A DNA stretch of 41,054 bases from Bacteriovoracaceae bacterium (GCA_020631435.1 JAHDHG010000003.1:1-41054), one strand, 5' to 3'; shown: positions 1 through 41,054, counted from the first letter of the stretch. Notes: generated by a model from the sequence alone, not told the origin. A program made the numbers and translations.

Positions 1-140
1 GAGTTACAAAGTTTATAGAAGCCTTCTACTATAATGTTTAGACATTCTTGAAGCTGCATGCTCGGCGACAAAGATTCTTAAGCAAAGTACCTTACCTTCC
101 TAGGGGCCAATGGATTGATAAAATTTTATAATTAAATTGT
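1..140. other. left-edge stretch without a recognised gene
   Basis: This is the stretch downstream of the first minus-strand gene. All plus-strand frames close within about 40 bases. One of them reads VTKFIEAFYYNV and then a stop, which could be the tail of a gene starting outside the window, but this cannot be supported. I see no tRNA fold, no clear terminator and no inverted repeat suggesting an element end. Confidence 0.3.
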
Positions 141-1052
141 TTACCAGCTTGCCCCTGAATTATTACTACCTGGATTAAACCAGCACAGAGGCCTAACCCC
201 AATGGCATCACCATTACTTCTAGAGCAAGTCCCTATATTGGGATCATCTTTATCGACCACAATATTATAATCAACGTCACATAAAGCACCTGCAAAATAA
301 GTATCTAAGCGACACTGAGGTTTAGGATGGTTATGCTTAGTTCTTTTAGCAATTTTTTCAGAAGGAGTATCAAATTTAGGAATAATTTTTCGATTGAAAC
401 TTATATTTTGCAAAAGTTTTGCAGTGCTAAGCCCAGCCATAGCACTTCTATAACAAAGAGATTGATTCTTTTTAGACTTGAAGTTTTTATAACATTCTTC
501 TTTAGCGATCTTAATATGAGACAAGTTTAGAGCTGCAAGACTCTTTTCTCTTTCATTCATTATTTTAAAGTTATCATCGTCTTTAAAAACTCTTCTTAAG
601 CATTTTAAACTGGCCCAATAATCTGATTGTCCTTCATTGCTTGCCCAAATTCTAACAAGCTGATGCATTTTCTTTCTTGGTGATCCACCAATATGATGAC
701 CTATTTCATGGCATAAAATAGCGTAAGTAGAATCCATTGTGTTGTCCTCGTGCCTAGCTAAACCGCCTAAAAATTGAACCTGAAAAATACTTTTTCCATT
801 TTCTACAGTTCTTGAAGCAAAAGCATTAACTTGATCATTTTCCCAAGAGTTAAAAATTCTTAACTCAGCATCGAAATCATTTTTAATAATTTCAGAATAA
901 ATAGAAAAAACTTTTTGAATTGCTAAGTCTAAATTCTTTCTTGATATACCTGTATTAAGAGTAGACCTTCTTATTTGCTTGCTATCGGGAGCAAAGATAC
1001 AAATATTTTGAGAAAAAGAAAGAATTGAAAAAAATAAAATAAAAGATTTCAT
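141..1052 (-). CDS. exported HExxH zinc metalloprotease, paralogue 3 of 3
   Basis: Probable secreted or periplasmic zinc metallopeptidase of 303 residues. The likely mature start follows a short signal peptide (MKSFILFFSILSFS). HEIGH near residues 115-119 gives the two His ligands and catalytic Glu. EGQSDYWA near 140 fits the ExxxD third-ligand motif of M48-like peptidases. Several Cys recur in all three paralogues (LCHE, LKCLRR, CRLDTYFAGALC, CSR/CWF), suggesting shared disulfides. The ORF track start at 1085 would translate through a terminator hairpin (MGSCIYCSCFF) and spoil the signal peptide, so I prefer the ATG at 1052, although it lacks a Shine-Dalgarno sequence. It is last in the protease cluster and closest to the copy at 1108-2061. 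The substrate is unknown; degradation of host, prey or environmental protein is a guess. Confidence 0.8.
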   Translation of the reverse strand: MKSFILFFSILSFSQNICIFAPDSKQIRRSTLNTGISRKNLDLAIQKVFSIYSEIIKNDFDAELRIFNSWENDQVNAFASRTVENGKSIFQVQFLGGLARHEDNTMDSTYAILCHEIGHHIGGSPRKKMHQLVRIWASNEGQSDYWASLKCLRRVFKDDDNFKIMNEREKSLAALNLSHIKIAKEECYKNFKSKKNQSLCYRSAMAGLSTAKLLQNISFNRKIIPKFDTPSEKIAKRTKHNHPKPQCRLDTYFAGALCDVDYNIVVDKDDPNIGTCSRSNGDAIGVRPLCWFNPGSNNSGASW

Positions 1053-1080
1053 AAAAAAACAGCTGCAATAAATGCAGCTG
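1053..1080 (-). terminator. intrinsic terminator between metalloprotease paralogues
   Basis: On the minus strand an 8-bp perfect stem CAGCTGCA/TGCAGCTG with a TTTAT loop is followed at once by seven T residues, 27 bases after the stop codon of the 1108-2061 gene. This is a standard Rho-independent terminator. It ends exactly at the ATG (1052) of the next gene, so transcription of that gene needs read-through or a promoter that places its start near the hairpin; a TATAAT lies just upstream at about 1094-1099. Confidence 0.8.
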
Positions 1081-1107
1081 CCCATTCAAATTAATTATAA
1101 GTGTTTA

Positions 1108-2061
1108 TTACCAACCAGCACCACCACCAGAATTTCCATTCGTTGGATTAAACCAACAAGAAGGCCTAACCCCAATAGTATCACCATTTAACTTAGAGCA
1201 TGCTCCAATATTTGGATCATCTGTATCTACATCTACCAAATAATCAACGTCACAAATAGCTCCTGCAAAATATGTATCTAATCTACACTGTGGTGCTGGG
1301 TGATTATGATTAGTTCTTCTAACAGATTTACTAGAAGGTGTTTCAAATTTTGGAAGGTCTTTATCAGATACATTTCCACCTAAAGATTTTAATAATCTAG
1401 CAGTACTATAACCTGCCATTGCCGCTCTATAACATAGTGATTGCTCTTTAGACTTAGTAAACTTCTCATTACACTTTTCTTTTGCAATCTTATTAACTGG
1501 TGACTTAACTTTCATTTCTTCGGTCATATCACCAGACTTATGAAGTTCTTCTCTAGCTTTCATAATTTCTTTATTGTTCATATCTTTAAATACTCTTCTT
1601 AAGCATTTTAAGGTTGCCCAATAATCTGATTGTCCTTCATTACTTGCCCAAGAATTTGCACCAAATCGACCACCTTTTCTAGGAGAACCACCAATATGAT
1701 GACCAATTTCATGACATAAAACTGCATAAACTGCATCTAAATTATTTGCCTTATGTCGAGCAAGGCCACCTAGATATTCTACATGAAAGACATTTTGTCC
1801 GCCTTCTTTCGTTCTTTTAGCAAATGCATTAGCAGTAGAACTTTTCCAATTATTTACAATCTTAAGTTTTGCATCAAACTCTTTTTCAATAATAGGACCA
1901 TAAACCTTCTTCACATCTTCAACAGCTTTTTTTACATCATCCTCAGCTACTCCAGTCTTTTCTTCAGGACCAATTTCTATATTACTCTCTGGAGCAAAGA
2001 CACATAAAGTTTCAGAAAATGCATTACTCAAAAAGAGTAACGATATCATTAATAGTTTCAT
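1108..2061 (-). CDS. exported HExxH zinc metalloprotease, paralogue 2 of 3
   Basis: A 317-residue exported metallopeptidase. I chose the start at 2061 (MKLLMISLLFLSNAFS) because it gives a clean signal peptide and has AAGGGGAG about 7 bases upstream; the longer ORF start at 2097 would bury the signal sequence. HEIGH lies near residues 117-121 and EGQSD near 142-146, the HExxH...ExxxD layout of M48-like gluzincins. It shares long identical stretches with the 141-1052 protein (for example YLGGLARH, NEGQSDYWA, CRLDTYFAGA), so the two look like a recent duplication, while 2460-3506 is more distant. It ends in a Gly-rich GGGAGW tail. The gene is followed directly by an intrinsic terminator. The family is recognised by motif only; the substrate is not known. 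Confidence 0.85.
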   Translation of the reverse strand: MKLLMISLLFLSNAFSETLCVFAPESNIEIGPEEKTGVAEDDVKKAVEDVKKVYGPIIEKEFDAKLKIVNNWKSSTANAFAKRTKEGGQNVFHVEYLGGLARHKANNLDAVYAVLCHEIGHHIGGSPRKGGRFGANSWASNEGQSDYWATLKCLRRVFKDMNNKEIMKAREELHKSGDMTEEMKVKSPVNKIAKEKCNEKFTKSKEQSLCYRAAMAGYSTARLLKSLGGNVSDKDLPKFETPSSKSVRRTNHNHPAPQCRLDTYFAGAICDVDYLVDVDTDDPNIGACSKLNGDTIGVRPSCWFNPTNGNSGGGAGW

Positions 2062-2080
2062 TTTATTTCTCCCCTTAAAA

Positions 2081-2455
2081 TTAAATGAACATTTCATTTA
2101 TAGAATGATTACAAAATAAATATCTAAAGTCGTCAGTAACTGTTTGAAAATTTAACTTTTTTATTTCTAATTTATTTTTATCGATAAAAATAATCTCTAA
2201 ACCCTTTGAATCATTGATTATTGATTTAGAATTTTTATTAATTTCTACTGTGTCATTAAAAACTTCTTGCGCACCAGCAAAAGTAATATTAGTTAAAACA
2301 GCTTTAAGATTACTAGTCAGAGTTAAATTAAATCCAGCATCTGCAAACTGAGGATCTGGCTTACATATTAGTTTTTTATTTTTAAAAGAAAGAGAGCTGC
2401 TATTGCAACTCTCTAAGCTAAGTAAAGCTATTAAAAATAGAATTACCTTTGTCAT
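2081..2455 (-). CDS. small putative lipoprotein in the metalloprotease cluster
   Basis: A 124-residue protein with a lipoprotein signal peptide: a hydrophobic stretch ending in LESC, a plausible lipobox with Cys17. The rest is Asn/Lys-rich with alternating hydrophobic residues, suggesting a small beta-rich domain; two further Cys (LIC, LFC) could form a disulfide. It lies 4 bases after the stop of metalloprotease 2460-3506 and about 20 bases before the start of the next one, so it should be co-transcribed with them. No family is recognised. An inhibitor, chaperone or anchoring partner for the proteases is conceivable from context but nothing in the sequence shows it. Confidence 0.65.
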   Translation of the reverse strand: MTKVILFLIALLSLESCNSSSLSFKNKKLICKPDPQFADAGFNLTLTSNLKAVLTNITFAGAQEVFNDTVEINKNSKSIINDSKGLEIIFIDKNKLEIKKLNFQTVTDDFRYLFCNHSINEMFI

Positions 2456-2459
2456 TTAA

Positions 2460-3506
2460 TTAGAAATATACTTCGACTTGACCTTCTTTGATACTAGAAG
2501 GGATCGTATTCATCAACCAAGAAGCGCCTTCACCTGGTTTATACCAACATCTGCTTCTTACACCTTCTTGGTTACCTCTATTAGTTTTCAATCTATTACA
2601 AACACCAGTGTTTGAGTCTGATTGTGAAACCTTTTCATCGTAAGATAAAATACATAAGGCACCCGCAAGATATGTATCCAATCTACATTGAGCTTCAGGA
2701 TGTGAAGAAAAAGTTCTGTCTACTTTTGATGAATCAGGAGTATCGAATTCTGGGAAATCAGGATCATTTCCTGAACCATCAGCTCTTGCAGCTGCTAGCA
2801 TTCTAGCAGTAGAAAGTGCTCCCATTGCAGCTCTTGTACAAAGAGCTACATCATCAACGTTGTCATAAACTGCTTCACATTTATTTACAACGTATTTAGA
2901 AACATTAGTCTTTCTCTTTTCAATTACATTTGTTGCATTTTTAAACTGCTTAAATCTTTCAGATAAAATCTTAACGTTATCATATTTTTCGTAAACTCTT
3001 TTAGCACACTTCATGGAAGCCCAGTAATCAGACTGACCTTCCACTGAAGACCAAGAGCTTCTACCGAAAAAACCAACATTTTTAGGAGCTCCACCAACAT
3101 GATGACCAATTTCATGACATAAAACAGTAACTAAGCCATCGACAGTCATTTCAGGATGTCTAGCTAGTCCACCCCAGATCTCTACATAGTATTCATTAGA
3201 AAAAAATGCTCTTCTTGCAAAAGCGTTAACTCTTTCATCTTTCCAATTGTTTACAATCTCAAGTATTCCACCAAATTCATCTTTAATTACCGGAGCATAA
3301 ACTTCATACACAGCAGCAATCACTTTATCCGTAGTCTCTTTTGATAAACCTGGAGTAGCAATAGTTCTTGATTTAAATTTTACAGCTGGAACCTTTAAAT
3401 CATTTTCAGGCAAGAACCCTTCACATAAATGTGAGCTATGATGAACAAATCCAATACTTAAAATTGAAATAGCTAAGATCGAAATCTTTATCCGTAAACC
3501 TTTCAT
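2460..3506 (-). CDS. exported HExxH zinc metalloprotease, paralogue 1 of 3
   Basis: A 348-residue exported metallopeptidase and first gene of the cluster. It has an N-terminal signal or anchor segment (about residues 7-22). HEIGHH spans residues 131-136 and VEGQSDYWAS begins near 155, the zinc-binding and third-ligand motifs. It shares the framework of the two downstream copies (VNNWK.., VNAFARR, GGLARHP, CRLDTYLAGALC) but is more diverged and has a longer C-terminus beyond the conserved CWYKPG. An AGGAGGG Shine-Dalgarno lies about 3-9 bases before the ATG, the best in the cluster, so strong translation is expected. It probably heads a transcript covering 3506 to 1108. Confidence 0.85.
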   Translation of the reverse strand: MKGLRIKISILAISILSIGFVHHSSHLCEGFLPENDLKVPAVKFKSRTIATPGLSKETTDKVIAAVYEVYAPVIKDEFGGILEIVNNWKDERVNAFARRAFFSNEYYVEIWGGLARHPEMTVDGLVTVLCHEIGHHVGGAPKNVGFFGRSSWSSVEGQSDYWASMKCAKRVYEKYDNVKILSERFKQFKNATNVIEKRKTNVSKYVVNKCEAVYDNVDDVALCTRAAMGALSTARMLAAARADGSGNDPDFPEFDTPDSSKVDRTFSSHPEAQCRLDTYLAGALCILSYDEKVSQSDSNTGVCNRLKTNRGNQEGVRSRCWYKPGEGASWLMNTIPSSIKEGQVEVYF

Positions 3507-3597
3507 TTACCCTCCTACTGGCATTGATCTAAAGGTAAAGATAATCCTAAGTAGTTCACTCGGAATTGACGATAAATGATTACTTTTATGATCTTAC

Positions 3598-3630
3598 ACA
3601 CTTTTTAAATTAAAATAATTTAAAAAGTGT
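3598..3630. terminator. AT-rich perfect hairpin, possible terminator
   Basis: ACACTTTTTAAATTA and its exact reverse complement flank an AAA loop, giving a 15-bp stem. It sits 30 bases past the stop codon of the 3661-4155 gene, upstream of the metalloprotease cluster. The T-run is inside the stem instead of after it, so it is either a weak bidirectional terminator or a regulatory palindrome in the leader or promoter of the 2460-3506 gene. Confidence 0.5.
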
Positions 3631-3660
3631 AAACTACTGAATTTACTTGATTAAATGAGT

Positions 3661-4155
3661 CTAGTTTCTATCAATCCCTAACAAGCCGTTTTTCATAGAT
3701 AGATTTGATTTACTTCCTAACCAAAGCAAATGAAAATCCTTCGCTAATTGATCACTCACAAAGGTAGATTTTTGCTTACCATTAGTAATAGAAATAGAAT
3801 TTTTCCCAACTAAAAGATCGAGAATCGTGCCTTCATTAATTTTAGAAACTACCTTTTTCCAAGACTTTAAGAGCTTTTTGCTATCTTCATTATACATCGA
3901 ATGTTTCTTGAAGCTTTTCACTATTGACTCCTCAAACTTATCATAAGGAATATCTCTCAAGAATCTCATTGTTACTCTTTTAGGAAACATAGATGCGATT
4001 TCTGTGACATTTTTACTTTTTCTTGGAAGATAGAGAGAAGCTTTATAAACATCAATATTAAAAACAGTCGCTTCCCTAATTCCAGAGCCATTTAGTTGAA
4101 GCTTTGGGTAATTTGCAAAAAGTAGAATAGGAAATATGAAAAAGATTTTAATCAT
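3661..4155 (-). CDS. chalcone-isomerase-like exported protein
   Basis: A 164-residue protein. A signal peptide (MIKIFFIFPILLFA) is followed by a domain with hallmarks of bacterial chalcone isomerase-like proteins: LNGSGIREATVF, then DVYKASLYLP, then a segment MRFLRDIPYDKF. Bacterial members of this fold are mostly periplasmic and of unknown role; chalcone isomerase activity should not be assumed. The ORF track begins at a TTG nine bases upstream; I prefer the ATG at 4155, which starts the signal peptide directly. It stands alone between the respiratory operon and the metalloprotease cluster, same strand, with a 72-base gap to the operon, so it may be transcribed from it by read-through. Confidence 0.75.
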   Translation of the reverse strand: MIKIFFIFPILLFANYPKLQLNGSGIREATVFNIDVYKASLYLPRKSKNVTEIASMFPKRVTMRFLRDIPYDKFEESIVKSFKKHSMYNEDSKKLLKSWKKVVSKINEGTILDLLVGKNSISITNGKQKSTFVSDQLAKDFHLLWLGSKSNLSMKNGLLGIDRN

Positions 4156-4227
4156 TTCATACAAATAAAAATCTTAAAGCAAAATGACAAATCGCAAAGT
4201 GTAATATTTGAATAATTTACAGAGTTT

Positions 4228-4425
4228 TTACTTACCGTGTCTTTTATCGTCTTTGATATAAATAAACAATTTAAGAACAACAAAGAAAACCATTAAAAAT
4301 AAAATTAATCCCCAAGTAGGAACCATTGTTTGGCTATACTCTACTGTCTCATGTTGCTTTCCAGGAAAGATTGGATGATAAGGACCAATATCTTTTTTTA
4401 CTACTTGATTAGTTTCTCCACTCAT
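4228..4425 (-). CDS. 65-residue single-helix membrane protein at the end of the oxidase operon
   Basis: A small protein with a hydrophilic N-terminus (about 35 residues, Pro/His-containing) and one transmembrane helix (WGLILFLMVFFVVLKLFIYI), ending in a charged KDDKRHGK tail. Its ATG overlaps the stop of the subunit IV gene (TAATG), so it is translationally coupled to the oxidase genes. No family is recognised. By position and size it is probably a small accessory subunit or assembly factor of the terminal oxidase, analogous to CcoQ-type peptides, but that is inferred from context only. Confidence 0.7.
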   Translation of the reverse strand: MSGETNQVVKKDIGPYHPIFPGKQHETVEYSQTMVPTWGLILFLMVFFVVLKLFIYIKDDKRHGK

Positions 4426-4703
4426 TACCTAGCTCCTGTTTCTAGCATTAACACCACAGCATAAATAAATGCAGAAATTGGGATTAATGCAATAAATTGC
4501 AACCATCTAGACTCAAATTCTAAATGCATATAATACCAACCTACTAAGCCGGCTTTAATAACAGCTAACATAGAAAGAGAACTTGCATGCCAAAAATATG
4601 ATAAAGGCATCTCTGGAACTGCGATCTCTATTGCAGTTAAAACTGCTAAAGCAAAAAAGATCCACATATATTTTTTAGTGTGAGAATGTGCTCCTTCGGC
4701 CAT
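4425..4703 (-). CDS. cytochrome c oxidase subunit IV (prokaryotic type)
   Basis: A 92-residue membrane protein with three hydrophobic helices (about 13-30, 39-58, 68-88). The segment AVIKAGLVGWYYMHLEFES closely fits the bacterial COX4/CyoD-like family, where a His lies in the second helix. The subunit stabilises the haem-copper oxidase core and is not catalytic. The gene lies 3 bases after SCO and overlaps the next small gene by one base, inside the oxidase operon. Confidence 0.88.
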   Translation of the reverse strand: MAEGAHSHTKKYMWIFFALAVLTAIEIAVPEMPLSYFWHASSLSMLAVIKAGLVGWYYMHLEFESRWLQFIALIPISAFIYAVVLMLETGAR

Positions 4704-4706
4704 AAA

Positions 4707-5375
4707 CTACTCCTTAACCTTATGAATTAGCTTATTAACTACTAACCCTAAGTCAATCATCATTTTATTAATATCGTCTTTTGTTTTTGAATATATTGAT
4801 CTAATTCTTCCTTCCTGATCAACTAAAAAAAATCTTTCAGAATGAGCTATGTCATACATAGATCCAGATTCTTCTTTATCTCCAACTGCAACTTTAAATC
4901 CATTGGTAATAAGATCATTTAATTTTTCTTCTGAGCCAGTCAAAAATTTCCAAACAAATGGGTTCGCTTTAATTTCTCTTGCATGTTGAAATAATTTTTT
5001 TGGCACATCTGTTTCAGGGTCAACAGTAAAAGAAACAATCGCAACTTTTGTCCCCAAACCCTTAATTCTTTTTTGTATAACTTTGGTCTCTTTCATTATT
5101 TCAGGACAGATTGTTGGGCAACTAGTGAAATGAAAGTTTGCAATATAAGGCTTACCTTTTAACTCCTTAGAACCAAAACTATCCCCGTTTTCATCAAGTA
5201 ATTCAAACTCAGGTAGTTGATAAAGAATTGGGAGAGGTGGAGGAAGTTCTCTATTTAAAGTTCTAACTATTGGAATTCCAAACAAGACAATACTAGCAAT
5301 TATCCAAAACCAAGGTTTAATTAAAAGCTTTTCAATAAAATTGTTCTGTCTTAGACCTTCAACGCTTGAATTCAT
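4707..5375 (-). CDS. SCO1/SenC-type copper chaperone
   Basis: A 222-residue membrane-anchored thioredoxin-fold protein that loads or reduces the CuA centre of cytochrome oxidase subunit II. A transmembrane helix lies at about residues 20-38. FHFTSCPTICPEI carries the CxxxC copper motif (Cys86, Cys90), and the third ligand His is in DIAHSERFFLVD. VSFTVDPETD is also characteristic of the family. Its start overlaps the stop of the dihaem cytochrome (TAATG). Placement beside subunits I, II and III fits CuA maturation. Confidence 0.93.
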   Translation of the reverse strand: MNSSVEGLRQNNFIEKLLIKPWFWIIASIVLFGIPIVRTLNRELPPPLPILYQLPEFELLDENGDSFGSKELKGKPYIANFHFTSCPTICPEIMKETKVIQKRIKGLGTKVAIVSFTVDPETDVPKKLFQHAREIKANPFVWKFLTGSEEKLNDLITNGFKVAVGDKEESGSMYDIAHSERFFLVDQEGRIRSIYSKTKDDINKMMIDLGLVVNKLIHKVKE

Positions 5376-6268
5376 TATTTAAAAAGTACCTTTTTTCTTT
5401 CTTCTTTACCTCTCATATCCATAAGATATTTTACATAATAAGACACGGCCCAAATCTCATGATCAGCTATAGTTTCTTTCCAAGCCGGCATACCAGTACC
5501 AGTTACACCTGCAGCTAATCTATAGGCTATATCTTCAACAGATGAAGCTGATCTTATTTTATGCCAAGTAAAATCAGGTGGAAGAAACTTCATCATTCTC
5601 TCTTCAGAATCATAAAAATAGTACTCAGATACCTGAAGCTTTGGTTGATATAAATCTTCGTCAAATTCATCTAAAGGTTCTCCATTATATTTTTCATTTA
5701 ATAAAGAAAGTTCATCTTTTGAGATATATGCTTTATGGCAGGTCTGACAATTTGCTAACATGTGATAAACCTCTTTACCCTTTGCTATTGCAGACTCTTT
5801 TCTTGCTATAGTAAATGGATCTTCTTCTAATTCAACAGGCTTCCCTACACTTCCATCTTTCACTTCCCAAACTTGAGGAGCAAAAGTTTTAATATATTGA
5901 GTAACAGCATAAGTTTGATCATCTGAGATATCCCACTTAAGCATTGCAGTTCCACTTAGACCATGTTTAATAATTCTTTTAAAGTCTTCATCTGTTGGTA
6001 GCTCACCATCTGCAACTAATCCGAATTTATACAAACCTTGCTTAAAATTTCTTGGAGCTGGAATCGATCCTTTAGCTGCTGGTCCATTTCCATCTCCTTC
6101 TCTACCGTGACATGCCATACAGTATTCAAGATAAACTTGCTTACCAAGGTTTAGCACATGTGCAGGAACTTTTTGATTGCCAACAAAAACCTTAGCTTGC
6201 TTAAAGCTTTCATTATCACCAGAGCAAGAAATAAGAAAAAACAGAAAAACAAAAATTGATATCTTCAT
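5375..6268 (-). CDS. dihaem c-type cytochrome lipoprotein
   Basis: A 297-residue lipoprotein with two class I cytochrome c domains. The signal peptide ends in LISC (lipobox, Cys15). Haem motif 1 is CMACH at about residue 50, with likely Met ligand in GTAMLKW; haem motif 2 is CQTCH at about 174, with Met in GTGMPAW. The architecture resembles dihaem electron carriers found with oxidases. The ORF track starts at a TTG; the ATG at 6268 follows an AAGG and gives the better signal peptide. It follows subunit III in the operon. As subunit II here lacks a fused cytochrome c domain, this lipoprotein is a good candidate for the direct electron donor to CuA, or for a docked oxidase subunit. Confidence 0.88.
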   Translation of the reverse strand: MKISIFVFLFFLISCSGDNESFKQAKVFVGNQKVPAHVLNLGKQVYLEYCMACHGREGDGNGPAAKGSIPAPRNFKQGLYKFGLVADGELPTDEDFKRIIKHGLSGTAMLKWDISDDQTYAVTQYIKTFAPQVWEVKDGSVGKPVELEEDPFTIARKESAIAKGKEVYHMLANCQTCHKAYISKDELSLLNEKYNGEPLDEFDEDLYQPKLQVSEYYFYDSEERMMKFLPPDFTWHKIRSASSVEDIAYRLAAGVTGTGMPAWKETIADHEIWAVSYYVKYLMDMRGKEERKKVLFK

Positions 6269-6278
6269 TATCAAAACC

Positions 6279-6848
6279 TTAAAATAAGAACATTGTTAAA
6301 AACATTAAAATCCAAACAATGCCCAAAAAATGCCAAAATTGTGAAATATGTTTAATTCGCAATTTATAATCATTATTTGAAAAATATTTATTAAAATTTA
6401 AAAGAAAAAATAACGCACAAATTCCCATCACTATATGAGCTGCATGTACCCAAGTAAATCCATGTAAAATTGATGAAAAAGTACCAGAACTTACAACTAA
6501 ACCAACATCATTCATATGAGACCAAAGCATCTTCTGAGAAACTAAAAATGCTATTCCAAGAACTATCGTTGTATATAAATTTATTTTTGCTTCTTTTTCA
6601 CTTTTCAAATTAAAAAATGTGGAAAAACGATGAAGGGTAAAACTACTAATCAAAATAAAAATAGTACTTAAACCAGGCCAAAGCATAGAGACAGATTCAA
6701 AGCCCATCGGAGGCCAATTCACTTCTTTAAATCTCAAGAGAGCATAAGATAAGAAAAGTGAAGCAAACAACATCACCCATGAGACCATTAAGATAGTAAA
6801 AGCTATCTCTTTAGGATGTTTCATATTTGATGTAGAGATTTTCTCCAT
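6279..6848 (-). CDS. cytochrome c oxidase subunit III family protein, second copy
   Basis: A 189-residue protein with about five transmembrane helices. It belongs to the haem-copper oxidase subunit III family: early EIAFTILMVSWVMLFASLF, then HGFTWVHAAHIVMGI and the terminal FWHFLGIVWILMFL. The last two are counterparts of GFHGLHVLTGVIYL and FWHFVDLVWILVF in the other subunit III of this operon (11397-12008). It starts at the base after the stop of subunit I. Two divergent subunit III genes in one operon is unusual: either both are in the enzyme, one replacing missing helices, or they are alternates. Sequence similarity between the two is low outside these motifs. Confidence 0.85.
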   Translation of the reverse strand: MEKISTSNMKHPKEIAFTILMVSWVMLFASLFLSYALLRFKEVNWPPMGFESVSMLWPGLSTIFILISSFTLHRFSTFFNLKSEKEAKINLYTTIVLGIAFLVSQKMLWSHMNDVGLVVSSGTFSSILHGFTWVHAAHIVMGICALFFLLNFNKYFSNNDYKLRIKHISQFWHFLGIVWILMFLTMFLF

Positions 6849-8570
6849 CTATGCAAGTTCCTCTGTCTGGTATTGAAAATCTTTTCCTTCAGGTAAATTT
6901 GGATTTCCAAATTCATGAGGTCCACATTTAACTGTAGGTATTTCTTCAAAGTTATAATGGATAGGAGGAGAAGGAATTGTCCATTCCAAAGTCCCAACGT
7001 TCCAAGGATTTTGAGGAGCTTTTTTTCCTTTATAAAGTGAATATACAAAATTCCAAACAAAAGGTAATTGTCCAACACCCATTAATAAAGCTGAGTAAGT
7101 GATAAATTTATTGATAGGTATTAACTTTTCAAGAAATTCATAAACAAATGGGTTGTAAAGTCTTCTATGCATTCCAGCGAATCCAACAACCATCATTCCC
7201 ATGAATACTCCATTAAGACCAATCATAGTTAACCAAAAATGAATTTTGGCCAATGTTTCATCCATCATTCTTCCAAACATCTTTGGAAACCAAAAATAAG
7301 TTGCAGCATAACCACCAAGTAAAACAGAAGCTGCCATTGTGTAATGGAAATGACCAACTACAAAATATGTATCATGTAGATATAAATCAGTTGAGACTGT
7401 TCCTAAATATAGACCTGTTAACCCACCTAAACCAAAAACAAAAACCACTCCTAAAGAGAATAACATTGGGGAATCAAATCTAATTGATCCTTTGTATATA
7501 GTTCCAAGCCAGTTAGCGAATAAAATCGCTGATGGAATTGAGATAGTCATCGTCAAGGTCATAAATGTTTGAGTTAACAAGGGACTCATCTGAGTCGTAA
7601 ACATATGGTGACCATAAACAAGTGTTGAAAGAATAGTAATCGTTGTCATAGAAAGAGCTGTTGCTTTTGCCCCAAAAGCAGGCTTTCTAGCAAAAAATGA
7701 AAGAAGGTCAGATACTATTCCCCAAGCAGGTAAAATTAGAATATAAACTTCTGGGTGACCAAAAATCCAAAACACATGTTGAAATAAAATTGGATCACCT
7801 GATCCAGAAGTAGCAGCTGCTCCAGCTAAGAAAAATGTAGTCCCAAAAACTCTATCAAAAGTTAGAAGCATTACACCTGCTCCTAAAACTGGAAGAAAGA
7901 TTGCATTTAAAATTGCAGTTAACCAAAGACCCCATATTGTAAGAGGCATATCAAAGTAGCCCATACCTGGAGCTCTAAAACAAATAACAGTAGTTATATA
8001 ATTTACTGCACCCATGGTTGAACTAATACCAAGAACAAAGATCGATAAACACCAAAGGGTTTGTCCTGATCCAGGACTTCCGACCAAAGTAGAAAGAGTT
8101 GGATACGATGTCCATCCACCTGCAGCACCTCCTAGAGGTGTAAATAAAGATGCCATTAATAAAACACCAGAAACAACTGCAATGTGAAATGAGAGCATAT
8201 TAAATAAAGGAAATGCCATATCTCTTGCACCAATCATTAGAGGAATACAATAATTCCCAAATGCACCAATCAAGATGGGCGTGATGGCAAAGAAAATCAT
8301 AATCGTTCCATGCAAAGTAAATAACATAGAATATGTATCTGGAGGAACTACTCCATCAGTATGAGGAAATAACAGATGGCCTAAAACAGGAAAAGCTTCT
8401 CCTGGAAAAGCTAATGTCCATCTAATTAAAAGTGCCATCATTCCACCGACACCTAAAAAGAAAATTCCGTACCATAAAAATTGCTTACCAATTACTTTAT
8501 GGTCATATGAAAAAACATATTTACTTAAAAAAGTAGTAGGAGCTGCGTGTTTACCGTGAGCGTAAGTCAT
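6849..8570 (-). CDS. ctaD: cytochrome c oxidase subunit I (haem-copper oxidase, A-type)
   Basis: The 573-residue catalytic subunit, with about 12-13 transmembrane helices, which reduces O2 to water at the haem a3-CuB site and pumps protons. Visible hallmarks are LHGTIMIFF (low-spin haem His region), FGHPEVYILILP (CuB His, the proton-channel Glu and the Tyr crosslinked to His, the A1-type signature), YGHHMFTTQM (two CuB His) and HDTYFVVGHFHYTM (haem a3 and haem a His). The start overlaps the stop of subunit II by one base (TAATG). The C-terminus has a short soluble tail. The length is normal for a cytochrome c oxidase. No key residue is missing. Confidence 0.97.
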   Translation of the reverse strand: MTYAHGKHAAPTTFLSKYVFSYDHKVIGKQFLWYGIFFLGVGGMMALLIRWTLAFPGEAFPVLGHLLFPHTDGVVPPDTYSMLFTLHGTIMIFFAITPILIGAFGNYCIPLMIGARDMAFPLFNMLSFHIAVVSGVLLMASLFTPLGGAAGGWTSYPTLSTLVGSPGSGQTLWCLSIFVLGISSTMGAVNYITTVICFRAPGMGYFDMPLTIWGLWLTAILNAIFLPVLGAGVMLLTFDRVFGTTFFLAGAAATSGSGDPILFQHVFWIFGHPEVYILILPAWGIVSDLLSFFARKPAFGAKATALSMTTITILSTLVYGHHMFTTQMSPLLTQTFMTLTMTISIPSAILFANWLGTIYKGSIRFDSPMLFSLGVVFVFGLGGLTGLYLGTVSTDLYLHDTYFVVGHFHYTMAASVLLGGYAATYFWFPKMFGRMMDETLAKIHFWLTMIGLNGVFMGMMVVGFAGMHRRLYNPFVYEFLEKLIPINKFITYSALLMGVGQLPFVWNFVYSLYKGKKAPQNPWNVGTLEWTIPSPPIHYNFEEIPTVKCGPHEFGNPNLPEGKDFQYQTEELA

Positions 8571-9382
8571 TAGTTGTTCTCCTTCATCACAACAGAATCA
8601 TCTGAATTAGAGTTGTTGGCCATATCATCACCCATATCCCAAGACCAACCCCAGTAATTATCAATATTTTCAGTATCATTTCCTACTTTCGCTAACTCTT
8701 CGGCCTCAGCTTTCCAAGCAGCATAACTTTCAGGAGAATGAACATGAAGTTTTGCTTTCATCATATAATGATGTGTTCCACACATCTCAGCACAGGCAAT
8801 ATCAAAGGTTCCAACTTTCGTTGGTTGAAACCACATTCTAGAAATTCTTCCAGGCATTGCATCAACTTTTATTCTAGCATTTGGAAAAAAGAATGAATGG
8901 ATAACATCTTTCGAAGTAATTCTAAATTCAACTTTTTTGCCTACAGGAATGTGGAGGTCATGATTAGTTAGAACATCATCAGCTGTATTAAATTTTCCAT
9001 CTGCTCCAGCATGTCTAAAATTCCACATCCATTGCTGAGCTAAAACCTGAACTCTAGTAATATCTTCACCTTTTTTAGGAAAATTCCAGAATTCATTAAT
9101 CATGTCATCGTTAGACATTCTTGTAATATTTAAATCAATAACAAAGAATACCAAAATACCAATAATCAATGTTGCTTTAAGTTGTTTCTTTCTATTTCCA
9201 TAAGTGTAATCAACTTTGGAATTTCTTTTTGCACTATATTTATATGAAAACCAAAATAGGCCGTAACATACAAAAGCAAAAAAGATGACGACCATCACAG
9301 TTGTATATGTGAATAGTTCATCAACTAAATGTCCATTAGTAGAAATGATTTCAGGAGGAGCTATTCTTTCTAAAAAACCCAT
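8570..9382 (-). CDS. ctaC: cytochrome c oxidase subunit II with CuA site
   Basis: A 270-residue protein with two N-terminal transmembrane helices (about 25-45 and 72-87) and a periplasmic cupredoxin domain. The CuA signature CAEMCGTHHYMM is intact and the first CuA His is in KDVIHSFFFP. It therefore accepts electrons from a cytochrome c and is a cytochrome c oxidase and not a quinol oxidase. There is no C-terminal CxxCH, so it is not the fused caa3 form; the nearby dihaem lipoprotein or the octahaem cytochrome must deliver electrons. The C-terminus is acidic and Asn-rich. No cleavable signal sequence is obvious; the N-terminus (MGFLERIAPPE) is short. Confidence 0.96.
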   Translation of the reverse strand: MGFLERIAPPEIISTNGHLVDELFTYTTVMVVIFFAFVCYGLFWFSYKYSAKRNSKVDYTYGNRKKQLKATLIIGILVFFVIDLNITRMSNDDMINEFWNFPKKGEDITRVQVLAQQWMWNFRHAGADGKFNTADDVLTNHDLHIPVGKKVEFRITSKDVIHSFFFPNARIKVDAMPGRISRMWFQPTKVGTFDIACAEMCGTHHYMMKAKLHVHSPESYAAWKAEAEELAKVGNDTENIDNYWGWSWDMGDDMANNSNSDDSVVMKENN

Positions 9383-9391
9383 AATTATTCC

Positions 9392-11197
9392 TTAATTAAA
9401 AAGTCCTATCATTAAACCCATCTGCACAGGCAAATAAATTAAAGTACTTAAAAAATATTTTCTGGCCCAAGGTTTATATGATTTTGTTTTAAATCCCTGA
9501 GTCGCTAAATAAATTGAGAAACCACCCAATAAAAAAGTACCAACTAAATAAAGTGGACTTTTAGTTAAGTATACGAAGTAAGGTAATGCTGAAATAGACA
9601 CTAAAGCTAATGTATAACCGAAGATTTGTTTAACAGTACTCGGGTCACCTGAAGTATTTGGAAAAACTTTAAAGCCAGCCCCCTCATAATCTTCTTTATA
9701 TCTCATAGATATCGCCATGAAATGTGGTATTTGCCATAAGAAAAGAAGTAAAAAGAGAATTACCCCTAATACTTGTATTTCATTTGTAACAATGGTGTGT
9801 CCCATTAAAGGAGGCATTGCACCAGGAATGGCTCCTACAAAGACTGCATAAGAACTTACTTTTTTGAATGGAGTATAAAATAAAACATAAAATAAAGTAG
9901 CAATCACTCCAAGGATTGCAGTTAATTCATTTGTAAATTTATAAAGACCAGCTACTGAGATAACACAAAGAAATAATCCAAAAATAAAAGCTACACTTGG
10001 ATGAACTCTTTTGCTCGCAAGAGGTCTATTAGCAGTCCTTTCCATTTTTGCATCAATATCTCTTTCTAAATAGCAGTTTAATGTACAAGCACCAGCAACT
10101 AATAAAGTAGTAAAAAATATTCCCAAGACTCCAGTTACCATGGATACATTTCCGTTAGAAAGAAACATTCCAATACCGGCAGTAAAAATTACCAAACTCG
10201 AAAGTCTTGGCTTAGACATAGAAAATACATCAAATAAAAAATCATACTTCTTTGATTTAAACTCAATATTCTTCTCAACCCATGATATTTCTAAAAATAG
10301 TTTCCAAGATAAAATAAAGATTAATGCAGCACCCCCAAGGTGAAGAGTTGTTGCTGCTATTCCAAGATTAGTAGCTATTGAAAGCAGTCCCAATTTAATT
10401 TGAAATAAAATTAAAAAAGGAAGAGCTATTAATTTAAATCTGATCGAATTGTTAAATTGATAGTTTTCTTTTCTAAATGTTTTTAGAAAAGTAAAAACAC
10501 AATAGAGCAGGTAGGCTGTAATGAGATACGCAAAATATCGATGACCCATGTGATACATTGCTTGAAAAGAATTTGGAAAAAATGATTTTGCGCCAGTAGT
10601 TAGATCTAAACATGAAAATGCATTGGCCCAGCTTGTTCCACAAACACTTCCTAGACCAAGATGTCTCATGCTAGCACCAATAATCATTTGAGCATAAACG
10701 ACGAACAATAAAATCAAAGAGTGCTTTTTTATACTCATATTCCAAGATGATTTAGATTTAACTTCGAAATTTGAATTATTGTTAAGTTGAATAAGGTGTA
10801 AAATGTAAACAATAGATGCAAAAAAGATCATAGAAAGACCTAGATGCATTGTAGATATAACTGTTGGAAGTTTATAAATAACAGTCAATCCACCTAGAGT
10901 TCCCTGAACAATAACTAATAACAAAGAAAAAAGTGAAAATTTGAATATTCTACTTTTAGATCCAAAATTCTTAAAAGAAAAAAAAGAAATTAATATAGTA
11001 AGAAACCCAACAAGAGCACCCATTAATCGATGTGAGTGTTCAATAAGAATCCCACCCTCCATCTTTGGCATAATTTTACCGTAACAAAGTGGCCAATCTG
11101 GGCAAGCTAATGATGAACCTGTGTTATGAACAAAGCCTCCGAGATTAATCAAACAAAATGTAATAAACAAAGTGAGATAAATTAAGTACTTAAGCAT
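9392..11197 (-). CDS. fused haem A synthase-haem O synthase (CtaA-CtaB)
   Basis: A 601-residue polytopic protein joining two successive enzymes of haem A biosynthesis. Residues about 1-305 are CtaA/Cox15: GGFVHNTGSSLACPDWPLC near the N-terminus with a Cys pair (32, 38), and haem-ligand His in EHSHRLMG, HLGLS, YHMGHRYF and LHLGG. Residues about 325-601 are CtaB/Cox10, a UbiA-family farnesyltransferase: SKPRLSSLVIFTAG, then the prenyl-diphosphate motif NCYLERDIDAKMERT and NRPLAS. CtaB makes haem O from haem B and CtaA oxidises it to haem A, so fusion allows channelling. The order of domains is opposite to the order of reactions. The gene sits between oxidase subunits, which fits supply of haem a to subunit I. 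Confidence 0.92.
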   Translation of the reverse strand: MLKYLIYLTLFITFCLINLGGFVHNTGSSLACPDWPLCYGKIMPKMEGGILIEHSHRLMGALVGFLTILISFFSFKNFGSKSRIFKFSLFSLLLVIVQGTLGGLTVIYKLPTVISTMHLGLSMIFFASIVYILHLIQLNNNSNFEVKSKSSWNMSIKKHSLILLFVVYAQMIIGASMRHLGLGSVCGTSWANAFSCLDLTTGAKSFFPNSFQAMYHMGHRYFAYLITAYLLYCVFTFLKTFRKENYQFNNSIRFKLIALPFLILFQIKLGLLSIATNLGIAATTLHLGGAALIFILSWKLFLEISWVEKNIEFKSKKYDFLFDVFSMSKPRLSSLVIFTAGIGMFLSNGNVSMVTGVLGIFFTTLLVAGACTLNCYLERDIDAKMERTANRPLASKRVHPSVAFIFGLFLCVISVAGLYKFTNELTAILGVIATLFYVLFYTPFKKVSSYAVFVGAIPGAMPPLMGHTIVTNEIQVLGVILFLLLFLWQIPHFMAISMRYKEDYEGAGFKVFPNTSGDPSTVKQIFGYTLALVSISALPYFVYLTKSPLYLVGTFLLGGFSIYLATQGFKTKSYKPWARKYFLSTLIYLPVQMGLMIGLFN

Positions 11198-11200
11198 TTC

Positions 11201-11396
11201 CTAGTCTTCCTTTTTACTTCTACCACCCTCTTTTGATGCCATCCTAAATAGCACATAAAAAGGAATGTAAATTAAAGCAATAAAGACTGAGAGAATTACA
11301 ACCCTTCCCACCACCCTCAGTAGATCCAGCGCAATAAGGACAAGCCTCAGCAACTAGAGAAAATAAAAAAATAAAAATAAAAAAAAGTTTATTCAT
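11201..11396 (-). pseudogene. small CPYC membrane protein gene with a +1 frameshift
   Basis: An open frame begins with ATG at 11396, directly after the stop of subunit III, and reads MNKLFFIFIFLFSLVAEACPYCAGSTE: a signal peptide then CPYC. In that frame it stops early. Shifting by one base within the G-rich stretch (GGTGGTGGGAAGGG) gives a transmembrane helix (VVILSVFIALIYIPFYVLF) and a charged tail ending KEGGRSKKED, with the stop at 11201 just before ctaA-ctaB. Total length is 196 bases, one base too many for an intact 65-codon gene. The combined product matches the look of small signal-CxxC-helix proteins seen in oxidase operons. It is either a broken gene, a base-calling error in the G run, or a real recoding site. 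It is not in the ORF track. Confidence 0.65.
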
Positions 11397-12008
11397 TTAT
11401 AATAAATAAATAAAAGTAAATACAAGAATCCAGACAAGATCAACAAAGTGCCAAAACAATCCTAAGACTTCTAGATTACCGTAATTACCATTATCATATT
11501 TGCCCTCATAGGCATTTTTATATTCACAAATCAGATAAATCACACCAGTAAGAACATGAAGACCATGGAAACCTGTAACCATGTAAAATGTAGACCCAAA
11601 TAAATTCTGCCCATTGATAAATTCTTGTAAGCTAAGTCCAAGATGAACTAAATGTTGATATTCATATACTTGGATACATAAGAAAATCGCACCCCCAATG
11701 ATTGTCACTAATAACCATTGAAGCATCTTCTCTCTTCGCTTTAATCTACAAGCATCAATCGCTAGTACCATAGAAACTGAAGAGCAAATTAGTAAAAATG
11801 TTGCAAAACCTGAAAGGGCAATCCCTAAATGATCTGCTGGTGTAGGCCAAGTTTTTGAAGATCTTAAAACTGCATAAGCAATTAAAAATCCCGAGAAGCT
11901 CATCGCATCCGTCACCAAGAATATCCACATTGCAATTTTTCCAGGTGAAGCCTTTCCAAATTGAGGATCAACATGATTAGGGTTTAATAATTTATATCCA
12001 GAAGCCAT
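11397..12008 (-). CDS. ctaE: cytochrome c oxidase subunit III
   Basis: A 203-residue protein with five transmembrane helices. Family hallmarks are KIAMWIFLVTDAMSFSGFL at the start, STFYMVTGFHGLHVLTGVIY in the middle and LFWHFVDLVWILVF at the end. This is the typical bacterial five-helix subunit III. The start overlaps the stop of the octahaem cytochrome by one base (TAATG), so the bc-type module and the oxidase module are translationally coupled. It is the better-conserved of two subunit III genes in this operon. Confidence 0.94.
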   Translation of the reverse strand: MASGYKLLNPNHVDPQFGKASPGKIAMWIFLVTDAMSFSGFLIAYAVLRSSKTWPTPADHLGIALSGFATFLLICSSVSMVLAIDACRLKRREKMLQWLLVTIIGGAIFLCIQVYEYQHLVHLGLSLQEFINGQNLFGSTFYMVTGFHGLHVLTGVIYLICEYKNAYEGKYDNGNYGNLEVLGLFWHFVDLVWILVFTFIYLL

Positions 12009-14980
12009 TATTCTTTATCCTCTGTTTTTTCTTCTTTCTTATCTGATCCAGAATTATCTTTATTTGCTTCGGTAGTTTCTTGCTTTGATACTTCAGTCTG
12101 CTTATCTTCTACTTCTTTTTTCTCAACTGCAGCACTTTCAACTTTTTTCATTTCTGACTTCACATTTCCAAGAGATAAAACAAGTTTTACCATTGCATTA
12201 ATCTGTCTTTCAGGATCATCATTTAATAATCCAGCAAGTGATTCATCATATTCTTTAGCTGGAAGAGTTCCACCCTCCCAAAAATTAGGCATTGGTGTAT
12301 ATGGCTGAATAGCAACTGGATTTTTTAACCATTTCTTAATCCAACTAGCTCTCAATCGACCTGCAGCTAAATGAAGATTTGGACCTTGGGCTTCCTCATT
12401 ATTAAATCCAATTGAATGACAACTCACACATGCAAAGCCTTCCCACATTTTTCTAGCTGCTTCTTGCTCACCTTGCTCCCAAACAACCTTAGGAGGATTC
12501 GTATAATTACTAACTCCGGCACTAGCATTAAAATATGTAATTAATTTATCAACTTCACCTGGCTCGTAATCAAATGAAGGCATTCTTACTACTAAGTAAG
12601 GTCTAATCGGTTTCACATTTTGTAAAAAGCTTTGAAACCAAGAAGGTATAACTCTATGTCCTTGATCAACTAACCATGGAGGACCAGCATTTAAATCATC
12701 TTCATAGGCTTCAGCAATATCTCCACCCATTCCATCAATCTTATGACAACCATAACAATTATACTTGTTAGCGATTTTCATTCCTTCAAGAGCAAGCTTC
12801 TCTGCGGCACTTGGATTTTTCTTTCCTGCCATAGGAATAATATGTGAAGTGAAACCAAGAATAGTAGTAGTCATAGCTTCTGCTTCATCATCACTTAAAT
12901 AAAAATTAGGCATTCTAGTTAAATCTTTAAATGGTTTAGGGACACCTTCATCCCAAATTCTTGGATTTTTTAAATGTTGGAATATCCAAGCTTCTCTTCT
13001 ATGAGGAATCTGATGTTGATGACCAAAACCAAACTGATGAACAAACTTTGATCCTACTCCGTTCCACTCAGGACCAATTGGTGGCCTGTCTTCAGCAAAA
13101 CCTTCTATATTATGACATGAATAGCATCCGTATTTACCAATACTAAGTCTTCCAAGCTCTAAAGTTCTTTCTCTTTCAGAAAGTCCCTCTAATCTTTTTT
13201 CAGCGACACTTATTGGATCAAACTGCGAGAAATAATCTCCAACTAATATTTCATCTCTAATTTTTTTATTAAGTGGCTCAAACTTAAGTGCTTCAAATTT
13301 AGGATTTTTAAGTTCAAGTAAATATGTAGCAATATCATTAGCTTCTTGTTTATTTAATCTAAACGAAGGCATGATAGTATCTTTTTGATAATGAGATGGC
13401 TTAATCAACCAAGATACTAGCCAGTTAGGATCTACTTTAGATCCTGTACCAGTAAGGTAAGGACCTTTCATCGATTTAACTTTATTATAAGGTTCATCTA
13501 TGCCTTGAACTTGATGACAAGAAATACATCCAATACCTTGAATTAATTCTTTACCTTTCTCAGCATCACCTTTTTCATATACAGCAAAAGCATTTGATTT
13601 TTGTGATTTATCATGAAGATACTCGGCCATTGCATTTACTTCAACAATGTTCTTAAGCATAAACTCTGGTTTCGAGTTATTCATCTGTCCAAAGAAAGCA
13701 GGCATTCTAGATTGTGGATTAAATGTATGTGGAGACCAAATCCAGTTTTTCATAAATTCTAAACTCACCTTAGAATTTATTTTTGTTAAGCTTGGACCTG
13801 GTTTCTTAAGATGTTCCCACCCATCAGCTTTATGGCATCCATAACAACCATAATTCTCAATAAGTTTTCTACCCTTATTGAGTTTTTCTGCCATATGTAT
13901 TCTTTCTTCGCCTGAGTGACATTTAACACAGCTTGATTCTGTATATTGAAGAGGTAACATTGGCTCTGGGATTTTATGAGGCTCATGCCAACCATATTTT
14001 TTCTTCCACTCTTTTTCTTGCTCAGCATTTTGAGGCATATGAGCTGGAGCAGAAAAATCAAAAACTCTATGCCCTTCACCACCATGACAACCAGTACAAC
14101 CAAATTCTTTAATTGGGTGAGCAGAGTCTCGACCTACTGCTAACGTATTAACGCGTGGATGAGTTTTGTAAGGATTTTCTTGATCCTCATAACCTTCAGT
14201 ACCAATAAATTTATGACAAGTCGTACATCTATCAACTTTTTTAGTCTGAACGAAATATCTATCGTCTGTAATATTATCTAAAACGATTTGATCAATTTTG
14301 ATTGTTGGATCTAAAAAATCAATGAAAGGTGAATTTCTTAAAAACCAGACAGGGGTTTTTTTAGTTTGAGACTTTGCAAAAACTAAACGGTCCTTAGTTC
14401 CAGTGAGATTACCTAACTCTTTTTCGAGAGAGCTTTTTAACTTATTAATTTCTTTTATTTTTTTGTTATAGTTCGTTTGTTGCAATTGATAAGTCTTGAG
14501 ATCATCCTTACCTTGAGAAAAAAGCTTCTTCTGCTCTTCCATTTTCTTCTTATAAATTTTTGCCTTATTCTCTTTATGATGCATATGATAATGCTCATAT
14601 TGAAATTGATACTCTCCGGCCAAAGCCCCATGAGTACCATTTGTCATGTTTTGAGCATAAATTTTCTTATCTAAAAGTGAGAGCTCTTTTTCAATAGATG
14701 CAATCTCTTTATCTTTTGAATCAATTTCTTCTTGAGCTTCTTCAATCTGTTTTTTAATTGATTCAAGTTTTTCTTTATCAATACCTTTATCTTCTTCAGC
14801 AATTCTTTTAGCTAAGACTTCTTGTTCGATTTCTAATGCCTTAACTTGGATTGCTTTCCATGGACGAATGTAATCATCAAGAAACATCCATAATGTTGCA
14901 ATCAAAAACAAGACTGACAAAAAAGCAAAAACCTTATTTAAGGTTTTTGTATTGTAATGCATTCCCGGTTCACGTTTCAT
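12008..14980 (-). CDS. membrane-anchored octahaem c-type cytochrome of the bc-oxidase operon
   Basis: A 990-residue protein. An N-terminal anchor helix (about 17-35) is followed by a long coiled-coil region (about 45-200, rich in K/E heptads). Eight CxxCH haem motifs begin near residues 252, 295, 351, 379, 485, 619, 742 and 851. The last five are spaced about 105-135 residues and each is followed by a Met-Pro (RMPAFF, IMPSFR, RMPNFY, RMPSFD, PMPNFW), the pattern of tandem class I His/Met cytochrome domains. The first three lack this and form a separate cluster. A Lys/Glu-rich tail ends the protein. No cytochrome c1 gene is present, so this protein probably accepts electrons from the Rieske protein and carries them to the oxidase as a tethered wire. 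The role is inferred from position; the haem motifs are directly visible. Confidence 0.9.
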   Translation of the reverse strand: MKREPGMHYNTKTLNKVFAFLSVLFLIATLWMFLDDYIRPWKAIQVKALEIEQEVLAKRIAEEDKGIDKEKLESIKKQIEEAQEEIDSKDKEIASIEKELSLLDKKIYAQNMTNGTHGALAGEYQFQYEHYHMHHKENKAKIYKKKMEEQKKLFSQGKDDLKTYQLQQTNYNKKIKEINKLKSSLEKELGNLTGTKDRLVFAKSQTKKTPVWFLRNSPFIDFLDPTIKIDQIVLDNITDDRYFVQTKKVDRCTTCHKFIGTEGYEDQENPYKTHPRVNTLAVGRDSAHPIKEFGCTGCHGGEGHRVFDFSAPAHMPQNAEQEKEWKKKYGWHEPHKIPEPMLPLQYTESSCVKCHSGEERIHMAEKLNKGRKLIENYGCYGCHKADGWEHLKKPGPSLTKINSKVSLEFMKNWIWSPHTFNPQSRMPAFFGQMNNSKPEFMLKNIVEVNAMAEYLHDKSQKSNAFAVYEKGDAEKGKELIQGIGCISCHQVQGIDEPYNKVKSMKGPYLTGTGSKVDPNWLVSWLIKPSHYQKDTIMPSFRLNKQEANDIATYLLELKNPKFEALKFEPLNKKIRDEILVGDYFSQFDPISVAEKRLEGLSERERTLELGRLSIGKYGCYSCHNIEGFAEDRPPIGPEWNGVGSKFVHQFGFGHQHQIPHRREAWIFQHLKNPRIWDEGVPKPFKDLTRMPNFYLSDDEAEAMTTTILGFTSHIIPMAGKKNPSAAEKLALEGMKIANKYNCYGCHKIDGMGGDIAEAYEDDLNAGPPWLVDQGHRVIPSWFQSFLQNVKPIRPYLVVRMPSFDYEPGEVDKLITYFNASAGVSNYTNPPKVVWEQGEQEAARKMWEGFACVSCHSIGFNNEEAQGPNLHLAAGRLRASWIKKWLKNPVAIQPYTPMPNFWEGGTLPAKEYDESLAGLLNDDPERQINAMVKLVLSLGNVKSEMKKVESAAVEKKEVEDKQTEVSKQETTEANKDNSGSDKKEEKTEDKE

Positions 14981-14992
14981 TAAAATTAAGCC

Positions 14993-16114
14993 TTATATGT
15001 TAAATTCAAACTCTGGCATAAAAACAATATATTTTAAATTTATTAACCATCTTAAGTACATCTTGATTGGCAAAGTAAGAGACATCAAAACAAGAAATAT
15101 TAAAATTGAATATCTCGCCCATCCAAGACTTTTTAAATATTTACCCAAAAAACCACCATTAAAAACTTTTCCAACGGCTCCTTTAAAATTAAAAATTTTC
15201 TTCGTTAGAAAAACTGGCAGAAGCACCATATAACCCAAAGTTAGAAGAATACCTGCAATTTCTCTAATGAAAATATTAGAAGGAAGCTTTACTCCAAGAG
15301 TATTAATCCAAAGCATTTCTGATATGTTTACGTTATTCGCTGCCACAACTTTATGTGCGTCCCATACTTCGAATGGTCCATAAAATGACCAGTTAGGACC
15401 TCTAAAAACTGTTCCAATAATAATTAAAAAATTCCAAAGAACTAACCAACAAAAAAGATAAGTCACAATAGCAAATTTTCTCTGCTTAAAGGTGTAATAC
15501 CCATTTCCTTTCGGATTCATATCAATATAAGGAATAGCTATAAGCCCAACAACAATAAGACCAGGCAAAAGAACACCTGCTAACCAAGGATCAAAATAAA
15601 CAAGCATTTCTTGAAGACCAAGAAAATACCAAGGTGCTTTTGCTGGGTTTGGTGCCCATGTTGGGTTTGCTGGTTCTTCAAGAGGAGCTTTAAAAAATAC
15701 GGCCCAACCTATTAAAAAAACCGTTCCTAAAATAATTGCGAATAATTCTGTATATACTAAATTAGGCCATGCCCAAACTTTTTCTCTATTTTCAGGAGTT
15801 GCTTCCAGAGGTGGTAAGCCTTCCTCCATTCTTTTATCGTTTCTGATACCTTTATAAAGAGCGTACCAAGTCGTCCAGGCAATTAAGAACACTAAATAAA
15901 TAATTGGAACGTTATCATTGGTAATATAGAAGTTTTTTGTGAATACAGGGTCCATGAAGCAAAGAACAAACATCACTAAAGTTCCAATCATTAATCCGAT
16001 TCCAAACTTTAATGTTGCAATAACTTCAACATATTTAATCATGAAAAAAAATGCGATACATACAAATGTGAATGAATAGACAGGGTCAGTATAGATGTTT
16101 AAAAAATCTTTCAT
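14993..16114 (-). CDS. cytochrome b C-terminal half (subunit IV type) with extra N-terminal helices
   Basis: A 373-residue membrane protein carrying the quinol-oxidation-site part of a split cytochrome b. NPAKAPWYFLGLQEML occupies the place of the Qo-site PEWY region, and YGPFEVWDAHKVV and several following helices belong to the same half. Compared with plastid subunit IV (about 160 residues) it is more than twice as long: the first roughly 95 residues carry about three additional helices before the conserved part. The Glu of PEWY is not in its usual place (APWY). It follows cytochrome b6 by ten bases and precedes the octahaem cytochrome by twelve. Confidence 0.88.
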   Translation of the reverse strand: MKDFLNIYTDPVYSFTFVCIAFFFMIKYVEVIATLKFGIGLMIGTLVMFVLCFMDPVFTKNFYITNDNVPIIYLVFLIAWTTWYALYKGIRNDKRMEEGLPPLEATPENREKVWAWPNLVYTELFAIILGTVFLIGWAVFFKAPLEEPANPTWAPNPAKAPWYFLGLQEMLVYFDPWLAGVLLPGLIVVGLIAIPYIDMNPKGNGYYTFKQRKFAIVTYLFCWLVLWNFLIIIGTVFRGPNWSFYGPFEVWDAHKVVAANNVNISEMLWINTLGVKLPSNIFIREIAGILLTLGYMVLLPVFLTKKIFNFKGAVGKVFNGGFLGKYLKSLGWARYSILIFLVLMSLTLPIKMYLRWLINLKYIVFMPEFEFNI

Positions 16115-16124
16115 AAATTACTCT

Positions 16125-16907
16125 CTACAATGGTGCAGAGATACCTCCATCTTTTCTAACTCTCCAAAAGTGAACTGCAATTAAGACAGAAACAACAACT
16201 GGAATAAAAACACAGTGAAGAATATAAAATCTTAAAAGAGCAGCTTCTCCAACAAATCGGCCGCCTAAAAGTTGAAATCTAACATCGTTTTTATCACTAA
16301 CCATGACAAAATCACCGATCTTTGCAAGCATTGCTCCTGGACCACCATGACCAAGTAAAGGCGTAGCCTTTGCCATGTTAGATCCAACCGTAATCGCCCA
16401 AATTGCTAACTGATCCCACGGTAAAAGATAACCTGTAAAAGAAAGAAGCAATGTTAGTACAAGTAAAATTACACCAACACCCCAGTTAAATTCTCTAGGC
16501 GGTTTATATGAACCAGTCATGAAAACTCTAAACATATGAAGCCAAACTGTGATGACCATAGCGTGAGCTCCCCATCTATGAAGCTCTCTCATGATTCCCA
16601 AAGGCACATGTTCTCTAAGTGCAATAACGTCATTATAAGCATACTCAGCAGTAGGTCTGTAATAAAACATTAAAAGAATTCCAGTAACCGCAAGCGCCAA
16701 AAAAACAAAGAAAGTTAATCCACCCATACACCATGTATAGCCTAACTGAACTCCAGACTTTTTTAATTTAATAGGGTGAAGATGTAGAAAAACATTACCA
16801 GCAATAACTGCAGCTCTGTTTCTCGCATTATCTGGTGGACCATGTCTAAAAATAGACTTCCAAACTTGTGTCTTAGCAACTTTTTGAGCAAAACTATCTT
16901 TGGCCAT
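16125..16907 (-). CDS. cytochrome b6-type N-terminal half of split cytochrome b
   Basis: A 260-residue, four-helix dihaem subunit of a quinol:cytochrome c reductase. The haem b ligands are visible: [15 protein letters not shown] (two His 14 apart) and [18 protein letters not shown] (two His 15 apart). The 15-residue spacing is the b6f type; bc1 complexes have 14. [10 protein letters not shown] places Cys60 where b6f complexes covalently attach the extra haem c(n)/c(i), followed by the family motif FYYRPT. The end [15 protein letters not shown] also matches cytochrome b6. It lies between the Rieske gene and the C-terminal half, a standard order. Confidence 0.94.
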
Positions 16908-16918
16908 ACTTCTCTCTT

Positions 16919-17416
16919 TTAAACAACAATGAATGAGTCAGGGTGAGTCCACTCACCTTTTTCATATCTGAAAATTTTTGTCTTATCCACTATTACCTGC
17001 CCCGAAGCATCTAGGTTTACTTTATATCTTTCTAGAGGTCTCGGTGCTGGACCTTCAAAATTAATTCCGTTCGCATAATATCCAGATCCATGACATGGAC
17101 ATTTAAACTTTCTCTCCGCAGGTAACCAAGTAGGAACACATCCCAAGTGAGTGCAGATGTTTGATAGAGCTACTAACTTACCTTCGTTTTTATAAATCCA
17201 AACTCCAAAAACATTTTTCCATCTTTCATCAACACCATCATCAAAATCGTCTGGTCTTCCAGCAACAAAATCCATCGCTGGTTCGAAAACAACATTTGGA
17301 TAAAGGTATCTAAAAATTAATGAAGCCATACCACCTGCAGCAGCTGCAAAAGTGATCCATCCAACGGAGAGGAAGCTAAAAAATTCTCTTCGATTTATGG
17401 TAGTTCTTTTACTCAT
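16919..17416 (-). CDS. Rieske iron-sulfur protein
   Basis: A 165-residue membrane-anchored [2Fe-2S] subunit. A Tat-like signal ([14 protein letters not shown]) precedes the N-terminal helix, as usual for Rieske proteins exported folded. Cluster motifs are CTHLGC and CPCHGSGYY, giving two Cys and two His ligands plus the disulfide Cys pair; the conserved GPAPRPL follows. It transfers electrons from quinol at cytochrome b to the c-type haems. It is the first gene of the respiratory operon; GAAGGTG lies about 9 bases before the ATG. The 102-base gap upstream is the most likely site of the operon promoter, though no clear -35/-10 pair is seen. Confidence 0.96.
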
Positions 17417-17518
17417 CTATACGATTCACCTTCAGAGTTACAAAATTACGTTTAAGTAAGTTATTATTAGTAAATTTTTTAAAATCTTAAAATTACTTGT
17501 ATTGGAAATCTAACACAA

Positions 17519-18355
17519 TTACTTCAATCTTAATAGAGCCTGTTTGGCCTTTGTTTTAACTTCTTTGTTAGTCTCTGACTCAATAACTTTTTCAAGAAAT
17601 TCAACTAAATATGTTTGTCTATGAATTGCCTTAAGAATGTTCAATTTTAATGAAGTGAGTTGAGATAAATCTACATTATTCACCGATCCAAAAAATAATT
17701 TCTCAAGATGAGTATTTGGAATATTTTCTCCTTGATTCAGCAAGGCAGTAATTGAATTATATTTAGTAATAGTGTTACTAGATACGATTAGAGGTTTTAT
17801 AGATTCTTTGAGGGAAACAACTTTGTGCTTTGCGGCAAACATAAGTATAACTTGTTTAAGAGGTTCGTCATCAGAAGATAAATATTTTTTTAGGATTTCC
17901 ACATTCAAATCTTGAACTTTATCAAGCTTAGAAAGACCAATAATCGAACTATATCTAATGTTTTTATCTTCAGATGCTAAAGCACCATTTAAAAATTTAT
18001 TCGCTTTCTCATTTTCTAACGCTCCAAGCGCCAAGACTATAAAATTTCTTGTCCTTTCATCTTGCGAACTATCGTAAACCTCAGATAACTCTTGAATCAA
18101 CCAAGGGATGTCCTCACTTGGAATCTCTTCAGATGCAATATATTTAGACAAATCATAAGCAGCAACCCATCTGTTACCGAAAGTCTTAGAATTTAAATCC
18201 TGAACTAGCTTTTTATAACCAGCTGCACTTCCACTAAGCATTTTAGTAATTCCCCAAATAATTAATGCTCCCCCAACAAGAATTGCTATTGGGACCATAA
18301 AGCCTGAAGCAGGGTTTTGGATCTCATCTTTTAATGATTGTTTATTAGATTTCAT
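17519..18355 (-). CDS. membrane-anchored HEAT-repeat protein
   Basis: A 278-residue protein. A single transmembrane helix (about 20-38, VPIAILVGGALIIWGITKML) is followed by helical pairs of HEAT/armadillo type from about residue 50 to the end (for example FGNRWVAAYDLSKYI, TRNFIVLALGAL, NIRYSSIIGLSKL). Such solenoids bind partner proteins. It lies upstream of and on the same strand as the Rieske gene, with a 102-base gap. This suggests, without proving it, a scaffold or assembly role for the respiratory complex. No enzymatic motif is seen. Confidence 0.75.
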   Translation of the reverse strand: MKSNKQSLKDEIQNPASGFMVPIAILVGGALIIWGITKMLSGSAAGYKKLVQDLNSKTFGNRWVAAYDLSKYIASEEIPSEDIPWLIQELSEVYDSSQDERTRNFIVLALGALENEKANKFLNGALASEDKNIRYSSIIGLSKLDKVQDLNVEILKKYLSSDDEPLKQVILMFAAKHKVVSLKESIKPLIVSSNTITKYNSITALLNQGENIPNTHLEKLFFGSVNNVDLSQLTSLKLNILKAIHRQTYLVEFLEKVIESETNKEVKTKAKQALLRLK

Positions 18356-18413
18356 AATTTGGGGGCATTATGATAAATTGTTGCGACTCTGTCTATTGAA
18401 CAAAGAATAAGTT

Positions 18414-18965
18414 ATGGCCTATCTTTTAAGATTCCTTTTAAGTATCTCTTTTTTAAGTTTTATATTGCTTGGAATCATAGCTCATGGATACTTAGAGCTG
18501 GAATATTCTCATATCGAAATAGCAATCCCATCAATTATGTTTTTAATTTTCGCCCAAGCATTTATCATGTTCTACTTCATAGGAGTGGCAAGAATGGTTG
18601 AAAATGTTCATAACGTTTTATGTGCTGAAAAAAAAGACACTCTCAAAGAATTATTTGATAACCCTCCAGAAGACCTTACTCCATACTTAAAAAAAGTTAA
18701 TAGATTTGTTTATCAAACAAAATTATCAAAAAGACAAACAATCCCATGGACTGCATTAATTTTAATTTTAGGTATTTTTGGATTTTTACTTGGCGGTGCT
18801 CACCATACAGGAATGGTTGATAAGTCTGTTCATTCAGGGGTTATTTATGGTTTTTTGGGTGCTTTTATTATTGGTTTTGTTAGGCAGTGGTTTTATTTGG
18901 GAAAGACTCATCAACTCTTGAGAGAAATTAAAGCTTTGTTTCTCATTCCTGATAATCAAATGTGA
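18414..18965 (+). CDS. four-helix membrane protein of unknown function
   Basis: A 183-residue protein with hydrophobic helices at about 5-25, 36-58, 108-128 and 138-158. A hydrophilic loop (about 65-105) separates the two pairs. Several His lie near membrane edges (IAHGYLELEYSHIE, GGAHHTG, VHSG), which might bind metal or haem, but no known motif is complete. It is transcribed divergently from the HEAT-repeat gene across only 58 bases, so the two share a promoter region. No family recognised. Confidence 0.7.
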   Translation: MAYLLRFLLSISFLSFILLGIIAHGYLELEYSHIEIAIPSIMFLIFAQAFIMFYFIGVARMVENVHNVLCAEKKDTLKELFDNPPEDLTPYLKKVNRFVYQTKLSKRQTIPWTALILILGIFGFLLGGAHHTGMVDKSVHSGVIYGFLGAFIIGFVRQWFYLGKTHQLLREIKALFLIPDNQM

Positions 18966-19394
18966 TTAATCAACTATTAAATTTTCTCCAGTACACGCAT
19001 TGTTTCTTACTTTGACCCTCAAAGAATCAGAAAGTAATTGAGAACGCCTCACAGCTAATACATAGTCTCGAACTTCACTCCTTGAAAGACTCGTATTATA
19101 AAAAAGATCATCTTCAAGTTCTTCTAAATCAGAAACTCCATAAATACCTCTATCAGGAACAACTCCTGAATCGATCATTTCATCTAGATGTTTCTCAAAT
19201 GAATCAACTAAAAGTTCAGCGTCAAAACTGGATAACCCATATTTATATCTCAAGTCGTAAAGCAAATCATCTAAGTCGCAATTCATCTCATCTAAATTTT
19301 TCTTTAAAAGTTCAGAAGAGCTTTTAGAGATTTTCTCAACTCCAGCAAATAGGCTTGTAGAAAGAATTAATACAATTAAACATACTTTTTCCAT
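18966..19394 (-). CDS. small exported protein of unknown function
   Basis: A 142-residue protein with a signal peptide (MEKVCLIVLILSTSLFAG) and an acidic, Leu-rich mature part that is predicted mostly helical (KKNLDEMNCDLDDLLYDL). Two Cys (NCDLDD and NNACTG) could form a disulfide. AAGGAG precedes the ATG at a good distance. Its stop codon abuts the stop of the 18414-18965 gene with no gap. It does not resemble any family I know. Confidence 0.65.
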   Translation of the reverse strand: MEKVCLIVLILSTSLFAGVEKISKSSSELLKKNLDEMNCDLDDLLYDLRYKYGLSSFDAELLVDSFEKHLDEMIDSGVVPDRGIYGVSDLEELEDDLFYNTSLSRSEVRDYVLAVRRSQLLSDSLRVKVRNNACTGENLIVD

Positions 19395-19412
19395 TTAAAT
19401 ACTCCTTTTTTT

Positions 19413-19432
19413 GTATACTCCCCAAGGTATAC
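19413..19432. promoter_or_regulatory. GTATAC inverted repeat in a divergent intergenic region
   Basis: Two GTATAC hexamers, themselves palindromic, are separated by TCCCCAAG between the starts of two divergently transcribed exported-protein genes. It has the size and placement of a repressor operator, but only one copy is seen and no regulator is nearby. Confidence 0.25.
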
Positions 19433-19485
19433 GATAAAAAAAGCCAAAGGTTTCATAGTATTTGAATTTAAAGTATAATAACTGA

Positions 19486-20799
19486 GTGAAGTATTTTTTA
19501 ATCTTTTGTATCTCTACTGTTTGTTTGTCCTCAGAAAATGCAAATCATTACAAAACTATTCAATCAGCAAGTTTAATTGAAGAGCTTGAAAAAAATGGTC
19601 CATCATCTGCTAAAAAATGTATTGAAGAATACAGAAACTTACAAAAATCAAATACGGATATTGAACTAGATAAAACTGTAAAATGCATTTTAGATAATTC
19701 GAAGGATGGAGAACTAAAAAAAATAAAAGAAATTATTAATAATAAGTCTCAAGATTTCTCTGTCGCTAAATCTAATCAAAGTGATGATCAACAAAAAAAG
19801 ATAAGAGAGAAATTAGCAAAAGATCTAGGTGTTCAAGTAGAAGATTTATCTAAATTATCAATGGTTGATTTCTTGAAACTGAACAAGAGCAGACTTTCAA
19901 AACAAAAGAAAAATGTATTTTCTAAATATTGCATTGACTCATCTTTAAAACTAAAAGTAGATAAAAACAAGTCAGATTATAATGAAGAACTAATCAAAGA
20001 TTTAAATTCAAGCCCAGACGAAGGGACTCTTAAAAAATGTAGAGATGATCTTCAAAAAGATTCCTGCCAGGATTCAAAAACTTCTTTTGCTTGTAAATAC
20101 AGAATAAAAATCTTAAAAATCAACAAGGCTTTGAAAGCAAATAATGAGTTAATAAAAAAATACAAAGATCTTCCAAAAAGTCCTTTTGCTACTGAATCTT
20201 TATCAATAAGTAAAAAGCAATACAATAAGTTTGGATCTTTAAGTGAAAGTGATATTGATAAAATATTTGGGGATGAAGATAAACTCAAAGAAAGAGCAGA
20301 AAAATTTGAAGAAGATGTAGCCAATAAAGATAAAGGTCTCATGATTGGTGACCTTGAAGCATTAGAAGATTATAAATTACAACTAGAGATTGAAAATGAA
20401 ATCAAATCTCAAGAAATTAATGATGAACAAGCTCTTAATCAAAAAGAACTTATTCGTATTGCTGAAAGTGAAGGGTTTATGACCAAAGAACAACTAGCAA
20501 ATTTATCAGAAAAGCAATTAAGAGATAAGGTTTCTGAATATTACAAAAACCAAAAAGAAGAACTCATAAAAGAATTAGACCAAAAATATAGTAAAAGGTT
20601 CTTAAGCAAGCATGCAGGAGACAATGATTTAGCAAGTCGATCGAAAACTACTTCAAGCTTAATAAGGCATAAAAATAAGATTATTAAAAAGCTCTTTCAA
20701 TACAACTCTACAATTACAGCAATTTTAGAAGATGAAAAAACTAGCAGATCAACCGCAAGTGATCCAAGCTTTGTAGATATATTTAAAGATCCTGAATAG
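19486..20799 (+). CDS. exported, highly charged coiled-coil-rich protein
   Basis: A 437-residue protein from a GTG start, with a short signal peptide (KYFLIFCISTVCLSS). The mature part is Lys/Glu/Asp-rich and strongly helical, with long coiled-coil-like stretches (about 90-130, 200-300, 300-380) and few aromatic residues. Cys occur in a limited set (KKCIEEY, VKCILD, KYCIDS, KKCRDD, DSCQD, FACKYR), which could pair in the periplasm. Its 3' end overlaps the convergent ppx/gppA gene by 17 bases. No enzymatic domain is recognised. A structural or adhesion role is possible but is not shown. Confidence 0.7.
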   Translation: MKYFLIFCISTVCLSSENANHYKTIQSASLIEELEKNGPSSAKKCIEEYRNLQKSNTDIELDKTVKCILDNSKDGELKKIKEIINNKSQDFSVAKSNQSDDQQKKIREKLAKDLGVQVEDLSKLSMVDFLKLNKSRLSKQKKNVFSKYCIDSSLKLKVDKNKSDYNEELIKDLNSSPDEGTLKKCRDDLQKDSCQDSKTSFACKYRIKILKINKALKANNELIKKYKDLPKSPFATESLSISKKQYNKFGSLSESDIDKIFGDEDKLKERAEKFEEDVANKDKGLMIGDLEALEDYKLQLEIENEIKSQEINDEQALNQKELIRIAESEGFMTKEQLANLSEKQLRDKVSEYYKNQKEELIKELDQKYSKRFLSKHAGDNDLASRSKTTSSLIRHKNKIIKKLFQYNSTITAILEDEKTSRSTASDPSFVDIFKDPE

Positions 20800-21649
20800 A
20801 ACCAAAAACAACTCCTTGACTAGAAACTACCAATTCAATCGAGCTTAGCTTATTTAAAATTTCTATTGCTAAGGAAGCTCCAAACTTTATAACTTTTGAT
20901 CGCTTTCCTAAGAAAGGATAAATATTAAGAATTTCTTCAGCAGAGATATCTTTAATCTTTTCATAAACGTTCTTAATTTCTTCAAGCTTTAGCAACTTTT
21001 GATTTACGGACTCATGTGAAAATTTTGAGATATTATTGGCCATCATATAAAGTGATGACATCGTACCTGCAACTCCAATAATTTTTGCATTTAAATATGG
21101 AGAATAATCAATATCTAAAATGTCAGCTAATTTTCCATTTAAAGTATTTTCATTAAACCAATTCGCCATCCTCACTGATCCCAATGGCAATGAAATAGAC
21201 TTCTTTATTTCAAAAGGGTTTGCAATAGAAGAAATCAACTCTGTTGATGCTCCTCCAATATCAATTGCTGTAAAGCTATTTAAATCCTGACCTAGAATAA
21301 TTCCTTTCGCTGAGTAAAAGGCTTCTTTTTCTGAGCTTATAATCTCAACTTTTATTTCAGTCTTCTCAAGTACATCATCATAAAAAGCTGGACCATTTTT
21401 AGCAACTCGTGAAGCTTCTGTTGCAGTTGCAATTACATTTTTTATAGAAATATTGTTGTCATCCAAAATGTTTTTAACATCAATCAGAGCATTCAATGTA
21501 TCTTTCATCGATTGATCATGAAATTTTTGAGTTTCATCAAGCTTATATCCCAAGTTAGTCACATATTGCTTATGAAGAAACAAATCATCTCCATTTAAAA
21601 TTATAAATTGAACTGTATTTGATCCTATATCAATTGAAGCTCTTTTCAT
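20783..21649 (-). CDS. Ppx/GppA-type exopolyphosphatase
   Basis: A 288-residue protein of the ASKHA fold that hydrolyses polyphosphate or guanosine pentaphosphate. ASIDIGSNTVQFIIL is the N-terminal phosphate-binding loop, TATEASRVAKNG the next motif, and FTAIDIGGASTELI the second phosphate loop. IIGVAGTMSSLY is the third conserved segment. It is the short form, about 300 residues, lacking the C-terminal HD-like region of E. coli Ppx/GppA. It is last of the glmU-to-ppx minus-strand operon and starts directly after the upstream stop (TAAATG). Confidence 0.87.
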   Translation of the reverse strand: MKRASIDIGSNTVQFIILNGDDLFLHKQYVTNLGYKLDETQKFHDQSMKDTLNALIDVKNILDDNNISIKNVIATATEASRVAKNGPAFYDDVLEKTEIKVEIISSEKEAFYSAKGIILGQDLNSFTAIDIGGASTELISSIANPFEIKKSISLPLGSVRMANWFNENTLNGKLADILDIDYSPYLNAKIIGVAGTMSSLYMMANNISKFSHESVNQKLLKLEEIKNVYEKIKDISAEEILNIYPFLGKRSKVIKFGASLAIEILNKLSSIELVVSSQGVVFGSIQDL

Positions 21650-22942
21650 TTAAATCTCTTTTTGATCAATTAAGATTTTATCTCCAAAAATTTTCAAACT
21701 TTGAAAACTTCTCAAATTTTGATCATTTGATATTTTACCATTAAGAAAAATAATTTCTGAATAATTTTCCAATCTTTTTATTTTTTTTACTGCTCCAGAG
21801 ATTAGATTCTCTTTAATCACATTCTTTTCATTATCATTAAAAAAAGAATCTGAATCCACGCTTTCATCAAAGAAAGTAAAAGATTCTTCTCCTTTTAAAT
21901 CAAAATTAAACTTTTTGGTTTTTTTAACATATTCAACATTCTTAAAGTTTAAATTCCATATAATATCATTCACTCTTGATACTTTCCCTGAGTAACATTT
22001 ATTTTTAAAATTTAAGTTTGGTTGACTAGTTTTTGATTTGAGAAGATAAACAAAATTTCCTTTAACTTTTGTAAAAGAACATTTCCCTTGCTTAGGTTTT
22101 AAATCAAAATCAAAGTAATTCTTCTGAAGATCAAAACGGACATCATTAAAATGAAGAGAATAATTTTTTAATTCAAAGTCCATTTTTCCTCTCAGGTGAG
22201 ACTTTTTACTTTCTATAACCGTTTTGTCTTTGACTTGATAAAGATTTAAATCTAAGTCATTTAACACTTTGGTAAATCCATTAAAATTTGTAAATTTTAA
22301 ATTTCCGTTTATACTTGGTCGATTTTCAAAAAAACTTTTTAAATTTATCTCTCCAAAGAAATAGACTAAACCATCTTGAGAAAAATCAGGTTTAAACTCA
22401 GTTTCAGCTGCAGTATAACCTGATTGATTTATATTTTTTATAAATAACTTTTTAAAAACGTATTCATTATTGGTTTCCTTTATACTAATTTTAAGATTTT
22501 TTAGTTCTAAGCTAACTTCATTATTTCTTAAGATTTTATGAACAATAAGCTTTTGGAAAGCTTTTTCATCTTTAAAGATATCAAAAAAATTTTGAGATTT
22601 ATTAAAGATTACTTCTACATTTTCAGCACTTATTTTTGCTCTTCTTCCACCTAGGACCGCGGAAATAGGTAACCTAAAATTAATTTTATCAGATTTTATA
22701 TGATAATTTTTATTAGTATTAAAATCAAAGCCAGTAATAATATATTTTAATTTATTAGTAAGTTGAAATCTAGAATCATTGAATTTCAAAACAGAAGAAG
22801 GAAAGTTTTTCTTTAGATATATATTTAGTTTTCTATCAAAGCTACTTTTATCAATAGTAAGATAGATACTGAAGTAAGCTCCCATAATCAGGATAATTAA
22901 AATAAATGCAAGCCTGAAGGGCTTCAACAAGATTGATTTCAT
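21650..22942 (-). CDS. AsmA-like single-pass envelope protein
   Basis: A 430-residue protein with one N-terminal helix (about 8-28) and an otherwise beta-strand-rich, Asn/Lys/Phe-rich periplasmic portion. The overall plan (short anchor, repeating amphipathic strands such as LKYIITGFDFNT, KLSDKINF-type segments) resembles AsmA/YhdP/TamB-type lipid-transport bridge proteins, but there is no diagnostic motif and the assignment is tentative. The start overlaps the stop of gatB by four bases (ATGA), so it is translationally coupled to the operon. Confidence 0.55.
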   Translation of the reverse strand: MKSILLKPFRLAFILIILIMGAYFSIYLTIDKSSFDRKLNIYLKKNFPSSVLKFNDSRFQLTNKLKYIITGFDFNTNKNYHIKSDKINFRLPISAVLGGRRAKISAENVEVIFNKSQNFFDIFKDEKAFQKLIVHKILRNNEVSLELKNLKISIKETNNEYVFKKLFIKNINQSGYTAAETEFKPDFSQDGLVYFFGEINLKSFFENRPSINGNLKFTNFNGFTKVLNDLDLNLYQVKDKTVIESKKSHLRGKMDFELKNYSLHFNDVRFDLQKNYFDFDLKPKQGKCSFTKVKGNFVYLLKSKTSQPNLNFKNKCYSGKVSRVNDIIWNLNFKNVEYVKKTKKFNFDLKGEESFTFFDESVDSDSFFNDNEKNVIKENLISGAVKKIKRLENYSEIIFLNGKISNDQNLRSFQSLKIFGDKILIDQKEI

Positions 22943-24372
22943 TTTAGGCCAAGTAGTTTCTTTACAAGGTCTGTAGTCATCTTAGGATTAGCTTTTCCTC
23001 CAGTCTTTTTCATAACCTGACCAACAAAAAATCCCATCATTCGATCTCTACCATTTTTTAACTCTTCAACTTCTTTAGGATTAGAATTAATCAACTCCTG
23101 CACTAGAGTCTCTAACTCATCAGAGTTACTATTTTGCTCAAGACCTTTCTCTTTAACAATTTCTGAAGCTAATTTTCCTGAATCATAAACTTCAACAAAA
23201 ATTTCTTTTGCAATTTTCCCTGAGATTTTTCCAGAGTCCACTAAATTCACAATATCAACTAAATGCTTTGGTGATAATTTTATTTTAGATATCTCTGTTT
23301 TGGATTCGTTAACATATTTTAAAAGCTCAGATAAAATCCAATTTGATATTTTTTTGTAGTTCTTGTCCAGCTTACAACATTGCTCAAAATAGTTTGCAAG
23401 TTCTTTGTCACTACATAAAACCTCAGCATCATACATAGGTATAGAATATTCTGAAACAAACCTGTTTTTCTTAGCATCCGGAAGTTCTGGCATTGATTTT
23501 TTAATCGTTTCAATTTGGTTCTCTTCAACAATTAAAGGAAGTAAGTCAGGCTCAGGGAAGTATCTATAATCATCAGCATCTGACTTAGTTCTTAAAACTT
23601 TATTTTTTCCAGATTCAACATCAAATAAAAGAGTTTGTTGAAGAACTTTTTCACCTTTTTCTAGAGTTTCTTTTTGCCTAATCATCTCATAGGCAATGGC
23701 CCTTTCAACAGATCTATAGCTATTTAAGTTCTTTACCTCTGTCCTCGTTCCAAAAACTTCAGAACCAACCTCTTTTAGAGATAAGTTAACATCACATCTC
23801 ATGTTACCATCTTGAAGATTCGCTTTAGAAACACCAAGATAAACCAAGATAGCTTGAACTTTTTTTAGAAAATTAGTTACTTCCTTAGCATTAACAAAGT
23901 CAGGTCTAGTCACAATCTCAACTAGAGGAGTTCCGGCCCTATTAAGATTAATTAAAGAGTAATCACCATAATGAGTAGATTTCCCAGTATCTTCTTCTAA
24001 TTGAATTCTTTCCAGACGAATTTTTTTAGTACTTTCTCCATCCTCTTTTAAAATTTCAATTTCACCGTTTTCACAAATGGGAGTTTTATATTGAGTTATC
24101 TGATAACCCTTTGGTAGATCTGGATAAAAATAATTTTTTCTATCATAAAAAGAAACTTCATTAATAGAGCAATTTGTTGCTAGGCCTAATCTTAGGGCGT
24201 ATTCAACAGCTTTTTTATTAACAACTGGCAAAGTTCCAGGTTGTGCAGAACAAACTTCGCAAACATAATTATTTTCAAACCCATTAACTTTTAATTCACA
24301 ATCACACCATGCTTTGGTTTTCGTATCTAATTGCACATGAATTTCTATTCCAATGACTGGTTCTAAATTCAT
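22939..24372 (-). CDS. gatB: aspartyl/glutamyl-tRNA amidotransferase subunit B
   Basis: The 477-residue kinase/tRNA-binding subunit of GatCAB, which amidates Glu-tRNA(Gln) and/or Asp-tRNA(Asn). Hallmarks are EPVIGIEIHVQLDTKTK at the N-terminus, the FYDRKNYFYPDLPKGYQITQ motif, NLNRAGTPLVEIVTRPD, and the C-terminal YqeY-like region ending MKKTGGKANP. CDCEL...CEVC gives four Cys typical of the zinc site. The start overlaps gatA by four bases. Its presence indicates that Gln- and/or Asn-tRNA is made by the indirect route here. Confidence 0.97.
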   Translation of the reverse strand: MNLEPVIGIEIHVQLDTKTKAWCDCELKVNGFENNYVCEVCSAQPGTLPVVNKKAVEYALRLGLATNCSINEVSFYDRKNYFYPDLPKGYQITQYKTPICENGEIEILKEDGESTKKIRLERIQLEEDTGKSTHYGDYSLINLNRAGTPLVEIVTRPDFVNAKEVTNFLKKVQAILVYLGVSKANLQDGNMRCDVNLSLKEVGSEVFGTRTEVKNLNSYRSVERAIAYEMIRQKETLEKGEKVLQQTLLFDVESGKNKVLRTKSDADDYRYFPEPDLLPLIVEENQIETIKKSMPELPDAKKNRFVSEYSIPMYDAEVLCSDKELANYFEQCCKLDKNYKKISNWILSELLKYVNESKTEISKIKLSPKHLVDIVNLVDSGKISGKIAKEIFVEVYDSGKLASEIVKEKGLEQNSNSDELETLVQELINSNPKEVEELKNGRDRMMGFFVGQVMKKTGGKANPKMTTDLVKKLLGLK

Positions 24373-25799
24373 TTTAGAGCTCCAAATATATGGTGAGAAT
24401 CAAAAATTAGTTTTTCATCTGAAAAGCTATTTCCTATTAATTGAAATCCTGTTGGTAAATTATTCATGGATGATTTACCAAAAGGTAAGGCCATTGATGG
24501 AAGACCCGCCAAATTAACCGGAATTGTATATAGGTCATTCATATACATTTGAAGAGGATCAAAGTTGTCGTCTTTCTTGAATGCAGTAGTTGCACAAACA
24601 GGTGAAAAGAAATAGTCACACTCTTTATAAACATTTTGAAAGTCATTATAAATCAACCTTCTTACCTTACATGCATTTTTATAATACTCATCAGCGTAAC
24701 CAGATGAAAGACAAAAAGTTCCAAGTAAAATTCTTCTTTTTACTTCATCTCCGAAACCTTCAGATCTAGATGCTTTATAAGTCTCTTCCAAGTCTTTAGT
24801 CTGCCTATTTGAAAAACCATAATGAATTCCATCAAATCTTGCTAAATTAGAAGATGCTTCACTTGTCGCAATGACATAATATACTGCAATTGAATACTTA
24901 AGATGAGGTAAATTTACTTCTTTAAATTTAACTCCATTTTTCTTAAGAAGCTCAATAGATTCTTTTAAATTCGATTTTACATCTTCTCTGCAGGCATCAA
25001 TCATCTCAGGGTCAAAGCCAATAACAAGATCCATAGATGATTTATCATTTTGAATTTTATTGTAGGAGTTCATCGCCCCAATTGGAGCTTGAGTTGAATC
25101 CTTTGGATCATTATAAGTAAGCTCATCCATAATCATTGCAATATCAATAGGTGAATGAGCAAAAGGAGCTGCCTGATCTAAACTTGAGCCATAGGCAATT
25201 TGTCCATATCTAGAAACTCTTCCATATGTTGGTTTATATCCAACTAATCCACAAAAATTTGCAGGTAATCTTACTGATCCACCAGTATCAGTTCCAACAC
25301 TAAATGCCGATGAATTTTCTAATACACTAACGGCTGATCCACCGGAAGATCCGCCAGGAAGGAAGTCCTTATGTAATGGATGAGCAACTTCACCAAAAGC
25401 AGTATTCTCATTACTTGATCCCATTCCAAATTCATCACATCCTACCTTTCCGATAAGTACTGCTCCTGAATTTGAAAGATTTTTTGAGGTTGCTCCATCA
25501 TAGGGAGGTACATAATTATATAAAATTTTTGAACCTGCAGTTGTTCTAATATCTTTTGTGATAAATAAATCTTTTAAAGAGTACGGAATACCTTGAAGAG
25601 GAGAAGTCCAATCGTTTTTTGAAATTTTTTCATCCGCTTTGTCTGCAAGATTAAGAGCAAGTTCTTCAAGAACAGAAACAAAAGAATTATTTTTATTCTC
25701 TAACGCAACTTTTAGATGTTCTTTTGTAATTTCTTTAGAGGAAATCTTTTTTTCTTTTAGAGACTTATGAATTTCATAGACTGATTTAAGTTCGCTCAT
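24369..25799 (-). CDS. gatA: aspartyl/glutamyl-tRNA amidotransferase subunit A
   Basis: The 476-residue amidase that releases ammonia from glutamine for GatB. The amidase signature is intact: the catalytic Lys in PYSLKDLF, GGSSGGSAVSV, and GTDTGGSVRLPANFCG holding the Ser-cis-Ser-Lys triad. LVGYKPTYGRVSRYG follows as in all GatA. The start is the base after the stop of gatC (TAAATG), and the stop overlaps gatB. Confidence 0.97.
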   Translation of the reverse strand: MSELKSVYEIHKSLKEKKISSKEITKEHLKVALENKNNSFVSVLEELALNLADKADEKISKNDWTSPLQGIPYSLKDLFITKDIRTTAGSKILYNYVPPYDGATSKNLSNSGAVLIGKVGCDEFGMGSSNENTAFGEVAHPLHKDFLPGGSSGGSAVSVLENSSAFSVGTDTGGSVRLPANFCGLVGYKPTYGRVSRYGQIAYGSSLDQAAPFAHSPIDIAMIMDELTYNDPKDSTQAPIGAMNSYNKIQNDKSSMDLVIGFDPEMIDACREDVKSNLKESIELLKKNGVKFKEVNLPHLKYSIAVYYVIATSEASSNLARFDGIHYGFSNRQTKDLEETYKASRSEGFGDEVKRRILLGTFCLSSGYADEYYKNACKVRRLIYNDFQNVYKECDYFFSPVCATTAFKKDDNFDPLQMYMNDLYTIPVNLAGLPSMALPFGKSSMNNLPTGFQLIGNSFSDEKLIFDSHHIFGALK

Positions 25800-26132
25800 T
25801 TATGAATTCTCAATAACAGATTGAATTTTAAATTCGTTATTCTTTGAATCTGGTGAGTTTTTTATCACTTCTTTTGCTTTCAGTGATTCTGAAACTTCGT
25901 CAGATCTTTCTTTTCTCGTATTTGATATATTTTCTTGATAAAAATGAATGTTTTCTACTAACGGATTTGTAAAAGCTTCTACATCCGAAACATCTAAATC
26001 TTTGAGCTGATCAATATATTCGACAATTGATTTAAAGTTTTTCTCGTATTCCGATATTTCATCTTCATTAATATTTATTCTTGCAAGGTTTGCAATGTGA
26101 TGAACTAATTCTTTATCTATATTTAAACTCAT
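25800..26132 (-). CDS. gatC: aspartyl/glutamyl-tRNA amidotransferase subunit C
   Basis: A 110-residue linker subunit that wraps around GatA and GatB. ELVHHIANLARININEDE and the YIDQLKDLDVSDVEAFTNP segment are characteristic. It has the usual 95-110 residue length. The start overlaps the helicase stop by four bases (ATGA). Gene order gatC-gatA-gatB is the common one. Confidence 0.92.
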   Translation of the reverse strand: MSLNIDKELVHHIANLARININEDEISEYEKNFKSIVEYIDQLKDLDVSDVEAFTNPLVENIHFYQENISNTRKERSDEVSESLKAKEVIKNSPDSKNNEFKIQSVIENS

Positions 26133-28387
26133 AATAATTCTATTGGAGCGTACTTTGTTAAGAACTTTTTCGTAGCACCAGCTTTAAACTTAATAGTCAC
26201 TTTTTCATCAGAACCAGACCCTTCAGTCCTAACGATCATACCTTCACCATAAAGACCATGATTAACCATTTGTCCTTCAGCATAGGTAGAGTAGCTCTCT
26301 TCAGTTGCAGCATTGTAATATGTCTTTTCATACGCGTCAAAGTCATCTATTTCCTGAGAATATTCATCGCTATAATCAATATATGAACCAGTTTTCTTTT
26401 GCGTTATGCTCTTATTCTTTCTAATGTTTCTCCAAATGAGATAATCTTCAGGGATTTCATAAATAAACCTACTAGGCTCTTGAAATTGAACTTTTCCCCA
26501 AAGCATTCTTCCTTTTGCGCAGGTAATATGAAGTTTTTTCATCGCTCTAGTCATCGCCACATAAAATAGACGCCTTTCTTCTTCTAAACGATGTTCACCT
26601 TCTTCAAGACTCATAATTGATGGAAAAATATTTTCTTCCGCTCCCACTATGAAAACATATTCAAACTCAAGTCCTTTTGAGCTGTGAATTGTCATTAATG
26701 AAACCATTTCCGAAATGGCCTCATCCTCAATATTTTGATCAAGAGTAATAGATTCAAGGAAATTCTCTACACTAATATCTTGGTTCTGAGATTTTGCAAT
26801 CATCTCAAACTGACTAATGGCACTCACTAATTCTTTTAAGTTATCAATTCTAGCTTGATTCTCATAACTCTTTGTTGACTTCAAATGATCTAGATAACCA
26901 GACTCTTCAATGATTTTTTGAGCTATAAAACTTGGACTCTCAGAATTATTTTCAAGAATCTTTGCTTCTTCCATTAAATCAACAAATTCAAGCATGCCTC
27001 TTTTAACTTTTTGTGAAAGTCTTAAATGCGAATAAAGCTCAAAATCCTCAGATATTTTTTTTACTAATTCATATAAAGAGATACCCTCATTGATCGCTTC
27101 ATTCTCTAATTTTCTAAGAGTAACTGCACCAAAGCCTCTTGCTGGTGAATTAATCACTCTACTAAAAGACAAGGAGTCTTTATTATTTGAAAGCAATTTT
27201 AGATAACTAAGAATATCTTTGATTTCTTTTCTATCATAGAACTTAATTCCACCAACAATTTTGTATGGGATTTGCTTTTTCCTTAAAGCATCTTCGAGCA
27301 TTCTTGATTGTGAGTTTGTCCTGTAAAATACTGCCATTTCATTTAAAGATGTCGTTTCATTTATCTTGATAATTTCATTCGCAACATATTCAGCTTCTTT
27401 TCTATCATCAAGGCATTCGATGATTTCTATATCTTCACCTTGATCATTATCTGTCCAAAGCTTTTTTCCTTTTCTTTCTTTATTAAAAGCAATGACATGA
27501 GATGCTGCTTCAATAATATTTTTAGAAGATCGATAATTTTGTTCTAATTTCACTAATTTATAATCAGGGAAAAATTTTTCAAAATCTAAAATATTATGAA
27601 TGTCTGCACCTCTCCATGAGTAAATAGATTGATCTTCATCTCCAACGACACAAATATTTTTGTGAACATCTGATAACATTCTAAGAAGATAAAATTGTGC
27701 TCTATTGGTATCTTGATACTCATCAATTAAGACATACTTAAATCTCTTTTGATATCTCTCTAAAACTTTTGGGTGTTTACAAAATAACTCAAGAACCCCA
27801 ACAATCATTCCACCAAAGTCTACAGCATTAGATGTGTGAAGCTCTTTTTCATATTCTTCATAAATTTCATAAAAAAGATCTGATTTATCTATGTCAAATT
27901 CATCTCCAAAGATTTCATGATTCTCTGAGCCTTTAAAATGACCAACGTTTTTTAATTCACCTATATAATATTTTATTTCAGCTGGATTAATTTCTTTCAG
28001 TGAAATTCCACGCCTGCCAAGAATTGCCTTGATCACTGATTTAGATTCTGAATCATCATAAATACTAAAATTTCTAGAAAGTCCTATATAACTGGCTTCG
28101 TTTCTTAAAACTCTTGCACAAAAGGAGTGAAAGGTAGTGATGAAGAACGTCCCCAATGGATAACCTGCTTGCCTTTCAATTCTTTCTCTCATTTCTTTGG
28201 CAGCTTTATTAGAAAAGGTCATTGCTAAAATATTTGACGTAGAAATATTTTGATTATCAATTAAATATTGAATTCTGTTAACGATCGTTCTTGTTTTACC
28301 TGATCCAGCACCTGCCAAGATCATCATTGGCCCATCGTAATCGATAACAGCTGATTTTTGTGAATCGTTAAGGTTGGATAAATCCAT
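26129..28387 (-). CDS. UvrD/PcrA-type superfamily 1 DNA helicase
   Basis: A 752-residue 3'-5' helicase for DNA repair and replication restart. Motif I is AGAGSGKT (residues 25-32), motif II LIDEYQDTNRAQ, motif III DEDQSIYSWRGA, motif IV EQNYRSS, motif V MTIHSSKGLEFEYVF and motif VI VAMTRAMKKLH. The C-terminus ends with the UvrD/PcrA Tudor-like segment (HGLYGEGMIVRTEG...). No RecB-type nuclease domain is present. It lies between the zinc-ribbon genes and gatC. A 60-base gap upstream with TATATAAAAT near the start may hold an internal promoter. Confidence 0.93.
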   Translation of the reverse strand: MDLSNLNDSQKSAVIDYDGPMMILAGAGSGKTRTIVNRIQYLIDNQNISTSNILAMTFSNKAAKEMRERIERQAGYPLGTFFITTFHSFCARVLRNEASYIGLSRNFSIYDDSESKSVIKAILGRRGISLKEINPAEIKYYIGELKNVGHFKGSENHEIFGDEFDIDKSDLFYEIYEEYEKELHTSNAVDFGGMIVGVLELFCKHPKVLERYQKRFKYVLIDEYQDTNRAQFYLLRMLSDVHKNICVVGDEDQSIYSWRGADIHNILDFEKFFPDYKLVKLEQNYRSSKNIIEAASHVIAFNKERKGKKLWTDNDQGEDIEIIECLDDRKEAEYVANEIIKINETTSLNEMAVFYRTNSQSRMLEDALRKKQIPYKIVGGIKFYDRKEIKDILSYLKLLSNNKDSLSFSRVINSPARGFGAVTLRKLENEAINEGISLYELVKKISEDFELYSHLRLSQKVKRGMLEFVDLMEEAKILENNSESPSFIAQKIIEESGYLDHLKSTKSYENQARIDNLKELVSAISQFEMIAKSQNQDISVENFLESITLDQNIEDEAISEMVSLMTIHSSKGLEFEYVFIVGAEENIFPSIMSLEEGEHRLEEERRLFYVAMTRAMKKLHITCAKGRMLWGKVQFQEPSRFIYEIPEDYLIWRNIRKNKSITQKKTGSYIDYSDEYSQEIDDFDAYEKTYYNAATEESYSTYAEGQMVNHGLYGEGMIVRTEGSGSDEKVTIKFKAGATKKFLTKYAPIELL

Positions 28388-28448
28388 TTGGTGATTTTAT
28401 ATAGAAAATGGGGGTTAGGCTAGGTTTTGGTTGGTTGTGCGGTGTGTT

Positions 28449-28760
28449 TTATTTATCTTGAAAACTTATATTGCAATTGTCGCACATCTTCGCTTTAAAA
28501 GGGAGACTTCTTTCAAACTTCATGTATCTTGATTTATTACAAACAGGACATTTAGGAATGTTTAAAATAAAAATCAAAAATAAAAGAAACATATAAAAAG
28601 TAAAACTTACTTCGGTGGGAATTCCATAATGATTAGAAACATCGAGTATTAAATTTGTTGAGAAAAATAAAAGGTGAAATAAAATAAAAAAGCGCAATAA
28701 AGATCTTTTTCTTCTCTTATTTACTTCTATAATTTGGTCTCTAGATGCTGAACTTCTCAT
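28449..28760 (-). CDS. zinc-ribbon two-helix membrane protein, paralogue C
   Basis: A 103-residue protein: basic N-terminus (VNKRRKRSLLRF), two transmembrane helices (about 22-40 and 52-68), and a C-terminal zinc ribbon with CPVC and CDNC. Same layout as the two genes before it, so it is third in a tandem triplication. Its start overlaps the previous stop by four bases (ATGA). The family is not recognised. The ribbon faces the same side as the basic N-terminus, probably the cytoplasm. Confidence 0.75.
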   Translation of the reverse strand: MRSSASRDQIIEVNKRRKRSLLRFFILFHLLFFSTNLILDVSNHYGIPTEVSFTFYMFLLFLIFILNIPKCPVCNKSRYMKFERSLPFKAKMCDNCNISFQDK

Positions 28761-29035
28761 TTCAACTTAACACCACAATTTGGACAATGAATTATAATAT
28801 GGGGAAATCTCGCGAAAGCAGAACATTTAGGACACTGCCATGAAAAAATGAAAAATAAAACAAATGAAACGAATACATAAATTATCAATAACAAAAGAAA
28901 TAAATTTGAATTACTAAATTTATCAATTAGCAAAAGAGAGATCGGAGAAATAATTAAACTAACAAGTCCAATATTATGCCTCTTCAGCCTCCTTTTATGT
29001 TCTCTATTAATTTCTTGCAAATCAATATCACTCAC
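28757..29035 (-). CDS. zinc-ribbon two-helix membrane protein, paralogue B
   Basis: A 92-residue protein with the same plan: EINREHKRRLKRHN at the N-terminus, two hydrophobic helices, then CPKC and CPNCGVKLK. The REHKRRLKR segment matches KEHKKRVKK in paralogue A, and the terminal CGVKLK matches CGVQLSE, which shows common descent. It overlaps both neighbours (8 bases upstream, 4 downstream). The function is unknown. Confidence 0.75.
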   Translation of the reverse strand: MSDIDLQEINREHKRRLKRHNIGLVSLIISPISLLLIDKFSNSNLFLLLLIIYVFVSFVLFFIFSWQCPKCSAFARFPHIIIHCPNCGVKLK

Positions 29036-29333
29036 TTAACTGAACCCCACACTTCTTACAAAACTTTATTTTTTGCATGTGAATATTTACTCTTTTTTCA
29101 CAACTTGGGCACCGATATTGGAATAAAAAATAAAAAATTACTGCCAAAACAACTATGAAACCAGTAAATACAGTCATTCCCAAATTTAAATTATGTTGAA
29201 ATTTTTCAGAAAAAAAACTCATTGAATAATTCACTAGAATGAAACTTAAGAAAATTGAAAAGAAAAAGTTTGAGTAGTATTTCTTTACTCTTTTTTTATG
29301 TTCTTTAAAAATTTCTTCTTTGCTCAAACTCAT
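29028..29333 (-). CDS. zinc-ribbon two-helix membrane protein, paralogue A
   Basis: A 101-residue protein and the first of the three tandem copies. It has an N-terminal EEIFKEHKKRVKKYY, two helices (about 22-38 and 50-70) and a C-terminal ribbon CPSC...CKKCGVQLSE. It begins two bases after the stop of glmS, so it should be on the same transcript. No homologous family comes to mind; the small ribbon suggests binding of metal, nucleic acid or a protein partner. Confidence 0.75.
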   Translation of the reverse strand: MSLSKEEIFKEHKKRVKKYYSNFFFSIFLSFILVNYSMSFFSEKFQHNLNLGMTVFTGFIVVLAVIFYFLFQYRCPSCEKRVNIHMQKIKFCKKCGVQLSE

Positions 29334-29335
29334 TG

Positions 29336-31135
29336 TTACTCAACAGTCACAGACTTAGCTAAATTCCTTGGCTTATCAATATCTGTCCCTTTCTCCCTCG
29401 CAATATAATAAGAAAGTAACTGCATTACTACATTGACATAAATTGGTGAAAAGTAATTTAAATCAGAAAAATCTAATGGAATATACCAATCTGAGATTTC
29501 TTCAAGTTTAGAGTTATCCTTAGGTCCAACAATCAGAATTTTTCCTTTTCTAGCTTTTATTTCTTCAATATTTGAAAGTGTTTTTTCAAAAAGCTCAGGG
29601 CCAACTAAGCAAATGCTCACCATCTCTTCATCGATAAGGGCGATAGGGCCATGCTTTAACTCTCCTGCTGCGTAACCTTCAGCATGAACATAAGCAATTT
29701 CTTTTAACTTCAATGCACCCTCTAGAGCAATTGGGAAATATTTATTTCTTCCTGTAAAAATATATCCTTTACAGGTATGAACTTCATTAGCGATTTTTTT
29801 AATACTGGAAACATCATCTAGAATATTTTGAATTCTATTTTTAAGAACTTCTAATTCTTTTTCAAAGTCAGCTGTTGGATGCTTACCTTGAAGAAGCCTC
29901 ATTAAAAAATGACCTACAATTACTTGCATTGTAAAAGCTTTAGTGCTGGCAACCCCAATTTCCTGGCCGGCATGAATCATGAAATTTTCATGACAAAGTC
30001 TATTTAGCGTTGAGCCTCCAACATTTAAAATAGAGGCAAGCTTAAGATTTAATTTTTCACATAGTTCTGTACAAGCAATAGTATCTGCTGTTTCACCTGA
30101 TTGAGAGATAAATAGACCTAAATCCTTAGAAGAGACAAAAGGCTCTCTGTATCTAAATTCACTAGCAAGCTCAACATTTACTTTCGTTTGTAGTTCTGTT
30201 TCATAGATATTTCTTAAGCATAGACCGGCATGCCAAGCGGTACCGCAACCTATAATGTTAATTGTATCTAAATCTTGAGCTTTAATAGAAATTTGATCTG
30301 AATATTCAGATTTATAAATCTTAGCTATTTCATTTATAAGCTTTGGCTGCTCATAAATTTCTTTGAGCATAAAATGATCAAAACCTTCTTTCGTTTCAAC
30401 CTTTAGATCTTTTCTACTTTTATCTGATTTATAATTTTCACTAGGGTTTCCATCAAGATCAAAAAAATCGATTCTATTATTCGATGAATCTAAAAAACAA
30501 AGTGTTTCTTCGCCAGGAAAGAAAATATTATCAACAAAACCAATAAGTGCATAAGGATCAGAAGATGCTAATAGTTCCTGATCATCATCACTCTTTCCAC
30601 ACACCAACGGTGCAGATCTTTTAATTGCGTAGATATTATTTTCAGCTTTGGGTAAAACTACAAATGATGAATTTCCTTCTAGTGCCTTAAAGGTTTTTAA
30701 AACAGCATCCTTAACTGAAAGCCCTGATTTGAAATTTTTAGTAAGTAATACTAAAAACACCTCTGAGTCAGTTTGAGAATGAAATACTTCTCCTTCAGCT
30801 TGAAGTTCTTTTTTTAGCTCAAAAGCATTTTCTATAATTCCATTATGAACAACTGAAAAGTCATCATTTCCATGTGGATGAGCATTAGTATCATTTACTT
30901 CGCCATGCGTGGCCCATCTAGTGTGACCAATGACAGAAGATGAAGTAACTTTTTTTTCATTCACTATCGCTTCAAGGTTTTCTAATTTACCCTCTTTTTT
31001 TAAGACGTTTAACTCATGATCTTCTTTATAAGAAATTCCAGCAGAGTCATAACCTCTATACTCCAATCTTGAAAGTCCTTCCAAGACAACAGGGACACCA
31101 TTTTTATTTCCAATATAACCTACTATTCCACACAT
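29336..31135 (-). CDS. glmS: glutamine-fructose-6-phosphate aminotransferase (isomerising)
   Basis: A 599-residue enzyme making glucosamine-6-phosphate for peptidoglycan and lipopolysaccharide. MCGIVGYIG gives the N-terminal nucleophile Cys of the glutaminase domain. GHTRWATHG and HNGIIEN follow. The two SIS sugar-isomerase domains carry CGTAWHAG, ISQSGETADT and the terminal DKPRNLAKSVTVE. Length and motifs are complete. It lies two bases after glmU. No glmS ribozyme leader is possible here, because the gene has no untranslated leader of its own. Confidence 0.97.
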   Translation of the reverse strand: MCGIVGYIGNKNGVPVVLEGLSRLEYRGYDSAGISYKEDHELNVLKKEGKLENLEAIVNEKKVTSSSVIGHTRWATHGEVNDTNAHPHGNDDFSVVHNGIIENAFELKKELQAEGEVFHSQTDSEVFLVLLTKNFKSGLSVKDAVLKTFKALEGNSSFVVLPKAENNIYAIKRSAPLVCGKSDDDQELLASSDPYALIGFVDNIFFPGEETLCFLDSSNNRIDFFDLDGNPSENYKSDKSRKDLKVETKEGFDHFMLKEIYEQPKLINEIAKIYKSEYSDQISIKAQDLDTINIIGCGTAWHAGLCLRNIYETELQTKVNVELASEFRYREPFVSSKDLGLFISQSGETADTIACTELCEKLNLKLASILNVGGSTLNRLCHENFMIHAGQEIGVASTKAFTMQVIVGHFLMRLLQGKHPTADFEKELEVLKNRIQNILDDVSSIKKIANEVHTCKGYIFTGRNKYFPIALEGALKLKEIAYVHAEGYAAGELKHGPIALIDEEMVSICLVGPELFEKTLSNIEEIKARKGKILIVGPKDNSKLEEISDWYIPLDFSDLNYFSPIYVNVVMQLLSYYIAREKGTDIDKPRNLAKSVTVE

Positions 31136-31137
31136 AA

Positions 31138-32517
31138 TTATTTCTTCTTTTTGATAAATTGTTTAGCTCTTCCTTCTTTCGTCACTTGTTTAGATCTTGC
31201 AATCGCAAATGAGTCTTTAGGAACATTCTTAGTAATAGTTGAACCAGCAGCAATGAAACTATTTGATTCAATCGTCACGGGTGCAATTGTTTGGCAATCA
31301 GATCCAACAAAACAGTCATCACCAATTGTTGTTTTATGTTTATTGGCTCCATCGTAATTGCAGCTAATAAAACCACAACCTATATTTGATCTTTCTCCAA
31401 TTTCTGAATCTCCTACATAACTTAGATGAGATACTTTCGATCCTTTTTTTAGAACAGATTTTTTAACTTCTACGAAATTACCTACTTTTGTTTCTTCATG
31501 AAGTTCAGCTCCAGGTCTTAATCTTGCGAAAGGACCAATTACCGCATCACTTTTAATACTTGAATCTTCAAAATAAGAATATGACTTAACATGAACTGAA
31601 TCTGCAATAATCGAATTATTAATTACTACTCCATTTTCAATCAATGAGTTTTTTCCGATTTTTGAATTTCCTTTTAGAAATACATTCGGCTCTATTCTTG
31701 AACCTTCTCCAACCTCCACAGAGTAATCAATGTAACAAGTTTCTGGAGCAACAAAAAAAACTCCTTTTTGCTGAAGTTGTCTAATTTTTCTTTTCTGTAA
31801 AATTTTTCTAGCTGTCTCTAATTGAGTTGCATCATTCACTCCAAGAAAAATAGATTGATCTTTATAGACTATTGAGTCTACATTTTCCGATTCTTTAAAA
31901 AGATCAGTGATATAGAATTCACCCGAAGCATTTTCATTATTCAAACTTGATAAATGCTTTTTTAAATAGCTTGTTTTAAAGAGATAAACTCCAGAGTTTA
32001 CTTCTTTAATCTCTTTTTCCATTGAATCACAATCTTTCTCTTCAACTATTCTAAGGCCCTTCTCGAATTTTTTTACTCTTCCGTACCCAAATGGCTTTTG
32101 AGTTTCAAAACTCAAAACTAGAGCATCATGATTTTCAATTTTAGAAAATAAAGTTTCAAATACATCTTTTGTTAAAAGAGGGGTGTCTGCACAAGTAACT
32201 AATAAGTAATTATTATTATATGCATCTGGGTATTGCTCTAAAAAACATTGTAGTGCATGTCCTGTTCCATTCTGAACTTCTTGATGAGTATATATAAATT
32301 CATCTTGATAATTTTTAATAAGATGTTTCTCAACATATTCTTTCTTATGTCCTAGAACAAAGCCGATATTTAGTTGATCATCCAAGTCAAGTAAAGGCTT
32401 TAAAACAAAATCAACTAGAGTTTCACCCATAATTGGCGCTAAGGCCTTCGCTACAGGAAGTTTCAGTCTGGTACCTTTACCAGCGGCTAAAATCGCTACT
32501 GAACATGTTTTTTTCAT
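31138..32517 (-). CDS. glmU: bifunctional UDP-N-acetylglucosamine pyrophosphorylase/glucosamine-1-phosphate acetyltransferase
   Basis: A 459-residue enzyme for the last two steps to UDP-GlcNAc. The N-terminal uridyltransferase domain has LAAGKGTRLK and the downstream QNGTGHALQ and TCADTPL motifs. The C-terminal left-handed beta-helix has repeated hexapeptides and NYDGANKHKTTIGDDCFVGSD, the acetyltransferase signature. Operon head of the minus-strand block that continues into glmS. It is divergent from lon across 145 bases. AGGAAT precedes the ATG. Confidence 0.95.
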   Translation of the reverse strand: MKKTCSVAILAAGKGTRLKLPVAKALAPIMGETLVDFVLKPLLDLDDQLNIGFVLGHKKEYVEKHLIKNYQDEFIYTHQEVQNGTGHALQCFLEQYPDAYNNNYLLVTCADTPLLTKDVFETLFSKIENHDALVLSFETQKPFGYGRVKKFEKGLRIVEEKDCDSMEKEIKEVNSGVYLFKTSYLKKHLSSLNNENASGEFYITDLFKESENVDSIVYKDQSIFLGVNDATQLETARKILQKRKIRQLQQKGVFFVAPETCYIDYSVEVGEGSRIEPNVFLKGNSKIGKNSLIENGVVINNSIIADSVHVKSYSYFEDSSIKSDAVIGPFARLRPGAELHEETKVGNFVEVKKSVLKKGSKVSHLSYVGDSEIGERSNIGCGFISCNYDGANKHKTTIGDDCFVGSDCQTIAPVTIESNSFIAAGSTITKNVPKDSFAIARSKQVTKEGRAKQFIKKKK

Positions 32518-32587
32518 CTCTATTCCTAATTATAGGGTGTAGCTCTATATTACTAAATTTAATAAGGATAGTAAGCGAAAAAGTCAT

Positions 32588-32614
32588 TTAAGCTCTTTTT
32601 GAAAATTCCGATAA
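32588..32614 (+). promoter_or_regulatory. sigma-28 (FliA)-like promoter upstream of lon
   Basis: TTAAGCTC, 11 bases, then TCCGATAA. Against the enterobacterial FliA consensus TAAAGTTT-N11-GCCGATAA this is 5/8 and 7/8 with exact spacing. The predicted start of transcription is about 40 bases before the lon ATG. The match is by eye, and the low-GC context makes chance partial matches common. Confidence 0.4.
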
Positions 32615-32662
32615 ATAGTTAATGAATGTTAAAACGATTAATATTGTTGAGGTGAAAAAAGC

Positions 32663-35029
32663 ATGATTGGCGTAAACAATAAGAGAGTTGTAAAAGAATT
32701 ACCCCTACTTCCAATAAGGGATATAGTTGTTTATCCGTTTATGATTTTACCACTATTTGTTGGAAGAGAATCTTCAGTGAAAGCAGTTGAAGAATCAATT
32801 AATAACTTTGATAGGTTAATTCTTTTATCTTGTCAGAAAGATCTTCACTCAGAGATGCCTGGACCAGATGAAATATTCAATGTTGGTACAGTTGCAATGA
32901 TTATGAGAATGAGAAATCTTCCAGATGGTCGAATCAAAATTCTTATTCAAGGAATTAGGAAAGCAAAAATTTTAAATTATAAAGCTACAAACCCGTTTCA
33001 CTTTGTAGAAATTCAGGAAATTAAAGATAAAGAAATTGCGAAAGATGAGCTAGCAAATCTTGAAGTAAAAAATATTCTAACCGAAGTAAAGTCCAAGCTA
33101 GAAAAGCTCGTTCAGACTTCAAATCAAATTAGCCCTGACATTTTAATGATCTTAGAAGATATTGAAGACCCAAGCAGACTTGCTGATTTAATCGCTTCAA
33201 ATTTAAATCTCAATATTAAAGACTCACAAATTATTTTAGAAACTACTGATCCTCTTGCAAGGCTTCAGTATATAAATGATATCCTTACTAATGAAGTTGA
33301 TGTTATACAAAGTATCCAAAATCACGATCAAGCAAAATCTAAGCTTAAGACAAATCCATTTGGTGGAAATGAAATTCATTCAGAACTTGATGAAGTAGAT
33401 GAATTCGAAGAACTCGAAAAAAGAATAGATGAAAAGAATTTACCTCTACATGTTAAAAAAGAAGCTGTTAAGAATTTAAATAGATTTAAAAAAATGCATC
33501 AAGAGTCTTCAGAATCAAATATCATCAGAACTTATCTTGATTGGATTCTAGATATTCCTTGGAATGAAACGACTGAAGAAAATTTAGACTTAAGGAAAGC
33601 AAAAGAGATCTTAGATGAAGATCATTTTGACTTAGAAGATGTGAAAGAAAGAGTTCTTGAACACCTTGCCGTAAGAACCTTGAAAAAAGATGTTTCAAAA
33701 TCTCCAATACTTTGTTTATCAGGCCCTCCAGGAGTTGGTAAAACCTCTCTTGGTAAATCGATAGCTAAAGCAATAGGCAGAAAGTTTGTAAGAATTAGCC
33801 TTGGTGGAGTTAAAGATGAATCCGAAATAAGGGGACATAGAAGAACATACGTAGGAGCAATGCCAGGAAAATTAATTCAAGCGATGAAGCAAGCAGGAAG
33901 TGTTAACCCTCTTATCATGCTTGATGAAATCGATAAAATTGGAGCAGACCAAAAAGGTGATCCTGCTGCGGCCTTACTTGAAGTGCTTGATCCTGAACAA
34001 AATGATTCTTTTAAAGATCATTATTTAAATATGGAATATGATCTTTCCAAAGTTTTATTTATTGCTACTGCAAACTATTTAGAAAACTTACCTGGTCCAC
34101 TGAGAGACAGAATGGAGATCATCAATTTGTCTGGCTACTCTCAAGAAGAAAAACTTGAAATATCAAAAAGATATCTCATTCCAAAACAAATTGAACTTAA
34201 TGGAATTGAAAAAGAGGATATTTCTTTTACAGATATCTCAATTCTTAAACTTATAAAAGGTTACACAAGAGAAGCAGGTTTAAGGAACCTAGAAAGAACC
34301 ATTGGTTCCGTATGTAGAAAGGTCGCTAAGAAAAAAGCACTTGATGAACTAAAAGAACCAATCGAATTAAATCCAACAATAGTTGAGAAAATGTTAGGAG
34401 CACCTTCATTTTCTCAAGATGAACTTAAAAAAATACATGAAATTGGAATTGCTACAGGTCTTGCTTGGACTTCAGTTGGTGGTGAGATTTTAGAAATTGA
34501 GACAAGCATGATGCCTGGATCTGGATTTACTCTCACTGGTAAACTGGGTGAAGTCATGAAAGAGTCCGCCCAAACTGCTTTTGGGTTTATAAGAAGTAAT
34601 GCAAAGAAGTTCGGTATTGATGATAAAATATTTAGAGAGTTTGAATTTCACATTCACCTTCCAGCAGGAGCTATTCCAAAAGATGGTCCTAGTGCGGGGA
34701 TCACGTTAGCAACAGCTCTTTTATCATTGATTACTAACTCGTATGTTTCAAAAGACATTGCCATGACTGGAGAAATCACTTTAAGTGGTAAAGTGTTACC
34801 AGTTGGAGGTATTAAAGAGAAGTGTTTGGCAGCAATGAGACATGGAATAGAAACGATTATTATTCCTTGGAAAAATCAAAAAGATCTTGAAGAAATACCT
34901 GAGCATTACAGAGAAAAAATACATTTTGTTCCTGTTAAAAATATTTTTGAAGTTCTTAATGTTGCAATCATTGACTGGGAAAATCAGTCAAGTGATCTAA
35001 AAACTTCTGACTTAAGAAAAAGCGCTTAG
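32663..35029 (+). CDS. lon: ATP-dependent protease Lon
   Basis: A 788-residue cytoplasmic AAA+ protease that degrades misfolded and regulatory proteins. The N-terminal substrate domain begins ELPLLPIRDIVVYPFM. Walker A is GPPGVGKT (354-361) and Walker B IMLDEIDK. The protease domain carries PKDGPSAGIT with catalytic Ser677 and Lys720 in GGIKEK. The domain set and length are complete. GAGGTG lies 8 bases before the ATG. It is divergent from glmU and followed on the same strand by an exported-protein gene 53 bases later. Confidence 0.97.
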   Translation: MIGVNNKRVVKELPLLPIRDIVVYPFMILPLFVGRESSVKAVEESINNFDRLILLSCQKDLHSEMPGPDEIFNVGTVAMIMRMRNLPDGRIKILIQGIRKAKILNYKATNPFHFVEIQEIKDKEIAKDELANLEVKNILTEVKSKLEKLVQTSNQISPDILMILEDIEDPSRLADLIASNLNLNIKDSQIILETTDPLARLQYINDILTNEVDVIQSIQNHDQAKSKLKTNPFGGNEIHSELDEVDEFEELEKRIDEKNLPLHVKKEAVKNLNRFKKMHQESSESNIIRTYLDWILDIPWNETTEENLDLRKAKEILDEDHFDLEDVKERVLEHLAVRTLKKDVSKSPILCLSGPPGVGKTSLGKSIAKAIGRKFVRISLGGVKDESEIRGHRRTYVGAMPGKLIQAMKQAGSVNPLIMLDEIDKIGADQKGDPAAALLEVLDPEQNDSFKDHYLNMEYDLSKVLFIATANYLENLPGPLRDRMEIINLSGYSQEEKLEISKRYLIPKQIELNGIEKEDISFTDISILKLIKGYTREAGLRNLERTIGSVCRKVAKKKALDELKEPIELNPTIVEKMLGAPSFSQDELKKIHEIGIATGLAWTSVGGEILEIETSMMPGSGFTLTGKLGEVMKESAQTAFGFIRSNAKKFGIDDKIFREFEFHIHLPAGAIPKDGPSAGITLATALLSLITNSYVSKDIAMTGEITLSGKVLPVGGIKEKCLAAMRHGIETIIIPWKNQKDLEEIPEHYREKIHFVPVKNIFEVLNVAIIDWENQSSDLKTSDLRKSA

Positions 35030-35049
35030 GTAATTTTTCTAATCTAACT

Positions 35050-35055
35050 TATAAT
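35050..35055 (+). promoter_or_regulatory. possible -10 box before the 35083 gene
   Basis: A perfect TATAAT lies 27 bases before the ATG, with a GGAG Shine-Dalgarno between. No good -35 hexamer is seen, so this is only suggestive of independent expression from lon. Confidence 0.25.
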
Positions 35056-35082
35056 ATTCCTAATTATATTTCTGGAGATATT

Positions 35083-36144
35083 ATGAAGTTTGCTTGGGTT
35101 TTATTCATATCTTTTAAATTATTGGGCTCTGTTAAGATCGAATATCAAAAGAATATTTTTTACGCTGAGATTCAATTTGCCGATTGTCGATATTCACATG
35201 ATGCCGAAATTTTATTCGAAGTTGATTTAATGGACCCTAAAACCAAAGAGGTTTCTCATAAAGAATATTATAATGCTAAATATCTATTCAAAGATAAGAA
35301 ATTATCTAATCCTATCCATGACTCTGGGACTGCTAGTTTTCATAAAACTATAAGAAGATATCTAGGAGAAATTAATATAGACAGAAGAACAACATTTGAG
35401 CTTAATAAAAAATCATGTGCAAGAGTAAATGATTTTGAATATGATCCAAGAATTCATGAACTTGAATCGCCAGCAAGATCCATGAGATGGAAAGTTACCC
35501 TCCTTCCGTCCAAAGGACCAAAAGGAAAATGCAGCTTGCCTCAGTACAAAATGTTTGAAATAAAATCAGTTACTGGTGCTTACAACTCTCTTCCCAAAAT
35601 TTTTAGAAGTAAAAACACATGGGTTCAAGAATCTAGATTTGCATTTGATAAAAGAAATAGAACTGTAAAAGCAAGCCTCTTTAGAAACGAAGAAGAACTT
35701 GAGATTATTTCAGATGTTGGAGGAGTCTTTAGGTACCAAGATATTATTGATCATAACAATTCATCAAGTTATCCAACTGCTCTTTATAATTTCTCTGCAG
35801 AAAGGGCCAATGGATTAAAAGGAAGTGTTCAAACTTCTACTTTCCCACTAATGTGTGTCAGCGGTTGGGCATGTAACTATAAAGAAGATATTGATAATTA
35901 CAAAATTGAATTTGTACTTAATCATGTAAGAACTCCTGGAAATGATAATATGTCTCAAAATGAAGTTTTTTGTGACGGCAAACCCCTTGGACAAATTGAC
36001 CTTACCGGCAATTATACAAATTCTAATTTTTTCTTTGAAGCAGATGATTGTGGAAAATATAATTGTTATGCAATTATGAGACATAGGGATCCAGATCTTT
36101 CCACTCAAGTAAATTGGGAAGTCATTTTCCTTCCAGTTTTTTAA
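35083..36144 (+). CDS. exported protein of unknown function
   Basis: A 353-residue protein with a short signal peptide (KFAWVLFISFKLLGS). The mature part looks beta-rich with several Cys that may pair (ADCRYS, KSCARV, GKCSLP, MCVSGWACNY, FCDGK, DDCGKYNCY). Two segments end similarly: MRWKVTLLPSKG near residue 140 and VNWEVIFLPVF at the C-terminus. This suggests a duplicated domain, in which each half ends in a W-V-LP strand. No family is recognised. Confidence 0.7.
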   Translation: MKFAWVLFISFKLLGSVKIEYQKNIFYAEIQFADCRYSHDAEILFEVDLMDPKTKEVSHKEYYNAKYLFKDKKLSNPIHDSGTASFHKTIRRYLGEINIDRRTTFELNKKSCARVNDFEYDPRIHELESPARSMRWKVTLLPSKGPKGKCSLPQYKMFEIKSVTGAYNSLPKIFRSKNTWVQESRFAFDKRNRTVKASLFRNEEELEIISDVGGVFRYQDIIDHNNSSSYPTALYNFSAERANGLKGSVQTSTFPLMCVSGWACNYKEDIDNYKIEFVLNHVRTPGNDNMSQNEVFCDGKPLGQIDLTGNYTNSNFFFEADDCGKYNCYAIMRHRDPDLSTQVNWEVIFLPVF

Positions 36145-36157
36145 TCTATATAAGTCT

Positions 36158-36163
36158 TATAAT
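36158..36163 (+). promoter_or_regulatory. possible -10 box immediately before the CheY-like gene
   Basis: TATAAT lies 8 bases from the ATG at 36171, and the only Shine-Dalgarno-like AGG is too close to the start. If this box is used, the transcript would be leaderless. No strong -35 element is seen. Confidence 0.25.
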
Positions 36164-36170
36164 TTAGGTA

Positions 36171-36545
36171 ATGGATTATAAAGATTTAAAAGTTTTAGTT
36201 GTTGATGATTCTGAATTTTTTAGAAATCAAATTAGAGGACAACTTCAATCTCTAGAAATTTTAAAAAAAGACGATGCCAGCAACGCTGAAGAAGCCATTG
36301 AGAAAATAGAAAATTATCAATTTGACCTCATTTTAATGGATATGGTGATGCCAAATACTAATGGTATACAATTAATCAAAAAAATAAGAAAAAATAGTTC
36401 TATTCCCATTATTGCTATTTCTACTTTAGATGTTGATCAAGTAAAAATTCAAGCTATTGAAGCTGGAGCCAACGACTTTATTTCCAAACCATTAGATCCA
36501 GATCAGCTAAAAGAATCATTAGTAAACATTTCGGAGACATTATGA
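36171..36545 (+). CDS. single-domain CheY-like response regulator
   Basis: A 124-residue receiver domain with no output domain. VLVVDDSEFFR supplies the acidic pocket (Asp12, Asp13), Asp57 in LILMDMVMP is the phosphorylation site, Ser84 in IIAIST replaces the usual Thr, and Lys106 is in FISKPLD. All key residues are present, so it should be phosphorylated by a histidine kinase encoded elsewhere. Its stop overlaps the start of a small membrane protein gene (ATGA), which may be a functional partner. Confidence 0.93.
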   Translation: MDYKDLKVLVVDDSEFFRNQIRGQLQSLEILKKDDASNAEEAIEKIENYQFDLILMDMVMPNTNGIQLIKKIRKNSSIPIIAISTLDVDQVKIQAIEAGANDFISKPLDPDQLKESLVNISETL

Positions 36546-36895
36546 AAATTTATTCTGCAAGATTAAAATTCATACTAACTTTTATTGTTTCATTTTGTAT
36601 TTTGTCTATACCAATAGGAGATAAGCATTTGTTCAATGAAATACACAAGGTACTTCCAAGTGTTTTTGAGAAATCTAGAGATTATGCAAAAGCAACGGTT
36701 CAGAAAGTAGAAGAAATTCAAAAGAAAAGAGATTCTGAAATGATTGAAACGAAAGAATTCAAAAGGATTCCAGCTAAAGATTACGAATCAATTCAAGCAC
36801 TCAAAAAGAAACTTAAGAATACTCCCCCTCCTAACATAAAGAAAGCAGAGGAAGCTCTTAATATAAATTTTGATTCTTACGATTTTAGAGAGTAA
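36542..36895 (+). CDS. small membrane-anchored protein coupled to the CheY-like gene
   Basis: A 117-residue protein with one N-terminal helix (about 9-25, LKFILTFIVSFCILSIPI). A charged helical segment (KSRDYAKATVQKVEEIQKKRDSEM) and a short Pro-rich TPPPN stretch follow. Four-base overlap with the response regulator implies translational coupling. It shows no recognisable domain. Its stop abuts the stop of the convergent 36896-37084 gene. Confidence 0.65.
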   Translation: MKIYSARLKFILTFIVSFCILSIPIGDKHLFNEIHKVLPSVFEKSRDYAKATVQKVEEIQKKRDSEMIETKEFKRIPAKDYESIQALKKKLKNTPPPNIKKAEEALNINFDSYDFRE

Positions 36896-37084
36896 TTACT
36901 TCTTAACCACCGCTTTTTCTTCTGAAGATTTATCTTTTGTTTCTTCAGATAACACCAAAGATGGAACTTTTGCTTCAGAATCATTTCTAGCGTTTGCCCA
37001 ATGACATTCAGCAGACTCTCCCATTCCTTCAGCATATAATCCAAGACTTAAAAGAAATGCTAATACTGTTAATGTTTTTTTCAT
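36896..37084 (-). CDS. 62-residue exported peptide driven by a sigma-54 promoter
   Basis: A signal peptide (KKTLTVLAFLLSLGLYAEG) is followed by about 43 residues with one Cys (AECHWANARND) and an acidic/basic low-complexity tail (EETKDKSSEEKAVVKK). It is preceded by AAGGAGGAG, one of the strongest Shine-Dalgarno sequences in the window, and by a near-perfect -24/-12 promoter. The strong signals suggest a real, abundantly expressed, conditionally induced small envelope protein. Its function is unknown. Confidence 0.75.
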   Translation of the reverse strand: MKKTLTVLAFLLSLGLYAEGMGESAECHWANARNDSEAKVPSLVLSEETKDKSSEEKAVVKK

Positions 37085-37122
37085 ATCTCCTCCTTAAAAG
37101 AGTTTTATTCATAGACATTATT

Positions 37123-37140
37123 AGCAAAGGTCGTGCCAAA
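37123..37140 (-). promoter_or_regulatory. sigma-54 (-24/-12) promoter
   Basis: On the minus strand TTTGGCACGACCTTTGCT. This matches the RpoN consensus TGGCACG-N4-TTGCW exactly, with the invariant GG and GC 12 bases apart. The predicted start of transcription is about 25-30 bases before the ATG of the 62-residue exported protein, leaving room for its AAGGAGGAG. Sigma-54 promoters need an AAA+ activator; none is encoded in the window. Confidence 0.85.
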
Positions 37141-37141
37141 G

Positions 37142-37235
37142 TTTAGACAGATTTTTTCATGTGATTACAGCTAGTTACAGTGATGTTAAAAGAAGTAAAC
37201 AGTCAGATTTTTTATATATGTTTAGTTTTTAGACA
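37142..37235. repeat. short direct repeats upstream of the sigma-54 promoter
   Basis: TTACAG occurs at 37165 and 37175, 10 bases apart (one helical turn). CAGATTTTTT occurs at 37148 and 37204, and TTTAGACA at 37142 and 37228. They lie upstream of the -24 element, where activator sites are expected. Low-complexity sequence can produce such matches by chance. Confidence 0.35.
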
Positions 37236-37321
37236 TTATAATCAGCTCCAATCAATTAACACTTCTTCATTAATTAACAAATCCATAAAAAATGCTAATA
37301 TTTTTAATTATACCTACAATG

Positions 37322-39124
37322 TTAAATAAAAAAATCCTTCTTTCCTTTAATATATTTCATCACCAAAGATTCAAGAACATTAAGTGAAACAACTCCATTT
37401 CCTAAAATGACTGCATGGAATTCTTTAATATCAAACTTATCTTTTAAATTCTTTTTTGCAATTCTTCTTAATTCCAAAATCTTATTTCTTCCGATCATGT
37501 ATGCAGTCGCTTGTCCCGGAAAAGAAATATACCTATTAATTTGACTTATGACAGCATCTTTTTTCATTGATGAATTTCGTTGAAGATATTCAATAGCTCT
37601 TTTTTTGTTCCACTTCATAGCATGAAGTCCTGTATCGACAACTAACCTAGAAGCTCTCAGTAATTCCATTGTAAGACGTCCATATTCTGAAAGCTTAGTA
37701 GAATACCCTCCATATTCTTTAGCAAGAAATTCTGAATATAATCCCCAGCCTTCGAGATGAGCGGTAAAATTATTATATTTCATAAACCTTGGAAGCACCT
37801 TTTTTTTGTTTAAAATCTTATATAAAGCTTGAATATGATGTCCCGGGATCAACTCATGAAAAGCCGTGGCTTCGATTTCGTAAATGGGTAAGTTTTTCAT
37901 ATTTTTAAGATTTATAAAATACTGACCGGGCTTGCTCTGATCATCTGAAGGAGATACATAATAAGCAATTCGACTAGAGTTTTCTAAATGTTTAGGAACT
38001 TCTAATACTTCAAATTTAACTTGTGGCAACTTTTCAAACAAAACTGACATTTGATTCTCTATTCTTTGAATGGATTCTTTGGTTTGTTTCAAATAGGCTT
38101 GCCTTCCATTCTTTGAATTTTCAAAATAAAAATCATCATGCAAGCTCATATGTTTAAGAAATTCTGGCACAGAACCCTTAAAATCAAAATATGGCATCAA
38201 TAAAGATATCTCTTGATGTAACCGATTGACCTCTTGAAGTCCTAATTCGTGAATCTCTGTTGCACTTAAATTCGTAGTTGTGTGATGTTTCAAAGTCCAA
38301 TCGTAAAAATCTTTTCCTCTCGGATAGCTCCAAACACCGTCTCTATTCCCAGCAAGATGAAATGCTTGCTTATATAAATTAATAATACTTTGCAAGCCTG
38401 GTGAAAAAAATCCAAGTAATACTTTTTTCAATCTAGCAGATAATTTCTTCTGTTTATTATGATCAAAGTGAGCAATTTTTCTCTTAAAGTCTTTTAAGAT
38501 TGCATGATCAAAGCCAACATCATTAAATGGTCTTCCTTTTAGTGAATCATTTAAAACTTCTAATGTTTTTAAGATTATCGATTTTGATTGAACAATCCCT
38601 TTTTTTAATTGACGTTGCATCTTTACCTTAGCGACAGCCAAGTACCTTTTAGAATCAATCACTTTCCTTATATAATCCCTTGCGTCTTTTTCATTTTTTA
38701 TTTGATGAAAAACTTGTAATTCATAAATAACACTTTGATGAATCCCCCAATGAGGGCTTACGATAAAATGATAATCGTTCCACTTATGAAAGCTTAATCT
38801 ATCTTCCAAACGATCTATAAATAAATCATAATACAATTGATAATTTTTCGATAATTTTGCTCTATCAATTTCTAATAAAAATCTACTTCTGATTCTTTTT
38901 TCTTGCTTATAGACTCGCTTTAAATTCTTTGAAGAAAAATCGTTAAACTTATCCTTGAATTTTTCTTGATAACTTCCGTAAGCGTAATAAGAGTAATTCC
39001 TGGCCATCACTTCAGAATATTCCTTAAAAAATTTATCGGCTTTAGAATCTTCATGCAATGCTTTCGCATCAAGGTGTCCAATACAAAGAAAAATAAAAAG
39101 AAACTGAGTGATATATTTTTTCAT
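37322..39124 (-). CDS. exported DUF885-family putative metallopeptidase
   Basis: A 600-residue protein with a signal peptide (KKYITQFLFIFLCIGHLDA). AFHELIPGHHIQ at residues 422-432 is the HExxPGHH zinc motif of the DUF885 family, and EGWGLYSEF at about 458 supplies the third-ligand Glu. The region NLSATEIHELGLQEV also fits the family. DUF885 proteins are widely annotated but poorly characterised, and peptidase activity is presumed from the motif. The stop is followed by 237 bases to the next gene, which contain its neighbour's promoter. Confidence 0.87.
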   Translation of the reverse strand: MKKYITQFLFIFLCIGHLDAKALHEDSKADKFFKEYSEVMARNYSYYAYGSYQEKFKDKFNDFSSKNLKRVYKQEKRIRSRFLLEIDRAKLSKNYQLYYDLFIDRLEDRLSFHKWNDYHFIVSPHWGIHQSVIYELQVFHQIKNEKDARDYIRKVIDSKRYLAVAKVKMQRQLKKGIVQSKSIILKTLEVLNDSLKGRPFNDVGFDHAILKDFKRKIAHFDHNKQKKLSARLKKVLLGFFSPGLQSIINLYKQAFHLAGNRDGVWSYPRGKDFYDWTLKHHTTTNLSATEIHELGLQEVNRLHQEISLLMPYFDFKGSVPEFLKHMSLHDDFYFENSKNGRQAYLKQTKESIQRIENQMSVLFEKLPQVKFEVLEVPKHLENSSRIAYYVSPSDDQSKPGQYFINLKNMKNLPIYEIEATAFHELIPGHHIQALYKILNKKKVLPRFMKYNNFTAHLEGWGLYSEFLAKEYGGYSTKLSEYGRLTMELLRASRLVVDTGLHAMKWNKKRAIEYLQRNSSMKKDAVISQINRYISFPGQATAYMIGRNKILELRRIAKKNLKDKFDIKEFHAVILGNGVVSLNVLESLVMKYIKGKKDFFI

Positions 39125-39281
39125 TTGCTCTAAATCTTAAAAAATAAATATGGAGAATGCAATCTTACATCTACTTAAAAGAAGCAAGGCAATTCTAAAG
39201 TAAAGCAGCTTGATCTATTACCTTACTTATTGTTAAAGAGTAATAAATAATTAAGTAAACAATAAAAAAGGAACAAACTGC

Positions 39282-39662
39282 ATGAAATTATCATTCTTAT
39301 TATTTCTTTTAATTACATCAAGTTACTCTTGGAGCCAACCTGTTCTTCGTAAAAGCAGTGAAGAGACTTGGATATCCAAGTCTTTTAGTGATCACACTGG
39401 AAAATATTTTGAGATAAATATTAATTCGAATATCGAAGTTCCCTGTCACCATGAACAAATTACTTACTCTTTATGGGAGTCATCGATAAATAGACGCATG
39501 GTTTTTATTATTAGGAGTTTTATTAAAAGACCTCCTTCTTCTTTTCCTACCGATTGCAAAAAATTGGATCCTGGATTTAAAATTCAAGTCCCATCTGAGA
39601 AAGTCAGATCCAGTATTACTGTAACATTTATGAAGGATAATATAAAGAAAGTTGAGTTGTGA
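39282..39662 (+). CDS. small exported protein of unknown function
   Basis: A 126-residue protein with a signal peptide (KLSFLLFLLITSSYSWS). The mature part has two Cys (EVPCHHEQ and PTDCKKLD), likely a disulfide, and looks beta-rich. AAGGA is 8 bases before the ATG. It is divergent from the DUF885 gene across 157 bases. No family is recognised. Confidence 0.65.
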   Translation: MKLSFLLFLLITSSYSWSQPVLRKSSEETWISKSFSDHTGKYFEININSNIEVPCHHEQITYSLWESSINRRMVFIIRSFIKRPPSSFPTDCKKLDPGFKIQVPSEKVRSSITVTFMKDNIKKVEL

Positions 39663-39691
39663 TAAGCTTTTGATTTGCCCCTTTTCTAAGT

Positions 39692-39755
39692 AATATCCAA
39701 ACTCTCTATTTTTTCACTTAGGTAAGTAGAAAAGATTTGAGAGAATTTGGATATT
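39692..39755. terminator. long imperfect hairpin between convergent genes
   Basis: AATATCCAAA pairs with TTTGGATATT, then CTCTC with GAGAG after a two-base bulge, and inside them TTTTC with GAAAA around ACTTAGGTAAGT. The 64-base structure lies between the ends of a plus-strand and a minus-strand gene, so it may serve as a bidirectional terminator. It could also be a small palindromic repeat element. Only one copy is seen in the window. Confidence 0.55.
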
Positions 39756-39815
39756 GTTTGATTCTTATACCATGCATTATTTACACAGATTCTCTTGGGA
39801 AGGGTAATTAAAGTA

Positions 39816-41054
39816 TCACCCTCCCCCTTCGCCGCCTCCTGCTTCACCACCTTCTCCTCCTCCTCCATTGCAATTAAATCTTACGGAGAATTTTGAATTC
39901 GAGAACATTGAATTCACGGTATTTAGCTCACTCGTTATATTAACTGTTTCAACATTGCTAGAAGGTGAAACACTAGAAAGGTTAAAAATTACATCTGTAA
40001 AATTAGGAGTCCAATCTGTTCCATTCCAACCTGTCCCCGGAGTATTTACCATACTAAACTCTATATCATCAGAAGTTCCCCAACCTGCCACAGTAGAATT
40101 AACAGTGTCTCCATTAACAGGAGGGCCTCCTGAATAATAATAAAGCATTTCATAAAATGGTTCCGTATAAGCAGAAGGTGCTAACTCAAATCCATAAGGA
40201 CAACTAGAGCCAGTCAGACTCCAAGTAGCTTTTTTAGATCCATGAGTACCAAGTCTTGCATTAGATGCTTGAGTTAAAGTTCCACTGGAGTCTATTACAG
40301 TTTTTACTTCTGTTTCTGCTACTGCTCCTGGATATCCTATACCATTTTCAAATTCAATCGTTACTTTAATTGTGTATGTACCTGCTCCAGAAGTAGCATA
40401 ATCGTTGATAAACTGAAATCCTGTTGTACTAGGATCTGATGCTGTAAATGGACCATTAACTACTGTTGTGTTCCCATCTCCCCAATCAACTGTAACTTTA
40501 CTAATATTCGAATAGTCAGTATAGGCAATTAGTACTCCACCATACCAAGGAGTTAACGTTGAAGGAGTTGTCGGAAGAGTAACGAGTCCAGTACTTGCTC
40601 CAGAATTCCCCCCCGACACTTCAATGTGAGCAGAGAAAACATCCATACTCAATGAACCTGGACATACTGCTGTACCGCAATTACATGGTAAGTTACATGG
40701 ATTCAAGGTGGTTGTAGTGCTTGAAGTAGTTGAAGTAGTTGAAGTGGTTGAAGTGGTTGAAGTGGTTGAAGTGGTTGAAGTTGTAGTTGTAGCTCCAACA
40801 GAACAATCTTGTCCTGAATAACCTGGAATAGTACAACAAACACTATTACCGGCATTTCTCATCAAAGCATCATCTGTACATGTGTTACCACTCTGCCCAC
40901 TACAAGTCCAGTTCCCTGCTGAAGCACAATCATAGGGAGCACCAAAGAGTGGAGCATCACATCCTACAATTGCAGGAGCACAAACACTCCCTCTTCCTCC
41001 TCCCAATTCAACACAAGAGCCAGAGCAACAATCAGAATTAACATTACAACAATT
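39816..41054 (-). CDS. 3' part of a Cys-rich, PKD-containing surface protein (5' end outside window)
   Basis: The frame remains open to the right edge, where codons read NCCNVNSDCCSGSCVELGGGRG; the ORF track start at 41006 is an internal TTG. The visible 412 residues hold Cys-rich modules (CCSGSC, CDAP, CASAGNWTC, CCTIPGYSGQDC). A Thr/Ser-repeat linker of about 30 residues follows, then a PKD-like beta-sandwich (VTVDWGDGNTTV ... GTYTIKVTIEF) and a further beta-rich segment. The C-terminus is a Gly/Glu-rich tail (NGGGGEGGEAGGGEGGG). This resembles secreted adhesins or glycan-binding surface proteins. The function is inferred from architecture only. Confidence 0.8.
   Translation of the reverse strand, partial: NCCNVNSDCCSGSCVELGGGRGSVCAPAIVGCDAPLFGAPYDCASAGNWTCSGQSGNTCTDDALMRNAGNSVCCTIPGYSGQDCSVGATTTTSTTSTTSTTSTTSTTSTTSSTTTTLNPCNLPCNCGTAVCPGSLSMDVFSAHIEVSGGNSGASTGLVTLPTTPSTLTPWYGGVLIAYTDYSNISKVTVDWGDGNTTVVNGPFTASDPSTTGFQFINDYATSGAGTYTIKVTIEFENGIGYPGAVAETEVKTVIDSSGTLTQASNARLGTHGSKKATWSLTGSSCPYGFELAPSAYTEPFYEMLYYYSGGPPVNGDTVNSTVAGWGTSDDIEFSMVNTPGTGWNGTDWTPNFTDVIFNLSSVSPSSNVETVNITSELNTVNSMFSNSKFSVRFNCNGGGGEGGEAGGGEGGG
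40720..40782. repeat. 9-bp tandem repeat encoding a Thr/Ser linker
   Basis: Seven copies of the 9-mer GTTGAAGTG (plus strand), the outer ones with single changes, encode (Ser-Thr-Thr)n on the minus strand. It forms the flexible linker between Cys-rich modules and the PKD-like domain. Copy number is likely to vary between strains by slippage and would keep the frame, as the unit is three codons. Confidence 0.85.

Follow-up and report, generated by a model that had tools for sequence, protein, structure and literature searches.

The window analyzed here is a stretch of 41,054 nucleotides from a Bacteriovoracaceae bacterium, corresponding to contig 88 of a draft genome of 2.43 Mb that is 88% complete. 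Its minus strand carries genes for a Rieske/cytochrome b complex and for an aa3-type oxidase, and between these two groups lies a gene for a large cytochrome c with eight haem-binding motifs (Table 1). Upstream of the octahaem gene, the order is HEAT-repeat protein, Rieske protein, cytochrome b6, and subunit IV; on its 3′ side follow CoxIII, CtaA-CtaB, CoxII, CoxI, CoxIII, a dihaem cytochrome, Sco, and CoxIV. The two CoxIII-like genes of this operon differ from one another. Fusion of CtaA with CtaB has been reported in Bdellovibrio and Halobacteriovorax (PMC8239418). Elsewhere in the window, positions 141-3506 encode three adjacent, similar-looking secreted proteins, two of which were scanned and gave weak matches to M48 peptidases.

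Table 1. Genes and protein segments at the octahaem locus, with positions counted from the first nucleotide of the window
Feature	Position	Strand	Remark
HEAT-repeat protein, membrane-anchored	17519..18355	(-)	
Rieske iron-sulfur protein, CTHLGC...CPCHG	16919..17416	(-)	
Cytochrome b6-like half, Cys at haem ci position	16125..16907	(-)	WCMGG vs YCLGG
Subunit IV-like cytochrome b half, 373 aa, ~8 predicted helices	14993..16114	(-)	
Octahaem cytochrome c, 990 aa	12008..14980	(-)	very probable c subunit of Rieske/b6 complex
Membrane anchor helix, N-terminal, residues 13-38 by hydropathy, 11-37 by AlphaFold	14870..14950	(-)	hydropathy and AlphaFold
Coiled coil, residues 40-204, predicted hairpin, turn 134-136	14369..14863	(-)	AlphaFold
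Three-haem module, CxxCH 252, 295, 351; extra His 274, 288, 314	13901..14368	(-)	
Five tandem class I cytochrome c domains, CxxCH 379, 485, 619, 742, 851	12161..13900	(-)	
C-terminal tail, Lys/Glu-rich, charged	12011..12160	(-)	alignment; mostly own genus
CoxIII-like gene, overlaps octahaem gene end	11397..12008	(-)	
CtaA-CtaB fusion (haem A / haem O synthase)	9392..11197	(-)	
Oxidase subunit II, complete CuA motif CAEMCGTHHYM	8570..9382	(-)	
Oxidase subunit I	6849..8570	(-)	sole haem-copper oxidase detected in source genome
Second CoxIII-like gene	6279..6848	(-)	
Dihaem class I cytochrome c, likely lipoprotein (LISC)	5375..6274	(-)	
Sco-type copper chaperone	4707..5375	(-)	
CoxIV-like subunit	4425..4703	(-)	

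The anatomy of the octahaem protein that the initial annotation had described, consisting of an anchor helix, a coiled coil, eight CxxCH motifs, and a Met-Pro after each of the last five, was borne out. All 16 of its cysteines fall within the eight motifs, and chance occurrence was rejected because the composition of the protein would predict 0.009 CxxCH motifs against the 8 present. The Met-Pro pairs behind the last five haems are at residues 426, 537, 690, 800, and 897, and most relatives lack the additional Met-Pro that stands at residue 315 in the stretch from haem 2 to haem 3. In Pfam, the protein matches class I cytochrome c (E 1e-21), with weak c7-like matches, and its three-haem part weakly resembles MtrC/MtrF domains at a score under the cut-off. 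The five C-terminal class I domains are homologous to one another, with pairwise E values of 3e-4 to 1e-11. Two familiar identities were considered and rejected, namely cytochrome c1, since the Pfam profile PF02167 had no match in the protein, and an octahaem enzyme of the HAO type, since the HAO family was absent from both the Pfam and the NCBIfam results.

The octahaem cytochrome is a real family within Bdellovibrionota. A profile built from seven homologues and run on 369 genomes of this group gave strong matches in 113, which belong to the family of the source organism and to families f13, f14, f18, and f29. The nearest named relatives are Bacteriovoracaceae, along with one more distant Bdellovibrionaceae MAG. 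Homologues from several families that appear to be full length keep the eight CxxCH motifs within ~930 to 1023 residues, and all eight motifs and the five distal methionines are invariant in 34 of 34 aligned sequences. The same gene occurs in genomes assembled into one or two contigs, on which ground an assembly artefact was rejected. A tblastn search of plasmids with the octahaem protein returned single class I domains only, and the literature that we searched, mostly outside subscription journals, held no description of the protein. The 34-sequence alignment also bears on haem ligation. Histidines 274, 288, and 314 are the sole invariant histidines near haems 1 to 3 outside the CxxCH motifs, and because these three and the five late methionines are invariant, we infer from the sequences that three bis-His haems are probably followed by five His/Met haems. 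Also invariant is His530 (window ~13391-13393), which precedes Met537 by seven residues in the second class I domain.

Structure prediction of the chain, which had been proposed in the initial annotation, was informative for the coiled coil but less so for the haem-bearing region that follows it. The AlphaFold2 model computed with 34 sequences (mean pLDDT 75, pTM 0.64) shows the coiled coil as two long helical arms broken at residues 134-136, making a hairpin more likely than a straight stalk. The return arm of such a hairpin would comprise 68 residues and span ~10 nm, an estimate read from helix boundaries rather than coordinates, and would turn the haem-bearing part back toward the membrane. 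Within the three-haem region, pLDDT was below 50 over much of residues 223-314. The best Foldseek matches to the model were coiled-coil chains (HP0958, SMC arms, and PI3K p85), none of them significant, and neither Foldseek nor a profile search of the PDB returned anything matching the whole protein.

The genes on the 5′ side of the octahaem gene have the characters of a b6-type Rieske/cytochrome b complex, including the Rieske motifs, the division of cytochrome b into b6 and subunit IV, and a Cys for haem ci. The WCMGG segment of the b6 half aligns with YCLGG of b6 structures, and its Cys, which is absent in one relative (L070), occupies what we take to be the site at which b6f binds haem ci. 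Subunit IV has KAPWY where PEWY would be expected, a substitution kept in all relatives that we read, and is long. The HEAT-repeat gene is conserved 5′ of the Rieske gene in the source family and in f18.

The order Rieske-b6-IV-octahaem is kept in the loci read, as far as the contig extends. Comparison of split-b6 profile hits with octahaem hits, leaving aside G112, for which the b6 position was unlisted, located both genes in 109 genomes; they lie less than 6 kb apart in 103 of these and on separate contigs in the remaining 6. This proximity, together with the conserved gene order, makes the octahaem protein very probably the c-type subunit of the b6-type complex. In the source genome, as far as the 88% complete draft extends, there is a single cytochrome b and no cytochrome c1 above the Pfam cut-off. 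The claim that the octahaem protein serves the bc complex as c subunit in place of c1 is thus upheld by its position beside the Rieske, b6, and IV genes, by the lack of a c1 over the cut-off, and by the presence of one cytochrome b and one oxidase, and the contrary possibility raised in the initial annotation, that homologues would lie mostly outside bc operons, is refuted by the genome counts.

How closely the octahaem gene is tied to the oxidase can be judged from the source family, in which the octahaem gene is present in 96 genomes, coxI of the source type (at least 77% identity) in 93, and both in 88. Among 17 genomes that have only a distant coxI (~40-47% identical), the octahaem gene is missing in 15. 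The distance between the starts of the two genes in the 88 genomes is below 8 kb in 16 and 8-20 kb in 35; the genes are farther apart on one contig in 2 and on separate contigs in 35, and in one genome consisting of a single contig they are 2.3 Mb apart. The genes therefore co-occur, yet a common bc-oxidase operon is not general. In several genera, the first CoxIII-like gene adjoins the octahaem gene while the main cox operon is further off.

The two-haem cytochrome encoded next to the second CoxIII, with its lipobox-like LISC sequence, follows the oxidase. Of the 93 coxI genomes, 91 have its gene, in 90 cases no more than 4 kb from coxI, and it stays by coxI even in the single-contig genome in which the octahaem gene is 2.3 Mb distant. 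Because it remains with coxI rather than with the octahaem gene, the dihaem lipoprotein is the leading candidate for the donor to CuA and most likely takes this last step in this lineage. All three cox operons read in f29 carry a gene for a two-haem cytochrome. The dihaem gene is absent from the cox operons read in f14 and f18, though these encode a CuA subunit II, and therefore a hop through the dihaem protein cannot be the general route. The source genome also encodes small class I cytochromes c, one a soluble c553-like protein of 102 aa and one an anchored monohaem protein, which have relatives in 77 of 125 genomes of the family. These small cytochromes went undetected in most g36 genomes and in the g43 genomes, the single-contig genome G104 being among those without a hit, although the short query may miss diverged relatives. 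Further dihaem proteins are encoded in the source genome, one of which, in our reading, resembles a cytochrome c peroxidase.

These observations make it very probable that the octahaem protein conducts electrons toward the oxygen-consuming enzyme, and a second small cytochrome, encoded together with the oxidase, may take the last step. We favor, with a probability of about 0.6, a relay in which the octahaem protein replaces c1, the dihaem lipoprotein is the most likely last hop, and cytochromes of the c553 type act as side carriers. Quinol would be oxidized at the Qo site of the Rieske/b6/IV complex, whose b6 half has a probable haem ci, and the three-haem module close to the membrane, with its putative bis-His haems, would receive one electron from the Rieske cluster. 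The electron would then be handed down the tandem array of five His/Met class I domains, a tethered relay, in an order and direction that we presume from the arrangement of the chain. The coiled-coil hairpin may provide an arm of ~10 nm, perhaps to hold or dock partners. The dihaem lipoprotein would in turn reduce CuA of the single aa3-type oxidase, with the soluble c553-type cytochromes standing to the side of this path. In f14 and f18, where the cox operon lacks the dihaem gene, the octahaem protein could possibly donate straight to CuA.

Direct donation everywhere, with the octahaem chain as a wire that spans the whole distance from Rieske to CuA within a fixed bc-aa3 supercomplex and makes both c1 and any mobile cytochrome c unnecessary, is in our estimate unlikely. 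The overlap of the octahaem and CoxIII genes in the genus of the source organism, with the cox operon next to them, would agree with such a wire, as would the single oxidase and the lack of a c1 over the cut-off in the genome, the CuA oxidase operons of f14 and f18 without an adjoining dihaem gene, and the many genomes with the octahaem gene in g36 and g43 in which c553-type cytochromes were undetected. It is at odds, however, with the position of the dihaem lipoprotein gene by coxI in 90 of 91 genomes regardless of where the octahaem gene lies, with the small class I cytochromes c of the source genome, and with the fact that adjacency of the octahaem gene and the cox operon is not general. 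The initial annotation had proposed one wire in place of both c1 and diffusible cytochrome c. The first half of that proposal stands, but the chain may well not reach CuA alone, as the dihaem cytochrome stays with coxI and soluble cytochromes c exist. Of the two genes that it had named as counterevidence, a separate c1 and a soluble cytochrome c, the former was not found over the cut-off, whereas small class I cytochromes c are encoded in the genome and have relatives across the family.

The octahaem protein might instead be both the c subunit and a branch point, reducing a pool of small cytochrome c that feeds reductases or peroxidases. The c553-like and anchored monohaem proteins with their relatives in the family, and the extra dihaem proteins including the one that reads as peroxidase-like, would suit such a role, but the failure to detect small cytochromes in many g36 and g43 genomes, G104 among them, speaks against it within the limits of a short query, and we regard it as distinctly improbable. 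That the eight haems chiefly store charge or serve an extracellular or outer-membrane acceptor rather than the oxidase is very improbable, since, despite the sub-threshold likeness of the three-haem part to MtrC/MtrF and the work of multihaem proteins elsewhere in extracellular electron transfer, the window operon has no other multihaem gene, and the octahaem gene is tightly linked to Rieske/b6/IV and co-occurs with one aa3 oxidase.

The relay that we favor combines elements for which there are precedents, as tethered donors are already known from QcrC and ActA and multihaem Rieske/cytochrome b complexes from anammox bacteria. The anammox complexes encoded by Kustd1480-1485 and Kuste4569-4574 (PMC12954380) appear closest in architecture when likened by gene composition and published description. 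They likewise have a split b6/IV, a Rieske protein, and a hexa- or octahaem c in place of c1 or cytochrome f. They also contain an NAD(P) oxidoreductase, and one of them an HAO-like protein, whereas the operon in the window is without an NAD(P) oxidoreductase. The description of the anammox complexes mentions no aa3 oxidase partner (PMC12954380). The octahaem system is set apart from them by its coiled-coil arm and its array of five class I domains in tandem, as well as by having an aa3 partner and being widespread across a family.

Actinobacterial QcrC, the dihaem subunit of the bcc-aa3 supercomplex, is tethered and operates without soluble cytochrome c (PMC8361435). It has two haems as compared with eight and neither a three-haem module nor a coiled coil, and the octahaem protein scores 24.6 bits against the QcrC model NF050122, well below the cut-off of 200. 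In alternative complex III (ACIII), the wire is the multihaem protein ActA, one haem domain of which is mobile, and direct transfer to aa3 has been proposed (PMC8552683); the structure of ACIII bears no relation to that of bc complexes, whereas the octahaem system has Rieske and cytochrome b. The b6f and bacterial b6-type complexes share with it the b6/subunit IV split, the haem ci Cys, and the Rieske protein, but here the octahaem c subunit takes the place of cytochrome f, to which no match was obtained. Against NCBIfam, b6 and subunit IV score toward ExtP and ExtQ of the Geobacter ext operon and a part of the octahaem protein toward ExtS, but all of these scores are below the curated cut-offs, and the ExtS model, at 262 residues, has a different architecture. 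The octahaem system suggests that the c subunit of a bc complex can grow from one haem to eight across an aerobic bacterial lineage, and it offers a testable case of the distance over which, and the carriers by which, electrons move between complexes III and IV.

Shorter cousins of the octahaem protein lie beside other terminal enzymes. At L121 and L122, the gene order is NAD(P) oxidoreductase, Rieske, an unsplit cytochrome b, a heptahaem protein of ~590 aa, ccoN, and ccoO, and no ccoP gene was found near the heptahaem genes; the heptahaem cousin is a possible bc-to-cbb3 wire. The class I domains of these proteins (L121:6146-7912 and L122:6651-8444) are CcoP-like. L123 starts in the same way and continues with a hexahaem protein (L123:6000-7787, between cytochrome b and narG/narH), narG, and narH, suggesting a bc-driven nitrate reductase. 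The NAD(P) oxidoreductase genes of all three loci, a feature they have in common with the anammox complexes, are GltD-like and stand right before the Rieske gene (L121:9928-11745, L122:2923-4692, and L123:9759-11627), a call made by profile for L121 and by sequence start for L122 and L123. Similarity between the cousins and the octahaem protein (E 5e-28 to 1e-19) covers the three-haem module plus two class I domains, and the coiled coil is missing from the hepta- and hexahaem forms. We tentatively suggest, while holding it to be somewhat doubtful, that these proteins are modular covalent wires in which an anchored three-haem module, followed by class I domains that vary in number, connects Rieske/b directly to its terminal enzyme with no mobile cytochrome c, the octahaem form leading to aa3, the heptahaem form to a cbb3-type oxidase, and the hexahaem form to NarGH; one anchored module would then be coupled to differing terminal enzymes.

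The origin of the five class I domains was addressed with a domain tree of 90 columns and moderate support. All 25 of the 25 octahaem domains group together and apart from the domains of the cousins, with a support of 0.88, and domains at the same position in different families cluster with one another. From this grouping, the five-domain array probably arose by duplication that predates the split of these families, in agreement with the duplication origin suggested for the repeated domains in the initial annotation.
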